Source: an uncultured Bacteroidota bacterium | GTDB lineage: Bacteria; Bacteroidota; Bacteroidia; Bacteroidales; P3 | DNA length: 45,669 bases | Assembly: GCA_902784465.1 (NCBI GenBank) | Contig: CACZUZ010000017.1 | Coordinates: 1-45,669, forward strand | Reading direction: 5' to 3' | Part shown: positions 1-45,669 of the stretch, in pieces | How positions within the stretch are numbered: the first letter of the stretch is position 1 | Layout of the letters: every line of letters starts with the position of its first letter | The notes under the pieces: generated by a model | What the model saw: only the letters and a program-made list of their open reading frames with translations | Databases searched by the model: none | Told to the model about the DNA's origin: nothing | Translations under genes and position numbers: made by a program

Positions 1-65
1 TGATGAATAATAACAAATATGCAAAATCCTGCGGTTTATTGCGTAGCAATTTTTATTTGTCTGTG

Positions 66-94
66 TTGAAATCGAAAATTTTTATGTAAATTTG
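66..94 (+). promoter_or_regulatory. Bacteroidetes-type promoter for the first operon
   Basis: TTG at 66-68 and TAAATTTG at 87-94, 18 bp apart, match the Bacteroidetes -33/-7 consensus (TTTG ... TAnnTTTG). The box ends 18 bp before the GTG start at 113, so the leader would be very short. Confidence 0.55.
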
Positions 95-112
95 CAAATA
101 AAATAAGCAGAT

Positions 113-1003
113 GTGATATACCTCAAATCGTTCAATTTGCCAAAAGATACATGGGTTGATGCGTATTTTTCACCCTCACCATATGCCCCCAAAGACCTTC
201 CTGATGTATATGATAAGCTAATTGCTGAGTTTGACAGTAGAACCATTCATCGGAGTTGGTACCCATGGAAGACTTTCTATAACAGGGATTTCTGTCATAT
301 CGAGTTTTCGGACATCACCGTCTTCTATGGAAACAACGCATCGGGCAAGACCACAGTTCTCAATGTCATAGCCGAAAAACTGGGTCTGCAACGCACGTCT
401 CTTTTCAACACCAGCGATTTTTTCGCCCAGTATTGCGAGGGCAACGGAGGATTTGAGCTCTCTGACAACCACATATCTCCCAAAGCAATTGGCAGAGGTA
501 AGATAATTGTCAGCGACGATGTTTTCAAAAGAATACATCAGGTACGCGACTATAACCAGCAGAAGGACGAAGAAATAGAGAATGCGTCGAACGTATACTG
601 GGCAATGGAGCATGTCCAGAAGTCGCTTACGGTTTCAAAGTTCATCAAAAGAACAATAAACTACCGGAGGCGAACGGAAATGTCTAACGGAGAGACCGGC
701 TTCCAATATTTTATTGAGAACATTCCTGACGAGGCATTGGTGCTGCTGGACGAGCCGGAGAACAGCCTGTCGGCAGAATGGCAGATGTCCCTTGCTCACG
801 AGCTATACAATATGGCTACTCATAGGGATTGCCAACTTGTCATAGCCTCACATTCGCCATTCATACTATCAATGCCCGGCGCGAAGATATACAACCTCGA
901 TTCTACTCCAGTTCAGACTGCCAAGTGGTATGAGCTGGACAATATGCGAGCCTACTACAATCTCTTCAACATGCACCGTAAATCATTTGAAACAGACAAA
1001 TAA
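113..1003 (+). CDS. AAA/ABC-type ATPase (OLD/SMC-like)
   Basis: A 296-residue stand-alone ATPase with an ABC-type nucleotide-binding fold. Walker A is GNNASGKT at residues 73-80, an ABC-signature-like SNGET lies at 191-195, Walker B LVLLDEPENSL at 209-219, and the switch histidine is in ASHSPF near 247. No nuclease, TOPRIM or membrane segment is visible. The start is a GTG: the ATG two bases upstream runs into TGA, and an in-frame TAA sits at 104-106. Proteins of this kind (RecF/OLD/SMC-like ATPases) often act with a partner in DNA repair or phage defence; the partner here is probably the Sel1 and TPR proteins downstream, now separated by an insertion sequence. The ATPase family is clear, the role is not. 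Confidence 0.85.
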   Translation: MIYLKSFNLPKDTWVDAYFSPSPYAPKDLPDVYDKLIAEFDSRTIHRSWYPWKTFYNRDFCHIEFSDITVFYGNNASGKTTVLNVIAEKLGLQRTSLFNTSDFFAQYCEGNGGFELSDNHISPKAIGRGKIIVSDDVFKRIHQVRDYNQQKDEEIENASNVYWAMEHVQKSLTVSKFIKRTINYRRRTEMSNGETGFQYFIENIPDEALVLLDEPENSLSAEWQMSLAHELYNMATHRDCQLVIASHSPFILSMPGAKIYNLDSTPVQTAKWYELDNMRAYYNLFNMHRKSFETDK

Positions 1004-1009
1004 TATTGA
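1000..1009. repeat. Left copy of 10-bp direct repeat flanking the IS
   Basis: ATAATATTGA here overlaps the stop codon of the ATPase gene and is repeated exactly at 2237-2246 on the other side of the insertion sequence. It is probably the target-site duplication, although one to three unassigned bases lie between each copy and the recognisable IS ends. Confidence 0.6.
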
Positions 1010-1011
1010 CG

Positions 1012-1035
1012 TAATGGACAATATTAATGGTCGAA
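1012..1035. repeat. IS left terminal inverted repeat
   Basis: These 24 bp match the reverse complement of 2169-2192 at 23 positions; the one difference is T against A in the middle (CAATATT versus CAAAATT). Confidence 0.85.
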
Positions 1036-1052
1036 CCGATGTGAAAGCGTGA

Positions 1053-2012
1053 ATTTATCGTTACTTTGGCAAAGTCAAAGGTTATGAACAAAAAAAATGC
1101 TTTTACTGTGGATGCGACAAAGTCCAGAAATATGGATGTGTAAATGGAGTTCAAAGATACCGTTGCTGGGGATGCGGGAAACAATTTTTGGGTGGCAAGC
1201 GCATAGATCCGGCCATATTGTGGCGAGAGTATTCGGAGTTGAAACAGACATACGCCCAGCTGGCGGAGAGGTACGGGTGCTCTCCACGCACAATCAAACG
1301 GAAACTTGACGCATACGCACCGCCAAAAGGCACGGCAACGCCTGGCAGGTCCGTTGTGGTGATGGACACCACCTATTGGGGGCGCAAATATGGGGTGATG
1401 CTGTTCAAGGACGCCATCACGGGCAGGGATTTGCTGTGGTACTTCGTGAAGAATGAGACCAACGCCCTTTATGCACAGGGCATAGCCGAGCTGGAGGGTA
1501 TGGGGTATGAGATACCAGCGTTGGTGTTTGACGGACGCAAAGGGCTTCCCAGTATGTTCCCGGACAAGAAGGTGCAGCTGTGCCAGTTCCACCAGCAGAA
1601 GACCGTGCGCAAGTATATCACAAAGCATCCGAAGACAGAGGCCGCCGTGGAACTCAAGGAGATAGTGGACCTTTTGACCAAGACCGACAAGGAGTCTTTT
1701 GAGGGTATGTTTGGCCAGTGGTGCGCAAAATGGGATGGCTATCTTAGGGAAAGGACAACGGATCCAGAGACTGGCAAAAGCCATTACACGCACAAGAAGC
1801 TGCGCAGCGCATACCTGAGTATCCGGCGGAACCTGCCGCTGCTGTTCACCTGGTACGACAACATTGAGATGGGGATACCTAACACGACCAACCTTATTGA
1901 CGGGCACTTCTCCCAACTCAAGCGGATGCTCCGAAACCACAACGGGATGAAACGCAAGCGTCGCAACAAGCTTGTCATTGGGTTTTTTGAGGCATCACGC
2001 TCCGCCAAATAA
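1053..2012 (+). CDS. IS256-like transposase, zinc-ribbon variant
   Basis: DDE transposase of the IS256-related type with an N-terminal zinc ribbon. The ribbon (CFYCGC ... RCWGCGKQF) lies upstream of the first usable start codon (TTG 1188) in an open frame that begins at 1053 after a TGA. That upstream part has no ATG, GTG or TTG, so the real start is uncertain: an ATT at 1053, or an ATG at 1084 followed by a -1 slip on the A8 run at 1090-1097, would both give the full ribbon. Downstream there is an HTH-like segment (AERYGCSPRTIKRKL), then VVMDTTYWG and ALVFDG, which hold the likely first two acidic residues, CQFHQ, and NTTNLIDGHFSQLK near the C-terminus. From TTG the protein is 274 aa; from 1053 it is 319 aa. 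Confidence 0.8.
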   Translation: MYRYFGKVKGYEQKKCFYCGCDKVQKYGCVNGVQRYRCWGCGKQFLGGKRIDPAILWREYSELKQTYAQLAERYGCSPRTIKRKLDAYAPPKGTATPGRSVVVMDTTYWGRKYGVMLFKDAITGRDLLWYFVKNETNALYAQGIAELEGMGYEIPALVFDGRKGLPSMFPDKKVQLCQFHQQKTVRKYITKHPKTEAAVELKEIVDLLTKTDKESFEGMFGQWCAKWDGYLRERTTDPETGKSHYTHKKLRSAYLSIRRNLPLLFTWYDNIEMGIPNTTNLIDGHFSQLKRMLRNHNGMKRKRRNKLVIGFFEASRSAK

Positions 2013-2120
2013 AATAAAGGGCGGTTGAATCCCCGCCCTTCACACTTCATTTGTCGTGTGCGGTCAACCTATTCCTTGTCGGGTTGCTCCCCAGCAGAGC
2101 CCAACTCCGCTTCAGTTGAC
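2011..2120 (-). ncRNA. Candidate IS-encoded structured small RNA
   Basis: A minus-strand promoter at 2125-2155 should start transcription near 2118-2120, and a hairpin at 2017-2040 followed on that strand by TTTATTTTATTT should end it, giving about 110 nt. The RNA would fold: its first bases GUCAAC pair with GUUGAC about 55 nt on, a GUUGGGCUC/GGAGCAAC arm lies inside, a CACAC/GUGUG arm follows, and then the terminator. It touches only the very end of the transposase gene. No homology was checked; this is a prediction from promoter, folding and terminator together. Confidence 0.45.
2017..2040 (-). terminator. Hairpin terminator in the IS 3' region
   Basis: AAGGGCGG pairs with CCGCCCTT around a loop of about 8 nt. 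On the minus strand it is followed by a T-rich tract, so it works best as the terminator of the predicted small RNA. On the plus strand it sits 4 bp after the transposase stop but lacks a T run. Confidence 0.65.
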
Positions 2121-2124
2121 AATG

Positions 2125-2155
2125 CAAAAGTACAAACTGTTTTCCATACGGCAAA
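2125..2155 (-). promoter_or_regulatory. Minus-strand promoter inside the IS right end
   Basis: Read on the minus strand, TTTG (2152-2155), a 19-bp spacer and TACTTTTG (2125-2132) form a textbook Bacteroidetes promoter. It faces into the IS, toward the transposase 3' end, where there is no reading frame for it to serve. Confidence 0.6.
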
Positions 2156-2172
2156 ATCTCAGCTGAAATTCG

Positions 2173-2232
2173 ACCATTAATTTTGTCCATTAGAGAGCAA
2201 GTCCTCTAAAAAACCATTAATTTTGTCCATTA
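2173..2232. repeat. Duplicated right inverted repeat of the IS
   Basis: The 20 bp at 2173-2192 (ACCATTAATTTTGTCCATTA) recur exactly at 2213-2232, a 40-bp period. Both match the left inverted repeat in reverse complement. The segment between them contains GAGAGCAAGTCCTCT, itself a weak inverted repeat. Confidence 0.85.
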
Positions 2233-2236
2233 CACC

Positions 2237-2246
2237 ATAATATTGA
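2237..2246. repeat. Right copy of 10-bp direct repeat flanking the IS
   Basis: ATAATATTGA, identical to 1000-1009. It lies 6 bp before the ATG of the Sel1 gene. Confidence 0.6.
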
Positions 2247-2252
2247 ATCGCA

Positions 2253-2942
2253 ATGGAAAACATAGTAGATTGGAATAAATACAAACAAGCCTCTGAAGAC
2301 GAAAAGGTCAAACTACTAAAAGCCTGGGCGGAGCAAGGAGATGTCAAAGCTCAATTCATATTGGGCGTAATATATTCTGACGAAGACAACGACTGTCGAA
2401 ACGTCGAAGAAGCAATACATTGGTTTCGGAGAGCGGCGGAGCAGGGACATTGGAAAGCTCAAACAAATCTTGGCATTTGCCTGCTGTATGAGCAAAAAGA
2501 ATGTACCCCGGAAGAATGTGAAGAAGCATTGAGATGGCTTGGATTAAGTGCGGAGAATGGCGATTCCAAAGCACAACTGGTTCTTGGCGTGGAGTACCAT
2601 AAAGGAGAAATGGTACCAATAGATTACGACAAATCAGCGCATTGGCTAAAACTTGCGGCAGAACATGGCATTTCAGTGGCACAGAATGCTCTTGGATATA
2701 TGTTTAAGAACGGAGAAGGGGTGCCAGTAGACTATAACCAAGCCCTGTCATTGTTTCACAAAGCCGCAGAAAAAGGAGACAAAACCGCCCAATACAATAT
2801 TGGCCTGATGTACGAAGAGGGCAAAGGGGTCGAGAAGAATTATGAATTGGCCCGAGGATGGTACCAGAAAGCCGCAGAAAATGGCGATAAAGATGCCCAA
2901 TCGGCCTTGGAAAGACTAGAACAAAGTGCTGGTGATCAGTAA
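2253..2942 (+). CDS. Sel1-repeat protein
   Basis: A 229-residue soluble protein made of about five tandem Sel1-like repeats of roughly 36 residues. Repeat cores are visible as FRRAAEQGHWKAQTNLG, LGLSAENGDSKAQLVLG, LKLAAEHGISVAQNALG, FHKAAEKGDKTAQYNIG and YQKAAENGDKDAQSALE. There is no signal peptide. Sel1 repeats are alpha-solenoid protein-binding modules, so an adaptor role is likely; no catalytic part is seen. It begins right after the insertion sequence, and with the IS removed it would start 12 bp after the ATPase stop codon, so it was probably co-transcribed with the ATPase. The IS may now cut it off from the operon promoter at 66-94. Confidence 0.9.
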   Translation: MENIVDWNKYKQASEDEKVKLLKAWAEQGDVKAQFILGVIYSDEDNDCRNVEEAIHWFRRAAEQGHWKAQTNLGICLLYEQKECTPEECEEALRWLGLSAENGDSKAQLVLGVEYHKGEMVPIDYDKSAHWLKLAAEHGISVAQNALGYMFKNGEGVPVDYNQALSLFHKAAEKGDKTAQYNIGLMYEEGKGVEKNYELARGWYQKAAENGDKDAQSALERLEQSAGDQ

Positions 2943-2965
2943 AAATAACAAAACAACAATACATT

Positions 2966-3820
2966 ATGGCAACAAAGAAGAAAGTCCTTTCAGACCAAGA
3001 CTATGAAGAGTTCAACAAGATGATGGCCGAGTATGAGGCCGACCCTAATTCCGTTAAGGTCAAGTTTTTTCATGACGATGGTTCTCTGTGGTATCAGGGT
3101 GTGCGTGGTGGTTTTGGAGACAGACCTTTTCTTAAACACAGGCTGCGTTATCCGGCATGGCCTTATTCCATCACGCTGGAATGTGACGCCATAGACAGAT
3201 GTGGAAAGGTCGCGGATGACGAAAACAGCACATTGGAGGACATTATCGATGCCGTGAATGCCGAATTTGAACTGGTGGACGACACAGCCATAGAAGCGGC
3301 ATTGTACTTCTTCATGGGGAGTCAGTTTACCCTTTACGAAGATTGCGAGGAAGACGCTCTCAATTGCTGCGAGAAAGCACTTGAGTTGTTTCGTGAGCTG
3401 TCGAAGGAAACGCCCGTGGTCTATCTTCAATACGTAGTGGGTACACTTGATGTGATGGGAGTTGTTGAACTTGGCCTACAGAAGTATGACGATGCAGAGA
3501 AGCGGTTTATGGAAGGGCTGGAGATATGCCGCCGGTCTTTGATTGAATACAGCGCAATAGACTGGTTGTATCAAACAATTTTAGCATATCAGCACCTGGC
3601 AATGGTGTATGAAGGAAAAGAGTTGCCACAAAAGGCCAAATCATTCATTGAGGAGGGCTGGAGAACCTTCTTGTCAAACGAGGATGTGCCTATTCCAACT
3701 GACTTTTACAAAACATTGGTGGAGAACGTTGTGCGAATCTATCAGGCTTGTGGCGAGAAAGACAAAGCTGTGGCATTCTGGAATGAATATGCTGAACCCG
3801 ACCAAACATTCCCCTCGTAA
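2966..3820 (+). CDS. TPR-like hypothetical protein
   Basis: A 284-residue soluble protein, 23 bp after the Sel1 gene and in the same operon. The N-terminal 90 or so residues are unrecognised (start MATKKKVLSDQDYEEFNKMM). From about residue 105 there are helical pairs of TPR character: EDALNCCEKALELFRELS, then YDDAEKRFMEGLEICRRSL, then LAMVYEGKELPQKAKSFIEEG, and a final helix pair IYQACGEKDKAVAFW. I do not recognise the family. Its position third in an ATPase/Sel1/TPR group suggests a scaffold or substrate-recognition role for the ATPase, which is inference from position only. Confidence 0.8.
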   Translation: MATKKKVLSDQDYEEFNKMMAEYEADPNSVKVKFFHDDGSLWYQGVRGGFGDRPFLKHRLRYPAWPYSITLECDAIDRCGKVADDENSTLEDIIDAVNAEFELVDDTAIEAALYFFMGSQFTLYEDCEEDALNCCEKALELFRELSKETPVVYLQYVVGTLDVMGVVELGLQKYDDAEKRFMEGLEICRRSLIEYSAIDWLYQTILAYQHLAMVYEGKELPQKAKSFIEEGWRTFLSNEDVPIPTDFYKTLVENVVRIYQACGEKDKAVAFWNEYAEPDQTFPS

Positions 3821-3949
3821 CGTACTACTTAACGAGAACCCAACATTGTTATCCCCTTTGAGTTGCTTGAAATTTGCGTTCATTTTATACTGAACCGCAC
3901 CCCTACAGCGAAGAGATGTAGAAGAGTGATAGCTGGTACCAGTCGAATC

Positions 3950-4255
3950 CTACAGGACGGCGGCCACGCGGCTGATGGAGGCTAAGCGGCGGGAAAAAAC
4001 ACTATTGCGACGCATCGTTATTATGTTGTATCGCGTCTGCATCGTCAGCAGTGGTTCTGCATCGATATCAAGGGCTGCAGCTATCAGCATGGCAATCTCG
4101 GTGTTCAACGGCCGCTTGCCGTTGAGCACTTCGTTCAATTGGCTGTAGGAGACACCGATCTGTGCCGCGAGTGCCCGCTGTGACACACCACGGTATTCAA
4201 TTTCGTCTTTTATTACCTCGCCAGGATGGGTGGGAGTGTATGGTTCTATTTTCAT
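3950..4255 (-). CDS. higA: HigA-type antitoxin (XRE family)
   Basis: A 101-residue helix-turn-helix protein of the HigA antitoxin family, beginning MKIEPYTPTHPGEVIKDE, the usual HigA start. The HTH is RALAAQIGVSYSQLNEVLNGKRPL at about residues 27-50. I chose the ATG at 4255 because an upstream extension in the same frame would run through the end of the toxin gene. The stop codon of higB lies only 2 bp upstream, so the two are one toxin-first operon as in other higBA loci. It should neutralise HigB and, with it, repress the operon through the inverted repeat upstream of higB. Confidence 0.88.
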   Translation of the reverse strand: MKIEPYTPTHPGEVIKDEIEYRGVSQRALAAQIGVSYSQLNEVLNGKRPLNTEIAMLIAAALDIDAEPLLTMQTRYNIITMRRNSVFSRRLASISRVAAVL

Positions 4256-4257
4256 CG

Positions 4258-4575
4258 TTATTGATAATGGTTGCTTAATTCTGTAATATTGCATATTGTG
4301 GCGATGGTTTCACCGTCTTTCGTCCGCTCTTCGAACTCAATTCTGTATTGGTCGTTTACCCTGACGGACGACAATCCGACTTTGTCTCCCACCAGTTTCT
4401 CGTAGTGCAACGAATTGTACTTGGCAAGCGACAGCGTGTTGGGTGAAGCATACATCAAATCCACTACCTTCACATATTTTTTTATTACTTGTGGTTGGAA
4501 CCGATGCTTCTTATCTTTACAATTCCCTTGCTCGTATAATTGCCTAAGATATTCTTTATCAAATAGTATCTCCAT
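4258..4575 (-). CDS. higB: HigB-type toxin (RelE/ParE superfamily)
   Basis: A 105-residue toxin of the RelE/HigB superfamily, which cleaves mRNA on the ribosome in characterised members. Visible family features are the basic middle, LAKYNSLHYEKLVGDKVGLSSVRVNDQYRIEFE, where VGLSSVRVNDQYRI is the hallmark central strand pair, and the end TICNITELSNHYQ. It is the first gene of the operon, followed at once by higA. Length and order are normal. It lies in an accessory stretch beside ATPase genes and gene fragments. Confidence 0.88.
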   Translation of the reverse strand: MEILFDKEYLRQLYEQGNCKDKKHRFQPQVIKKYVKVVDLMYASPNTLSLAKYNSLHYEKLVGDKVGLSSVRVNDQYRIEFEERTKDGETIATICNITELSNHYQ

Positions 4576-4587
4576 TCTTTCATCAGG

Positions 4588-4643
4588 TGTTCACAGTGCA
4601 AAGATACATAGATATTTTGAACATATTCGCAAAAAAGTGAACA
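4588..4643 (-). promoter_or_regulatory. higBA promoter with inverted-repeat operator
   Basis: On the minus strand TATCTTTG (4599-4606) is a good -7 box about 24 bp upstream of the higB ATG. TGTTCAC at 4588-4594 and GTGAACA at 4637-4643 are exact inverted copies flanking the promoter, a plausible HigA operator pair. Confidence 0.5.
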
Positions 4644-4675
4644 AAAAAAACACTTTTCGAATGAATCGTACGAAT

Positions 4676-4975
4676 AGGGCTCTGTTTTAGGGGTCGCAGT
4701 CTGTTGCGCTTTTTTTAATATCAATGGCATCAATTAATAAAACGGTATAGCAAAGGTGGTGTAGTTGGGTCTGGTATAAAGGCTCTCAATTCCCATATCT
4801 TCTCCAGATCTTCCATAAACCTATTCGAGAATAGTTCGGTTAGGGGTACCAAAGCGATAGAATCAAGCGATTCTGTCGCTTTTTTGTATTATTTAATCCG
4901 TAATATCCGTGCAATCCGTGTTCGAACATGATATTTAGACGCTGCCTAAAATACAACCCATTGGTGAAGCACCCC
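4676..4975. other. Intergenic stretch without a gene, with one terminator
   Basis: No reading frame of credible composition is seen. The stretch holds a strong hairpin terminator (4851-4883) with no gene left in front of it, and short repeats of ATCCGT at about 4897-4920. It looks like the remains of lost genes. Confidence 0.5.
4851..4883 (+). terminator. Orphan rho-independent terminator
   Basis: AAAGCGATAGAATC pairs with GATTCTGTCGCTTT with a single T-G wobble and a 4-nt loop, followed by a T run to 4885. No recognisable gene precedes it on the plus strand. Confidence 0.75.
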
Positions 4976-5164
4976 GAAAATAGAAAAAGTTGTAAAAACA
5001 GGGTCAGAAAATTGGAAAAAGTTGTAAAAACAGGGTCTAAAAAATGGAAAAAGTTGTTAAAACGTGGTCTGAAAATTGAAAAAAGTTGTAAAAATCGGGT
5101 CTGAAAATTGGAAAAAGTTGTAAAAATAGGCTCTTATAATTGGAAAAAGTTGTATTTTTGCATC
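4976..5164. repeat. 32-bp tandem repeat array ending in a promoter
   Basis: Five units (4976-5006, 5007-5038, 5039-5070, 5071-5102, 5103-5134) of 31-32 bp, each built on GAAAATTGGAAAAAGTTGTA followed by AAAACAGGGTCT with a few changes. A sixth unit (5135-5164) keeps TTGGAAAAAGTTGTA but then turns into TTTTTGCATC, creating the TATTTTTG promoter box of the ATPase gene. There are no spacers. Confidence 0.9.
5153..5160 (+). promoter_or_regulatory. -7 box of the DUF4143 ATPase promoter
   Basis: TATTTTTG 22 bp before the ATG at 5183, within the last unit of the tandem array. The 20 bp AAAAGTTGTATTTTTGCATC recur exactly near 6959-6978. Confidence 0.6.
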
Positions 5165-5182
5165 ACAAAATACAGTTGCATT

Positions 5183-6499
5183 ATGCTAAAGAGAAAGATA
5201 CAACAAACACTTAAAGAGTACTTTAACTCTAATAGGAACAAGATACTTATTGTCGATGGTGCACGTCAGGTCGGCAAATCGTACATCATCAGGCACGAAG
5301 GTCGTGCAGCTTTTCCCAATTTTGTCGAGATTAACATGATTGACGACAGGGATGGTGCCCGTGTGTTTGCCGACGTGAAAGGAGTAGAGGACTTCTACGT
5401 CAGGATAAGTGCCATTGCCGGTCGAAGATTGGGAACAAAAGACAACACATTGGTCTTTCTCGACGAGATACAGGCCTACCCGCCTTTGCTCACATTGCTA
5501 AAATTCCTATGTGATGATGGCCGGTTCACATATATTGTCAGCGGCTCGCTGCTTGGTGTGACCATGCATAAGACGCTGTCCGTCCCTGGAGGACGTATCC
5601 TAGTAGAGCACATGTATCCTCTCGACTTCGAGGAGTTCCTTTGGGCAAACGGTGTTGGCGATGAGGTTGTGGTCAGCATGAGGACCAGATTCAAGAATCG
5701 GGAAAGCTACGACGACGGATTGCACCGTCGTATGCTGGAATTGTTCAAGACCTACCTGTTGATTGGCGGCCTGCCTCAGGCCGTGAACACCTATATTGAC
5801 TCACAGAACATATACCATGTCCGCAAGGTCCACGAGGAGATATACAACCTCTATCGTGAGGATGCCTCGCAATACAGCATTGACGAGAAGCTTCATATCC
5901 GCCGTATCTACGATTTGATTCCGTCTAATATGGAGAATCGCAAGAAACGGCTTCGCTTCAACGAGATTGAAGAAAAGCGCGGCAAAGCGGCCCGCGACTA
6001 CGATGACGACATCGAATACCTCATCAGTGCCGGTGTTGCCCTTGAGGTTCGTGCCATCTCCAACCCTACATTCCCGCTGATAAGCTCTGCCAAGAAGAAC
6101 CTGTTGAAACTATACCTCAACGATGTGGGACTGCTGTCGTACATCCTGTTCAGGAACAATGTCACCGCCATCAAGGACGACCATCTGGGCATAAATCTCG
6201 GGGCAGTTTACGAGACCGTTGTCGCTGCCGAACTACAAGCCCATGGGCATACACTTTTCTACTATGACAACAAGCAGAAAGGCGAAGTGGATTTCTTGGT
6301 CGATGATTATGACAGCCTCTCGGTATTGCCCATCGAGGTGAAATCCGGCAAAGACTATTCAACCCATCGCTCGCTTGACCGTTTCATTACCAATCCCGAC
6401 TATAAGATAAAAACTGCGGTGGTGCTGTCGAATGAGGGTGCCGCTTGCATGGAGGGTAATATCGCTTATCTGCCGATTTATTACATTATGTTTTTGTAA
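5183..6499 (+). CDS. AAA_14/DUF4143 ATPase
   Basis: A 438-residue ATPase with the two-part layout of the family: an N-terminal AAA_14 domain with Walker A DGARQVGKS at about residues 25-33, Walker B LVFLDEIQ near 98, the sensor-like IVSGSLLGV, and a C-terminal DUF4143 part with GAVYETVVAAEL and the PD-(D/E)XK-like FYYDNKQKGEVDFLVDD ... LPIEVKSGK. The physiological role of the family is not settled. I chose the ATG at 5183 over the longer frame from 5108, because the extra residues are translated tandem repeat and the promoter box lies between. A second complete member is at 7549 and a fragment of a third at 6526, so this locus gathers such genes. Confidence 0.9.
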   Translation: MLKRKIQQTLKEYFNSNRNKILIVDGARQVGKSYIIRHEGRAAFPNFVEINMIDDRDGARVFADVKGVEDFYVRISAIAGRRLGTKDNTLVFLDEIQAYPPLLTLLKFLCDDGRFTYIVSGSLLGVTMHKTLSVPGGRILVEHMYPLDFEEFLWANGVGDEVVVSMRTRFKNRESYDDGLHRRMLELFKTYLLIGGLPQAVNTYIDSQNIYHVRKVHEEIYNLYREDASQYSIDEKLHIRRIYDLIPSNMENRKKRLRFNEIEEKRGKAARDYDDDIEYLISAGVALEVRAISNPTFPLISSAKKNLLKLYLNDVGLLSYILFRNNVTAIKDDHLGINLGAVYETVVAAELQAHGHTLFYYDNKQKGEVDFLVDDYDSLSVLPIEVKSGKDYSTHRSLDRFITNPDYKIKTAVVLSNEGAACMEGNIAYLPIYYIMFL

Positions 6500-6525
6500 T
6501 AAGCTGGGTTGCAGTTCGAATTCGC

Positions 6526-6625
6526 CCCAACGACTTTGGTCATGTCCTGGAGAACACAGTGTACCTTGAACTTCGACGTCGAGGCAACCAGGTGTTTGTT
6601 ACAACGAATCCGCAAAAAGCAACGA
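6526..6625 (+). pseudogene. Fragment of a DUF4143 ATPase
   Basis: In one frame this reads NDFGHVLENTVYLELRRRG followed by NQVFVTTNP, which corresponds to the start of the DUF4143 nuclease-like part of the ATPase family (compare GAVYETVVAAELQAHGHTLFYY in the intact neighbour). There is no start codon and no ATPase domain, and after NPQKATS the frame loses its family character. It is a remnant, not a gene. Confidence 0.7.
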
Positions 6626-6676
6626 GTTCTTTGGCCTGCACCCTGATGTTATCAATGCAGGTGCGAAGAAGTTTGA

Positions 6677-6856
6677 AGACCTATCGACCTTATACCTGAT
6701 ACAATACCCGTTGCCGGATTCATTGATGACTCAGGTTTACTTATGGCTGCACTATTAGTTGTTGCAAGCTACATCAACGATGAAATCAAAGAACAAGCCA
6801 AGCAAAAAATGAGAGATTGGTTCGGTGACAGTGAGTTGGCCAAACTTGATGATTAA
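6677..6856 (+). pseudogene. C-terminal remnant of a DUF1232 (YkvA) protein
   Basis: The frame after a TGA at 6674-6676 reads PIDLIPDTIPVAGFIDDSGL and continues MAALLVVASYINDEIKEQAK to a TAA at 6854. PIDLIPD.IPV.G..DD is the signature of DUF1232/YkvA small membrane-associated proteins, and the INDEIKEQAKQKMRDWFG tail fits too. The N-terminal half is missing; another frame just upstream reads NEFFGLHPDVINAGAKKFED, perhaps part of the same gene after a frameshift. Confidence 0.7.
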
Positions 6857-6944
6857 TCAGTCTCGCTATTTGGCTACACCATAACATATCCCGTTTGTCG
6901 CGATTGCATAAATCATAAGCTTGTTACTTTTTATCTGAAAAATA

Positions 6945-6974
6945 TTGTCATGTTCAAGAAAAGTTGTATTTTTG
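6945..6974 (+). promoter_or_regulatory. Promoter in front of a truncated gene
   Basis: TTG at 6945-6947, 19-bp spacer, TATTTTTG at 6967-6974. The sequence around the box is a 20-bp exact copy of the promoter at 5145-5164. Confidence 0.6.
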
Positions 6975-6987
6975 CATCGTCTCTTGA

Positions 6988-7350
6988 ATGAAGCGTTATG
7001 ACGTTTTTGCGGTTTATGACAAAGCCTCGTGGGTCGCTGGCGAGAGAATCAACCTCAACGGCACAGCCTACCCCATAGCCTTCGACGAGGATGCCTATTA
7101 CCTCAACACCGGCACGGACGACATCCCCTCCAGCCTGCTGGCCGTCTACCCCTCCGACACCGATGCGGAGGGCAACGACGTGACCGTCACCAACAACGGC
7201 ACTACCGGCACGAAAGCACCTACTTCGGCAACGACTGGTAGTTCCCCATTGCTGACAGCGATTTTCCGAAAGAGAATCTTTCCCTATTTCCGAAAGAGAA
7301 TCTTTCCCTCAATTTCAGGGAAAGTCAAACTGTGGGTATTTGTAGTATAA
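6988..7350 (+). pseudogene. Truncated extracellular-type protein fragment
   Basis: The frame gives 120 residues. The first 75 (from RYDVFAVYDKASWVAGERIN to AEGNDVTVTNNG) have the look of a folded surface protein of Bacteroidales, with many Asp, Tyr and Thr residues, but lack a signal peptide. The rest is a translation of the 24-bp repeat at 7263-7309 and low-complexity tail. It starts 14 bp after a promoter box. I read it as an internal piece of a larger cell-surface protein joined to a promoter by deletion; I do not recognise the family. Confidence 0.45.
7263..7309. repeat. Two tandem 23-bp direct repeats
   Basis: TTTCCGAAAGAGAATCTTTC plus CCT occurs at 7263-7285 and again at 7287-7309, a 24-bp period, at the end of the truncated gene. 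Confidence 0.85.
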
Positions 7351-7396
7351 CGGTTCCATGCTTTCGGGATGTCTTGTGATGCTTTTTTACACTGTT

Positions 7397-7436
7397 TCGT
7401 GCAGAAAAATGTAAAAATTCACATTTTTCTGCACGA
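7397..7436. repeat. Perfect 16-bp inverted repeat
   Basis: TCGTGCAGAAAAATGT and its exact reverse complement are separated by 8 bp. It lies 113 bp before the second DUF4143 ATPase gene. No T tract follows, so it is a poor terminator and may be an operator or RNA hairpin. Confidence 0.8.
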
Positions 7437-7548
7437 GATAATGTTTTTCGGACAATAAAAGAGCCGTTTTGGAGTTATGGTTTTGCTTGGTGTACATGTT
7501 TTATACTACCACATATATTGAGTATCTACCTATAAAAAAGTAACAATA

Positions 7549-8877
7549 ATGGAGATTGAAAGAAATATCATAAACGAACTGGTGGATTGGAAAACCTCCG
7601 AAAGGCACAAACCAGTGCTACTGATGGGTGCAAGGCAGACTGGCAAGACGTGGGTGATGCAAGAATTTGGGCGTAAGTATTTCGATTATGTCGCCTATTT
7701 TGATTTCAGTGAAACAATGGAACTGGAAACAATCTTCAGTCAGACCAAAGATCCGGAGAGACTATTGAAAGATCTTGCATTGCAGTCAGATGTACCTATT
7801 GAGCCTGGCAAGACCCTCTTGGTATTCGATGAGATACAGGAGTGCGAGGCGGCATTCAACAGCCTAAAATATTTCTGTGATAAAACCCCTCAATACCATA
7901 TCATTGCGGCTGGGTCACTGCTTGGTGTGGCTGTACGTCGCCGTCGGATGACTGTTCCTGTCGGCAAGGTGACAATAATACGTATGAACCCTATCTCATT
8001 CGATGAATTTCTCAGGGTATCGGAACCATCTTTGCATGAATTTGTGTCGGGGTTAGATGAGGTCGACCACATCCCTGAGATTATCCACAGCAAGCTGTTA
8101 CTTGAATATCGCAGGTATCAGGTATGTGGCGGTATGCCAGAGGCTGTGGTGGCGTTGTTGTCCGATAAAGGTATGGGAACTGTCGAGTCTGTCCTGCAAA
8201 ATATACTTGACCTTTACGAAATGGACTTTGCCAAATATGCTGAGCCACGCGATATCCCTCGCATCAAGGCTTTATGGCACTCCTTACCGTCCCAGTTGTC
8301 GAAGGAGAATAGAAAATTCGTGTATAATGTTGTTCAGAGTGGAGCCAGGGCAAAGGAGTATGAAGATGGACTGCTTTGGCTCGAAGAGGCTGGAATGATA
8401 CACCGTGTTTTTTCGACCGCTAAGCCAGCGATGCCTCTCTCAGGATATCGCGAGGTGAACGCCTTCAAGGTTTATGCTTGTGACAGCGGTTTGTTGCGGC
8501 GTTTGGCACGCGTGCCGTCCGACGTGGTGCTGGGAGGTGCCAGTAACTACACTGAGTTTAAGGGTGCATTGGCTGAAAACATGGTCTTGCAGTCATACAT
8601 CGCTACGCAAAAGGAGATGCCTTATTATTGGACTTCATCGGGTAGGGCAGAGGTTGAATTTGTTGTTCAAAACGGTGTAAACATAGTGCCTTTCGAGGTG
8701 AAGGCAGCCGGCTGTGTCAGCGGGAAAAGCCTCACCGTATATAATGAGAAATTCAATCCTGTGGTTCGTGTCAGGTTTTCTGCCAACAACCTCCAAAAGA
8801 ATGGCAATCTTATCAGTTGCCCACTCTATCTTGCTGATTGGCTGTTTGCAAGACGGGACTGGTCGGAGCTGCTATAA
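7549..8877 (+). CDS. AAA_14/DUF4143 ATPase (second copy)
   Basis: A 442-residue member of the same ATPase family as the gene at 5183 but clearly divergent from it. Walker A is MGARQTGKT at residues 26-34, Walker B TLLVFDEIQE at about 94-103, followed by AAGSLLGVAVRRRRMTVPVGK and the family motif MNPISFDEFL. The C-terminal DUF4143 part carries FKGALAENMVLQ and YYWTSSGRAEVEFVVQ ... VPFEVKAA, the degenerate PD-(D/E)XK-like motif. The ATG at 7549 gives the usual family start (ERNIINELVDWK). Full length, no frameshift. The 200-bp leader includes the perfect inverted repeat at 7397-7436. Confidence 0.9.
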   Translation: MEIERNIINELVDWKTSERHKPVLLMGARQTGKTWVMQEFGRKYFDYVAYFDFSETMELETIFSQTKDPERLLKDLALQSDVPIEPGKTLLVFDEIQECEAAFNSLKYFCDKTPQYHIIAAGSLLGVAVRRRRMTVPVGKVTIIRMNPISFDEFLRVSEPSLHEFVSGLDEVDHIPEIIHSKLLLEYRRYQVCGGMPEAVVALLSDKGMGTVESVLQNILDLYEMDFAKYAEPRDIPRIKALWHSLPSQLSKENRKFVYNVVQSGARAKEYEDGLLWLEEAGMIHRVFSTAKPAMPLSGYREVNAFKVYACDSGLLRRLARVPSDVVLGGASNYTEFKGALAENMVLQSYIATQKEMPYYWTSSGRAEVEFVVQNGVNIVPFEVKAAGCVSGKSLTVYNEKFNPVVRVRFSANNLQKNGNLISCPLYLADWLFARRDWSELL

Positions 8878-9123
8878 AAACGGCTCTGCCACGAAAAGGT
8901 GACCCTATGCTGCCTTAATCTGTCGCGCATCATTCAGACCACCCCTGCCATTCTAGTGCATGAGCTTCTTTATAGTCCCTTTTTATTCGAAAATCCCGTG
9001 AGAACAGGCGAAATCAAGGGCTTATTTGTAGTGTCATATATTTTTAAGTGCTTCTGTAATTTATTTATTTCCAGTATATTTTATAGAATCTTATCCCGAA
9101 AGAGCATAAGTACCAGAAAAAAT
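8878..9123. other. Intergenic stretch without a recognisable gene
   Basis: The short frames here have no family signature and poor composition. I see nothing functional except AT-rich DNA leading into the TATTTTTG box at about 9126-9133. Confidence 0.4.
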
Positions 9124-9131
9124 GTGTATTT

Positions 9132-9590
9132 TTGTATATCAAGTATGTGGCTATCCGCTGCCTCGCTGTCGGTGATACCTACACTTCCACCGCCGGCTAT
9201 ATTGACGATGTCGGACTGTATGAGCTGTACATCTGTCGCAAACCCAGCGACTTTGTGGCCGAAGTGGGAAGCGATACGGCATTCATCTCCTGGACTCCTG
9301 GTGGCGACGAGGGCCAGTGGCTGCTGCAATTCGCCGACACGGCGATTGCCACATTACAGCCTTCCTATATAGTCCGCGGCCTTGATTCTGACAGAGATTA
9401 CCGACACGCCGCCTTTCGTCAACCCCATAGGCATCGACAACTCCCAGTTGACTACTGCCAGCACCCGCTTTGTTGTCCATCCCAACCCCTCTAACGGCAC
9501 TGCAACCATCACTGTGTCAGCCATCGAAGGTCCTGTCGCTATCACTGTCGTCGACCTCATGGGTCGGACTGTCACGAGTGTTTTTTTGCT
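9132..9590 (+). pseudogene. Decayed T9SS substrate: FN3 domain and C-terminal sorting domain
   Basis: The frame from 9132 reads STAGYIDDVGLYELYIC, then a fibronectin type III-like domain (FVAEVGSDTAFISWTPGGDE ... SYIVRGLDSDRDY). A second frame from about 9385 reads EITDTPPFVNPIGIDNSQ and then RFVVHPNPSNGTATITVSAI, DLMGRTV, the Por secretion system C-terminal sorting domain. The two parts are in different frames and the expected rest of the FN3 domain is missing, so an internal deletion has joined them. There is no signal peptide. A TATTTTTG box lies immediately upstream, so this looks like another surface-gene fragment brought next to a promoter. Confidence 0.75.
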
Positions 9591-9610
9591 TTGGCTGTTC
9601 AAGTGTTGTC

Positions 9611-10645
9611 TTATTCCTTGAAGTCGCCGCGTGCCACTACCGTCTCGAAGCCTATGCGGCGTAGGCGGTGCTCTATGCATGCCTGGCATTCGGCAGCCTC
9701 CTCACCCGTACAGATTTTGTTGTCGTAGATGGCGTAGTCCTTGCGATGGTCGAGAGGGGAGAGGTTGGGCATCACCACGTTGGCACCGTGTAGTATGCCC
9801 TGTTCGCGCCCCTGGGGGTGCAGGGTGCCTAATGCCGTGGTGGCTGGCAGCAGCACGTGGGGATGCAGCAGCCTGATGATGGCGAGCAGGCGAAGGGTGG
9901 TGGAGACTTTGCCGTTGGGGAAAGTCTCGAGGGGGGTGTTGTGGGTGCTGATGAAGGGGCCTATGCCAACCATGTGGGGCTGCAGGCTGCGGATAAACTG
10001 TAGGTCTTTGTAAAGGGTCTCTACGGTTTGATAAGGCGATCCCACCATGAAACCGCATCCTACTTGATAACCAATCTCTTTCAACTGGTAAAGACAGTCG
10101 ATGCGATGCTGCCACGACATCTCGGCGGGGTGCAGGCGGCTGTAGTGGTCGGGGTCTGCCGTCTCGTGGCGTAGAAGGTAGCGGTTGGCTCCGGCATCGT
10201 AGAGTGCCTGGTAGCTGTCGCGGCTCCGCTCGCCAAGAGAAAGCGTGATAGCGCAGTCGGGATAGCGTTTGCGGATGTTGGCTATTATGGGCAGCAGCCT
10301 CTCGTCGGTAAACCAGCCGTCCTCGCCGCCCTGCATCACGAAGGTGCGGAATCCCAACCGATAGCCGTTCTCGCAGCACTTGTATATCTGCTCTTCGCTG
10401 AGTCGGTAGCGTACAGCCTCGCCATTGCTGCGACGTAGGCCGCAGTAGAGACAGTCATTACGGCAGAAGCTCGAGAGCTCAATGAGGCCGCGTGTGAAAA
10501 CTTTGTTCCCATACACAGAGTTTGCCACTTCGCGTGCGGCGGCACGCAAAGACTCAATGAGCTCCTTGTCTTCAGTGTTGAGTATCAGGTTGAGCTCGTC
10601 GGGTGTTATGTCTTTTGTGTCACGTATTTGGTCGACGATACTCAT
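9611..10645 (-). CDS. hydE: [FeFe]-hydrogenase H-cluster radical SAM maturase HydE
   Basis: A 344-residue radical SAM enzyme of the HydE/BioB-like family. The 4Fe-4S cluster motif CRNDCLYC gives C61, C65 and C68 (CX3CX2C), preceded by FTRGLIELSSF, typical of HydE, and followed by FVMQGGEDG and ETADPDHYSRLHP. HydE acts with HydG and HydF to build the active site of [FeFe] hydrogenase, so the organism probably has such a hydrogenase; HydF and HydG are not in this window. It follows glmM with a 15-bp gap on the same strand and is probably co-transcribed. The C-terminus has extra cysteines (CTGEEAAECQAC). Its 3' end faces the decayed T9SS gene. Confidence 0.92.
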   Translation of the reverse strand: MSIVDQIRDTKDITPDELNLILNTEDKELIESLRAAAREVANSVYGNKVFTRGLIELSSFCRNDCLYCGLRRSNGEAVRYRLSEEQIYKCCENGYRLGFRTFVMQGGEDGWFTDERLLPIIANIRKRYPDCAITLSLGERSRDSYQALYDAGANRYLLRHETADPDHYSRLHPAEMSWQHRIDCLYQLKEIGYQVGCGFMVGSPYQTVETLYKDLQFIRSLQPHMVGIGPFISTHNTPLETFPNGKVSTTLRLLAIIRLLHPHVLLPATTALGTLHPQGREQGILHGANVVMPNLSPLDHRKDYAIYDNKICTGEEAAECQACIEHRLRRIGFETVVARGDFKE

Positions 10646-10660
10646 GGTTGCTTCTGTTGT

Positions 10661-12043
10661 TTACAGCGACTCGATGTCGGCGATTATTCTCTGGGCCAGT
10701 GCGTCGGCCTGCTCGGCGGTGTGTGCCTCGCAGTAGATGCGGATGATGGGCTCCGTGTTTGACTTGCGTAGGTGTGCCCAGCTGTCGGCAAAGTCTATCT
10801 TCACGCCGTCGATGGTGCTGACTTTCTCATTCTTGTATTTCTCAGCCATTTGGCGAAGGATGGCGTCAACATCGATGTCGGGGGTGAGGTCCTTGCGGTT
10901 CTTCGAGATGACGTAGTTGGGGTAGGTGGCACGGAGCTCGGAGGCCTTCATGCCGCGCTTTGCCATGTTGGTGAGGAAGAGGGCCACGCCTACCAGCGCG
11001 TCGCGACCGTAGTGGAGTGCGGGATAGATGACGCCTCCGTTGCCTTCGCCGCCGATGACGGCATTGGTCTCCTTCATCATGGTGGTGACGTTCACCTCGC
11101 CTACCGCCGATGCGGAGTAGCTATAACCCATCTTCTCGGTGACGTCGCGAAGGGCGCGGGTCGACGACATGTTGCTCACCGTGTTGCCTGGGGTGTGTTG
11201 CAGCACATATTCTGCCACCGATACCAGCGTGTATTCTTCACCGAACATCTCGCCGGTCTCGCAGACCAGTGCCAGACGGTCGACGTCGGGGTCGACGACG
11301 ATGCCCAGGTCGCATTTCTTTTCGGGAACGACGGAGGCTATCTCGGTAAGGTTCTGGGGCAGCGGCTCGGGGTTGTGGGCAAAACGGCCGGTGGGCTCGC
11401 AGTTCAGCTCCACCACCTCCTTGACGCCCAGGGCTCTGAGCAGTCGCGGTATGGCTATGCCACCCGTGGAATTGACGGCATCGACGGCCACTCTGAAGCC
11501 GGCCTTGGCTATGGCCTCCTTGTCGACCAGCGGCAACGCCAGCACGCGCTCTATGTGGGCGTCGATGGTGTTGAAATCCTCGGTCACGGTGCCCAGGTTG
11601 TCGACCTCGGCGAAGGTCACCTCGTCGCTCTCGGCCAGGCGCAGCACCTCGTTGCCTTCGGCGGCATCGATGAATTCACCTTTGGCGTTGAGCAACTTAA
11701 GGGCGTTCCAATGCTTCGGGTTATGCGATGCGGTGATGATGACGCCTCCGTCGGCATGCTTGTCAATAACAGTCATTTCCGTCGTCGGCGTGGTGCTTAG
11801 TCCTGTCTCGATGACGTCGATACCCATGCCCATCAGGGTACCTACCACCAGTCGGTCAACCATGGCTCCGGATAGGCGTGCGTCGCGCCCAACAACCATC
11901 GTGAGACGTTTCCCCGGTTGTTGTCTCTGCAGGAATGTAGCGAAAGCTGAAGTGAATTTTACAACGTCGATAGGGCTGAGACCCTCGCCCGGACAGCCAC
12001 CTATGGTGCCTCTGATGCCGGATATTGATTTAATTAATGACAT
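10661..12043 (-). CDS. glmM: Phosphoglucosamine mutase
   Basis: A 460-residue alpha-D-phosphohexomutase. The catalytic phosphoserine loop TASHNP is at residues 104-109 (S106), the metal-binding loop DPDVDR in the middle, the sugar-specificity loop GGEGNGG further on, and the phosphate-binding region KSNTEPIIRIYCEA near the C-terminus. GlmM converts glucosamine-6-phosphate to glucosamine-1-phosphate for UDP-GlcNAc, peptidoglycan and lipid A; phosphomannomutase-like activity cannot be excluded from sequence, but length and motifs fit the GlmM form of Bacteroidales. It is the first gene of the leftward pair with hydE and has its own promoter upstream. Confidence 0.88.
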   Translation of the reverse strand: MSLIKSISGIRGTIGGCPGEGLSPIDVVKFTSAFATFLQRQQPGKRLTMVVGRDARLSGAMVDRLVVGTLMGMGIDVIETGLSTTPTTEMTVIDKHADGGVIITASHNPKHWNALKLLNAKGEFIDAAEGNEVLRLAESDEVTFAEVDNLGTVTEDFNTIDAHIERVLALPLVDKEAIAKAGFRVAVDAVNSTGGIAIPRLLRALGVKEVVELNCEPTGRFAHNPEPLPQNLTEIASVVPEKKCDLGIVVDPDVDRLALVCETGEMFGEEYTLVSVAEYVLQHTPGNTVSNMSSTRALRDVTEKMGYSYSASAVGEVNVTTMMKETNAVIGGEGNGGVIYPALHYGRDALVGVALFLTNMAKRGMKASELRATYPNYVISKNRKDLTPDIDVDAILRQMAEKYKNEKVSTIDGVKIDFADSWAHLRKSNTEPIIRIYCEAHTAEQADALAQRIIADIESL

Positions 12044-12089
12044 TATCTACAATGTTTTATATTGTTTATCAGTATTTGTTTGTTGTCTG

Positions 12090-12121
12090 CAAAAATACAC
12101 AAAAAAACTTATTCATGACAA
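12090..12121 (-). promoter_or_regulatory. Promoter of glmM-hydE
   Basis: On the minus strand TTG (12119-12121), 21-bp spacer and TATTTTTG (12090-12097), about 47 bp upstream of the glmM ATG. Confidence 0.6.
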
Positions 12122-12160
12122 TATTTTCATTTTTCAGTTTCCAATTTTGATTTTTATTTG

Positions 12161-12168
12161 TATCTTTG
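12161..12168 (+). promoter_or_regulatory. -7 box for the deoxynucleoside kinase operon
   Basis: TATCTTTG about 108 bp before the ATG at 12276, divergent from the glmM promoter. The -33 element is not clear. Confidence 0.5.
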
Positions 12169-12275
12169 CTTTTTGGAAAATAATTGTACCTATTTTCTAT
12201 CCGTTTATTTTTCAACAACTAATATGTTGTTTGGAAGATGATGGATAGTTGAAATCAGTATAGATTAGTCTCAGT

Positions 12276-12890
12276 ATGCATATAGCAATTGCAGGAAATA
12301 TTGGCTCTGGAAAGACGACGCTCACCGACAAGCTCGCCAAGCACTACGGCTACGAGGTGCTTCTCGAGAGTATGGACGATAATCCTTACATCAACAGTTT
12401 CTATGAGGACATGCGGCGTTGGAGTTTTAACTTGCAGATTTATTATCTCCATACCCGCTATCGCCAGTTGCTCGACATGAAGCAGACCGGTCGCGACTTT
12501 GTCCAGGACCGCACGCTCTACGAGGATGCCTACATCTTCGCACCCAACCTTCAGGCAATGGGTCTTATGAATACTCGCGACTATGAGAACTATATCGCTG
12601 TTTTCGAACTCCTTGAGTCGTTTATCGACCCACCAGACCTGCTTATCTATCTCCACGGTGAAGTGCCCTCGCTAATCAAACAAATCCAGAAACGCGGCCG
12701 CAGCTACGAGAGCTCTATCCGCCTTGACTACCTCACCAACCTCAACGAACGTTACGACGCTTGGTTCGAATCTTACGACCGCGGCAAAGTGCTGAAAATA
12801 AATATTGAAGAACTTAATTTTGCAGACAGCCGCGAAGACCTTGGTACTGTAATCAATATGATAGACGCCGAATTCAATGGACTGTTTTGA
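12276..12890 (+). CDS. Deoxynucleoside kinase (dGK/dAK family)
   Basis: A 204-residue kinase of the deoxynucleoside kinase family. P-loop GNIGSGKT is at residues 7-14, the substrate-binding LLESMDDNPYINSFYED follows, the DR-type motif is VQDRTLYEDAYIF, and the lid region is IQKRGRSYE. It phosphorylates deoxynucleosides for nucleotide salvage in the cytoplasm; the exact base preference (dA, dG or dC) cannot be read from sequence. Length is normal. It is followed at 59 bp by kdsB on the same strand. Confidence 0.88.
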   Translation: MHIAIAGNIGSGKTTLTDKLAKHYGYEVLLESMDDNPYINSFYEDMRRWSFNLQIYYLHTRYRQLLDMKQTGRDFVQDRTLYEDAYIFAPNLQAMGLMNTRDYENYIAVFELLESFIDPPDLLIYLHGEVPSLIKQIQKRGRSYESSIRLDYLTNLNERYDAWFESYDRGKVLKINIEELNFADSREDLGTVINMIDAEFNGLF

Positions 12891-12949
12891 CAGTTGAACA
12901 TAAAACACGAACTTTTCTCTCCCCAATAACCCCCATAAACTTAAATATC

Positions 12950-13690
12950 ATGAAAATCCTTGGCATTATCCCTGCGCGCTACAACTCGACGCGTTTCCCT
13001 GGCAAACCTCTTGTCATGATCAATGACAAACCGATGATTGAACATGTCTGGAACGGCGTGGCCGGCACCGGTCTCGTCGACCGTGTTCTTGTCGCTACCG
13101 AGGACAAGCGTATCGTCGATGCCGTCGCTGCTTTTGGTGGCGAGGCTGTGATGACCAGCAAAAACCACAAGACAGGCACCGACCGTTGCGGTGAGGCCAT
13201 CCAGAAAATCGGCGACGCAATCAACGACTTCGATGTCGTCATCAATATCCAGGGCGACGAACCCAAGGTTGCTGCCGAGCATATCAAGCTTGTGGTCAAG
13301 GCCTTCGAGGACCCAAACACCCAGATTGTCACCCTCAAAAAGAAAATCACCTCGCTAGCCGAACTCAACTCCACAAACACTGTCAAGGTTGTATGTGCCG
13401 CCAACGGCGACGCCCTCTATTTCAGCCGCCAGCCTGTCCCCTACATGCGTGGCATCGCCAAGGAGATGTGGCTCAGGAAACGTGTCTGCTCATACTATAA
13501 GCACATTGGCATCTATGCATTCCGTCGCGAGGTGTTGCAGAAGGTTGTCCTCCTGCCTCAAACTCCTCTCGAGAAATGCGAGTCGCTCGAGCAACTCCGC
13601 TGGATGGAGAACGGCTATCGCATCGCTGTCCGCGAGACAACCAAGGAGAGTGTCGCCATCGACATCCCCGAAGATCTGCTGAAACTGTAA
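12950..13690 (+). CDS. kdsB: 3-deoxy-manno-octulosonate cytidylyltransferase
   Basis: A 246-residue nucleotidyltransferase that makes CMP-Kdo, the activated sugar for lipopolysaccharide core. The N-terminal CTP-binding motif IIPARYNSTRFPGKPL starts at residue 5; INIQGDEP and YFSRQPVPY are typical KdsB landmarks, and the C-terminus ends in ESVAIDIPEDL. The start is the ATG at 12950; an in-frame upstream start at 12887 would overlap the kinase gene and add 21 residues without homology. Its presence supports a Gram-negative outer membrane with Kdo. Confidence 0.94.
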   Translation: MKILGIIPARYNSTRFPGKPLVMINDKPMIEHVWNGVAGTGLVDRVLVATEDKRIVDAVAAFGGEAVMTSKNHKTGTDRCGEAIQKIGDAINDFDVVINIQGDEPKVAAEHIKLVVKAFEDPNTQIVTLKKKITSLAELNSTNTVKVVCAANGDALYFSRQPVPYMRGIAKEMWLRKRVCSYYKHIGIYAFRREVLQKVVLLPQTPLEKCESLEQLRWMENGYRIAVRETTKESVAIDIPEDLLKL

Positions 13691-13751
13691 TTCATTTTTT
13701 CTAACAGCATATAACCATAAAGAATCACTAGTCACGATTCAATAATCACCG

Positions 13752-15599
13752 ATGAATATTACCGACTATCTTGTTGAATATCTGAAAAGCGGCAAGCCTG
13801 TTAATATCAATGGCGTTGGTGTTCTGGTCGAAGAGGAAACCAAAGCCTTTTTCGACCGTGCCACCTCTACGTTCTATCCTACCCGTCGTAGCGTCATCGT
13901 CCGTAGAGACTCTGTAGCCGAAAACGATTTTATACAGTATCTTGCTAACAAAGAGTGCGTTTCCATCTCCACAGCCCAGCAAATATGGAACAATTACACC
14001 GCCGCCCTCGTTGCAAAGGTCGAGAGCGAAGGCTCCTGTCTGCTTGGCGGAGTGGGGGCTATCAACTTCAAGGATGGCGTTTACTGCATTACTCCCGAAG
14101 AATCATCGTCTCCGCTTTCCGCGCTTTCTCAACCCGCACCCGTACAGGGAGTTAAGACTAACAGCGTAGTAGGGGAGGGTAGCCCTTTCGATATTTTCGA
14201 TAACCCTGAACTACAGCGTAACTCATCGTTCCTCTCTTTGTCAAGCGCTGAGACGGAACCGGTTGAGGAGCCGACACCCATGCCCGAACAGGTTTCCGTT
14301 CCGGAGCCGGAGCCGGAGCCGGAGCCTGAGCCAGAGCCAATGCCAGAACCTGAACCTGAGCCTGAGCCGATTCCTGAACCGGAGCCTGAACCGGAGCCAG
14401 AACCTGAGCCTGAGCCTTTACAGGAACCCGAACCTACACCCGAACCCGCAGTAGAGGAGCCAGAGCCAGTAAAAGAGCCGGAACCTGTTTCGGCCTCTGA
14501 CAATAATGCCAATATCAACAGTTCCACTATAGATGCTCTGCATCAGCTCGACGCTATCAATAATAGCAACGAGGAAGAGAAAACTCAAGATAGCAAAAAG
14601 AACGACAAGAAGCAGCACAAGAAAAACAAACACAAAGAGGATAAACATCAGATAGAGAGACACGAAGAGAAGAAGTCTGACGAGAAGAAAAAGAAAGGTG
14701 GCTTCTGGAAAGCCCTGCTGTGGATCCTCCTGATACTCGTCGTGCTGTTGGCTTGCTTTGCTGCCATCGACCACTATCTGCTCAACGGCCGTTGCCGTCA
14801 GTGGGCTTCGTCCTATATCCCCCAACTGGCTGTCGAACAGCCTGCTGGAAATGTGGAATTCGATGTCGAAACTCCTGCCGATTATGACCGCGATGCTGCT
14901 CGCGACAACATTACTCCCTACACCTTCTCGCTCGACGGTCTCCAGTACTCTGACGACGAGATTGAGGCTGGCTCTCAGAAGATTGTCTCCGACTTTACAC
15001 CTTACTTGTCCAACTTCCTCAAACAGCGCAAGATGAGCAAGTACGAGGAGGCCTTCATCGCACAGGTGGGTCAGTATGTGAGAGGACGTCTGACTGAGTT
15101 GCTCACCGACGATGAATTCCACGGACACATGCTGCTTAATTATAAGGATTACGTGCGCGAGTACAATATGCCTGGTCTCAAGGATCGCCAGATGATTCGC
15201 AAAACCATCGCTGTCCAGTCCGAACTCTTTGAGTCCTCCACTCTTGAGGATATTCTGACTCAGATTATTCCTTATGATGAGGTTATCCCGGAACCTGTCG
15301 TTGAGAAACCCAAGGCTGCCAACAATGCCAAGGCCGCCAAGCCGGCACCTGCAGCCTCTCATGTGGCCACACAGTCGAAGCAGGGCTTCGACGTCATTGC
15401 CGGCTTCTCGGTGAACAAGTCGAATGCCGATGCCCTCTGCCGCAAACTCAAGGCTAAAGGCTGCGATGCCTACATCATCAACCGCAATGGCCTCTACTAT
15501 GTGAGCATGGGCAGTGCCGCAAGCCGCACCGAGATAGAGGCACGCTACAACCACATCAAGGAATGGTATAAAGGCGACATCAGCATCAAGAAGTGGTAG
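13752..15599 (+). CDS. HU-CCDC81 and SPOR domain membrane protein
   Basis: A 615-residue single-pass protein. Residues 1-115 form the bacterial HU-CCDC81 tandem domain ([20 protein letters not shown] start, then [12 protein letters not shown] and LGGVGAINF). Residues 180-245 are a Pro-Glu repeat (EPEPEP), encoded by imperfect 6-bp repeats. Residues 285-317 are Lys/Glu-rich, and a membrane helix [19 protein letters not shown] follows at about 321-339. A periplasmic part then ends in a SPOR domain ([20 protein letters not shown] ... [18 protein letters not shown]). SPOR domains bind denuded peptidoglycan at division septa. The HU-like domain would be cytoplasmic, so the protein may link a cytoplasmic factor to the septal wall; that role is inferred. 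It has no signal peptide. Confidence 0.88.
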
Positions 15600-15711
<112 letters not shown>

Positions 15712-15732
15712 AAAACCTTAAACACCCAATAG

Positions 15733-16410
15733 ATGGCCAAACACAAACTGGCGCGATTTGCCGAAAATCTGACATTCAAAAACCTTTTCCAGCTCTCTTT
15801 TGAGCAGCTTGCCGAGCATGGTTTCGAGTTGCGCGGCAAGTGGAATGAGTTTTTCGGCAACGACAACCCCATCGTCCTTGAACTGGGGTGCGGCAAAGGC
15901 GAATACACCATCGCCATGGCTCGTCAGTTGCCGGAACGCAACTATATCGGCGTCGACATCAAGGGAGCCCGTCTGTGGCGTGGTGCTAAGACCAGCAACG
16001 AGGAGAAGATGACGAACGTGGCCTTCATCCGTACCCGCATCGAGATGATTGATCGCTTTTTCGCTCCCGGCGAGGTCGCTGAGATATGGGTCACTTTCCC
16101 CGACCCTCAGCCCAAGAAGCCCAACAAGAGGCTCACCAGCCAGCGTTTCTTGTCCCTGTATGGCCATTTCCTCAGGCCGGGGGCTCCCATCAACCTCAAG
16201 ACCGACTCACGCGAGCTTTACGACTACACCCTCGACGAGGTCATCCCCGCCGGCGGTTACACCGTCGAGTTTGCTACCCCCGACCTCTATGCCTCGGGCT
16301 ATGGCGGCATGGCAGTGGCCGTGCAGACCTTCTATGAGTCGATGTTCCTCGGCCAGGGCAAACCCATAACATACCTTAGATTTTTCAAAACAGAACTACA
16401 AACTTCATAA
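15733..16410 (+). CDS. trmB: tRNA (guanine-N7)-methyltransferase
   Basis: A 225-residue SAM-dependent methyltransferase that makes m7G46 in tRNA. The SAM motif LELGCGKGEYTIAMA is at about residues 49-63, YIGVDIKGARLWRGAK follows, and the family signature FPDPQPKKPNKRLTSQRFL lies at about 122-140. Length is that of the bacteroidal enzyme. The start is 21 bp after the heptamer array, so array length sets the distance from the preceding gene. It is followed 10 bp on by yebC, then rsmI, a translation/RNA-modification operon. Confidence 0.93.
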   Translation: MAKHKLARFAENLTFKNLFQLSFEQLAEHGFELRGKWNEFFGNDNPIVLELGCGKGEYTIAMARQLPERNYIGVDIKGARLWRGAKTSNEEKMTNVAFIRTRIEMIDRFFAPGEVAEIWVTFPDPQPKKPNKRLTSQRFLSLYGHFLRPGAPINLKTDSRELYDYTLDEVIPAGGYTVEFATPDLYASGYGGMAVAVQTFYESMFLGQGKPITYLRFFKTELQTS

Positions 16411-16420
16411 TATATATACA

Positions 16421-17161
16421 ATGTCAGGACATAATAAATGGTCAAAGATTAAGAGAGCCAAAGGTGCAGCTGACGCCAAGCGCTCCAAACAGTATTCCAA
16501 CATCTTGAAACAGGTCTCTATCGCCGTTCGCGAAGGCGGTCCCGACCCGGACAGCAACCCTCGTCTCCGTCTGCTCGTGCAGAATGCACGCGGATGCAAC
16601 ATGCCCAAAGACACCCTTCAGCGTGCCATCAACAAGGCTAACGACAAGGATGCAGCCGCAATGCAGGAGCTCACCTTCGAGTGCCATGTCAACCACGGCA
16701 TTGCACTCTTCATCGAGGCTCTTTCCGACAACAACAACCGTACCGTTGCCAACGTCAAGTCAATCATGAACAAGTTTGGCGGCACCCTCGAAACCAACGG
16801 CAGCCTCGCTTTCCTCTTCACCCGCAAGGGCGTCTTCGTAGTGCCTCGCAAACCCGACATGGATGTCGAGGAACTCGAGATGGACCTTATCGACGGCGGC
16901 CTTGAGGAAATGGAGGTCGATGACGATTACCTCACCCTCTACACTGCCTATGAGGACTTCGGCAATATGGTCAAGATGCTCGAAACCAAAGGTATCGAGT
17001 GTGAAAGCGCCGAGTTGCAGCGTATTCCCAACACAACCCGTTCCATCGACGAGGAGTCTATCCGTAAGGTCATGAAGGTCATCAACATCCTCGAGGAGGA
17101 TGACGATGTCACCAATGTCTACCACGACATGGAGATTCCCGACGATTTCGAGGAAGAGTAA
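16421..17161 (+). CDS. yebC: YebC/PmpR family protein
   Basis: A 246-residue YebC/TACO1 family protein. The start MSGHNKWSKIKRAKGAADAK is the family signature, RLLVQNARGCNMPKDTLQRAI and FGGTLETNGSLAFLFTRKG follow. YebC proteins are cytoplasmic, with roles reported both as transcriptional regulators and as ribosome-associated factors that help translate proline-rich stretches. The upstream gene for the Pro-Glu repeat SPOR protein would be a natural client if the latter holds here (inference). Its stop codon overlaps the start of rsmI by one base (TAATG). Confidence 0.93.
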   Translation: MSGHNKWSKIKRAKGAADAKRSKQYSNILKQVSIAVREGGPDPDSNPRLRLLVQNARGCNMPKDTLQRAINKANDKDAAAMQELTFECHVNHGIALFIEALSDNNNRTVANVKSIMNKFGGTLETNGSLAFLFTRKGVFVVPRKPDMDVEELEMDLIDGGLEEMEVDDDYLTLYTAYEDFGNMVKMLETKGIECESAELQRIPNTTRSIDEESIRKVMKVINILEEDDDVTNVYHDMEIPDDFEEE

Positions 17162-17829
17162 TGCTTTACTTGGTTCCGACACCGGTAGGTAACCTCGGCG
17201 ACATGACTTATCGTGCCGTCGAGGTTTTGAAATCCTGTGGCCTGATCCTTGCCGAGGATACCCGCACCAGTCGTGTCCTCATGCAGCACTACGGCATCGA
17301 GACCCCGCTCCAGTCCTACCACATCTTCAACGAGCACCAGGTGGTGGAACGCATTGTCGAGCGTCTTCTGACAGGTATCGACATTGCGGTGGTGACCGAC
17401 GCCGGCACGCCAGGCATCAGCGACCCAGGGTTCCTTCTGGTGCGCGAGGCTGTGAAGGCTGGCGTCGAGGTTGAATGCCTGCCAGGAGCCACGGCTTTTG
17501 TTCCGGCACTCATCGACAGCGGACTGCCGTGCGACAGGTTTGTCTTCGAGGGCTTTCTGCCCCACAAGAAGGGCCGCCAGACTGCCATCCAGAATCTGGC
17601 CTCCGAGTCGCGAACCATGATTATTTACGAAAGTCCATTTCGCCTCGTGAAGCTCCTCGAACAGCTGATTGAAGTGATGGGCGACGAACGTCAGGTGAGC
17701 GTCAGCCGTGAAATCAGCAAGCTACACGCCGAGACAGTCCGTGGCACACTGCGCGAAGTCCTCAAAGCCTTCGCATCGCGCGACGTCAAAGGCGAAATCG
17801 TTGTGGTTCTTGCAGGTTGTGACAAGTAG
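17161..17829 (+). CDS. rsmI: 16S rRNA (cytidine-2'-O)-methyltransferase
   Basis: A 222-residue tetrapyrrole-methylase-fold enzyme that methylates C1402 of 16S rRNA. Landmarks are LYLVPTPVGNLGDMTYRA at the start, AEDTRTSRVLM, VVTDAGTPGISDPGFLLV (SAM site), PGATAFVPAL and YESPFRLVKLL. It is slightly short because it lacks the C-terminal extension found in many proteobacterial forms, which is usual in this group. The ATG overlaps the yebC stop, implying translational coupling. Confidence 0.93.
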   Translation: MLYLVPTPVGNLGDMTYRAVEVLKSCGLILAEDTRTSRVLMQHYGIETPLQSYHIFNEHQVVERIVERLLTGIDIAVVTDAGTPGISDPGFLLVREAVKAGVEVECLPGATAFVPALIDSGLPCDRFVFEGFLPHKKGRQTAIQNLASESRTMIIYESPFRLVKLLEQLIEVMGDERQVSVSREISKLHAETVRGTLREVLKAFASRDVKGEIVVVLAGCDK

Positions 17830-17906
17830 ACGACTTGGTTGATTAATTTATTGACTATAAGCTATAAATTACTTTTAACTATTAATTATTAATTGTTTCT
17901 GTAATT

Positions 17907-18659
17907 ATGAAATATCCAGTTCTTATACTCGCTTTTCTGGCTCTCTCGTTTTCTGCCAGCGCCCAACATTTTTCGAGAGATATCGACGAAAATCACCTCA
18001 AGGGCCCCGTGAAGTCTATCCTCACAACGGTACGTACCCCGCAGGGGAGGATTGTGGGCCAGCCTGTCCGCAACAACTACAATGAGAAGGGCTACTATTC
18101 CCAGAATACCTATTACGACACACTGGGCAACCCTGTCATCGTCGTGGTCTACTCCTACGACAAGAGCGACCGCCTTGTGAGCGACATCCGCACCCAGGAG
18201 CCTTATAGCGAGATGCTGTCGCAGACCACTTACAAATACGACAAGAAGAACCGCACCATCACCGCCGAGATGTTTGGCAGCTCCGACTCGCTGGAAGAGA
18301 GCAGCGTATACTTCTACTCTAAGGACGGTCTCCTCGAGAAGGTCTCCATCTTCAGTGCCGACAACAAGGAAATCGCTTCGACACTATACAACTACAATGA
18401 CTTTGGCTACCGCACATACGTCACCTATAACGAGGGTGAGAACGGTATCTACCGTGGCGCCGAAAAATACCGCTACGACACCGACGGTCACCTGGCAGAG
18501 AAATGCTCCTATTATCTCACCACCCTTCGCCAGGCATTCCTTTATACATATTATTATGACGAACATGGCAACTGGACTCAGGCCTACGTCTTCCATGTGT
18601 CACCATCCGAAGGCTATCTCTATCAGGTCATCACTCGTCAGATAACCTATTTCGAGTAG
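17907..18659 (+). CDS. Secreted YD-repeat-like hypothetical protein
   Basis: A 250-residue protein with a clear signal peptide (MKYPVLILAFLALSFSASAQ, cleavage after about residue 19). The mature part is a series of beta-hairpin repeats of YD/RHS character: NYNEKGYYSQNTYYDTLGN, YSYDKSDRLVSD, YKYDKKNRTITAE, YNYNDFGYRTYV, YRYDTDGHLAEK and YYDEHGNWTQAY. No catalytic domain is visible. It is probably periplasmic or on the outer membrane. The last 13 bp overlap the 3' end of the convergent gene on the other strand. Confidence 0.75.
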   Translation: MKYPVLILAFLALSFSASAQHFSRDIDENHLKGPVKSILTTVRTPQGRIVGQPVRNNYNEKGYYSQNTYYDTLGNPVIVVVYSYDKSDRLVSDIRTQEPYSEMLSQTTYKYDKKNRTITAEMFGSSDSLEESSVYFYSKDGLLEKVSIFSADNKEIASTLYNYNDFGYRTYVTYNEGENGIYRGAEKYRYDTDGHLAEKCSYYLTTLRQAFLYTYYYDEHGNWTQAYVFHVSPSEGYLYQVITRQITYFE

Positions 18660-19642
18660 TATCTCTTCGCGTACCTTCCGAACCAGATAATCACATCGCA
18701 CAGGTGTAGTGCATACCCGAAGAGGAAGTTGTTTGAATGCAGCGAGTTATAGTAGTCCTGCATTACTGTCCGTCCGAGTGTGTCCAGCTCAACGGTGTGC
18801 GAGTTCTTGTTGGCTACCACCAGTATGCTTTTCACTATCTGTGCTATCACGGGAGGGAAAATGTACTGTCCTGGACGCTTGTAACGCACTGTTCTTGAAC
18901 CTAGATTCACCTCTCTGCCGGAGAGATAGAGCGATGAATTGGCGAGGTTCACCTTGTCTTTGGGCCCCATCACCTCGTCGGGGAGCATTCCAAGCCGGTT
19001 GGCGGCACGGAAGAGGTGCTCGAGAATGCGTCGCAGCTGCGTGTAGTACAGCACAGGGTCGAAGTCCCGGCTCTCCTCGGGGAAGTGGAGCGCCTTCAGT
19101 ATGTCGAGCATGGTCTGGCGTGCGTCGGGCGTGAAATAGATCTGCATGGTTTTGAACACGTCGCTGTACATGGCTCTCACCTTGTTGTCTTTACGCCGTG
19201 CCGCGGCATGCTTGATGGTGATGCACAACTCTTCAAGGTCGTGCCCCTTGCGGAAGTAGATTCGCCCCCATTCGCTCTCTAAAGTCTCGCGGTCACCCAT
19301 GCCAATCCGTTGAAGCGTCTTCTCAAAGTCGGGTGCGCTTCCCGACGAAAGGACGTACCACGGCAACTGCTCTCCATGCTGGACGAAGATGCTTTCCATC
19401 TCTCTTACAGCCTGGTAAAGGAAGTCGGGTGTGGGTTTGTCGCCATCGTTGATGACGCAGTTGCCGTCCAACACCACAGCCGAGAAGTTCTCGAAATGGC
19501 TGGCAAGAATGTACTTGCCTCGTTCCCAGCTGCGCGACTGTTGAACGTTAATGTTGTATTTGCGTGCTATCTCTTTGAAGTTCAGCGTGTCAACGTCTTC
19601 GTCGACCCAAAGGACGTTGTAAAGGCTGTCTCTGTTGCTCAT
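18647..19642 (-). CDS. Receiver-like domain protein, unknown function
   Basis: A 331-residue cytoplasmic protein. The N-terminal 110 residues resemble a response-regulator receiver: LYNVLWVDEDVDTLNFKEIA has the acidic pocket, and NFSAVVLDGNC supplies an Asp in the phospho-acceptor position, although the surrounding sequence is atypical. The remaining 200 residues (LEELCITIKHAAARRKDNKV ... FDPVLYYTQLRRILEHLFRA ... YNSLHSNNFLFGYALHLCDV) are an unrecognised helical domain without a DNA-binding motif. It stands alone, with no kinase gene nearby. Its 3' end overlaps the convergent secreted protein gene by 13 bp. Confidence 0.75.
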   Translation of the reverse strand: MSNRDSLYNVLWVDEDVDTLNFKEIARKYNINVQQSRSWERGKYILASHFENFSAVVLDGNCVINDGDKPTPDFLYQAVREMESIFVQHGEQLPWYVLSSGSAPDFEKTLQRIGMGDRETLESEWGRIYFRKGHDLEELCITIKHAAARRKDNKVRAMYSDVFKTMQIYFTPDARQTMLDILKALHFPEESRDFDPVLYYTQLRRILEHLFRAANRLGMLPDEVMGPKDKVNLANSSLYLSGREVNLGSRTVRYKRPGQYIFPPVIAQIVKSILVVANKNSHTVELDTLGRTVMQDYYNSLHSNNFLFGYALHLCDVIIWFGRYAKRYYSK

Positions 19643-19787
19643 TTTGTAGTCGATTTTTGTTCCTTTCCATTAACGGAGAGCCTTTTTTTTAATTGTGCAA
19701 CATCGGTGATATAGTTTTTTTTGTTTCTTTAAGATGCGTATAATCAGTTGCTTCTGCTTGATGATAATAATTTTTTGTCCAAAAAGT

Positions 19788-19818
19788 TTTGTTACTTCCA
19801 AAAATGTGTGTACTTTTG
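19788..19818 (+). promoter_or_regulatory. Promoter of rpmE2
   Basis: TTTG (19788-19791), 19-bp spacer, TACTTTTG (19811-19818): a perfect Bacteroidetes promoter, with a leader of about 75 nt before the L31 start. Confidence 0.75.
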
Positions 19819-19901
19819 CAAACTCAAAATCAGAGTAAAAACAACATTTTTTTAACAATCGTTTAAAAAACCACTGTTTAAAACGGCTAATAATCAAAGC
19901 A

Positions 19902-20159
19902 ATGAAAAAAGGAATCCATCCCGCCAACTACAGACTTGTCGTATTCAAAGATATGTCTAACGACAACATGATTCTCACCAAGAGCTGCGCCAACACCAAG
20001 GAGACTGTCGTTTTCACCGACGGCAATGAGTATCCTGTTGTGAAGCTTGAGATCTCCAACACATCTCATCCTTATTTCACCGGCAAGCTCAAGCTGGTTG
20101 ACACCGCTGGACGCGTCGATAAGTTCATGAGCAAGTACAAAAGATACAACAAAAAATAA
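19902..20159 (+). CDS. rpmE2: 50S ribosomal protein L31 type B
   Basis: An 85-residue L31 of the type B form (start MKKGIHPANYRLVVFKDMSN, end VDKFMSKYKRYNKK). It lacks the zinc-binding CxxC of type A L31; only one Cys is present. It has its own strong promoter and a strong terminator right after, so it is a single-gene transcript. The long leader could hold autoregulatory structure; none is obvious. Confidence 0.95.
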   Translation: MKKGIHPANYRLVVFKDMSNDNMILTKSCANTKETVVFTDGNEYPVVKLEISNTSHPYFTGKLKLVDTAGRVDKFMSKYKRYNKK

Positions 20160-20191
20160 GAATAGTAGTTTGTTTTAGGTTAAATGTTAGG

Positions 20192-20218
20192 AAAAAGCTC
20201 TTCTCGCAAGAGCTTTTT
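20192..20218 (+). terminator. Terminator of rpmE2
   Basis: AAAAAGCTCTT pairs perfectly with AAGAGCTTTTT around a 5-nt loop and runs into more T residues. Confidence 0.9.
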
Positions 20219-20326
20219 TTTATTGTGTTGAAATGAAACATTTTCACCTGTTTGCCGTAAAAAAGATAGTCTAAATGACACCTTATTATTGTTTAACATC
20301 ATACTTCAAACATACATATCTTCTTG

Positions 20327-22768
20327 ATGAACAACAATTATATTGATGAACTATTCCACGAGATGGTGGACTCTGACCATGTCTCCTCGGCTGTGATTGA
20401 AGTGGTGCCAGTGAATCAGAACGACAACCTTGAGGATTTCCTCTTCGATCTCAACCCCGACTGTCCTGACATCATCCCTATACTTCCTATGACTGGCAAC
20501 GTGCTCTTTCCCGGCACCATAACGCCTATCAACGTGTCGCGCACCTCCTCGCTTAAACTCCTGCGCCAGGTGGCCGAGAAGAACGTGAACATAGGTGTTG
20601 TCACGCAACGCAACGAGACTCCTGACATCCCCGAACGCAGCGACCTTTACGATACCGGTTGTCTTGCACAGGTGGTCAAGATTATCGAGATGCCTAACAA
20701 TGAGGTGATTGGAATACTCCGCGGCAGCGGCACTTTCGTGCTGGGCGACATCGTCTCCAATAAGCCTTACCTCACCGGAGAGCGTCAGCCCTCTTTCACC
20801 GCCGATATGCTGCCCGACATCACTCGCGAGGAAAAGGAGTCAATCAAAATTCTTGTCCGCAAATACATCTCTTTCCTCAAGTCGGTCAACCCCAATGATA
20901 TAACCATCAAGACGCTCCGCGAAATTCGCGGACCCCGCATGTTGACCAACTTTATCGCTTCGCATATCGACATGGATGTCTCCTACAAGCAGCAGCTTCT
21001 GGAGATGCCCACCTTCAATGAACGTGTACTGGCTCTTATCCGCCACATCAAGGATATGGAGTCTATCGAGGACCTTCGTCACGAGATACAGGAGAAGACG
21101 CAGGTCACCATGGATCGCCAGCAGCGTGAGTATTTCCTCAACCAGCAGATGCATGTTATCCAGGAAGAGCTGGGCGGCGGCTCCAACGACGCCGAACTCA
21201 AACACATGCGCGAGCGCGGCCGCAAGATGAAATGGCCGGAGGAGGTGCTTCACCATTTCGAGAACGAGATGAACAAGCTGCAGCGTACACCCCAGGCCTC
21301 GCCCGACTACAGTGTGCAGCTCAACTATTTGAATTTCATGCTCGACCTGCCGTGGGGAGTCCGTGGCTCCTTCAATAGCGACCTCGACAAGGCTCGCCGC
21401 CGTCTCGACAGCAACCACTTTGGCCTCGACAAGGTCAAGGAGCGTATCCTTGAGATGATGGCAGTCCTCAATCTCACCGACCAGCGCAAGTCGCCGGTCC
21501 TCTGCCTTGTGGGTGCCCCTGGCACTGGCAAGACCTCGCTGGGCAAGTCCATCGCCAACGCCCTCGGCCGCGAGTATGTGCGTGTGGCTCTGGGCGGTGT
21601 ACACGACGAAGCCGAGATTCGCGGCCATCGCCGCACCTACGTGGGCGCAATGCCAGGACGCATCATCAATGGTATGCTCAAGGCCAAGGTCAGCAACCCT
21701 GTGTTTGTGCTCGACGAGATTGACAAGGTTCAAGCCAACAATTTCAGCGGCGACCCGATGGCTGCCCTCCTCGAAGTGCTTGACCCCGAGCAGAATATGG
21801 CCTTCCACGACAACTACCTCGATGTCGACTACGACCTCTCCGGTGTCCTCTTCATTGCCACAGCCAACAGCATCTCGGGCATCCATCCCGCCCTCATCGA
21901 CCGCATGGAGGTCATCGAGGTGCCAGGCTACATCATTGAGGAGAAGCTCCAGATAGCCAAGCAATACCTCGCCCCGCGTCAGCTCAAGGAGAATGGCTTC
22001 AAGCGTGGCGACTTCACCTTCCCCGTCGAGACGATACGCAACATTGTCGAAGACTATACCCACGAATCGGGTGTTCGTCAACTCGACAAGATGATAGCCA
22101 AGCTGATACGCAACCGTGCCGTCAAGGTCCTTTCGGGCGAGAAGCCTTCCAAGAAGATTATGCCTGACGAACTGAGACCCATCCTGGGCTTGCCCATTCA
22201 TCAGTCTGAGCGTCGCAGTCCCACCCCCCTTGTGGCTGTCGTCACGGGTCTGGCATGGACACAGGTGGGCGGCACCATCCTGTTCATAGAGGCCTCCACA
22301 TCCAAAGGGAAGGGCAATCTCAGCATGACTGGCAACCTTGGCGACGTGATGAAGGAATCTGCCACTCTGGCCTACGAGTACATCAAGGCCAACGCCACCA
22401 AGCTCTCCATCGACTCCAGCCTCTTCGAGACTCTCAACATCCACATCCATGTGCCTGAAGGTGCCACTCCCAAGGACGGCCCCTCGGCTGGCATCACCAT
22501 GTTTACCGCCATGGTCAGTGCCTTCACAGGTCGCAAGGTGCGTGCCGACTATGCCATGACCGGCGAGATAACGTTGCGTGGCTCGGTGACACCCGTTGGC
22601 GGCATCCGCGAGAAGATCCTCGCCGCCAAGCGTGCCGGCATCACCGACCTGGTGCTTTGCGAAGACAACCGCCGCGATGTCGAGGACATCGCTCCGGAAT
22701 ACCTTAAAGGACTCAATTTCCACTATATCACTGAAATGTCACAAGTACTTCCTCTTGTCTTAATCTGA
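20327..22768 (+). CDS. lon: ATP-dependent protease Lon
   Basis: An 813-residue LonA protease. The N-terminal substrate-binding domain begins around [20 protein letters not shown], the AAA+ domain has Walker A GAPGTGKT at residues 396-403 and Walker [10 protein letters not shown], and the S16 protease domain has the Ser-Lys dyad S720 ([11 protein letters not shown]) and K763 (GGIREKI). It degrades damaged and regulatory proteins in the cytoplasm. The start is taken at the ATG 20327; a TTG directly before it is in frame but adds nothing. I see no clear TAnnTTTG promoter in the 100 bp upstream. The next gene starts 4 bp after its stop. Confidence 0.96.
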
Positions 22769-22772
22769 TAAC

Positions 22773-24290
22773 ATGTTCAAGCAAATAGTTTTATTGTCGG
22801 CTTTTGTTTTTCTTGCGGCATCGCTGATGTCGCAGCCTGACAGTGGTCGCCGAAATACCGCTGTAACGGCCTCGGAGTTGGCGTTGAGGCTCCCCGCCTC
22901 TCTCGACGAGGTCTCCTCTTTCGACGGACAGCTCCACTTCGTCACGGGTGGCATGCTCCTCGCCTCGTCGGCTACCTCGTCGCATCTGTCGTCACCGATG
23001 GTCGACTCGCTGCTTGTCGCTATCGACCCGCAGCTGACCTACGCCGTCCGTGACCCTCTCACCAAAAGCATCTACTACACCAAAAAAGACTCTAAGGGTG
23101 TGTCGCAACTCTTTGTCTACTATGAGAAAAGGAAAGGCAAGTTCACCTCACGCCGAGTGAAACTCCCGGAAATGAGCTCGTCGGTCATGCACCCCGTCTT
23201 CTCGAACGACGGACGTGTCATGGTGTTCGCCAGCGACTCGCCGTTGGGGTTCGGCGGCATCGACCTCTGGTTCTCCATGCGTAGCGGCAACGACTGGCTC
23301 TCGCCGCAAAATATGGGTCATCTTGTCAACTCCGGTGGCGACGACATTATGCCCGCCATCTATGGCAACTACCTGGTCTTCTCCTCCGATGGTCGCCCCG
23401 ACAGTTATGGCGGATTTGACCTCTACGCCACCCGTCTTCTGACTCTGAGGCAGGGCGACACGGCCAGGATGTACCCCATCGGACGCTCGCCAGTGCAAAG
23501 CCTCAAGGCTCCCTTCTGCTCCAAGGACGATGACATGGCCTTTATCCCCTCATCTAACCTCAACCACGGATGGTGGCTGCGTCGCAATGCCGACAACAGC
23601 GAGGTGCTGAATCGTTTCGACGGCACGCTCCATTGCGTCGTCATGCGGGGTACCCTTACGTCGGAACACTATGACAAACTCGACGACGCCTATGTCGTTG
23701 CTGCCCATACACCTCGCAAGGGCGCCTCTCAGAGTTACGACACTGCTCGCGTGCTTTCTGACGGCAGCTACGTCATCTTCCTGCAAAACGGTGTCCATTA
23801 CGACCTCTCGTTCCATGCCAAAAACCATTTCGTTGAACAACAAGAAATTGTCCCTGTGCGTGGTAGCGAGGAGCTGCTCTATGCCGATGCCACAAAAGAT
23901 GTGCAACTCCGTACAATACCTCTCGATTCGCTCATCACTTTCACCCACCTCTTCAGCACGTCGGTCAGCAGCGAACTGTCTTCGGCCGGACGTGCCAATG
24001 TCGACAAGCTGGTATGCTTCTTGTTGGAAAACCCTGGTTTGCGAATCAATGTCTACTCTAACTATAACCTCAGTGCCGACATACCCTTCTGTTCGCTGCT
24101 CAATGGCTCGCGGCTCCGCTCCCTGACCGATTATCTTGTGTCGAAAGGGGTGAATTCCAAAGCGATAACCACATCGACAAATATTCCCCCTTCGCTAAAA
24201 AGGAACTCTCGGGCTATGATTGCAGACCGTAGTGTTCCGCCTTTGGAGCAGTCCTCGCTCACGGTGGCATTCTCCTTTTCGAAATTTTAA
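22773..24290 (+). CDS. PD40 propeller protein with OmpA-like C-terminus
   Basis: A 505-residue exported protein, signal peptide at about 1-20 (MFKQIVLLSAFVFLAASLMS). Residues about 120-290 are beta-propeller repeats of the WD40-like PD40 kind (MHPVFSNDGRVMVFASDSPL, GFGGIDLWFS, DDIMPAIYGNYLVFSSDG, SYGGFDLYATRL). The last 110 residues look like a degenerate OmpA-like peptidoglycan-binding domain (LSSAGRANVDKLVCFLLENP ... NGSRLRSLTDYLVSKGVNSK), in which the usual TDxxG aspartate region reads SNYNLS. This layout recalls envelope proteins linked to T9SS (PorE-like, tol-pal-like), and the gene beside it encodes a T9SS substrate. It is coupled to lon by a 4-bp gap and ends in a strong terminator. 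Confidence 0.75.
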   Translation: MFKQIVLLSAFVFLAASLMSQPDSGRRNTAVTASELALRLPASLDEVSSFDGQLHFVTGGMLLASSATSSHLSSPMVDSLLVAIDPQLTYAVRDPLTKSIYYTKKDSKGVSQLFVYYEKRKGKFTSRRVKLPEMSSSVMHPVFSNDGRVMVFASDSPLGFGGIDLWFSMRSGNDWLSPQNMGHLVNSGGDDIMPAIYGNYLVFSSDGRPDSYGGFDLYATRLLTLRQGDTARMYPIGRSPVQSLKAPFCSKDDDMAFIPSSNLNHGWWLRRNADNSEVLNRFDGTLHCVVMRGTLTSEHYDKLDDAYVVAAHTPRKGASQSYDTARVLSDGSYVIFLQNGVHYDLSFHAKNHFVEQQEIVPVRGSEELLYADATKDVQLRTIPLDSLITFTHLFSTSVSSELSSAGRANVDKLVCFLLENPGLRINVYSNYNLSADIPFCSLLNGSRLRSLTDYLVSKGVNSKAITTSTNIPPSLKRNSRAMIADRSVPPLEQSSLTVAFSFSKF

Positions 24291-24296
24291 CACTTC

Positions 24297-24328
24297 TAGA
24301 CGCAACAAAAATCGTTTTTTTGCGTCTA
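24297..24328 (+). terminator. Hairpin terminator after the PD40 gene
   Basis: TAGACGCAA and TTGCGTCTA enclose a second pairing AAAAA/TTTTT, giving a long stem with a tight loop centred on TCG, 7 bp after the stop codon. Confidence 0.7.
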
Positions 24329-24366
24329 TTAGGTATAGTTAAACAGCAACGCAAAACATTCTTTTT

Positions 24367-27072
24367 ATGAAAAAAATACATCTATCGTTTGCTCTCATTG
24401 CCTTTTGCCTGATGCTAGCCCCCAATGCGGCAAATGCACAGCTGCAGGTCACGCTCGGATCCCAGCATGCGGGGTGGACTCCCGACTCGCTGGTGCGCAA
24501 TATCCTCCTCGGAGAGGGTGTCGAGATTGAAAATGTGCAACTGAACGGCAGCTATACGAGTATCAATTGCAGCGGTGTGGGCGACTTCACCACTGGTGCC
24601 AACTCGACGGGCATTGGGATTAGCAGTGGAATAATCCTTGGCGCCTGTGCGGTCAATTATATTGCAGGCTCCAGTTCCGGCCAATCCACCCACAACTGTC
24701 CAACGGTTTCCGACCCACTGCTATCGAGCATTGCTTCACCCAATTCCGTCAACAACTGTTGCGTCTTGGAGTTTGACTTTATCCCCAAGTCCGACTCTAT
24801 CCGTTTCCGCTATGTCTTTGCTTCCGAAGAATATCAGTCATACACGTGCAGCGAGTTTAACGATGTTTTTGCATTCTTCCTTAGCGGTGTCAATCCCAAC
24901 GGTGGAGTGTATACCAACAAGAACATAGCCCTCGTTCCCGGCACCGAGCTCCCGGTTACCATCAATAATGTCAACAGCGGGACCTCATCCACCTCTAATC
25001 CAGTGTCGGATTGTAACTTGAACAATAGCCAGTATTTCAACAACAACTTCAACCATAACCTCATCACACACATGACCGGCGCCACGACAGTGCTTACAGC
25101 CGAGGCAAGGGTTATCCCTTGCCAGACGTATCACCTCAAGATGGCTATCGCCAACGTCAGCGACGGCTCTCTCCCTTCGGTCGTGTTTCTCGAGGCCAAC
25201 AGCCTCACATCGAATGCCATGTCGTTCGAATTTACCAATGCCGCCAATACCGATACTCCCTCCGACCTCTACGAGGGTTGTGTGGCTACCGTAAAGCTCA
25301 GCCGTCCCCATGCCAAGTATCAGGCAACAACGGTTAATGTCACTTACGAAGGTACCGCCACCAATGGTGTCGACTTCACCATGATCAACCCCGCCATTGC
25401 CTTCCCGGCAGGGGAGACGGAAATCGACCTCACGATTGCTCCCAATATGGACGGAGTCCAAGAGGGGCTGGAGACGGCAAGGTTCATTTTCTCGCCCTCC
25501 GACGGATGCCCCAATTCAGACACAGTAGGGTTCAACATCATAGATACCGACCCGCTCATTGCCACCATCACTCGCGACACCATCATGAACAGCACCTCCA
25601 ATGTCTGGATGCGTGCCCACATCGAAGGCGGCATGCCCAACCGTACCGTGACCTGGCGCAAGCTCAATGACCCCTCCTTTGTCCGTACTGGCGACTCGGT
25701 ACTGGTCAACACAGCTCCCGACTGTACATGGATTCTTGAAGTGGAGGATTTCTGCGGCAGCATATCGTTGGACACTATCTTGATTGGACGCAGGGCGAAC
25801 TTCAATTACCTGCTTCGCGACACCTTCGGCACCGACCGAATGTCTACCTTGGTTATTAGCGACACAATAATATGCGACGACCAGCCGCTCACTCTCTTTG
25901 CCCATGGCGCCGACAGCTGCGTGTGGTACACGTCGCTCGACGGAAACCTCTTCGAGATGCGCGACTCCATTGTTACCGTCTATCCCCATGAGAGGACATG
26001 GTATTACTGCCGCTCCTTCTTATGGTGGAACGGCCAGTGGTGGGAAGATTTCGACTCGGTGCGTGTCGAAGTGGTGCCGTTGCCATCCGTACAACTCTCT
26101 ACAAATGTAGACCGCATCTGCCAAGGCAACTCTACTACCCTGACAGGCGCTGGCGCAGCGCAGTATTCGTGGGACGGCGGACAGACCTTCGCTGCCGGCA
26201 ACAGCTTTACCGTCTCGCCCGATACGACAACAGTGTTCCACCTCTATGGCCTCACCAACGGCGCCGACTGCTATGGTCACGACTCGATTGTCATCACCGT
26301 CGACACTATGCCAATAATCACCATCAGCGAACCTACGGGTGTCTGTGGCGGCGAGATGGCTGACCTTATCGTTGAGACCGTGGCAGAGAATTTCTCCTGG
26401 TCGGCACGTCCCCCCGACCCGACACTCGGCGGCCAGGAGTTGAACAGCCATATTATGGTGCTTCCTTCGTCAACCACTGTCTATACCGTCACCGCCAACA
26501 CTGGCGTGTGCACTACTTCCAACAATACCACTGTCCATGTGGAGCCTATGCCCGTAGCCATCGGCGATGTTGACCCGCTGACGGTCTCGCTGGGCAATCT
26601 GGAGTGTACCTTCATCGACCTGAGCCAGAACAGCACCACGCGCGTGTGGGAACTCCCCTATGGTGAGACCAGCACCGAAGAGCGTGTGAAATTTATGGTG
26701 CCGGGTAATGTCGACTCGGTCACTGTACGCCTTTGGGCTTACAATCCCTATCAGTGTTTCGACACCACCAATGTCACCGTCTATGTCGACCATACCACCA
26801 TCTGGACACCCAATGCCTTCACTCCGGACGAGAGTACCAACCGCACATTCGACGTGAAGGTAAACGACATCCAGCGTTACCATATTATCATCTACGACCG
26901 TCGCGGACAGATTGTTTTCGAGTCTTACGACCCCGAAAATCCGTGGAACGGAATAGCCCAAAATGGCAAGAAATGCCCCCAGGGAGTGTACACTTTTATC
27001 ATCTCTTGCCACAAAATCACCTCTCCGTTTGATCAAATTGTGAAACGCGGAACTGTACTGCTAATTAGGTAG
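24367..27072 (+). CDS. Choice-of-anchor L, T9SS type B sorting-domain protein
   Basis: A 901-residue secreted protein. Signal peptide MKKIHLSFALIAFCLMLAPN through about residue 24. Residues about 35-285 form a choice-of-anchor L domain (GVEIENVQLNG, GISSGIILGA, FRYVFASEEYQSYTCSEFND, MAIANVSDG). A Calx-beta-like segment follows (LYEGCVATVKLSRPHAKYQA ... GVDFTMINPAIAFPAGETEI), then Ig/PKD-like repeats. The end is the gliding-motility-type C-terminal domain (WTPNAFTPDESTNRTFDV ... YHIIIYDRRGQIVFES, WNGIAQNGKKCPQGVYTFII), a type B sorting signal for the type IX secretion system. It is expected at the cell surface, possibly as an adhesin. Confidence 0.9.
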   Translation: MKKIHLSFALIAFCLMLAPNAANAQLQVTLGSQHAGWTPDSLVRNILLGEGVEIENVQLNGSYTSINCSGVGDFTTGANSTGIGISSGIILGACAVNYIAGSSSGQSTHNCPTVSDPLLSSIASPNSVNNCCVLEFDFIPKSDSIRFRYVFASEEYQSYTCSEFNDVFAFFLSGVNPNGGVYTNKNIALVPGTELPVTINNVNSGTSSTSNPVSDCNLNNSQYFNNNFNHNLITHMTGATTVLTAEARVIPCQTYHLKMAIANVSDGSLPSVVFLEANSLTSNAMSFEFTNAANTDTPSDLYEGCVATVKLSRPHAKYQATTVNVTYEGTATNGVDFTMINPAIAFPAGETEIDLTIAPNMDGVQEGLETARFIFSPSDGCPNSDTVGFNIIDTDPLIATITRDTIMNSTSNVWMRAHIEGGMPNRTVTWRKLNDPSFVRTGDSVLVNTAPDCTWILEVEDFCGSISLDTILIGRRANFNYLLRDTFGTDRMSTLVISDTIICDDQPLTLFAHGADSCVWYTSLDGNLFEMRDSIVTVYPHERTWYYCRSFLWWNGQWWEDFDSVRVEVVPLPSVQLSTNVDRICQGNSTTLTGAGAAQYSWDGGQTFAAGNSFTVSPDTTTVFHLYGLTNGADCYGHDSIVITVDTMPIITISEPTGVCGGEMADLIVETVAENFSWSARPPDPTLGGQELNSHIMVLPSSTTVYTVTANTGVCTTSNNTTVHVEPMPVAIGDVDPLTVSLGNLECTFIDLSQNSTTRVWELPYGETSTEERVKFMVPGNVDSVTVRLWAYNPYQCFDTTNVTVYVDHTTIWTPNAFTPDESTNRTFDVKVNDIQRYHIIIYDRRGQIVFESYDPENPWNGIAQNGKKCPQGVYTFIISCHKITSPFDQIVKRGTVLLIR

Positions 27073-27117
27073 TTGCCGTTGTTGTATTTCAAAAAAAATA
27101 ATTTTTTTGAAAAAAAA

Positions 27118-27149
27118 TTTGGTCAGTATTGAAAATGTTAGTACTTTTG
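27118..27149 (+). promoter_or_regulatory. Promoter of the tRNA-Pro transcript
   Basis: TTTG (27118-27121), 20-bp spacer, TACTTTTG (27142-27149), 68 bp before the tRNA. Confidence 0.7.
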
Positions 27150-27216
27150 CACTCGCATTTGAGGAAAGAAAAACGGTTTTTCTGATACAGAAATCACCTC
27201 TCAGATGTCTTTTGTT

Positions 27217-27290
27217 CGGGGCGTGGCGCAGTTGGCTAGCGCACTTGCATGGGGTGCAAGGGGTCGGAAGTTCGAGTCTTCTCGCCCCGA
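27217..27290 (+). tRNA. tRNA-Pro(GGG)
   Basis: The cloverleaf is complete: acceptor CGGGGCG/CGCCCCG, D arm GCGC/GCGC, anticodon stem CTTGC/GCAAG around ATGGGGT with anticodon GGG, T arm GGAAG/CTTCT with loop TTCGAGT, discriminator A. C1-G72 fits proline tRNA. CCA is not encoded (the next bases are CAA). A long reading frame reported across it is only the murF frame extended backwards. Confidence 0.97.
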
Positions 27291-27302
27291 CAAACAAAAC
27301 AG

Positions 27303-27331
27303 AAGGTTCTCTTACTAAGAGGACCTTTTTT
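27303..27331 (+). terminator. Terminator between tRNA-Pro and murF
   Basis: AAGGTTCTCTT and AAGAGGACCTT pair with one T-G wobble around ACT, followed by TTTTT. It ends 10 bp before the murF ATG, so murF is either read through or started inside this short gap. Confidence 0.85.
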
Positions 27332-27341
27332 AATTAATACT

Positions 27342-28748
27342 ATGAACCTATCTCTTCTCTACGAAACCTATCTTGCCTCACGCCATGTGACCATCGATTC
27401 GCGCACTGTCCGCGAGGGAAGCATCTTCTTTGCCCTCAAGGGCGAAAAGGTCGACGGTAACCAATTCGCAAAGCAGGCCCTCGGGCAGGGCGCCGCCATC
27501 TGTGTTGTCGACAACCCCAGGTATGCCGACGATGAAAGATGCATGCTTGTCGACGACTCATTGAATGCCCTGCAGGAGCTGGCCCGCTACCACCGTTCTC
27601 GGCTCTCCATCCCCGTGATTGGCATCACTGGCACCAACGGCAAGACCACAACCAAGGAGCTGATCAACGCCGTCCTTAGCCGTCGTTTCCGCACCTTCGC
27701 CACGCAGGGCAACTTCAACAACCATATTGGTGTCCCCTTGACGCTGCTCTCCATTCCTGCCGACACCGAGATAGCCATTGTCGAGATGGGCGCAAGCCAT
27801 CCGGGAGAGATAGACTTCCTTTGCAATATCGCTAATCCCGACTTTGGCCTTGTCACCAATGTGGGTTTGGCCCATCTTGAAGGGTTTGGCTCCTTCAAGG
27901 GTGTGGTACGCACCAAGACCGAACTCTATAAGCACCTCGCCGCCATGGCTGGCGTCATCTTTGTCAATGCCGACAACGACATCCTTATGGAGCGCGCCGA
28001 GAAGATGGCGGTGCTGCCCAGCAGCCCGTCGGTGTTGCCGGGTGTCATTCCAGCCTTTCCAGGAGCCACGCCGTCGGATTACAGCTCCGATTTCACTCCC
28101 CGTGGGGTGAACCTGCCCATGGCATCGGTGGTCACCTACGGCAGCAGCATGGCTGCAGAGTACAAGGGCGCTCTGGTTTCGTCCGACCCGTTTATGAAGT
28201 TCTATTTCGAGGACGACGACAACGTCTACACCGTCCAAAGTCACCTCATAGGGAACTACAATTTCGACAACGCCATGGCGGCTGTATGCGTGGGTTGTTA
28301 TTTCGGTGTCGAACTATTCGACATCAAGACCGCCATTGAGGAATATGTGCCCTCCAACAACCGTTCGCAGTTCAAACAGACCGAGCGCAACCGCCTCATC
28401 CTGGACTGCTACAATGCCAACCCGTCGAGCATGAAGGCGGCTCTACAGAATTTCTCTTCCATGGAAGCCGACAACAAGATTGTCATTCTCGGGGCAATGA
28501 ACGAGCTGGGGGCCGAATCGGCATCTGAGCACCAGGGTCTCGTGAAGCAGATTCTGAAAGCCGGTTATGCCCGCCGTTTGCTTGTCGGCGACGCATTCTC
28601 GTTTGCAGCCAAAAAAGATGGCGTGGAATGGTATTCCAATACCGAATCACTTTTGTCCATGCTGAAAGCTGAACCCATATCCGATGCCACAATACTCATC
28701 AAGGGCTCCAATTCCAACAGGCTGTGGCTTCTCGAAGAGGCACTGTGA
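27342..28748 (+). CDS. murF: UDP-N-acetylmuramoyl-tripeptide--D-alanyl-D-alanine ligase
   Basis: A 468-residue Mur ligase that adds D-Ala-D-Ala to the UDP-MurNAc-tripeptide in cytoplasmic peptidoglycan synthesis. The N-terminal substrate domain has SRHVTIDSRTVREGSIFFAL, the ATP loop is GITGTNGKTTTKEL, and IVEMGASHPGEIDFL, GLAHLEGFGS, LIGNYNFDNAMAAV and DCYNANPSSMKAAL are family landmarks. The ATG at 27342 is right for the family; the longer frame runs back through the tRNA and terminator. An insertion of about 35 residues, rich in Pro and Ser (PSSPSVLPGVIPAFPGATPS), sits at about 227-260 between NADNDILM and VVTYGS. Confidence 0.94.
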   Translation: MNLSLLYETYLASRHVTIDSRTVREGSIFFALKGEKVDGNQFAKQALGQGAAICVVDNPRYADDERCMLVDDSLNALQELARYHRSRLSIPVIGITGTNGKTTTKELINAVLSRRFRTFATQGNFNNHIGVPLTLLSIPADTEIAIVEMGASHPGEIDFLCNIANPDFGLVTNVGLAHLEGFGSFKGVVRTKTELYKHLAAMAGVIFVNADNDILMERAEKMAVLPSSPSVLPGVIPAFPGATPSDYSSDFTPRGVNLPMASVVTYGSSMAAEYKGALVSSDPFMKFYFEDDDNVYTVQSHLIGNYNFDNAMAAVCVGCYFGVELFDIKTAIEEYVPSNNRSQFKQTERNRLILDCYNANPSSMKAALQNFSSMEADNKIVILGAMNELGAESASEHQGLVKQILKAGYARRLLVGDAFSFAAKKDGVEWYSNTESLLSMLKAEPISDATILIKGSNSNRLWLLEEAL

Positions 28749-28888
28749 TTGGGGATCAAGGGACTTGTATTTTTCCTGCGTGTAGCTTTTTTAGCCTTCC
28801 CATATAATAAAACACCCTTTTTGCCGTTATCCAGAGGCCTCGAACGTTTATCAATCAAATAGAAAACCGAAAAAAACAAACAATAATC

Positions 28889-29641
28889 ATGAAAAAAGTA
28901 TTCCTTTTTGCAGCAATAGCCTGCCTTTCCTTGAGTTCACTATTTGCACAGAACACCTTTAAAGGCGTTATTACATACGCACTTACGTCCACTGGCGAGA
29001 CGGAATTTAAGATCCCCGACGAGGTGGCCACTGCCGAACTAAAGGTATTCGACTCCAAGGTCCTCACTTCGAGCCAGATCTTCCTGATGAACTACGGCGG
29101 CATGGCCAGCAATATTCTGGTAGACGGTCGCAAACAGTTCATCTGCATGGATTTGAGCCAGATTTTCATGTATCTCTCTGCCAACGACGTGGAGCTGGAC
29201 TATAAGGGTTCGAGCAAGATTCTCGTCTCTGACGAATTGAGCCAGACCGAAATAGACAGCCTTACCATTCCTGTCACAGAGGGCTTCTATATCCAATATG
29301 TGGATGGCGAGACAAAGACCATCGCTGGCAAGACTGCCAAAAAGGCCATCCTGCATGCCTTCGATGAGGAGGGTGAAGACCATCAGACAATATTCTGGTA
29401 CAGCGACGAGATTGGCCCCGAGGTCAACCCTATCTTCAATGGCATAAAAGGCGTTGCTCTTGAGTATTCCATGCAACTGGGCGAAGGCCGTGAGATAACG
29501 CTTACCGCCACCGACATCAAGAGCGGCAAGGTGAAAGAGGTCGACATGCTTCTTCCCAGTGGCTACGAGTCCATCACCGAGGAACAGTTCTCCGCTCTCT
29601 TCAAACAAATCCGTGAGGAGATGGAGTATCTCCAGGAATAA
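28889..29641 (+). CDS. Secreted DUF4412-like protein
   Basis: A 250-residue exported protein with signal peptide MKKVFLFAAIACLSLSSLFA (cleavage before QNTF). The start of the mature part, FKGVITYALTSTGE, and FLMNYGGMASNILVDGRKQF, DGETKTIAGKTAKKAILH, EIGPEVNPIFNGIKGVALEY match the pattern of DUF4412-type periplasmic proteins of Bacteroidota, whose function is unknown. Length is typical. It is the last gene before a strong terminator and the accessory island. Confidence 0.75.
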   Translation: MKKVFLFAAIACLSLSSLFAQNTFKGVITYALTSTGETEFKIPDEVATAELKVFDSKVLTSSQIFLMNYGGMASNILVDGRKQFICMDLSQIFMYLSANDVELDYKGSSKILVSDELSQTEIDSLTIPVTEGFYIQYVDGETKTIAGKTAKKAILHAFDEEGEDHQTIFWYSDEIGPEVNPIFNGIKGVALEYSMQLGEGREITLTATDIKSGKVKEVDMLLPSGYESITEEQFSALFKQIREEMEYLQE

Positions 29642-29671
29642 TCTGTCTGTCAGATTTTCACATTCTTATGT

Positions 29672-29704
29672 AAAAGGGTTGCTTCTTTATGAGGCAACCC
29701 TTTT
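29672..29704 (+). terminator. Terminator after the DUF4412-like gene
   Basis: AAAAGGGTTGC and GCAACCCTTTT form a perfect 11-bp stem. Confidence 0.9.
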
Positions 29705-30053
29705 ATCTCTGTGCGCTCCACAGGAGCTTGTTCATACTCAGCGTTGACCCGATGAGCGACTAGTACCCAAGTTTATCGCCGTATGAGTTCAAGTCTATTG
29801 CCAGTACCGGTTACATAACAACCTTCCGCTGTCTGATTTCCCAGGCGGAGGAAATTATTTTTGCTGTTTTGGGGAAATACCGTATCTTTGCATCATAATT
29901 GTAGCCTTGAGCAACAATAACGTCATGAACTTTCACAATAATATAAATAAAACCGTTTGAGAAAGTAACGAATTTTTTCTTCAAGCCGCTGATTTACACA
30001 ATAAAGTTGGTCTTTTCTCGTTATTACTACAGTAATTACAAGGAAAGAAAGAT
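29705..30053. other. Boundary region and leader of the accessory island
   Basis: No gene is seen. A promoter at 29860-29890 starts a leader of about 155 nt before the ORF6N gene. The core/accessory border lies near 29.7 kb, where composition turns AT-rich. I found no att-like repeat of the tRNA end here. Confidence 0.5.
29860..29890 (+). promoter_or_regulatory. Promoter of the ORF6N gene
   Basis: TTTG (29860-29863), 19-bp spacer, TATCTTTG (29883-29890), with a long untranslated leader to the ATG at 30054. Confidence 0.7.
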
Positions 30054-30998
30054 ATGGCACAGAAGAAACATGTTGACATAGAGATTGCTGCTAATGATAC
30101 AGAGGTGGTCGCAAAATGCGACCACCTCATACCTATGACACAAATCGAGGAGATGATAATTACTCTTCGTGGTGTACAAGTGATAGTTGACCGTGACTTG
30201 GCGATGCTCTATGGCGTTGAAACAAAAGCGTTGAATCAGGCAGTTAGACGTAATATCAATAGATTTCCTTCTCGTTTCCGTTTCCAATTGACGAAAGAAG
30301 AGGTCAATGAGGTGGTCACAAATTGTGACCACCTACTGAGTATCAAGTACTCACCGACACTTCCTTATGTTTTTACTGAGCAGGGAGTGGCGATGCTTGC
30401 ATCGGTTCTCCATAGCGAAACGGCGGTTGATGTCAGTGTGAAAATAATGGATGCTTTTGTAGCTATGCGTCATTTCATAGCTTCCAATGCACAGGTATTT
30501 CAGCGATTGGAAGTTATTGAACATCATCAGCTTGAAATGTCATCACACTTAACAAAGAATGACAATCAGATTGCTGAAATCTTCAAACGACTCGACCAAG
30601 AAAACACCACTCCCACACAGGGCATCTTCTTCGACGGTCAAATCTTCGACGCATATACCTTTGTTTCCGACCTCATCCGCTCGGCAAAAAAGAGCATCGT
30701 TCTATTTGACAACTACGTTGACGATACCGTGTTGACGATGCTTGACAAGCGTAAGCCCAAGGTGACGGCCACCATCTACACCCAGAAAGTCAAGCAGCAG
30801 CTATCTCTTGACCTTGCAAAACACAACGCCCAGTATCAGCCCATCGATGTAAAACAGTTCGACCGAGTACACGACCGCTATCTTTGCATCGACAACACCG
30901 TGTATCATATTGGTGCCTCGCTGAAAGACCTCGGCAAACGGTGGTTCTCCTTCAATAAGATGGAGATGACAGCAAGGGAACTGCTAAAAAAGCTTTAA
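30054..30998 (+). CDS. ORF6N (KilA-N-like) and PLD-like domain protein
   Basis: A 314-residue protein. Residues about 30-130 are the ORF6N DNA-binding domain (GVQVIVDRDLAMLYGVETKA, NRFPSRFRFQLTKEE, LPYVFTEQGVAMLASVLHSE). A coiled middle (VIEHHQLEMSSHL) leads to a C-terminal PLD-like part (SAKKSIVLFDNYVDDTVLTM ... VHDRYLCIDNTVYHIGASLK) with HxRxxxxD in place of the usual HxKxxxxD. ORF6N domains are common in phage and mobile-element regulators. The peptide EVV(A/T)(K/N)CDHL occurs twice, at residues 17-25 and 86-94, each encoded by a 27-bp palindrome. The gene stands alone at the start of the island with its own promoter. Confidence 0.88.
   Translation: MAQKKHVDIEIAANDTEVVAKCDHLIPMTQIEEMIITLRGVQVIVDRDLAMLYGVETKALNQAVRRNINRFPSRFRFQLTKEEVNEVVTNCDHLLSIKYSPTLPYVFTEQGVAMLASVLHSETAVDVSVKIMDAFVAMRHFIASNAQVFQRLEVIEHHQLEMSSHLTKNDNQIAEIFKRLDQENTTPTQGIFFDGQIFDAYTFVSDLIRSAKKSIVLFDNYVDDTVLTMLDKRKPKVTATIYTQKVKQQLSLDLAKHNAQYQPIDVKQFDRVHDRYLCIDNTVYHIGASLKDLGKRWFSFNKMEMTARELLKKL
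30102..30128. repeat. In-frame 27-bp palindrome, first copy
   Basis: GAGGTGGTCGCA, AAA, then the exact inverse TGCGACCACCTC: a 12-bp perfect stem filling exactly nine codons (17-25) of the ORF6N gene. Confidence 0.95.
30310..30334. repeat. In-frame palindrome, second copy
   Basis: AGGTGGTCACAA, A, TTGTGACCACCT: a perfect 12-bp inverted repeat covering codons 86-94. Compared with the first copy the stem differs by one pair, G-C to A-T changed on both sides. Confidence 0.95.
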
Positions 30999-31053
30999 TT
31001 TGCTATAGGATATGATGTTGTTCTATTCGACTTAATATATAACAACTATGCGG

Positions 31054-31087
31054 TGTCATGATTTGACATAGATTTATGGTATTTTTG
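31054..31087 (+). promoter_or_regulatory. Inverted-repeat promoter of the PDDEXK nuclease gene
   Basis: TGTCA-TGATT-TGACA (31054-31068) lies 26 bp (start to start) before TATTTTTG (31080-31087). The same arrangement recurs at 34769-34802 with identical spacing. The usual TTTG at 19-21 bp is absent, so the repeat may bind an activator or repressor. Confidence 0.7.
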
Positions 31088-31145
31088 CAAATTGAATAAA
31101 TTATTCTTTAGTTGACTATTTCTGTAGCAAATAAATAAAACACCA

Positions 31146-32429
31146 ATGCAAAAAATTGAAATACCAAATAAATTTAACGATTCAAAAACAACTGAATTGT
31201 TAAGTGAGATTGAAGAAATAGCGGAGCAATATAAGAGAGAACGCGAAAAATTTCCATATCATATCAATATTATTGATGAACTTCACGCTAATGAAAATGC
31301 TCATACACGGATACTAATAAAATTATTGCAATTTTCAAAATCCGGATGTTTTTCATTCCTTAATTCATTTGTTAAGTTGCTCAATGAATGGGATGATGGA
31401 ATAATACTATCAAATCCTATGATACAAGACAACATCGAATATATTGATGGTTTGGTGATGGAGGATAGGAAATATGCCATTATTATTGAGAATAAAATCC
31501 ATTGGGCAGTAGACCAAGACCGTCAATTAGAAAGGTATGTTGACAAGGTAATATCGTGGGGAGTCCCTAAAGACAAAATCTGGGTGGTTTATCTTACAAG
31601 AGATGGTTCAAAGAGACCTTCTGACTATAGCTTTACGGAAAAGGTAAAAAATATCATCGGTGAAAGATACACTCCTATCGATTATCGTAACCATATTCTA
31701 CCATGGTTAAAAGAACAAGTGTTGTCATCTTGCAAGAAAGATGAAGATTATCTTATATGTGCCATCAAGCAATATATAGACCATTTAGATGGTATGTTCC
31801 AACAACGAGAATCAGACAAAGAAATAAATAAAAATATGGAAAAGAATATAATGGAAATTCTTGGTATTTCTGACCAAGCAGATATATCCGAAGTGTATGA
31901 CAGATTGGCACTAGAGGAAGAAAAAGTGTGGTCAGTACATCAAATGTTGGTCAATTTCCGTCAAAATATTGTTGATGGTGTAAGGGGCGCTTTTACAGAA
32001 ATAACCGAATTATATTTCAAAGAGAAGTATCCTGACCGAGACTTCAAAATTAACGATAAACTGGATTCCGGCTTTTACCAAATATGGCCGAGTGATTGGG
32101 ATGAATACGTACACCTTGAGTGGTATCCTCTACACTCAATTGATTTGTTACAAAATAGCTCTCTTTCCATTGTCCTCCACGTGGAGGACCAAGACAAGCC
32201 AAATATCGCAAATCTCATAAAGAACATTGACAAAGATGTTGATTATAAGCAACAGGTTCCCAACCGTAATGTTTTTAACGATGCTGTTGTATTCTATGAG
32301 CAAAAGATTGAACTCGGCCGACCATTTGTAAAGATGAGTTATGGAGAACAAAAAGATGCACTCTATGAGGCATACAATAAAATGCAGTGGATAATGGGCG
32401 TAATTGATAGATGTTTTAATGACAAATGA
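31146..32429 (+). CDS. PD-(D/E)XK nuclease family protein (PDDEXK_4)
   Basis: A 427-residue protein with a nuclease-like fold of the PDDEXK_4 kind. The core reads ELHANENAHTRILIKLLQ, then EYIDGLVMEDRKYAIIIENK with the Asp and the E-x-K (ENK) of the active site, and IHWAVDQDRQLERYVDKV. The second half (from about residue 260) is unrecognised (KINDKLDSGFYQIWPSDWDE). Such proteins occur singly in defence islands and may cut foreign DNA; target and partner are unknown. The gene is AT-rich compared with its surroundings, uses the special inverted-repeat promoter, and is followed by a second AT-rich gene. Confidence 0.85.
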   Translation: MQKIEIPNKFNDSKTTELLSEIEEIAEQYKREREKFPYHINIIDELHANENAHTRILIKLLQFSKSGCFSFLNSFVKLLNEWDDGIILSNPMIQDNIEYIDGLVMEDRKYAIIIENKIHWAVDQDRQLERYVDKVISWGVPKDKIWVVYLTRDGSKRPSDYSFTEKVKNIIGERYTPIDYRNHILPWLKEQVLSSCKKDEDYLICAIKQYIDHLDGMFQQRESDKEINKNMEKNIMEILGISDQADISEVYDRLALEEEKVWSVHQMLVNFRQNIVDGVRGAFTEITELYFKEKYPDRDFKINDKLDSGFYQIWPSDWDEYVHLEWYPLHSIDLLQNSSLSIVLHVEDQDKPNIANLIKNIDKDVDYKQQVPNRNVFNDAVVFYEQKIELGRPFVKMSYGEQKDALYEAYNKMQWIMGVIDRCFNDK

Positions 32430-32494
32430 TACAAATTTGGGATGTCCTTATCATCAATAAAATTCACATTAATTGAATAAATGGATAAAAAAAT

Positions 32495-33298
32495 ATGTTT
32501 CAGCTCACAGAAGAACTAATCAAAGAATCTTTTGCTCAATTAGGTATAGAAAGCGACTTCTTTCCCGTTTTTGAGAAAGAAGCGAGGAGCGCCTATGAAG
32601 AATTGCAAAGGGATGAGCCAGACGAAGAAACAACCGAGTATGAGGACACTAATGTTTGTTTCAGCATAGAACAGGCAAAAAAATATATTCTCTGTTATGT
32701 CAGGGAATTGAAGAAAGGGCATTGCAATAAGTGGGCCGACGCTTATACGAAGTCTAGTGTTTATTGGAACTACTCTGATGATGATTCCGCCCATGAAGCT
32801 CTACAAGCAATGGAAGATTACGAAAAAAAGGAGCGAGAATTAGAGGTGCACGCTAATGCAATTAACAACGACCCGGTTTTCAAAAAACGATACAAGACCT
32901 TGATTTCTGATGGCAATCCAAAGGCCAATGAATTGGCAGAGGAATATACCAAGGTTTACCACAGATGTGTTGACAGAGGAAAATCCACAGACTATGCTCA
33001 CGCTTACGTATACGCTTCCTACATTTATGATAAATGGTGTTGGGATAAGTATGCCAGAGCTTACGAAATTGCAATTAAAAATGGGGAAAAAGAAAGCGAT
33101 GCGCATTATTTTGGAGACTATTGTCTTGATGCAGTAGACCAAGGGGTCTTTGCAATGCAAGATGAGTTTGGAAAGAACTTTAAGGAAGAATGGCAAAGGG
33201 AGTTTTACATTTGCCTAATGTGCGAGGATTGTGAGGAGGTGGATAAAGAAAAGTTGTCGGAAGCTCAAATTGAAGATTTAAGGAATAGGTTTCACTAA
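32495..33298 (+). CDS. Hypothetical helical protein
   Basis: A 267-residue soluble, acidic, largely helical protein that I do not recognise. The middle contains two similar segments, KANELAEEYTKVYHRCVDRG and DKYARAYEIAIKNGEKESDA, each with an Ala/Tyr-rich helix and a Gly turn, like helical repeats; HAYVYASYIYDKW and HYFGDYCLDAVDQG lie between. The C-terminus has a cysteine pair (ICLMCEDCEEVD). It lies 65 bp after the PDDEXK gene on the same strand and shares its AT-rich composition, so the two probably arrived together and are co-transcribed. Confidence 0.7.
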   Translation: MFQLTEELIKESFAQLGIESDFFPVFEKEARSAYEELQRDEPDEETTEYEDTNVCFSIEQAKKYILCYVRELKKGHCNKWADAYTKSSVYWNYSDDDSAHEALQAMEDYEKKERELEVHANAINNDPVFKKRYKTLISDGNPKANELAEEYTKVYHRCVDRGKSTDYAHAYVYASYIYDKWCWDKYARAYEIAIKNGEKESDAHYFGDYCLDAVDQGVFAMQDEFGKNFKEEWQREFYICLMCEDCEEVDKEKLSEAQIEDLRNRFH

Positions 33299-33327
33299 CA
33301 CAAGAGTGGGTTTCTGGTTTAGTCAAT

Positions 33328-33843
33328 ATGATAAAATACATCGCGGACAAGGAACATTACACAAAAGTGCTGACACTCTGCGAGAATGTCAAGCACGACC
33401 TGTGGATTGGCACTGCCGACCTGAAGGACTTGTATGTAGAAGGCGGACGGGATATGGTGCCATTCCTGTCAGTCCTCGACAAGCTGCTGAAACGTGGTGT
33501 CTATGTGCGGCTGCTTCATGCCAAAGAACCAGGCGAGAACTTCCGCGAGGACTTCGACAAGTATCCAGGCTTGTGGAGCAGATTGGAACGGAGACTCTGC
33601 CCAAGGGTGCATTTCAAGATAATGATTTTCGACTGCGCTACCGCCTACATCGGCTCCGCCAACCTCACAGGTGCCGGTATCGGTATGAAAGGCGACAACA
33701 ACCGCAACTTCGAGGCCGGTATCCTCACCGACGACCCCCAATTGGTCGATGCCGCCGCCGACCATCTCGACAGCGTGTGGCAGGGAAACCACTGTGACAA
33801 ATGCAAGCGGAAGAACTTCTGTGGAGACAGAATCTCTAAATAA
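33328..33843 (+). CDS. Phospholipase D-like nuclease family protein
   Basis: A 171-residue protein with one HKD motif: VHFKIMIFDCATAYIGSANL gives H-x-K-x4-D followed by GSAN, the PLD superfamily active site. With a single motif it would act as a dimer, like Nuc-type nucleases. The N-terminus YIADKEHYTKVLTLCENVKH and the C-terminal CDKCKRKNFC (C-x2-C-x5-C, perhaps metal binding) complete it. A truncated second copy of the N-terminus is found on the other strand at 37994-38098. It follows the hypothetical gene by 29 bp. Base composition is more GC-rich than the two genes before it, so it may have a separate origin. Confidence 0.85.
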   Translation: MIKYIADKEHYTKVLTLCENVKHDLWIGTADLKDLYVEGGRDMVPFLSVLDKLLKRGVYVRLLHAKEPGENFREDFDKYPGLWSRLERRLCPRVHFKIMIFDCATAYIGSANLTGAGIGMKGDNNRNFEAGILTDDPQLVDAAADHLDSVWQGNHCDKCKRKNFCGDRISK

Positions 33844-33879
33844 AAACACCCTATGACACGAAATAACAAATCTTTGTGG

Positions 33880-33887
33880 TATTTTTG
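33880..33887 (+). promoter_or_regulatory. -7 box for the small acidic gene
   Basis: TATTTTTG 49 bp before the ATG at 33937. The sequence upstream shows no good -33 element and no copy of the TGTCA inverted repeat. Confidence 0.45.
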
Positions 33888-33936
33888 CATCTCGAAAGAA
33901 AAACAATATATTCACAACGAAATAAAACACAAAACA

Positions 33937-34158
33937 ATGGAAAACACACATCAAGACAACTACGATTATTCCATGATTACCATCTTCGATGAAGATGGAA
34001 CTGGATGGGATTATGAAATTGACGAAATTCTTGCAAATGGTATCACGGGGTCAAAGGATGAGCAAATCGCATACCTGAATGACATCATCCGCGATATTGA
34101 GCACTACAGAGACTATATAAAGTCTCTTGATGATTCAGATTCAAGGTTTTGCAAATAA
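33937..34158 (+). CDS. Small acidic hypothetical protein
   Basis: A 73-residue acidic protein (MENTHQDNYDYSMITIFDED ... GWDYEIDEILANGITGSKDE ... IAYLNDIIRDIEHYRDYIKS). I chose the ATG at 33937 because the promoter box lies downstream of the longer frame's start. It may be a small regulator, antitoxin or anti-nuclease inhibitor given its acidity and position between a PLD nuclease and a DEDDh exonuclease, but nothing in it proves that. Confidence 0.6.
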   Translation: MENTHQDNYDYSMITIFDEDGTGWDYEIDEILANGITGSKDEQIAYLNDIIRDIEHYRDYIKSLDDSDSRFCK

Positions 34159-34206
34159 GTTTTTTGTAGAAATTTTTTGCATACAAGTGGAAACCAGATG
34201 TGACTC

Positions 34207-34701
34207 ATGAAGAACTTCGCAGCCATAGATTTTGAGACGGCCAATGAGTGCCATTCCAGCGTGTGCAGTGTGGGTGTGGTTGTTGTTCGGGATGGCGTGA
34301 TGGCAGACAGTTTCTATAGCCTTATCAGGCCGGAACCCAATTATTACCGCTGGTTTTGTCAAGAAGCCAATGGACTTGGCCATGAAGATACGGACAATGC
34401 CGAGGTGTTTCCCGTGGTTTGGGCGAGAGTTGAACCAATGATAAAAGGTCTACCTTTGGTTGCCCATAACAAGCAATTCGATGAGGGCTGTCTCTGTGAA
34501 GTAATGGAGGTGTATCAGATGGACTGGCCGGACTATGAGTTCCATTGTACATTGGAAGCATCGAGAAAGATGCTCCACGGCTTGGAGAATTACCAACTGC
34601 ACACGGTATCTGCCGCTTGTGGCTATGACCTTGAACACCACCACCACGCATTAGCAGATGCGGCGGCCTGCGCAGCCATCGCGATTAAACTTGGACTTTG
34701 A
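34207..34701 (+). CDS. DEDDh 3'-5' exonuclease
   Basis: A 164-residue exonuclease of the DnaQ-like DEDD superfamily. Motif I is FAAIDFETAN (D8, E10), motif II lies in LVAHNKQFDEGCL, and motif III is HHHHALADAAACAAIA with the His and Asp of the DEDDh type. It is one domain, without a polymerase or helicase part, and the length is typical of stand-alone members. It degrades nucleic acid from the 3' end; its substrate is unknown. It lies 48 bp after the small acidic gene on the same strand. Confidence 0.9.
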   Translation: MKNFAAIDFETANECHSSVCSVGVVVVRDGVMADSFYSLIRPEPNYYRWFCQEANGLGHEDTDNAEVFPVVWARVEPMIKGLPLVAHNKQFDEGCLCEVMEVYQMDWPDYEFHCTLEASRKMLHGLENYQLHTVSAACGYDLEHHHHALADAAACAAIAIKLGL

Positions 34702-34768
34702 TTAAATTTGTGAATAACCGATGACGGGCATTCAGATTTGGGTGCCGTTGTCATTTTATTTCATGCCA

Positions 34769-34802
34769 TGTCATAATTTGACATAGGCATTGGGTATTTT
34801 TG
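34769..34802 (+). promoter_or_regulatory. Inverted-repeat promoter, second copy
   Basis: TGTCA-TAATT-TGACA (34769-34783) then TATTTTTG (34795-34802), 26 bp start to start, the same layout as at 31054-31087. The shared string is TGTCAT(A/G)ATTTGACATAG, 8 variable bases, TATTTTTGC. Confidence 0.7.
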
Positions 34803-34833
34803 CATTAGATAATAATCAAAAAAACTCGTAAAA

Positions 34834-35604
34834 ATGAAAGAAAAAGTATTGCATATTGTTGATGGCCCTTCTTCGCGTTGGGTGTTGGAACATGGAAAAA
34901 TAACCGATGAGATTGTTGTGTTTCCTCTTTATTTGTCGTTTGGACACATTCCAAGGGATTTTACTGACCAGGAATTGTGTTTCTCAATGATGTCTCTATA
35001 CAATTGGCGAAAGTCTGATAGATGGTTTGAAGAGTTTCCGAGATTGAAACGTATGGTGAATCAAGATTACTCTTCCTTTGACAAGGTTGTTGTTTGGCAT
35101 GGAGGAGGAGCGCATGAGCTACTCTTGCTTTATATGATGGCCGTTCTTACGGAGAACAATCTTTATCATGTCGATATAAGGGATAACACAGAGTTTATGA
35201 AAAAAATGAAGTCCATGAAGAACCCCTATATGGGAGATGTTAGCCCATACGACATTAGTACATTCAATATGTCATTAAATATGAAGAAGGTGTCCCCTCA
35301 AGAGAATGAAGAATATCGTAAAATGTGGCATGAATGGACTAAAAGCAAGGCTCCCTATCGGTTTACCAGCCTTGTATCGGATTGCATCAAAGAATATACG
35401 GGTGATTTTATGGATGAAACGATATTGGATGTCATTGAGGAAGAGATGGACCAAAGGCGTATAATAGGGAGCGTCATGGGACGCTTTATGATGAAAAACA
35501 TGAGAATCCCTGATGCAGTCATCCATAACAGAATTATGGAACTTGTGCTTGATGGTAAAATAAATAGGTCGGTGTTGCTTTCAGTTAATCGGACAAAATC
35601 GTAG
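34834..35604 (+). CDS. DUF1835-like hypothetical protein
   Basis: A 256-residue protein. The N-terminus (KEKVLHIVDGPSSRWVLEHG ... DEIVVFPLYLSFGHIP) and VVVWHGGGAHELLLLYMMAV follow the pattern of DUF1835, and the C-terminal helical part (DETILDVIEEEMDQRRIIGS ... NRIMELVLDGKI) that of its usual partner domain DUF3658. The function of these domains is not established. It is preceded by the second copy of the inverted-repeat promoter, so it is probably co-regulated with the PDDEXK nuclease. It ends 10 bp from the convergent WYL gene. Confidence 0.7.
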   Translation: MKEKVLHIVDGPSSRWVLEHGKITDEIVVFPLYLSFGHIPRDFTDQELCFSMMSLYNWRKSDRWFEEFPRLKRMVNQDYSSFDKVVVWHGGGAHELLLLYMMAVLTENNLYHVDIRDNTEFMKKMKSMKNPYMGDVSPYDISTFNMSLNMKKVSPQENEEYRKMWHEWTKSKAPYRFTSLVSDCIKEYTGDFMDETILDVIEEEMDQRRIIGSVMGRFMMKNMRIPDAVIHNRIMELVLDGKINRSVLLSVNRTKS

Positions 35605-35614
35605 GGGGATGAGA

Positions 35615-36526
35615 CTACTCTTCGTCCTCCTTGTACTTCGCTACCATTGCCTTCGCTTCTTCTCTTATCTCATTTCTCAAAGACTCCGGTTTTAGCACTT
35701 CAACAGTACTACCTAATGAGAGAATTCGTTGTCGTAGTTCATATGAGGGTCGTACACGTAATGCAAAGAGGGCGAACCCTTCGTATCTACTTGTCAATTC
35801 CATTTGGGAACGGTGCAGAGGTAAGGAACGTACATAGTTTGCCTGATGTGCCTCAACTTTCAGCCAGATACTCTCCACGTTTCCTTCGCCAATGGTTATG
35901 CCGAATGCACCCTCAAACATCTCTTCAAGATTGAAATCGGGGTCGCGACGGAATGTTTCCTCCTTTATCTCAAACTGGCTAATGCGGTCGAGCGCAAGAA
36001 TTATATACGGCATATCCTTCTTGTAGCGGCCAATAAGGTACCATCGCCGCTCAAACATTTTGATAGCGTGAGGTTGAAAATCAAAATAATGTGTTTCCGT
36101 ATCAGCCCAATAAGGTTTATAGTAAAACTCCACCTTACGTTGCTCCTTCATTGCCTGAAGAACGGCGGGAAGATGTTCTGTGTTGGCCTTTTCAATGCTG
36201 ATATATTGTGCGATCTCCTTGCTGTCGCTAACAACCCTGTTCACGGCTATGGAGTCCAGTAGCCAGCGGCGGAAGTAGTCGTTGTCTCCACTGTCGGCAA
36301 TGCGGTAGCGGTATTGGCCGCTGGCACTGTAACATTCAATGTCGATACCAAAGATGTCTCTCACTTCGTCTCGATGGCGGTGGAAGGTTCGGCCATTGTA
36401 TTTCTCGCCGTTGCTAATCTCATCAGCGTACTCAAAAGCATCGGAGATTTGTTTGATGGTTAAGCCAGTATCTTTCGCCCGCATCAGGGTGTCCACAAGC
36501 CAGATGTATTTCTTCAGCGGGGTCAT
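35615..36526 (-). CDS. WYL-domain transcriptional regulator
   Basis: A 303-residue regulator: an N-terminal winged-helix part (KYIWLVDTLMRAKDTGLTIK ... NGRTFHRHRDEVRDIFG), a WYL domain (IKMFERRWYLIGRYKKDMPY, where RRWYLIG is the hallmark) at about residues 145-215, and a C-terminal WCX-like part (YEGFALFALRVRPSYELRQR). WYL proteins bind ligands, probably nucleic acids, and control defence genes in many bacteria. Its ATG overlaps the stop of the upstream rhuM-fic gene by 4 bp (ATGA), so the two are translationally coupled, and the regulator probably senses or controls that operon. Confidence 0.9.
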   Translation of the reverse strand: MTPLKKYIWLVDTLMRAKDTGLTIKQISDAFEYADEISNGEKYNGRTFHRHRDEVRDIFGIDIECYSASGQYRYRIADSGDNDYFRRWLLDSIAVNRVVSDSKEIAQYISIEKANTEHLPAVLQAMKEQRKVEFYYKPYWADTETHYFDFQPHAIKMFERRWYLIGRYKKDMPYIILALDRISQFEIKEETFRRDPDFNLEEMFEGAFGITIGEGNVESIWLKVEAHQANYVRSLPLHRSQMELTSRYEGFALFALRVRPSYELRQRILSLGSTVEVLKPESLRNEIREEAKAMVAKYKEDEE

Positions 36527-37518
36527 GGGTTGTTCTTGTTGATGAGGTTGACTATCACCTTCACCATCACGTCTTTTTCTTCTGGGCGGCTTTCGGCAAT
36601 CATCAGCGTAAGGGCCACAAGGGTGTTGTCCTCGATGCGTTTACTGCCGTCCGTGCGGTAGAGGATGCGGTTGTTGTTGAGAAACCATAGGAAAAGTGTG
36701 GCGGCGATTCGCTTGTTGCCGTCGCTGAACGAGTGGTTTTTGGTGACCAGATAAAGCAGCATTGCGGCCTTTTCTTCGACCGAGGGGTATAGCTCAATGC
36801 CGTCAAATGTTTGGTAAATTTGGCCGATGCTGCTTTTGAACGACTCATCTTTCTCGTTTCCGAACAAAGCGCTTTCGCCGAAACGTTCTTTCAGCGACAG
36901 GATAGCCTCCATAGCGTTCTCATACGAGGCATGGAAGGGTTCCTCCTTGGTGGTTTTGTCGATGGAAAGCCGTTGGTAATCGTAGCTGTCGAGAGTGTCG
37001 AGCGCATAGCTGTAGTCAGTCACTACATTGAAAAGAGCGTTGGTCTCGTCGTTCGAGAGAAGAGGTTGGCTTTGTATAGTGCGACCAAGCATTCCCACAA
37101 GCTGGCGCAGTTCATCGATCTGTTTCTTATGTATTTTCTCGTTGACGGCATATCCTTTGACAAGATAGTCTTTTATAATATTTCGCGCCCATATACGGAA
37201 TGCCGTACCACGTTGACTCTTAACGCGGTAACCGACGGATATTATAACGTCCAAATCATAATATTTCTGAAATCGCTTTACCTTTCTGGCACCCTCAATT
37301 TGAACTTGTAAGAATTCCTTACAAGTTGAAGATTCATCCAGTTCACCCTCTTTGTAGGCATTACGGATGTGCATTGTTATGTTTTGCGGCGTTTTCTCAA
37401 ACAGCAGAGCCATCTGTGCTTGTGTTAGCCATACAGTTTCATTCTCCAACCGCACGTCGATGGCTGTGTTCCCATCGTCAGTTTGGTAGATAACTATCTT
37501 GTCGTTGATGTTTTCCAT
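36523..37518 (-). CDS. RhuM-Fic fusion protein
   Basis: A 331-residue two-domain protein. Residues 1-140 are the RhuM (virulence protein RhuM, KilA-N-like) domain: TVWLTQAQMALLFEKTPQNI, STCKEFLQVQIEG, YYDLDVIISVGYRVKSQRG, FRIWARNIIKDYL. The C-terminal part is a Fic/Doc fold with the catalytic motif HSFSDGNKRIAA (HxFxDGNKRxA) at about residues 265-276, intact in all key residues, so AMPylation or a related transfer is expected. I see no obvious (S/T)xxxE(G/N) inhibitory helix at the N-terminus. It lies 26 bp after a small gene that may supply regulation. A perfect 25-bp palindrome lies inside the RhuM part. Confidence 0.9.
   Translation of the reverse strand: MENINDKIVIYQTDDGNTAIDVRLENETVWLTQAQMALLFEKTPQNITMHIRNAYKEGELDESSTCKEFLQVQIEGARKVKRFQKYYDLDVIISVGYRVKSQRGTAFRIWARNIIKDYLVKGYAVNEKIHKKQIDELRQLVGMLGRTIQSQPLLSNDETNALFNVVTDYSYALDTLDSYDYQRLSIDKTTKEEPFHASYENAMEAILSLKERFGESALFGNEKDESFKSSIGQIYQTFDGIELYPSVEEKAAMLLYLVTKNHSFSDGNKRIAATLFLWFLNNNRILYRTDGSKRIEDNTLVALTLMIAESRPEEKDVMVKVIVNLINKNNP
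37303..37327. repeat. Perfect 25-bp palindrome inside the RhuM domain
   Basis: AACTTGTAAG, AATTC, CTTACAAGTT on the plus strand. On the coding strand it spans codons 65-72 (T-C-K-E-F-L-Q-V), between the helix-turn-helix-like part and the YDLDVIISVGYRV strand. Confidence 0.95.
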
Positions 37519-37544
37519 ACTTTAATAACAGCTGATTCATCATA

Positions 37545-37889
37545 TTATTGCGCTGACAGCAACTCTTCTAATCCTTTCCAACGTTGTATCTCGGTCTCGC
37601 AGTTCTCTTTCTGGAAATAATATGCCATCTCCTCGAAGGTTAAGTCAAGCAGGAAGTCGGCTTCTGCTGAGCCAATCCCAAGATTTGTTTTCAAGTGCTT
37701 CTTTGTTTCCTCGGTCGACGGTGAATTCTGTACGGCAGAAACCACTTCTTCAAGGTTGTAGTTTATCTGTTTGAACACGGCCAATTCAGCCAGACGGGTA
37801 TCGATATAATCCGGTGTGATGGTTCGAACGTCGATATGGATAGTACCATCCTCTTCCGTTGTAACGATGGGTTTAGCGTATAGTTCCAT
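37545..37889 (-). CDS. Small hypothetical protein upstream of RhuM-Fic
   Basis: A 114-residue soluble acidic protein (MELYAKPIVTTEEDGTIHID ... ITPDYIDTRLAELAVFKQIN ... FLLDLTFEEMAYYFQKENCE). I chose the ATG at 37889: the promoter box at 37921-37928 lies inside the longer frame, so that frame cannot start upstream of it. The first 30 residues suggest a beta-strand pair, the rest helices. I do not recognise it. As first gene of the operon with the Fic fusion it is a candidate antitoxin or adaptor. Confidence 0.65.
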   Translation of the reverse strand: MELYAKPIVTTEEDGTIHIDVRTITPDYIDTRLAELAVFKQINYNLEEVVSAVQNSPSTEETKKHLKTNLGIGSAEADFLLDLTFEEMAYYFQKENCETEIQRWKGLEELLSAQ

Positions 37890-37920
37890 AATAATGCATT
37901 TATATATTTCTTCCAAGACG

Positions 37921-37959
37921 CAAAAATACAATAATGGTGTGCCATTTCGCGACACACAA
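37921..37959 (-). promoter_or_regulatory. Promoter and possible operator of the RhuM-Fic operon
   Basis: On the minus strand TATTTTTG (37921-37928) lies 32 bp before the ATG. Just upstream GTGTG ... ACACAC (about 37937-37959) form an inverted repeat that could be an operator for the WYL or RhuM protein. Confidence 0.5.
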
Positions 37960-37993
37960 TTGCTTTTTGAAAAATCCGTCATTGTGGTAATAA

Positions 37994-38098
37994 TTACAAA
38001 TCCTTCAGGTCGTCAGATCTAATCCACAAATCATGCTTGACTTTCTCGAAAAGTGCCAGTACCTTTGTGTAATGCCCCTTGTCTGCGATGTATTCTAA
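37994..38098 (-). pseudogene. N-terminal fragment of a second PLD-nuclease gene
   Basis: On the minus strand the frame reads EYIADKGHYTKVLALFEKVK then HDLWIRSDDLKDL and a TAA. This matches residues 3-36 of the intact PLD gene at 33328 (YIADKEHYTKVLTLCENVKH, DLWIGTADLKDL) with few changes. The start and the whole catalytic part are gone. The MITE-like element begins 3 bp away, right where the start codon would be. Confidence 0.88.
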
Positions 38099-38100
38099 CA

Positions 38101-38311
38101 CACTAGTGTCTCTTAAAAAAATTAACAATTTCTATAATGGCTCTTATCCTAACGAGGGTCGGCTAATCGAAGAAAAGGGGAGCTTTCTGAACCCATAATA
38201 GATTATCGTGGACGAATGAAATTCCAAGCCTCGGACATATTATCTATTAATTAAATTACTATGAATAAAATACATACAAATTATTATAACAAAAATTAAG
38301 AGACACTAGTG
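38101..38311. mobile_element. MITE-like element with 16-bp perfect terminal repeats
   Basis: CACTAGTGTCTCTTAA at 38101-38116 is the exact reverse complement of 38296-38311. The 211-bp AT-rich interior has no transposase; a short stretch reads SYPNEGRLIEEKGSFLNP before a stop, perhaps the tail of a lost gene. The outer eight bases, CACTAGTG, are themselves a palindrome. No target duplication is obvious. Confidence 0.75.
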
Positions 38312-38650
38312 ACTTTCCATAATGATTTCATTTATTGATTACGGCTTCTATAATACAACTTTGTATTTATCACGTTTTGTTTGAGTTAAGACAGAGCCCA
38401 AAACTCAATGGATGCTGCAAAAATAGAAAAGATGTATGTCAATTTTTGTCATGGTTTTGTGTTTGTTTCATTTTTCATAAAACAGCTGGCCCTTGTCCAT
38501 CTTCGTAACAAAAAGACAGTCAGGAGTATCTCAGCTCAATCTTACAATCTCAAAACAATTGTTATTTTGTCATATCGGATTGTTGAGATGATGACTTTTA
38601 AACAATAAAACTCACTAATTGACCGGAGTGCAGAGGCATCAGACGGGGAT
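38312..38650. other. AT-rich stretch without a recognisable gene
   Basis: Short frames only (one of 66 codons at 38408) without family signature or good start context. I see nothing functional. Confidence 0.4.
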
Positions 38651-38850
38651 GTGATTGTTGCTTTCGTGAATAACGAATTCACAATAAAGTTTCTTGACCT
38701 CACTCGTTATTTCCAAGAACGCCTATTGTATAGATTGTCTGTCAGCGAATACAAGGATCGGTTTATTTTGAAAGGCGGCGCATTGCTCTACGCCCATAAT
38801 GGCTTTCAGGCTCGCCCCACTTTGGAAAAATCGAAGATTCCTATTCCTCC
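38651..38850 (+). pseudogene. Fragment of an AbiEii-type nucleotidyltransferase toxin
   Basis: The frame reads LDLTRYFQERLLYRLSVSEY then KDRFILKGGALLYAHNGFQA and RPT. RLLYRLS.S.YKDRF.LKGG.LLY......RPT is the N-terminal signature of the AbiEii/AbiGii nucleotidyltransferase family, toxin of the AbiE abortive-infection systems. The conserved D-x-D motif that should follow RPT is missing, as is the rest of the protein and any AbiEi antitoxin, so this is a relic. Confidence 0.8.
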
Positions 38851-38981
38851 GTGGTCTTCACTTTCTTTGACAAATGTTTCAACAGAGAAATATGGTGGAT
38901 CGAATTCCCCGTAATGAGGATTGGATGTATATTTTCACGTGGCGACTGCAATATTATGGAAAAAGATGCGTTAGGGGAATA

Positions 38982-41675
38982 ATGTCAAAAAAGAGAAATA
39001 AAATTAAACCAACTAAAGAGGGTGGGCTGAGAAATTTCCTTGCCTCCCCCCAGTTTGCAGTGACGCGCGGGGCATTCTATCTGCTTATCGCCTTTTTTGC
39101 TGTCATTGCAGTCATCAGCTTTGTTATCAAACTGCTGTTTCCTGGCAGCAACCCCGATTTCAACTGGCTCGGCAGTTTTGGCCGCTGGCTTGGCGAACTT
39201 CTGGTGAACAACACATTCGGTGTCGCGTCGCTGGGGCTCTGTTTCCTGCTCTTCATCTATGGCTTGCGGCTTATAGCCAAAAACCGCTCCAAAGAGAGCC
39301 AAAAGGCTGCAAAGCCAACCCTTTGGGGCGATGACCGCAGGTTCCGCAAGTTACTCTGGAGCGTGATTTTCTGGGTCTTCTGGCTAGCTACCTTCATCGG
39401 CTGGGTGGCCAACCCCGAAAAGAGCGAGCAGAGCACACTCGGTGCCTCGCTGGCTGGCGTGGTTGGTACCGAGATTGCGCGTATGCTGCACGGTTTCCTG
39501 CACATCGGTCTCCCCATCCTGCTGGCTTTCCTCGCTGTGCTGTTCCTCGTTATGGTTCATAATGTTAATATCCATGTTCCTCATGCCCTGAAGGAGAAGC
39601 TCTTCAACAAGAAGAACAACCCCGAGGTGGTCGAGGTTGAGAATGAGGAGGATGACGACGAGGATGAAACAGATGACGAGGAAGAAGAAGAGAAACCTGG
39701 CTTTTTTGCCCGTCTGTTCCATTTTGGAAAGGATAATGATGATGACGAGGAAGATGATGAGGAAGATGACGGTGCTGATTTCGACGACGATTCTCATATC
39801 AACGATATTATAAACAACCGAAGAGGAAAGAAAAAGGAACAGGTGAAGACGGGTTTGGAGAATGGTAAGCATAATGCGTCGAAAGTGGATGGGGTTGAAG
39901 ATGAAGATGAGAAAGGGGAGGGGAATACTATCACGTTCAGCATAGATGACCAGTTTGAGGCTGTGAACCGCAGGGCTGGGCATCCGAGCATGGCCGACAG
40001 CGACGAGCATTCGGGTCCAATATTTACCGTAAACCAGGGTCCAGAGGAGGCGAAAAGGGAAGATGGCGTACTGGGTTTAAGGGAACAGATTGAGGAAGAA
40101 GAGCTTGATGCCGACGACTATCGTGTCCATTATGGTATCGACGAGCCTTACGACCCCAAGCTGGACCTCAAGGATTTCGTCATGCCTAGGACCGACATCC
40201 TCGAAGACTGGGAGCAGAGGAACGTTAAGGTCACCAAGGAGGAACTTATTGCCAACAAGGACCGTATCGTGGAAACTCTCCGCGATTATGGTATTGAGGT
40301 GACTGAGATATCCGCTCAGCCTGGACCTACGGTGACACTATATAAAATCAAGCCGGCCCGTGGTGTGCGTATCAGCAAGATCCAGGGTCTGGAGAACGAC
40401 ATCGCCCTGTCGTTGGCTGCCCTCGGCATCCGCATCATAGCTCCCATCCCTGGCGAGAGCAATATCGGCATCGAGGTGCCCAATGCCAAGCCTCAGATTG
40501 TCGCAATGAAGACTATGCTCGAGAGCGACGAGTTCAAGAACGCCAAAATGGAGCTGCCTGTCGCTTTTGGCAAGACCATCAGCAACGAGTGCTTCGTCAC
40601 CGACCTCGCCAAGATGCCTCACCTCCTTATGGCTGGTGCTACGGGTACTGGTAAGTCTGTGGGCCTCAATGCAGTGCTTGCATCGCTGCTCTACACCAAA
40701 CACCCTTCCGAGCTGAAGCTCGTCCTCATCGACCCCAAGAAGGTCGAGTTCTCGCTCTACTCCAAGATTGAGCGTCACTATCTGGCGGTGATGCCCGACG
40801 AACTCACCAAGGATCCCGACAAGCGTGAACCGGTCATCACCGACGTGAAGAAGGTGGTACGCACCCTCAACTCGCTCTGTATCGAGATGGATACCCGCTA
40901 CGACCTCCTCAAGGCTGCCAAGGTACGCAAGATTACGGAATACAACGACAAGTTCTGCAAGCGTATGCTCAACCCCGACCACGGGCATCGCTATCTACCC
41001 TACATCGTCGTCGTCATCGACGAGTTCGGCGACTTGATAATGACTGTAGGCAAGGAGGTGGAGCTCCCCATCTGCCGTCTGGCGCAGTTGGCTCGAGCCG
41101 TGGGCATCCATCTCATCATCGCCACCCAGCGTCCTACCACCAACATCATCACGGGTACCATCAAGGCCAACTTCCCGGCACGTGTGGCGTTCCGCGTCAC
41201 CAGCGGCATCGACAGCAAGACCATCCTCGACACTGGCGGCGCCCAGCAGCTCATAGGTCGTGGCGACATGCTTATCTCGTTGGCAGGCAAGGATCTGGTG
41301 CGACTGCAGTGCGCCCTTATCGATACTCCTGAGATAGAGAAACTTGTGCAGTATATTGGCGATCAGCGTGGCTATGCCGAGGGCGAGGGCTTCGTGCTGC
41401 CCGAGTATCTCGACGAGAACGACGCACCCAACAAGGAGTTCGACGCCAAAGCCAAGGATGAGTTCTTCAACGATGCGGCACGTCTTGTTGTGGCATCACA
41501 GTTTGGCAGCACCTCGCTGTTGCAGCGCAAGTTGCAACTGGGCTACAACCGCGCAGGACGCATCATCGACCAACTCGAGGCTGCGGGCATCGTGGGACCC
41601 TACAATGGCTCCAAAGCCAGGGATGTTCTCATCAAGGACGAGGTGACGCTGGAGGAACTGCTCCGTTCGTTGTAA
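38982..41675 (+). CDS. ftsK: DNA translocase FtsK
   Basis: An 897-residue FtsK/SpoIIIE translocase for chromosome-terminus segregation at the septum. The N-terminus has four membrane segments (GAFYLLIAFFAVIAVISFVI; TFGVASLGLCFLLFIYGLRL; LLWSVIFWVFWLATFIGWVA; FLHIGLPILLAFLAVLFLVM). A linker at about 210-340 is extremely rich in Asp/Glu (DDDEDETDDEEEEE and DDDEEDDEEDDGADFDDD). The motor has Walker A GATGTGKS at residues 552-559 and Walker B YIVVVIDEFGDL, and the C-terminal gamma domain is LLQRKLQLGYNRAGRIIDQL. I chose the ATG at 38982 (MSKKRNKIKPT), because the extra 36 residues of the longer frame run into the AbiEii relic. Confidence 0.95.
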   Translation: MSKKRNKIKPTKEGGLRNFLASPQFAVTRGAFYLLIAFFAVIAVISFVIKLLFPGSNPDFNWLGSFGRWLGELLVNNTFGVASLGLCFLLFIYGLRLIAKNRSKESQKAAKPTLWGDDRRFRKLLWSVIFWVFWLATFIGWVANPEKSEQSTLGASLAGVVGTEIARMLHGFLHIGLPILLAFLAVLFLVMVHNVNIHVPHALKEKLFNKKNNPEVVEVENEEDDDEDETDDEEEEEKPGFFARLFHFGKDNDDDEEDDEEDDGADFDDDSHINDIINNRRGKKKEQVKTGLENGKHNASKVDGVEDEDEKGEGNTITFSIDDQFEAVNRRAGHPSMADSDEHSGPIFTVNQGPEEAKREDGVLGLREQIEEEELDADDYRVHYGIDEPYDPKLDLKDFVMPRTDILEDWEQRNVKVTKEELIANKDRIVETLRDYGIEVTEISAQPGPTVTLYKIKPARGVRISKIQGLENDIALSLAALGIRIIAPIPGESNIGIEVPNAKPQIVAMKTMLESDEFKNAKMELPVAFGKTISNECFVTDLAKMPHLLMAGATGTGKSVGLNAVLASLLYTKHPSELKLVLIDPKKVEFSLYSKIERHYLAVMPDELTKDPDKREPVITDVKKVVRTLNSLCIEMDTRYDLLKAAKVRKITEYNDKFCKRMLNPDHGHRYLPYIVVVIDEFGDLIMTVGKEVELPICRLAQLARAVGIHLIIATQRPTTNIITGTIKANFPARVAFRVTSGIDSKTILDTGGAQQLIGRGDMLISLAGKDLVRLQCALIDTPEIEKLVQYIGDQRGYAEGEGFVLPEYLDENDAPNKEFDAKAKDEFFNDAARLVVASQFGSTSLLQRKLQLGYNRAGRIIDQLEAAGIVGPYNGSKARDVLIKDEVTLEELLRSL

Positions 41676-41757
41676 AGCAAGGTAGAATAACGATTATAAA
41701 CCATTCACTATTCAAGAAACGAAATACATAGAGACTCATAGTCAGGGTGCGGACAAG

Positions 41758-42351
41758 GTGCTTGATGCCGTGGAACGGTGGGCGCATCTGCATACCGCCC
41801 AGCCGCAAATGATCTGTGGTGCATACGAGGGCGGGCTGCTGACTATGTTGTGCCGTATGGCAAGGGCGAAGACTGCAGTCGAGATAGGGGCTTTTGTGGG
41901 CTATTCGACAATCTGCATTGCACGTGGTTTGGACAATGGTGGAAGGCTTCACACTTTCGAAATCAACGAGGAATATGAAGAAACAATACGGCGGCATATT
42001 GAGATGGCAGAGGTCGATGGTGTCGTTTCTCTCCATATCGGCGATGCAAAGGAGTTGATTCCGACACTTTTCGACAACAATAGCGGTTTGGATTTCGCTT
42101 TCATCGATGCAGAGAAAAGGAGTTGCAGGCTTTTCTACGACATGATGGTGCCGATGATTAGGCCTGGGGGAGTGTTGGTTGTCGACAATGTGCTGTGGGG
42201 AGGAAAGGTGACGGATTATGACGGATGCAATGACTTGGACACTAAACTCTTCCGCGATTTTAACGACTATGTGCAGTCCGATTCAAGGGTGATGAATGTC
42301 ATGCTGCCTGTGAGGGATGGACTGATGGTATGCCTGAAAAATTTCGCTTGA
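41758..42351 (+). CDS. SAM-dependent O-methyltransferase (Methyltransf_3)
   Basis: A class I methyltransferase of the catechol/caffeoyl-CoA O-methyltransferase type (Methyltransf_3). SAM motif I is TAVEIGAFVGYSTICIARGL, the metal-binding region FAFIDAEKRSCRLFYDMMVP, and VLVVDNVLWGGKV is the hallmark of the family. The substrate is unknown. From GTG 41758 it is 197 residues; the frame is open back to 41686 and the extra residues (KYIETHSQGADKVLD) look like a real N-terminal helix of the family, yet there is no ATG, GTG or TTG there. The true start is therefore uncertain. Confidence 0.85.
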   Translation: MLDAVERWAHLHTAQPQMICGAYEGGLLTMLCRMARAKTAVEIGAFVGYSTICIARGLDNGGRLHTFEINEEYEETIRRHIEMAEVDGVVSLHIGDAKELIPTLFDNNSGLDFAFIDAEKRSCRLFYDMMVPMIRPGGVLVVDNVLWGGKVTDYDGCNDLDTKLFRDFNDYVQSDSRVMNVMLPVRDGLMVCLKNFA

Positions 42352-42444
42352 ATATACTAACGATGAAAAAGGTACGTTATTGTTAGGATAGGAGTGCCTG
42401 TCAATCTTTTTAATTCTCTTTAGAAGAAATATAAAACCATAATA

Positions 42445-42699
42445 ATGAAAAAGTTGTCAATAATAGGAGTGATAATCCTTATGGCTTTGGTTGCCACATC
42501 GTGCTCGAAAGAGCGCAATTGCCGCTGTTCGGTGCGTGGCGAAACCTACGAGCGTGTGTTCACAATAGACAAGGGCAAGTGTGAAGACATACGTTATGTG
42601 CTTTACGACCTGCACGCTGTGATTTCGCACGACAATACCGACTCGGTGCTCTGCACCGACTATTTCAATGCACCGGTGGATCAACAACAGTCTAAATAA
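42445..42699 (+). CDS. Small cysteine-patterned lipoprotein 1
   Basis: An 84-residue lipoprotein: signal peptide MKKLSIIGVIILMALVATSC with the lipobox Cys at residue 20. The mature part has exactly four more Cys: NCRC (a CxC pair 6 and 8 residues after the lipid Cys), GKC and VLC. The same CxC ... C ... C spacing type recurs in the small lipoproteins at 42706 and 44199. I do not recognise the family. It begins a four-gene operon with a MauE-thioredoxin membrane protein; the cysteines may be its substrate or a metal site (inference). Confidence 0.8.
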   Translation: MKKLSIIGVIILMALVATSCSKERNCRCSVRGETYERVFTIDKGKCEDIRYVLYDLHAVISHDNTDSVLCTDYFNAPVDQQQSK

Positions 42700-42705
42700 T
42701 TAGCC

Positions 42706-42999
42706 ATGAAAATAAGAAAGATACTACCTGTTTTGGTTGTCGCCATGGTCGTTGTACTGGTGGCATCATGCAAGAAGAGCCGCTACTGCCATTGTGTGAG
42801 CGACAATTATACCATTGTTATCAATGCCGATACCGTGACCAGAGCCGACACGGCAGTGGTCAATGTCGACCGCGGTATGAAATGCGAGGGCATCAAGCAG
42901 ATGAACTTCCGCACCAAAGACGAGGGCCCGGTTGTCTATACCAACCGTTCCGTGAAATGCGTGGAACTCGAGGTCGACACTGTGGCGGTGTTGCCCTAA
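42706..42999 (+). CDS. Small cysteine-patterned lipoprotein 2
   Basis: A 97-residue lipoprotein, 6 bp after the first. Signal peptide MKIRKILPVLVVAMVVVLVA ends in lipobox VASC (Cys22). The mature part has YCHC, then GMKC and SVKC: again a CxC pair six to eight residues after the lipid Cys and two single Cys. Between them are beta-strand-like segments (YTIVINADTVTRADTAVVNV). It is a paralogue in pattern more than in sequence of its neighbour. Confidence 0.8.
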   Translation: MKIRKILPVLVVAMVVVLVASCKKSRYCHCVSDNYTIVINADTVTRADTAVVNVDRGMKCEGIKQMNFRTKDEGPVVYTNRSVKCVELEVDTVAVLP

Positions 43000-43038
43000 T
43001 GTATTATTGATTTTTGGGTTTTTTAAAAGAATAACCTT

Positions 43039-44202
43039 ATGCGTGCTGTAAACAAGTGGGCTTCGGTAGTGAAGCTTTTGGTTGGTGTGGCGTTCATCAT
43101 CTCGGCTCTTTCCAAGATGGTGACCATCGACTCTTTCGAGATGTATGTCTATAGCTTCGGCATCTTCCCATTGGTGCCGTGCTTCTATTTCTCCCGTATG
43201 CTGATAGCAGCCGAGTTGTTGCTCGGCGTGGGGTTGATGTCGCACCGCTACCACAGGCTGTCGACGATAACGTCGCTGCTCTTCCTTGTTGTCTTTATAG
43301 GCTTTTTGGTGTATGCACAGCTCATTGGCAGGACCGACAACTGCCATTGCTTCGGCGACCTGCTGCCTTTCAACCCCGTACAGTCGATACTGAAGAATGC
43401 GGTGCTTATTGTCGCCATACTCTTTGCTTACAAGTATGCTGTGAATGAATGGCATCCACGGTGGTGGCTTGTCTGTATCATCTTCTTGTTGACGGCAGTG
43501 CTTTTCATCTTCTATTCTGTCAAGATGCTCCACGCCCTGGATTTCTATTCGCTGGTGCTGATGTGTGTAGCCCTTGCGATGGCTATCCTGGCTTCGCTTC
43601 CATTCTACTCACGCTGGTGGATTACCGCCCCGATAATTATTGCTCCTTTTGTTGCCACCTTCATCCTGTCGCCTCCCGACAACTGGTTCCATAAGGAAGG
43701 CAGAGTGCGCTACGACAAAGAACTGTTCTTGGCTCAGCTGGAGAAGATGCCATCGGATGAGCAGGAGTCGGTCGTGCCGGTGGTGGATTCAAGTATGGCG
43801 CTTGGCGGTGACACAACTGTCGTAACGGCCGACACCGTCGGCACGCTGAGCGAGCTCGACCTTGCCAAGGGGCGCCATCTGGTGGCCTTCTTCAGCCCTA
43901 CATGCGGCTACTGCCGCCTGTCGGCCGAGAAGATTTCTACAATCGCCACACGCAATGATGTGGATGTCAACAGGATTGTCTATGTCTTCCCTGACGGATT
44001 TGATGATGAGAAGTATGATGCCTTCTATGAAAAAGCAAATTCGTGCAGGTATGTTGAGACGAGGATTGACCAGACGATGTTTGTTCGCATCACGAGGGCT
44101 TCGTTTCCGGTGATACTGCTTGTGGAAGACGGCGCGATTGCTGCTGCCTACGATTACCGTGCTGTTGATGAAGGTCAAATCGGTGAATTCCTGACGAAAT
44201 GA
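43039..44202 (+). CDS. MauE/DoxX-like membrane protein with C-terminal thioredoxin domain
   Basis: A 387-residue protein of the BT_3928-like type. About seven membrane segments fill residues 1-220; the MauE-like core has AFIISALSKMVTID, AELLLGVGLMSH and the cysteine motif TDNCHCFGDLLPF. A periplasmic thioredoxin-fold domain follows (HLVAFFSPTCGYCRLSAEKI), with CGYC as the redox pair, and TRASFPVILLVEDG as the cis-Pro strand. The layout resembles quinone-linked thiol oxidases or reductants that pass electrons to periplasmic cysteines. The start of the next lipoprotein gene overlaps its stop by 4 bp (ATGA), so the two are translationally coupled. Confidence 0.85.
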   Translation: MRAVNKWASVVKLLVGVAFIISALSKMVTIDSFEMYVYSFGIFPLVPCFYFSRMLIAAELLLGVGLMSHRYHRLSTITSLLFLVVFIGFLVYAQLIGRTDNCHCFGDLLPFNPVQSILKNAVLIVAILFAYKYAVNEWHPRWWLVCIIFLLTAVLFIFYSVKMLHALDFYSLVLMCVALAMAILASLPFYSRWWITAPIIIAPFVATFILSPPDNWFHKEGRVRYDKELFLAQLEKMPSDEQESVVPVVDSSMALGGDTTVVTADTVGTLSELDLAKGRHLVAFFSPTCGYCRLSAEKISTIATRNDVDVNRIVYVFPDGFDDEKYDAFYEKANSCRYVETRIDQTMFVRITRASFPVILLVEDGAIAAAYDYRAVDEGQIGEFLTK

Positions 44203-44405
44203 AAAGATTAGTTACATCTATTGCACTGGTGCTGTTACTTGCACTTTCCGTCTCGTGCAAAAGGGAGTGCCGCTGCTATCGCTATGACGGCAATGTCGAC
44301 TATTTTACCGACGAGGAGCTGGAGAAGTATGACCGTTCCTGCACGGGTATGGAGCAGTTCGACTTGGGCGAGGTCTACTCTATTTGCGAAAAGGCATTCT
44401 TTTAG
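44199..44405 (+). CDS. Small cysteine-patterned lipoprotein 3
   Basis: A 68-residue lipoprotein, ATG overlapping the stop of the thioredoxin fusion. Signal peptide MKRLVTSIALVLLLALSVSC with the lipid Cys at residue 20, then ECRC (CxC), RSC and SIC. This is the third member of the CxC-C-C set in the operon and the shortest. The mature part also has many Tyr and Asp (YRYDGNVDYFTDEELEKYD). Function unknown. Confidence 0.8.
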   Translation: MKRLVTSIALVLLLALSVSCKRECRCYRYDGNVDYFTDEELEKYDRSCTGMEQFDLGEVYSICEKAFF

Positions 44406-44424
44406 GCCTATTCTCCTGTCTGTT

Positions 44425-44464
44425 CTATTTCCTGGACGTCAGGTCTATCTCCTGGACGTCAGTT
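44425..44464. repeat. 20-bp tandem duplication at the flippase stop codon
   Basis: TCTATTTCCTGGACGTCAGG is followed by the near copy TCTATCTCCTGGACGTCAGT (one change inside, one at the end). The second unit covers the last codons and stop codon of the flippase gene on the minus strand. Confidence 0.8.
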
Positions 44465-45669
44465 TCTTTACTGCTTTCCCCACCAGCTCGCGCTCGTTCC
44501 AGAGTACGGCGGCGAGGTAGATGGCAAGGAGTATTGTGTTGACAGCTATCTCGAGGATTGTGCTGCGGTCGGCCGTCAGGTGTGAGTTGAACTTCATGCC
44601 TGCAAAGAGGATAAGGGCAAGGGCAAAGTAGCCGGCTATGGCTTTGACGGGATAGTTGACGGGACTGTAGTGCTGTCCGAGGAAATAGCTCAGAAGCACG
44701 CAGACACCATAGCCGGCCAGTCCGCCCCAGGCACATGCCATGTAGCCATAAGTAGGCACGAAGGCGAAGTTGATGGCAACCAGCACTGCGCAACCAATGA
44801 ATGAGAACACCGCGCCCCAAATTGTCTTGTCGGTCAATTTATACCAGAATGAGAGGTTGAAATACACTCCCATCATTATCTCGGCAGCCATGACAATGGG
44901 TACCACCTTGAGGCCGTCCCAGTAGTCGGGAGCGATGATAAACTTGAGGATGTCGATCCACGCCATCACCATGAGAAATGCCAGCAGTGTGAAGATGATG
45001 AAGTACTTCATGGCCTGAGCGTAGGCCTCGCGATTGTCTTTGTCACGGCTCTTACCAAAGACAAATGGCTCATAGGCCCAGCGGAAGGCGTTAGTGATGA
45101 TGGCCATGATCATAGCCACCTTGCATGCCGCGCCGTAGATGCCCAGTTGCACACGACCATTGGCGGTCTTGTCGATGATGGGATAGAGAATTTTGTCGGC
45201 AGTCTGGTTCAAGATGCCCACAATACCTAGCAACAGCAGTGGCCATGTGTACTTGAGCATGCGCTTGAGCAACTGCCAGTCAACCCGCAGCTTGATGCTT
45301 GCAAATTCCTTGTAGAAACACACTGTGGTAATGCCAGTGCACACCAGGTTGAGGTAGAAAGCGTAGCCCACACCCACCGTGGGATCATAGATTTTACCCA
45401 CCACGTGGGGGTAAGACTTGTAGAGCTCAGGTAGCCACAGGAAGTAGAGCAAGTTGAGCAAGATGTTAAGGATGATAAACAAGAACTTGAGTGTGGCAAA
45501 CTTGATGGGGCGATGCAAATATCGCAGATAGGCAAAGAGAATCGACTGGATAGCGTCGAGGTCAACAACAATCGCCATCACGCTGATGTAGCTGGGATGG
45601 TCGGCATAGCCCATAGCTGGTGCCAGCCATGGCAGGCACAGGAATATCAGTGCCACAAAAGCCAGCGAC
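44445..45669 (-). CDS. Polysaccharide flippase (Wzx/MATE-like), 5' end outside the window
   Basis: At least 408 residues of a multi-pass membrane protein; the frame stays open to the window edge (SLAFVALIFL...), so the N-terminus is missing. About ten membrane segments are visible, with family landmarks of the polysaccharide-biosynthesis/Wzx branch: LKYTWPLLLLGIVGILNQTA, DKILYPIIDKTANGRVQLGI, YGAACKVAMIMAIITNAFRW, AYEPFVFGKS. It moves lipid-linked sugars across the inner membrane. The stop codon lies within a 20-bp tandem duplication. Confidence 0.88.
   Translation of the reverse strand, partial: SLAFVALIFLCLPWLAPAMGYADHPSYISVMAIVVDLDAIQSILFAYLRYLHRPIKFATLKFLFIILNILLNLLYFLWLPELYKSYPHVVGKIYDPTVGVGYAFYLNLVCTGITTVCFYKEFASIKLRVDWQLLKRMLKYTWPLLLLGIVGILNQTADKILYPIIDKTANGRVQLGIYGAACKVAMIMAIITNAFRWAYEPFVFGKSRDKDNREAYAQAMKYFIIFTLLAFLMVMAWIDILKFIIAPDYWDGLKVVPIVMAAEIMMGVYFNLSFWYKLTDKTIWGAVFSFIGCAVLVAINFAFVPTYGYMACAWGGLAGYGVCVLLSYFLGQHYSPVNYPVKAIAGYFALALILFAGMKFNSHLTADRSTILEIAVNTILLAIYLAAVLWNERELVGKAVKKLTSRR

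Follow-up and report, generated by a model that had tools for sequence, protein, structure and literature searches.

Why should a gene for a predicted DNA-binding protein carry two palindromes within its own reading frame? The question is raised by an ORF6N gene at positions 30054–30998 (plus strand; an intact frame of 314 codons, encoding 314 aa) of the window, the whole stretch of 45,669 nucleotides analysed here (contig CACZUZ010000017.1 of an uncultured Bacteroidota bacterium). From comparisons of sequence within and beyond this locus, we consider it highly probable that the palindromes are two-fold symmetric sites for the ORF6N protein itself, placed within the code for its own DNA-binding domain, and from this we infer autorepression.

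The window gene and its two palindromes

The window protein matched PF10543 over residues 34–118 (103.7 bits, cut-off 27.8), the anti-repressor profile PHROG 4792 (E 2.9e-27) and the PADLOC PDC-S05 profiles (E 2.7e-119), the antiviral role of the latter being that of a candidate only. By profile, the ORF6N and anti-repressor families (PF10543, PHROG) thus have the same domain as the window protein. In the structure model (mean pLDDT 87.9) this N-terminal domain leads into a long helix, and the C-terminal domain, at about residues 190–314, is PLD-like. Helices 46–53 (30189–30212, plus strand) and 57–66 (TKALNQAVRR; 30222–30251, plus strand) are predicted to form a helix-turn-helix, of which the second is the putative recognition helix according to the model, the mutual information and the code table described below. 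Its residues K58, A59 and Q62 correspond to alignment columns l29, l30 and l33, the predictors of dyad bases. A PDB sequence search for a solved structure of the ORF6N family returned none, only two chance-level rows, and the ORF6N domain fold had no Foldseek match at E <= 0.001, its likenesses (Ski/Dachshund, RacA, Mbp1) all being weak. The best Foldseek match of the window model was TrmBL2, with a low whole-chain TM-score of 0.21. The window protein may share with the archaeal regulators TrmB and TrmBL2 the joining of a DNA-binding head to a C-terminal PLD-like domain. This likeness is one of fold only; the whole-chain match is loose (TM 0.21–0.22) and the head is unmatched. Downstream neighbours in the window are a PD-(D/E)XK nuclease-family protein (PF14281; 31146–32429) and a PLD-like protein (33328–33843) that weakly resembles the restriction enzyme NgoFVII.

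The first-pass annotation had described palindromes coding EVV(A/T)(K/N)CDHL at codons 17–25 and 86–94, and both were found there. Copy 1 (30102–30128; GAGGTGGTCGCAAAATGCGACCACCTC, coding EVVAKCDHL) has arms of 12 paired bases around AAA. Copy 2 (30310–30334) is the intragenic site that the ORF6N family conserves, here in reading frame 1; it has arms of 12 paired bases around a single A and is enclosed by codons 86–94 (30309–30335; GAGGTGGTCACAAATTGTGACCACCTA, coding EVVTNCDHL). The paired G-C to A-T difference at positions 10 and 18 noted earlier stands; that these were the only differences does not, as the nine-codon segments differ at four positions, the other two being 15 (beside the centre) and 27 (the outer end). 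When the peptide of copy 2 was recoded synonymously 300 times, the palindrome score of the actual sequence was never reached. Throughout the host assembly (2.53 Mb, 84% complete) the core pattern occurred at these two places only, and the control had no match. Among same-genus orthologues, copy 2 had the G-C form in G016 (without mismatch) and G119 (with one mismatch), and the A-T form, with one mismatch, in G106. The host assembly also contains a degenerate ORF6N fragment (L002, 1456–1692, minus strand; G000:C16 near 51649–51734) whose dyad has decayed and reads GGTAGCAGAATGCGACC on the coding strand.

The dyad across the ORF6N family and its relation to the protein

ORF6N frames were sampled from the genus and order of the window (the order taken to be Bacteroidales), from named genomes spanning many phyla (the best 80 of 585) and from IMG/VR viral contigs (56 loci), giving 279 distinct ORFs (139 + 140), of which 243 had a usable FTEQG-like anchor. 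With the best 80 of 585 representing the named genomes, a dyad with a score of at least 6.5 was present at one site of the ORF6N domain in 230 of the 243 anchored genes, its carriers belonging to the order of the window, to other phyla and to viral contigs, and 217 of these 230 dyads lay 45 to 57 nt 5' of the FTEQG codons. The other 13 anchored genes, which had no clear dyad (score below 6.5), were excluded from the pair and code tables. The palindrome exceeded every synonymous recoding in 86 of 114 genes (300 recodings each) and in 94 of 129 (200 each). Among the 36 ORFs without the anchor, which were examined separately, 19 exceeded all 200 recodings and several others were fragments without the site. 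As a control, the Rha family (PF09669) yielded four genes over the cut-off; three had palindromes within the null, and the fourth (L335) had an unrelated palindrome that was reached by 1 of 100 recodings.

The dyad is read in two frames. In frame 0 (218 genes) its centre falls on codon position 1 and the peptide is LRSQ[FI][VA]TSS..., while in frame 1 (12 genes, the form of the window gene) the centre falls on codon position 2 and the peptide is EVV[AT][NK]CDHL and its kin. The same DNA core underlies LRSQ[FI][VA]T and EVV[AT][NK]CD, and the peptide is therefore not the thing kept. The first-pass annotation had regarded a kept peptide with a broken palindrome as the mark of a palindrome without function; we observed the opposite, relatives altering the peptide, and even the frame, while keeping the dyad. 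In the model of a common-form ORF6N protein (L070, mean pLDDT 83.2), the dyad-coded residues form the end of helix 61–70 and a loop of lower confidence, in which, on this model, residue changes should be tolerated. The residues corresponding to the base predictors (K38, V39 and Q42) lie on helix 37–46 of the same model. Four genes (L134, L157, L028 and L032) contain a tandem pair of dyads and a longer loop (e.g. LRSQFVTLESKGNSLRSQSATLK).

To relate the dyad to the protein, its bases were compared by mutual information with protein columns outside the dyad-encoded segment in a code table of 217 frame-0 genes, from which near-identical genes had been removed. Position 4 was best predicted by columns l33 (0.89 of its information) and l30 (0.81), position 5 by the same two columns (0.88 and 0.74) and position 7 by l29 (0.77), the next best columns for these three positions giving at most 0.23. 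Position 8 was predicted by the residue after GGxR (0.50), and positions 9–12 mainly by that loop. Columns l30 and l33 stand in the helix after the turn (ETK-l30-L-N-l33-A-V-K-R-N). At position 4, the rule that Gln goes with A, Glu with G and Arg or Lys with C was obeyed in 206 of 216 genes (Gln with A:T in 106/111, Glu with G:C in 48/49, Arg with C:G in 37/41 and Lys with C:G in 15/15). The residue pairs V/Q, R/E and N/K went with CA (81/84), CG (48/49) and TC (13/13), respectively, and Lys at l29 went with G:C at position 7 in 126 of 128 genes. Such combinations fit the side-chain/base preferences that are usually quoted. When Tyr follows GGxR, position 8 was G:C in 106 of 116 genes; with Lys it was G:C in none of 49, and A and T half-sites were mixed. 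In 18 of these 49 Lys-type sites the two half-sites were A.A or T.T, so that the pair was broken while each half-site was still A or T. Half-sites that obey the residue while breaking the pair indicate that the bases are read, and not that a fold is kept.

The same rules held in frame 1, in which other residues are encoded at this place: 10 of the 11 genes that could be parsed (of 13 rows) obeyed them, the exception being L031. By group, the position 4 rule was obeyed in 96 of 99 genes of the same order, 36 of 41 from other Bacteroidota and Chlorobi, 34 of 34 from other phyla (a group assigned by hand, the named genomes being the best 80 of 585) and 40 of 42 from IMG/VR. In a tree built without the helix and loop columns, parsimony gave about 71 changes of helix class, a rough figure for so short a domain. 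Sister pairs differing in helix class differed at position 4 in 27 of 28 cases, and those of the same class agreed in 41 of 43. Another seven genes, from named plasmids and examined once the code had been fixed, all obeyed position 4 (7/7); position 7 fitted both half-sites in five of them, and position 8 fitted in four of the five having a prediction. These seven include a tandem of three ORF6N genes of two classes, with dyads likewise of two classes, that precedes leuS on a Parabacteroides distasonis plasmid (L331), and one of the seven (L330) was read by eye. Insulation between tandem paralogues was not significant: none of nine pairs shared a profile, 4.5% being expected.

These comparisons strongly support the view that the bases of the dyad are set by residues of the predicted recognition helix together with the loop, GGxR[Y/K] in the common form. 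The suggestion in the first-pass annotation of an operator bound by the ORF6N protein is borne out to this extent, as helix residues predict dyad bases across phyla and in both frames. Because the helix that would read the DNA usually matches the site in its own gene, the ORF6N gene probably carries its own control switch.

The window gene itself appears to show a change of specificity under this code. Its helix reads K-A-L-N-Q and position 4 of copy 2 is A:T, as the code predicts for a Gln-type helix; the helix of G016 and G119 reads K-R-L-N-E, and copy 2 has G:C there. Compared with G119, the window gene is identical at 133 of 135 bases in codons 11–55 and at 134 of 135 in codons 101–145, but at only 32 of 45 in codons 56–70, which hold the helix, and 82 of 90 in codons 71–100. 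The local tract that departs from G119 and G016 (30219–30353, plus strand; codons 56–100) thus holds both the putative recognition helix and copy 2, and may be a short recombined tract. At gene positions 166–300 the window gene has 11 informative bases in common only with G106 and 7 in common only with G119 and G016, so the tract is no clean copy of either. Copy 1, which lies outside the tract, still has the Glu-type base, G:C at position 4, though the present window protein is of the Gln type. Since the differences cluster at the helix and copy 2 and copy 1 is unchanged, the compensatory pair is best read as a specificity switch, with lock and key in one tract.

Sites upstream of ORF6N genes and elsewhere in genomes

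In the surroundings of 229 genes, dyads paired at 10 or more of 11 positions peaked 200–350 nt upstream of the internal one (32 sites), the other 50-nt bins containing 0–3 each. Dyads with at least 8 of 11 pairs occurred upstream in 54 of 224 genes, about a quarter, versus 9/218, 4/220, 2/229, 1/228 and 5/221 genes in five control windows; one rule was applied throughout the position histogram and the control windows. The motif TAnnTTTG, which we take to be the Bacteroidota -7 box, was enriched beside 43 upstream dyads (15 occurrences vs 2.2 in shuffles, maximum 9), and in 8 of the 43 it started 18–26 bp after the dyad centre, a spacing that would place the dyad's central TTG close to the -33 box. 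These upstream dyads, some of them beside a promoter-like box, lend further support to the proposed operator.

Upstream and internal copies within one gene resemble each other. The upstream sites, most of which are outside the reading frame, matched the bases predicted from their own protein at 182 of 274 half-site positions (36 genes; permuted mean 0.522, p = 0.0002). Position 5 taken by itself did not reach significance, and agreement at position 4 was poorer than for the internal site (Gln with A:T in 13/19, Glu with G:C in 5/8, Arg mixed). The upstream sites were picked by pairing, and the upstream pair table is therefore biased to pairing. Two genes whose upstream site lies in an ORF6N remnant (L078 and L228) were removed for the TAnnTTTG, code and own-protein tests and retained in the position histogram, the upstream pair table and the control-window counts. 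Distances between upstream and internal dyads, inspected by eye only, showed no pattern of helical phasing, and the 600 nt upstream of the window gene had no dyad of the ORF6N type among those listed. Upstream of the ORF6N genes of L254 and L217, two or three successive dyads were seen by eye, as in operator arrays.

Few strict sites lay away from ORF6N genes. A strict search for one form of the site in 393 genomes of the window's order, with the reversed pattern as control, gave 53 sites in 40 genomes and no control match. Forty sites lay inside an ORF6N frame, 9 just upstream of one and 4 elsewhere. The first 32 sites examined were inside (25) or 22–180 nt upstream (7), and suggested that strict sites occur only at ORF6N genes; this reading was ruled out by four exceptions among the other 21. 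Of those, 20 comprised 14 inside, 2 upstream and 4 without an ORF6N frame within the 3 kb examined, and the remaining site (G363) was counted as inside because it lies within the PF10543 profile match. A looser search, with a shorter-armed pattern and one mismatch allowed, covered 190 genomes of the family and found 10 sites. Eight were at ORF6N genes and 2 inside another gene, at one orthologous place in G112 and G117; the control gave 4 matches.

All four outlying strict sites are intergenic. One lies about 100 nt before a DUF6364 and PIN-domain pair (L359, near 1469), one has a second dyad alongside and precedes an AAA_21 protein of the putative AbiEii toxin family (L361, near 1489), one lies between VapE-like and DUF6577 genes (L354, near 1471) and the fourth is terminator-like. 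We guess that DUF6364 and DUF6577 are toxin-antitoxin- or defence-like, and the dyads may be outlying targets of ORF6N proteins. With 4 of 53 strict sites having no ORF6N gene within the 3 kb examined, autoregulation is not the whole story for all sites.

It is conceivable, though unlikely in our judgement, that the ORF6N protein binds the dyad for another or wider role, in the control of other genes or in the recombination, segregation or replication of an element. Three of the four outlying sites lie near families that are toxin-antitoxin- or defence-like (DUF6364 with PIN, DUF6577 and AAA_21, the first two by guess), and ORF6N genes adjoin integrases and a Tn3 transposase and are found on chromosomes, plasmids and viral contigs. 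There are also precedents for a binding site inside the gene of the binder: such a site is already known for the lambda O protein, whose cognate repeats, the iterons of ori, lie inside gene O (PMC4488673), and for repABC plasmids, whose oriV lies inside repC, with action in cis reported (PMC3155836). The likeness to ORF6N is that of a DNA-binding protein with its site in its own coding sequence. The differences are that lambda ori is the replication origin of a single phage, with four iterons and an AT-rich region, and that repC encodes a plasmid initiator acting on an AT-rich origin, for which the accessible text describes no dyad recognition code. The ORF6N family, in contrast, has one dyad, a predicted regulator, many phyla, two frames and a residue-base code. 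Against a wider role stand the association of 49 of the 53 strict sites with ORF6N genes, the clustering of second sites 200–350 bp upstream of the internal one, some by promoter-like boxes, and the diversity of neighbours in named genomes. A survey of named-genome loci (104 of 153 ORFs; 25 of 164 families) also spoke against a defence or restriction operon: no family, N6_Mtase and integrase included, had more than 4 members among the 25 of 164 families listed, and there is thus no fixed operon.

Autorepression by the ORF6N protein is likely. An ORF6N dimer would bind the dyad and repress its own gene. At the internal site the bound dimer would block elongation, and in the quarter or so of genes with an upstream dyad it would block the promoter or form a loop. 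With its operator inside the coding sequence, the gene would stay self-controlled whatever promoter it came to lie behind, and recombination of the tract would pass on the operator together with the helix that reads it. It is an evenly balanced question whether ORF6N genes are, in addition, self-contained control cassettes in which LRSQ[FI][VA]TSSWGG is conserved mainly as an operator. If so, the codons of this block would be fixed by DNA symmetry, the in-frame operator would give promoter-independent autorepression wherever the gene lands, and lock and key would co-recombine, switching specificity in one step as proposed for the window gene. Auxiliary operators inside coding sequence are known from lac O2 and gal OI. 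Those sit in a structural gene, whereas the ORF6N dyad sits in the sequence for the DNA-binding domain of the candidate repressor itself. No description of an operator or intragenic site of ORF6N proteins was found in a literature search by title and start of abstract.

That a widespread Pfam family has a conserved peptide motif shaped by a DNA site is a caution against equating conservation with protein function. Every ORF6N gene yields a protein-site pair, which makes the family a ready-made resource for deriving a protein-DNA recognition code, and a domain of bacteria, plasmids, viral contigs and the candidate antiviral gene PDC-S05 gains a testable function. If true, the code predicts the ORF6N operator from the helix, and also outlying targets, some of them by toxin-antitoxin-like genes.

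Constraint on the DNA and alternative explanations

Among 212 distinct frame-0 sites, pairing was 93–100% at positions 2–5 and 9–12, and lower elsewhere (89% at 6, 82% at 7 and 8, 74% at 1), and at variable positions it was far above independence. Position 4 was paired in 205 of 212 sites (A:T 102, C:G 52, G:C 49). The codon-level test for paired changes that had been proposed earlier was run on 210 genes located through the peptide motif and not through the palindrome, and in it codon choice followed the dyad and pairs covaried. Ser...Val was coded TCA/GTG in 103 of 105 genes; the corresponding counts were 44 of 47 for Ser...Ala (TCG/GCG), 14 of 15 for Cys...Gly (TGC/GGC) and 14 of 18 for Phe...Gly (TTC/GGA). 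In 202 of 210 genes, base 3 of the first codon was complementary to base 2 of the fourth; after permutation of codons within amino acids the mean was 122 and the maximum 142.

Arms that vary while their pairing is kept, as at position 4, are also what a DNA cruciform or single-stranded DNA hairpin, selected irrespective of its sequence, would leave. We nevertheless consider this very unlikely, as the bases follow the helix residues, the Lys-type position 8 is unpaired in 18 of 49 sites and the upstream sites follow their own protein. Selection for an RNA hairpin in the mRNA is less credible still. It would account for the stem-like symmetry, and in L012 and L026 the upstream dyad lies after a promoter-like box and before the start codon. 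Against it, non-pairs at positions 1–15 in frame 0 were of the G.U type in 58 cases versus 108 of the A.C type (51 vs 76 without position 7, where A.C is commonest), and in frame 1 in 2 versus 7. With G.U-type non-pairs fewer than A.C-type, the RNA stem is not under selection. These sequence patterns thus strongly support a constraint exerted on the DNA duplex, as opposed to the peptide or an RNA hairpin.

Template switching at replication is known to correct imperfect palindromes, and could have perfected an old palindrome without any function, which would agree with the likeness of upstream and internal copies within genes. It leaves the match between helix and bases, and the 27 of 28 switching sister pairs, unexplained, and we regard it as highly improbable as the sole explanation, although template switching may be a helper of specificity switches. 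Least probable of all is a mobile palindromic element inserting in frame, like the Rickettsia palindromic elements: a short palindrome occurs twice in the window gene and tandem copies occur in L134, L157, L032 and L028, but the Rickettsia elements are dispersed in unrelated genes, whereas the host genome here has just the two copies, 49 of the 53 strict sites belong to ORF6N genes and the remaining 4 are intergenic, the looser search found 2 of 10 sites within another gene while its control gave 4, and the position within the domain is fixed. Of the interpretations offered in the first-pass annotation, the operator is therefore retained, and the kept fold, of DNA or RNA, and the mobile element are set aside.

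Two loci carry palindromes of other kinds. In L125, a palindrome with 26-base arms and the same core (CATCACAATTTGTGATG), far longer than the others, lies 45 nt 3' of the gene and is perhaps an operator and terminator combined. In L099, the ORF6N gene is flanked on both sides by a perfect palindrome, TGTAGAGACGCGATTAATCGCGTCTCTACA, at 152 nt upstream and 734 nt downstream of its start; this is a different repeat, with related forms in L092 and L085.
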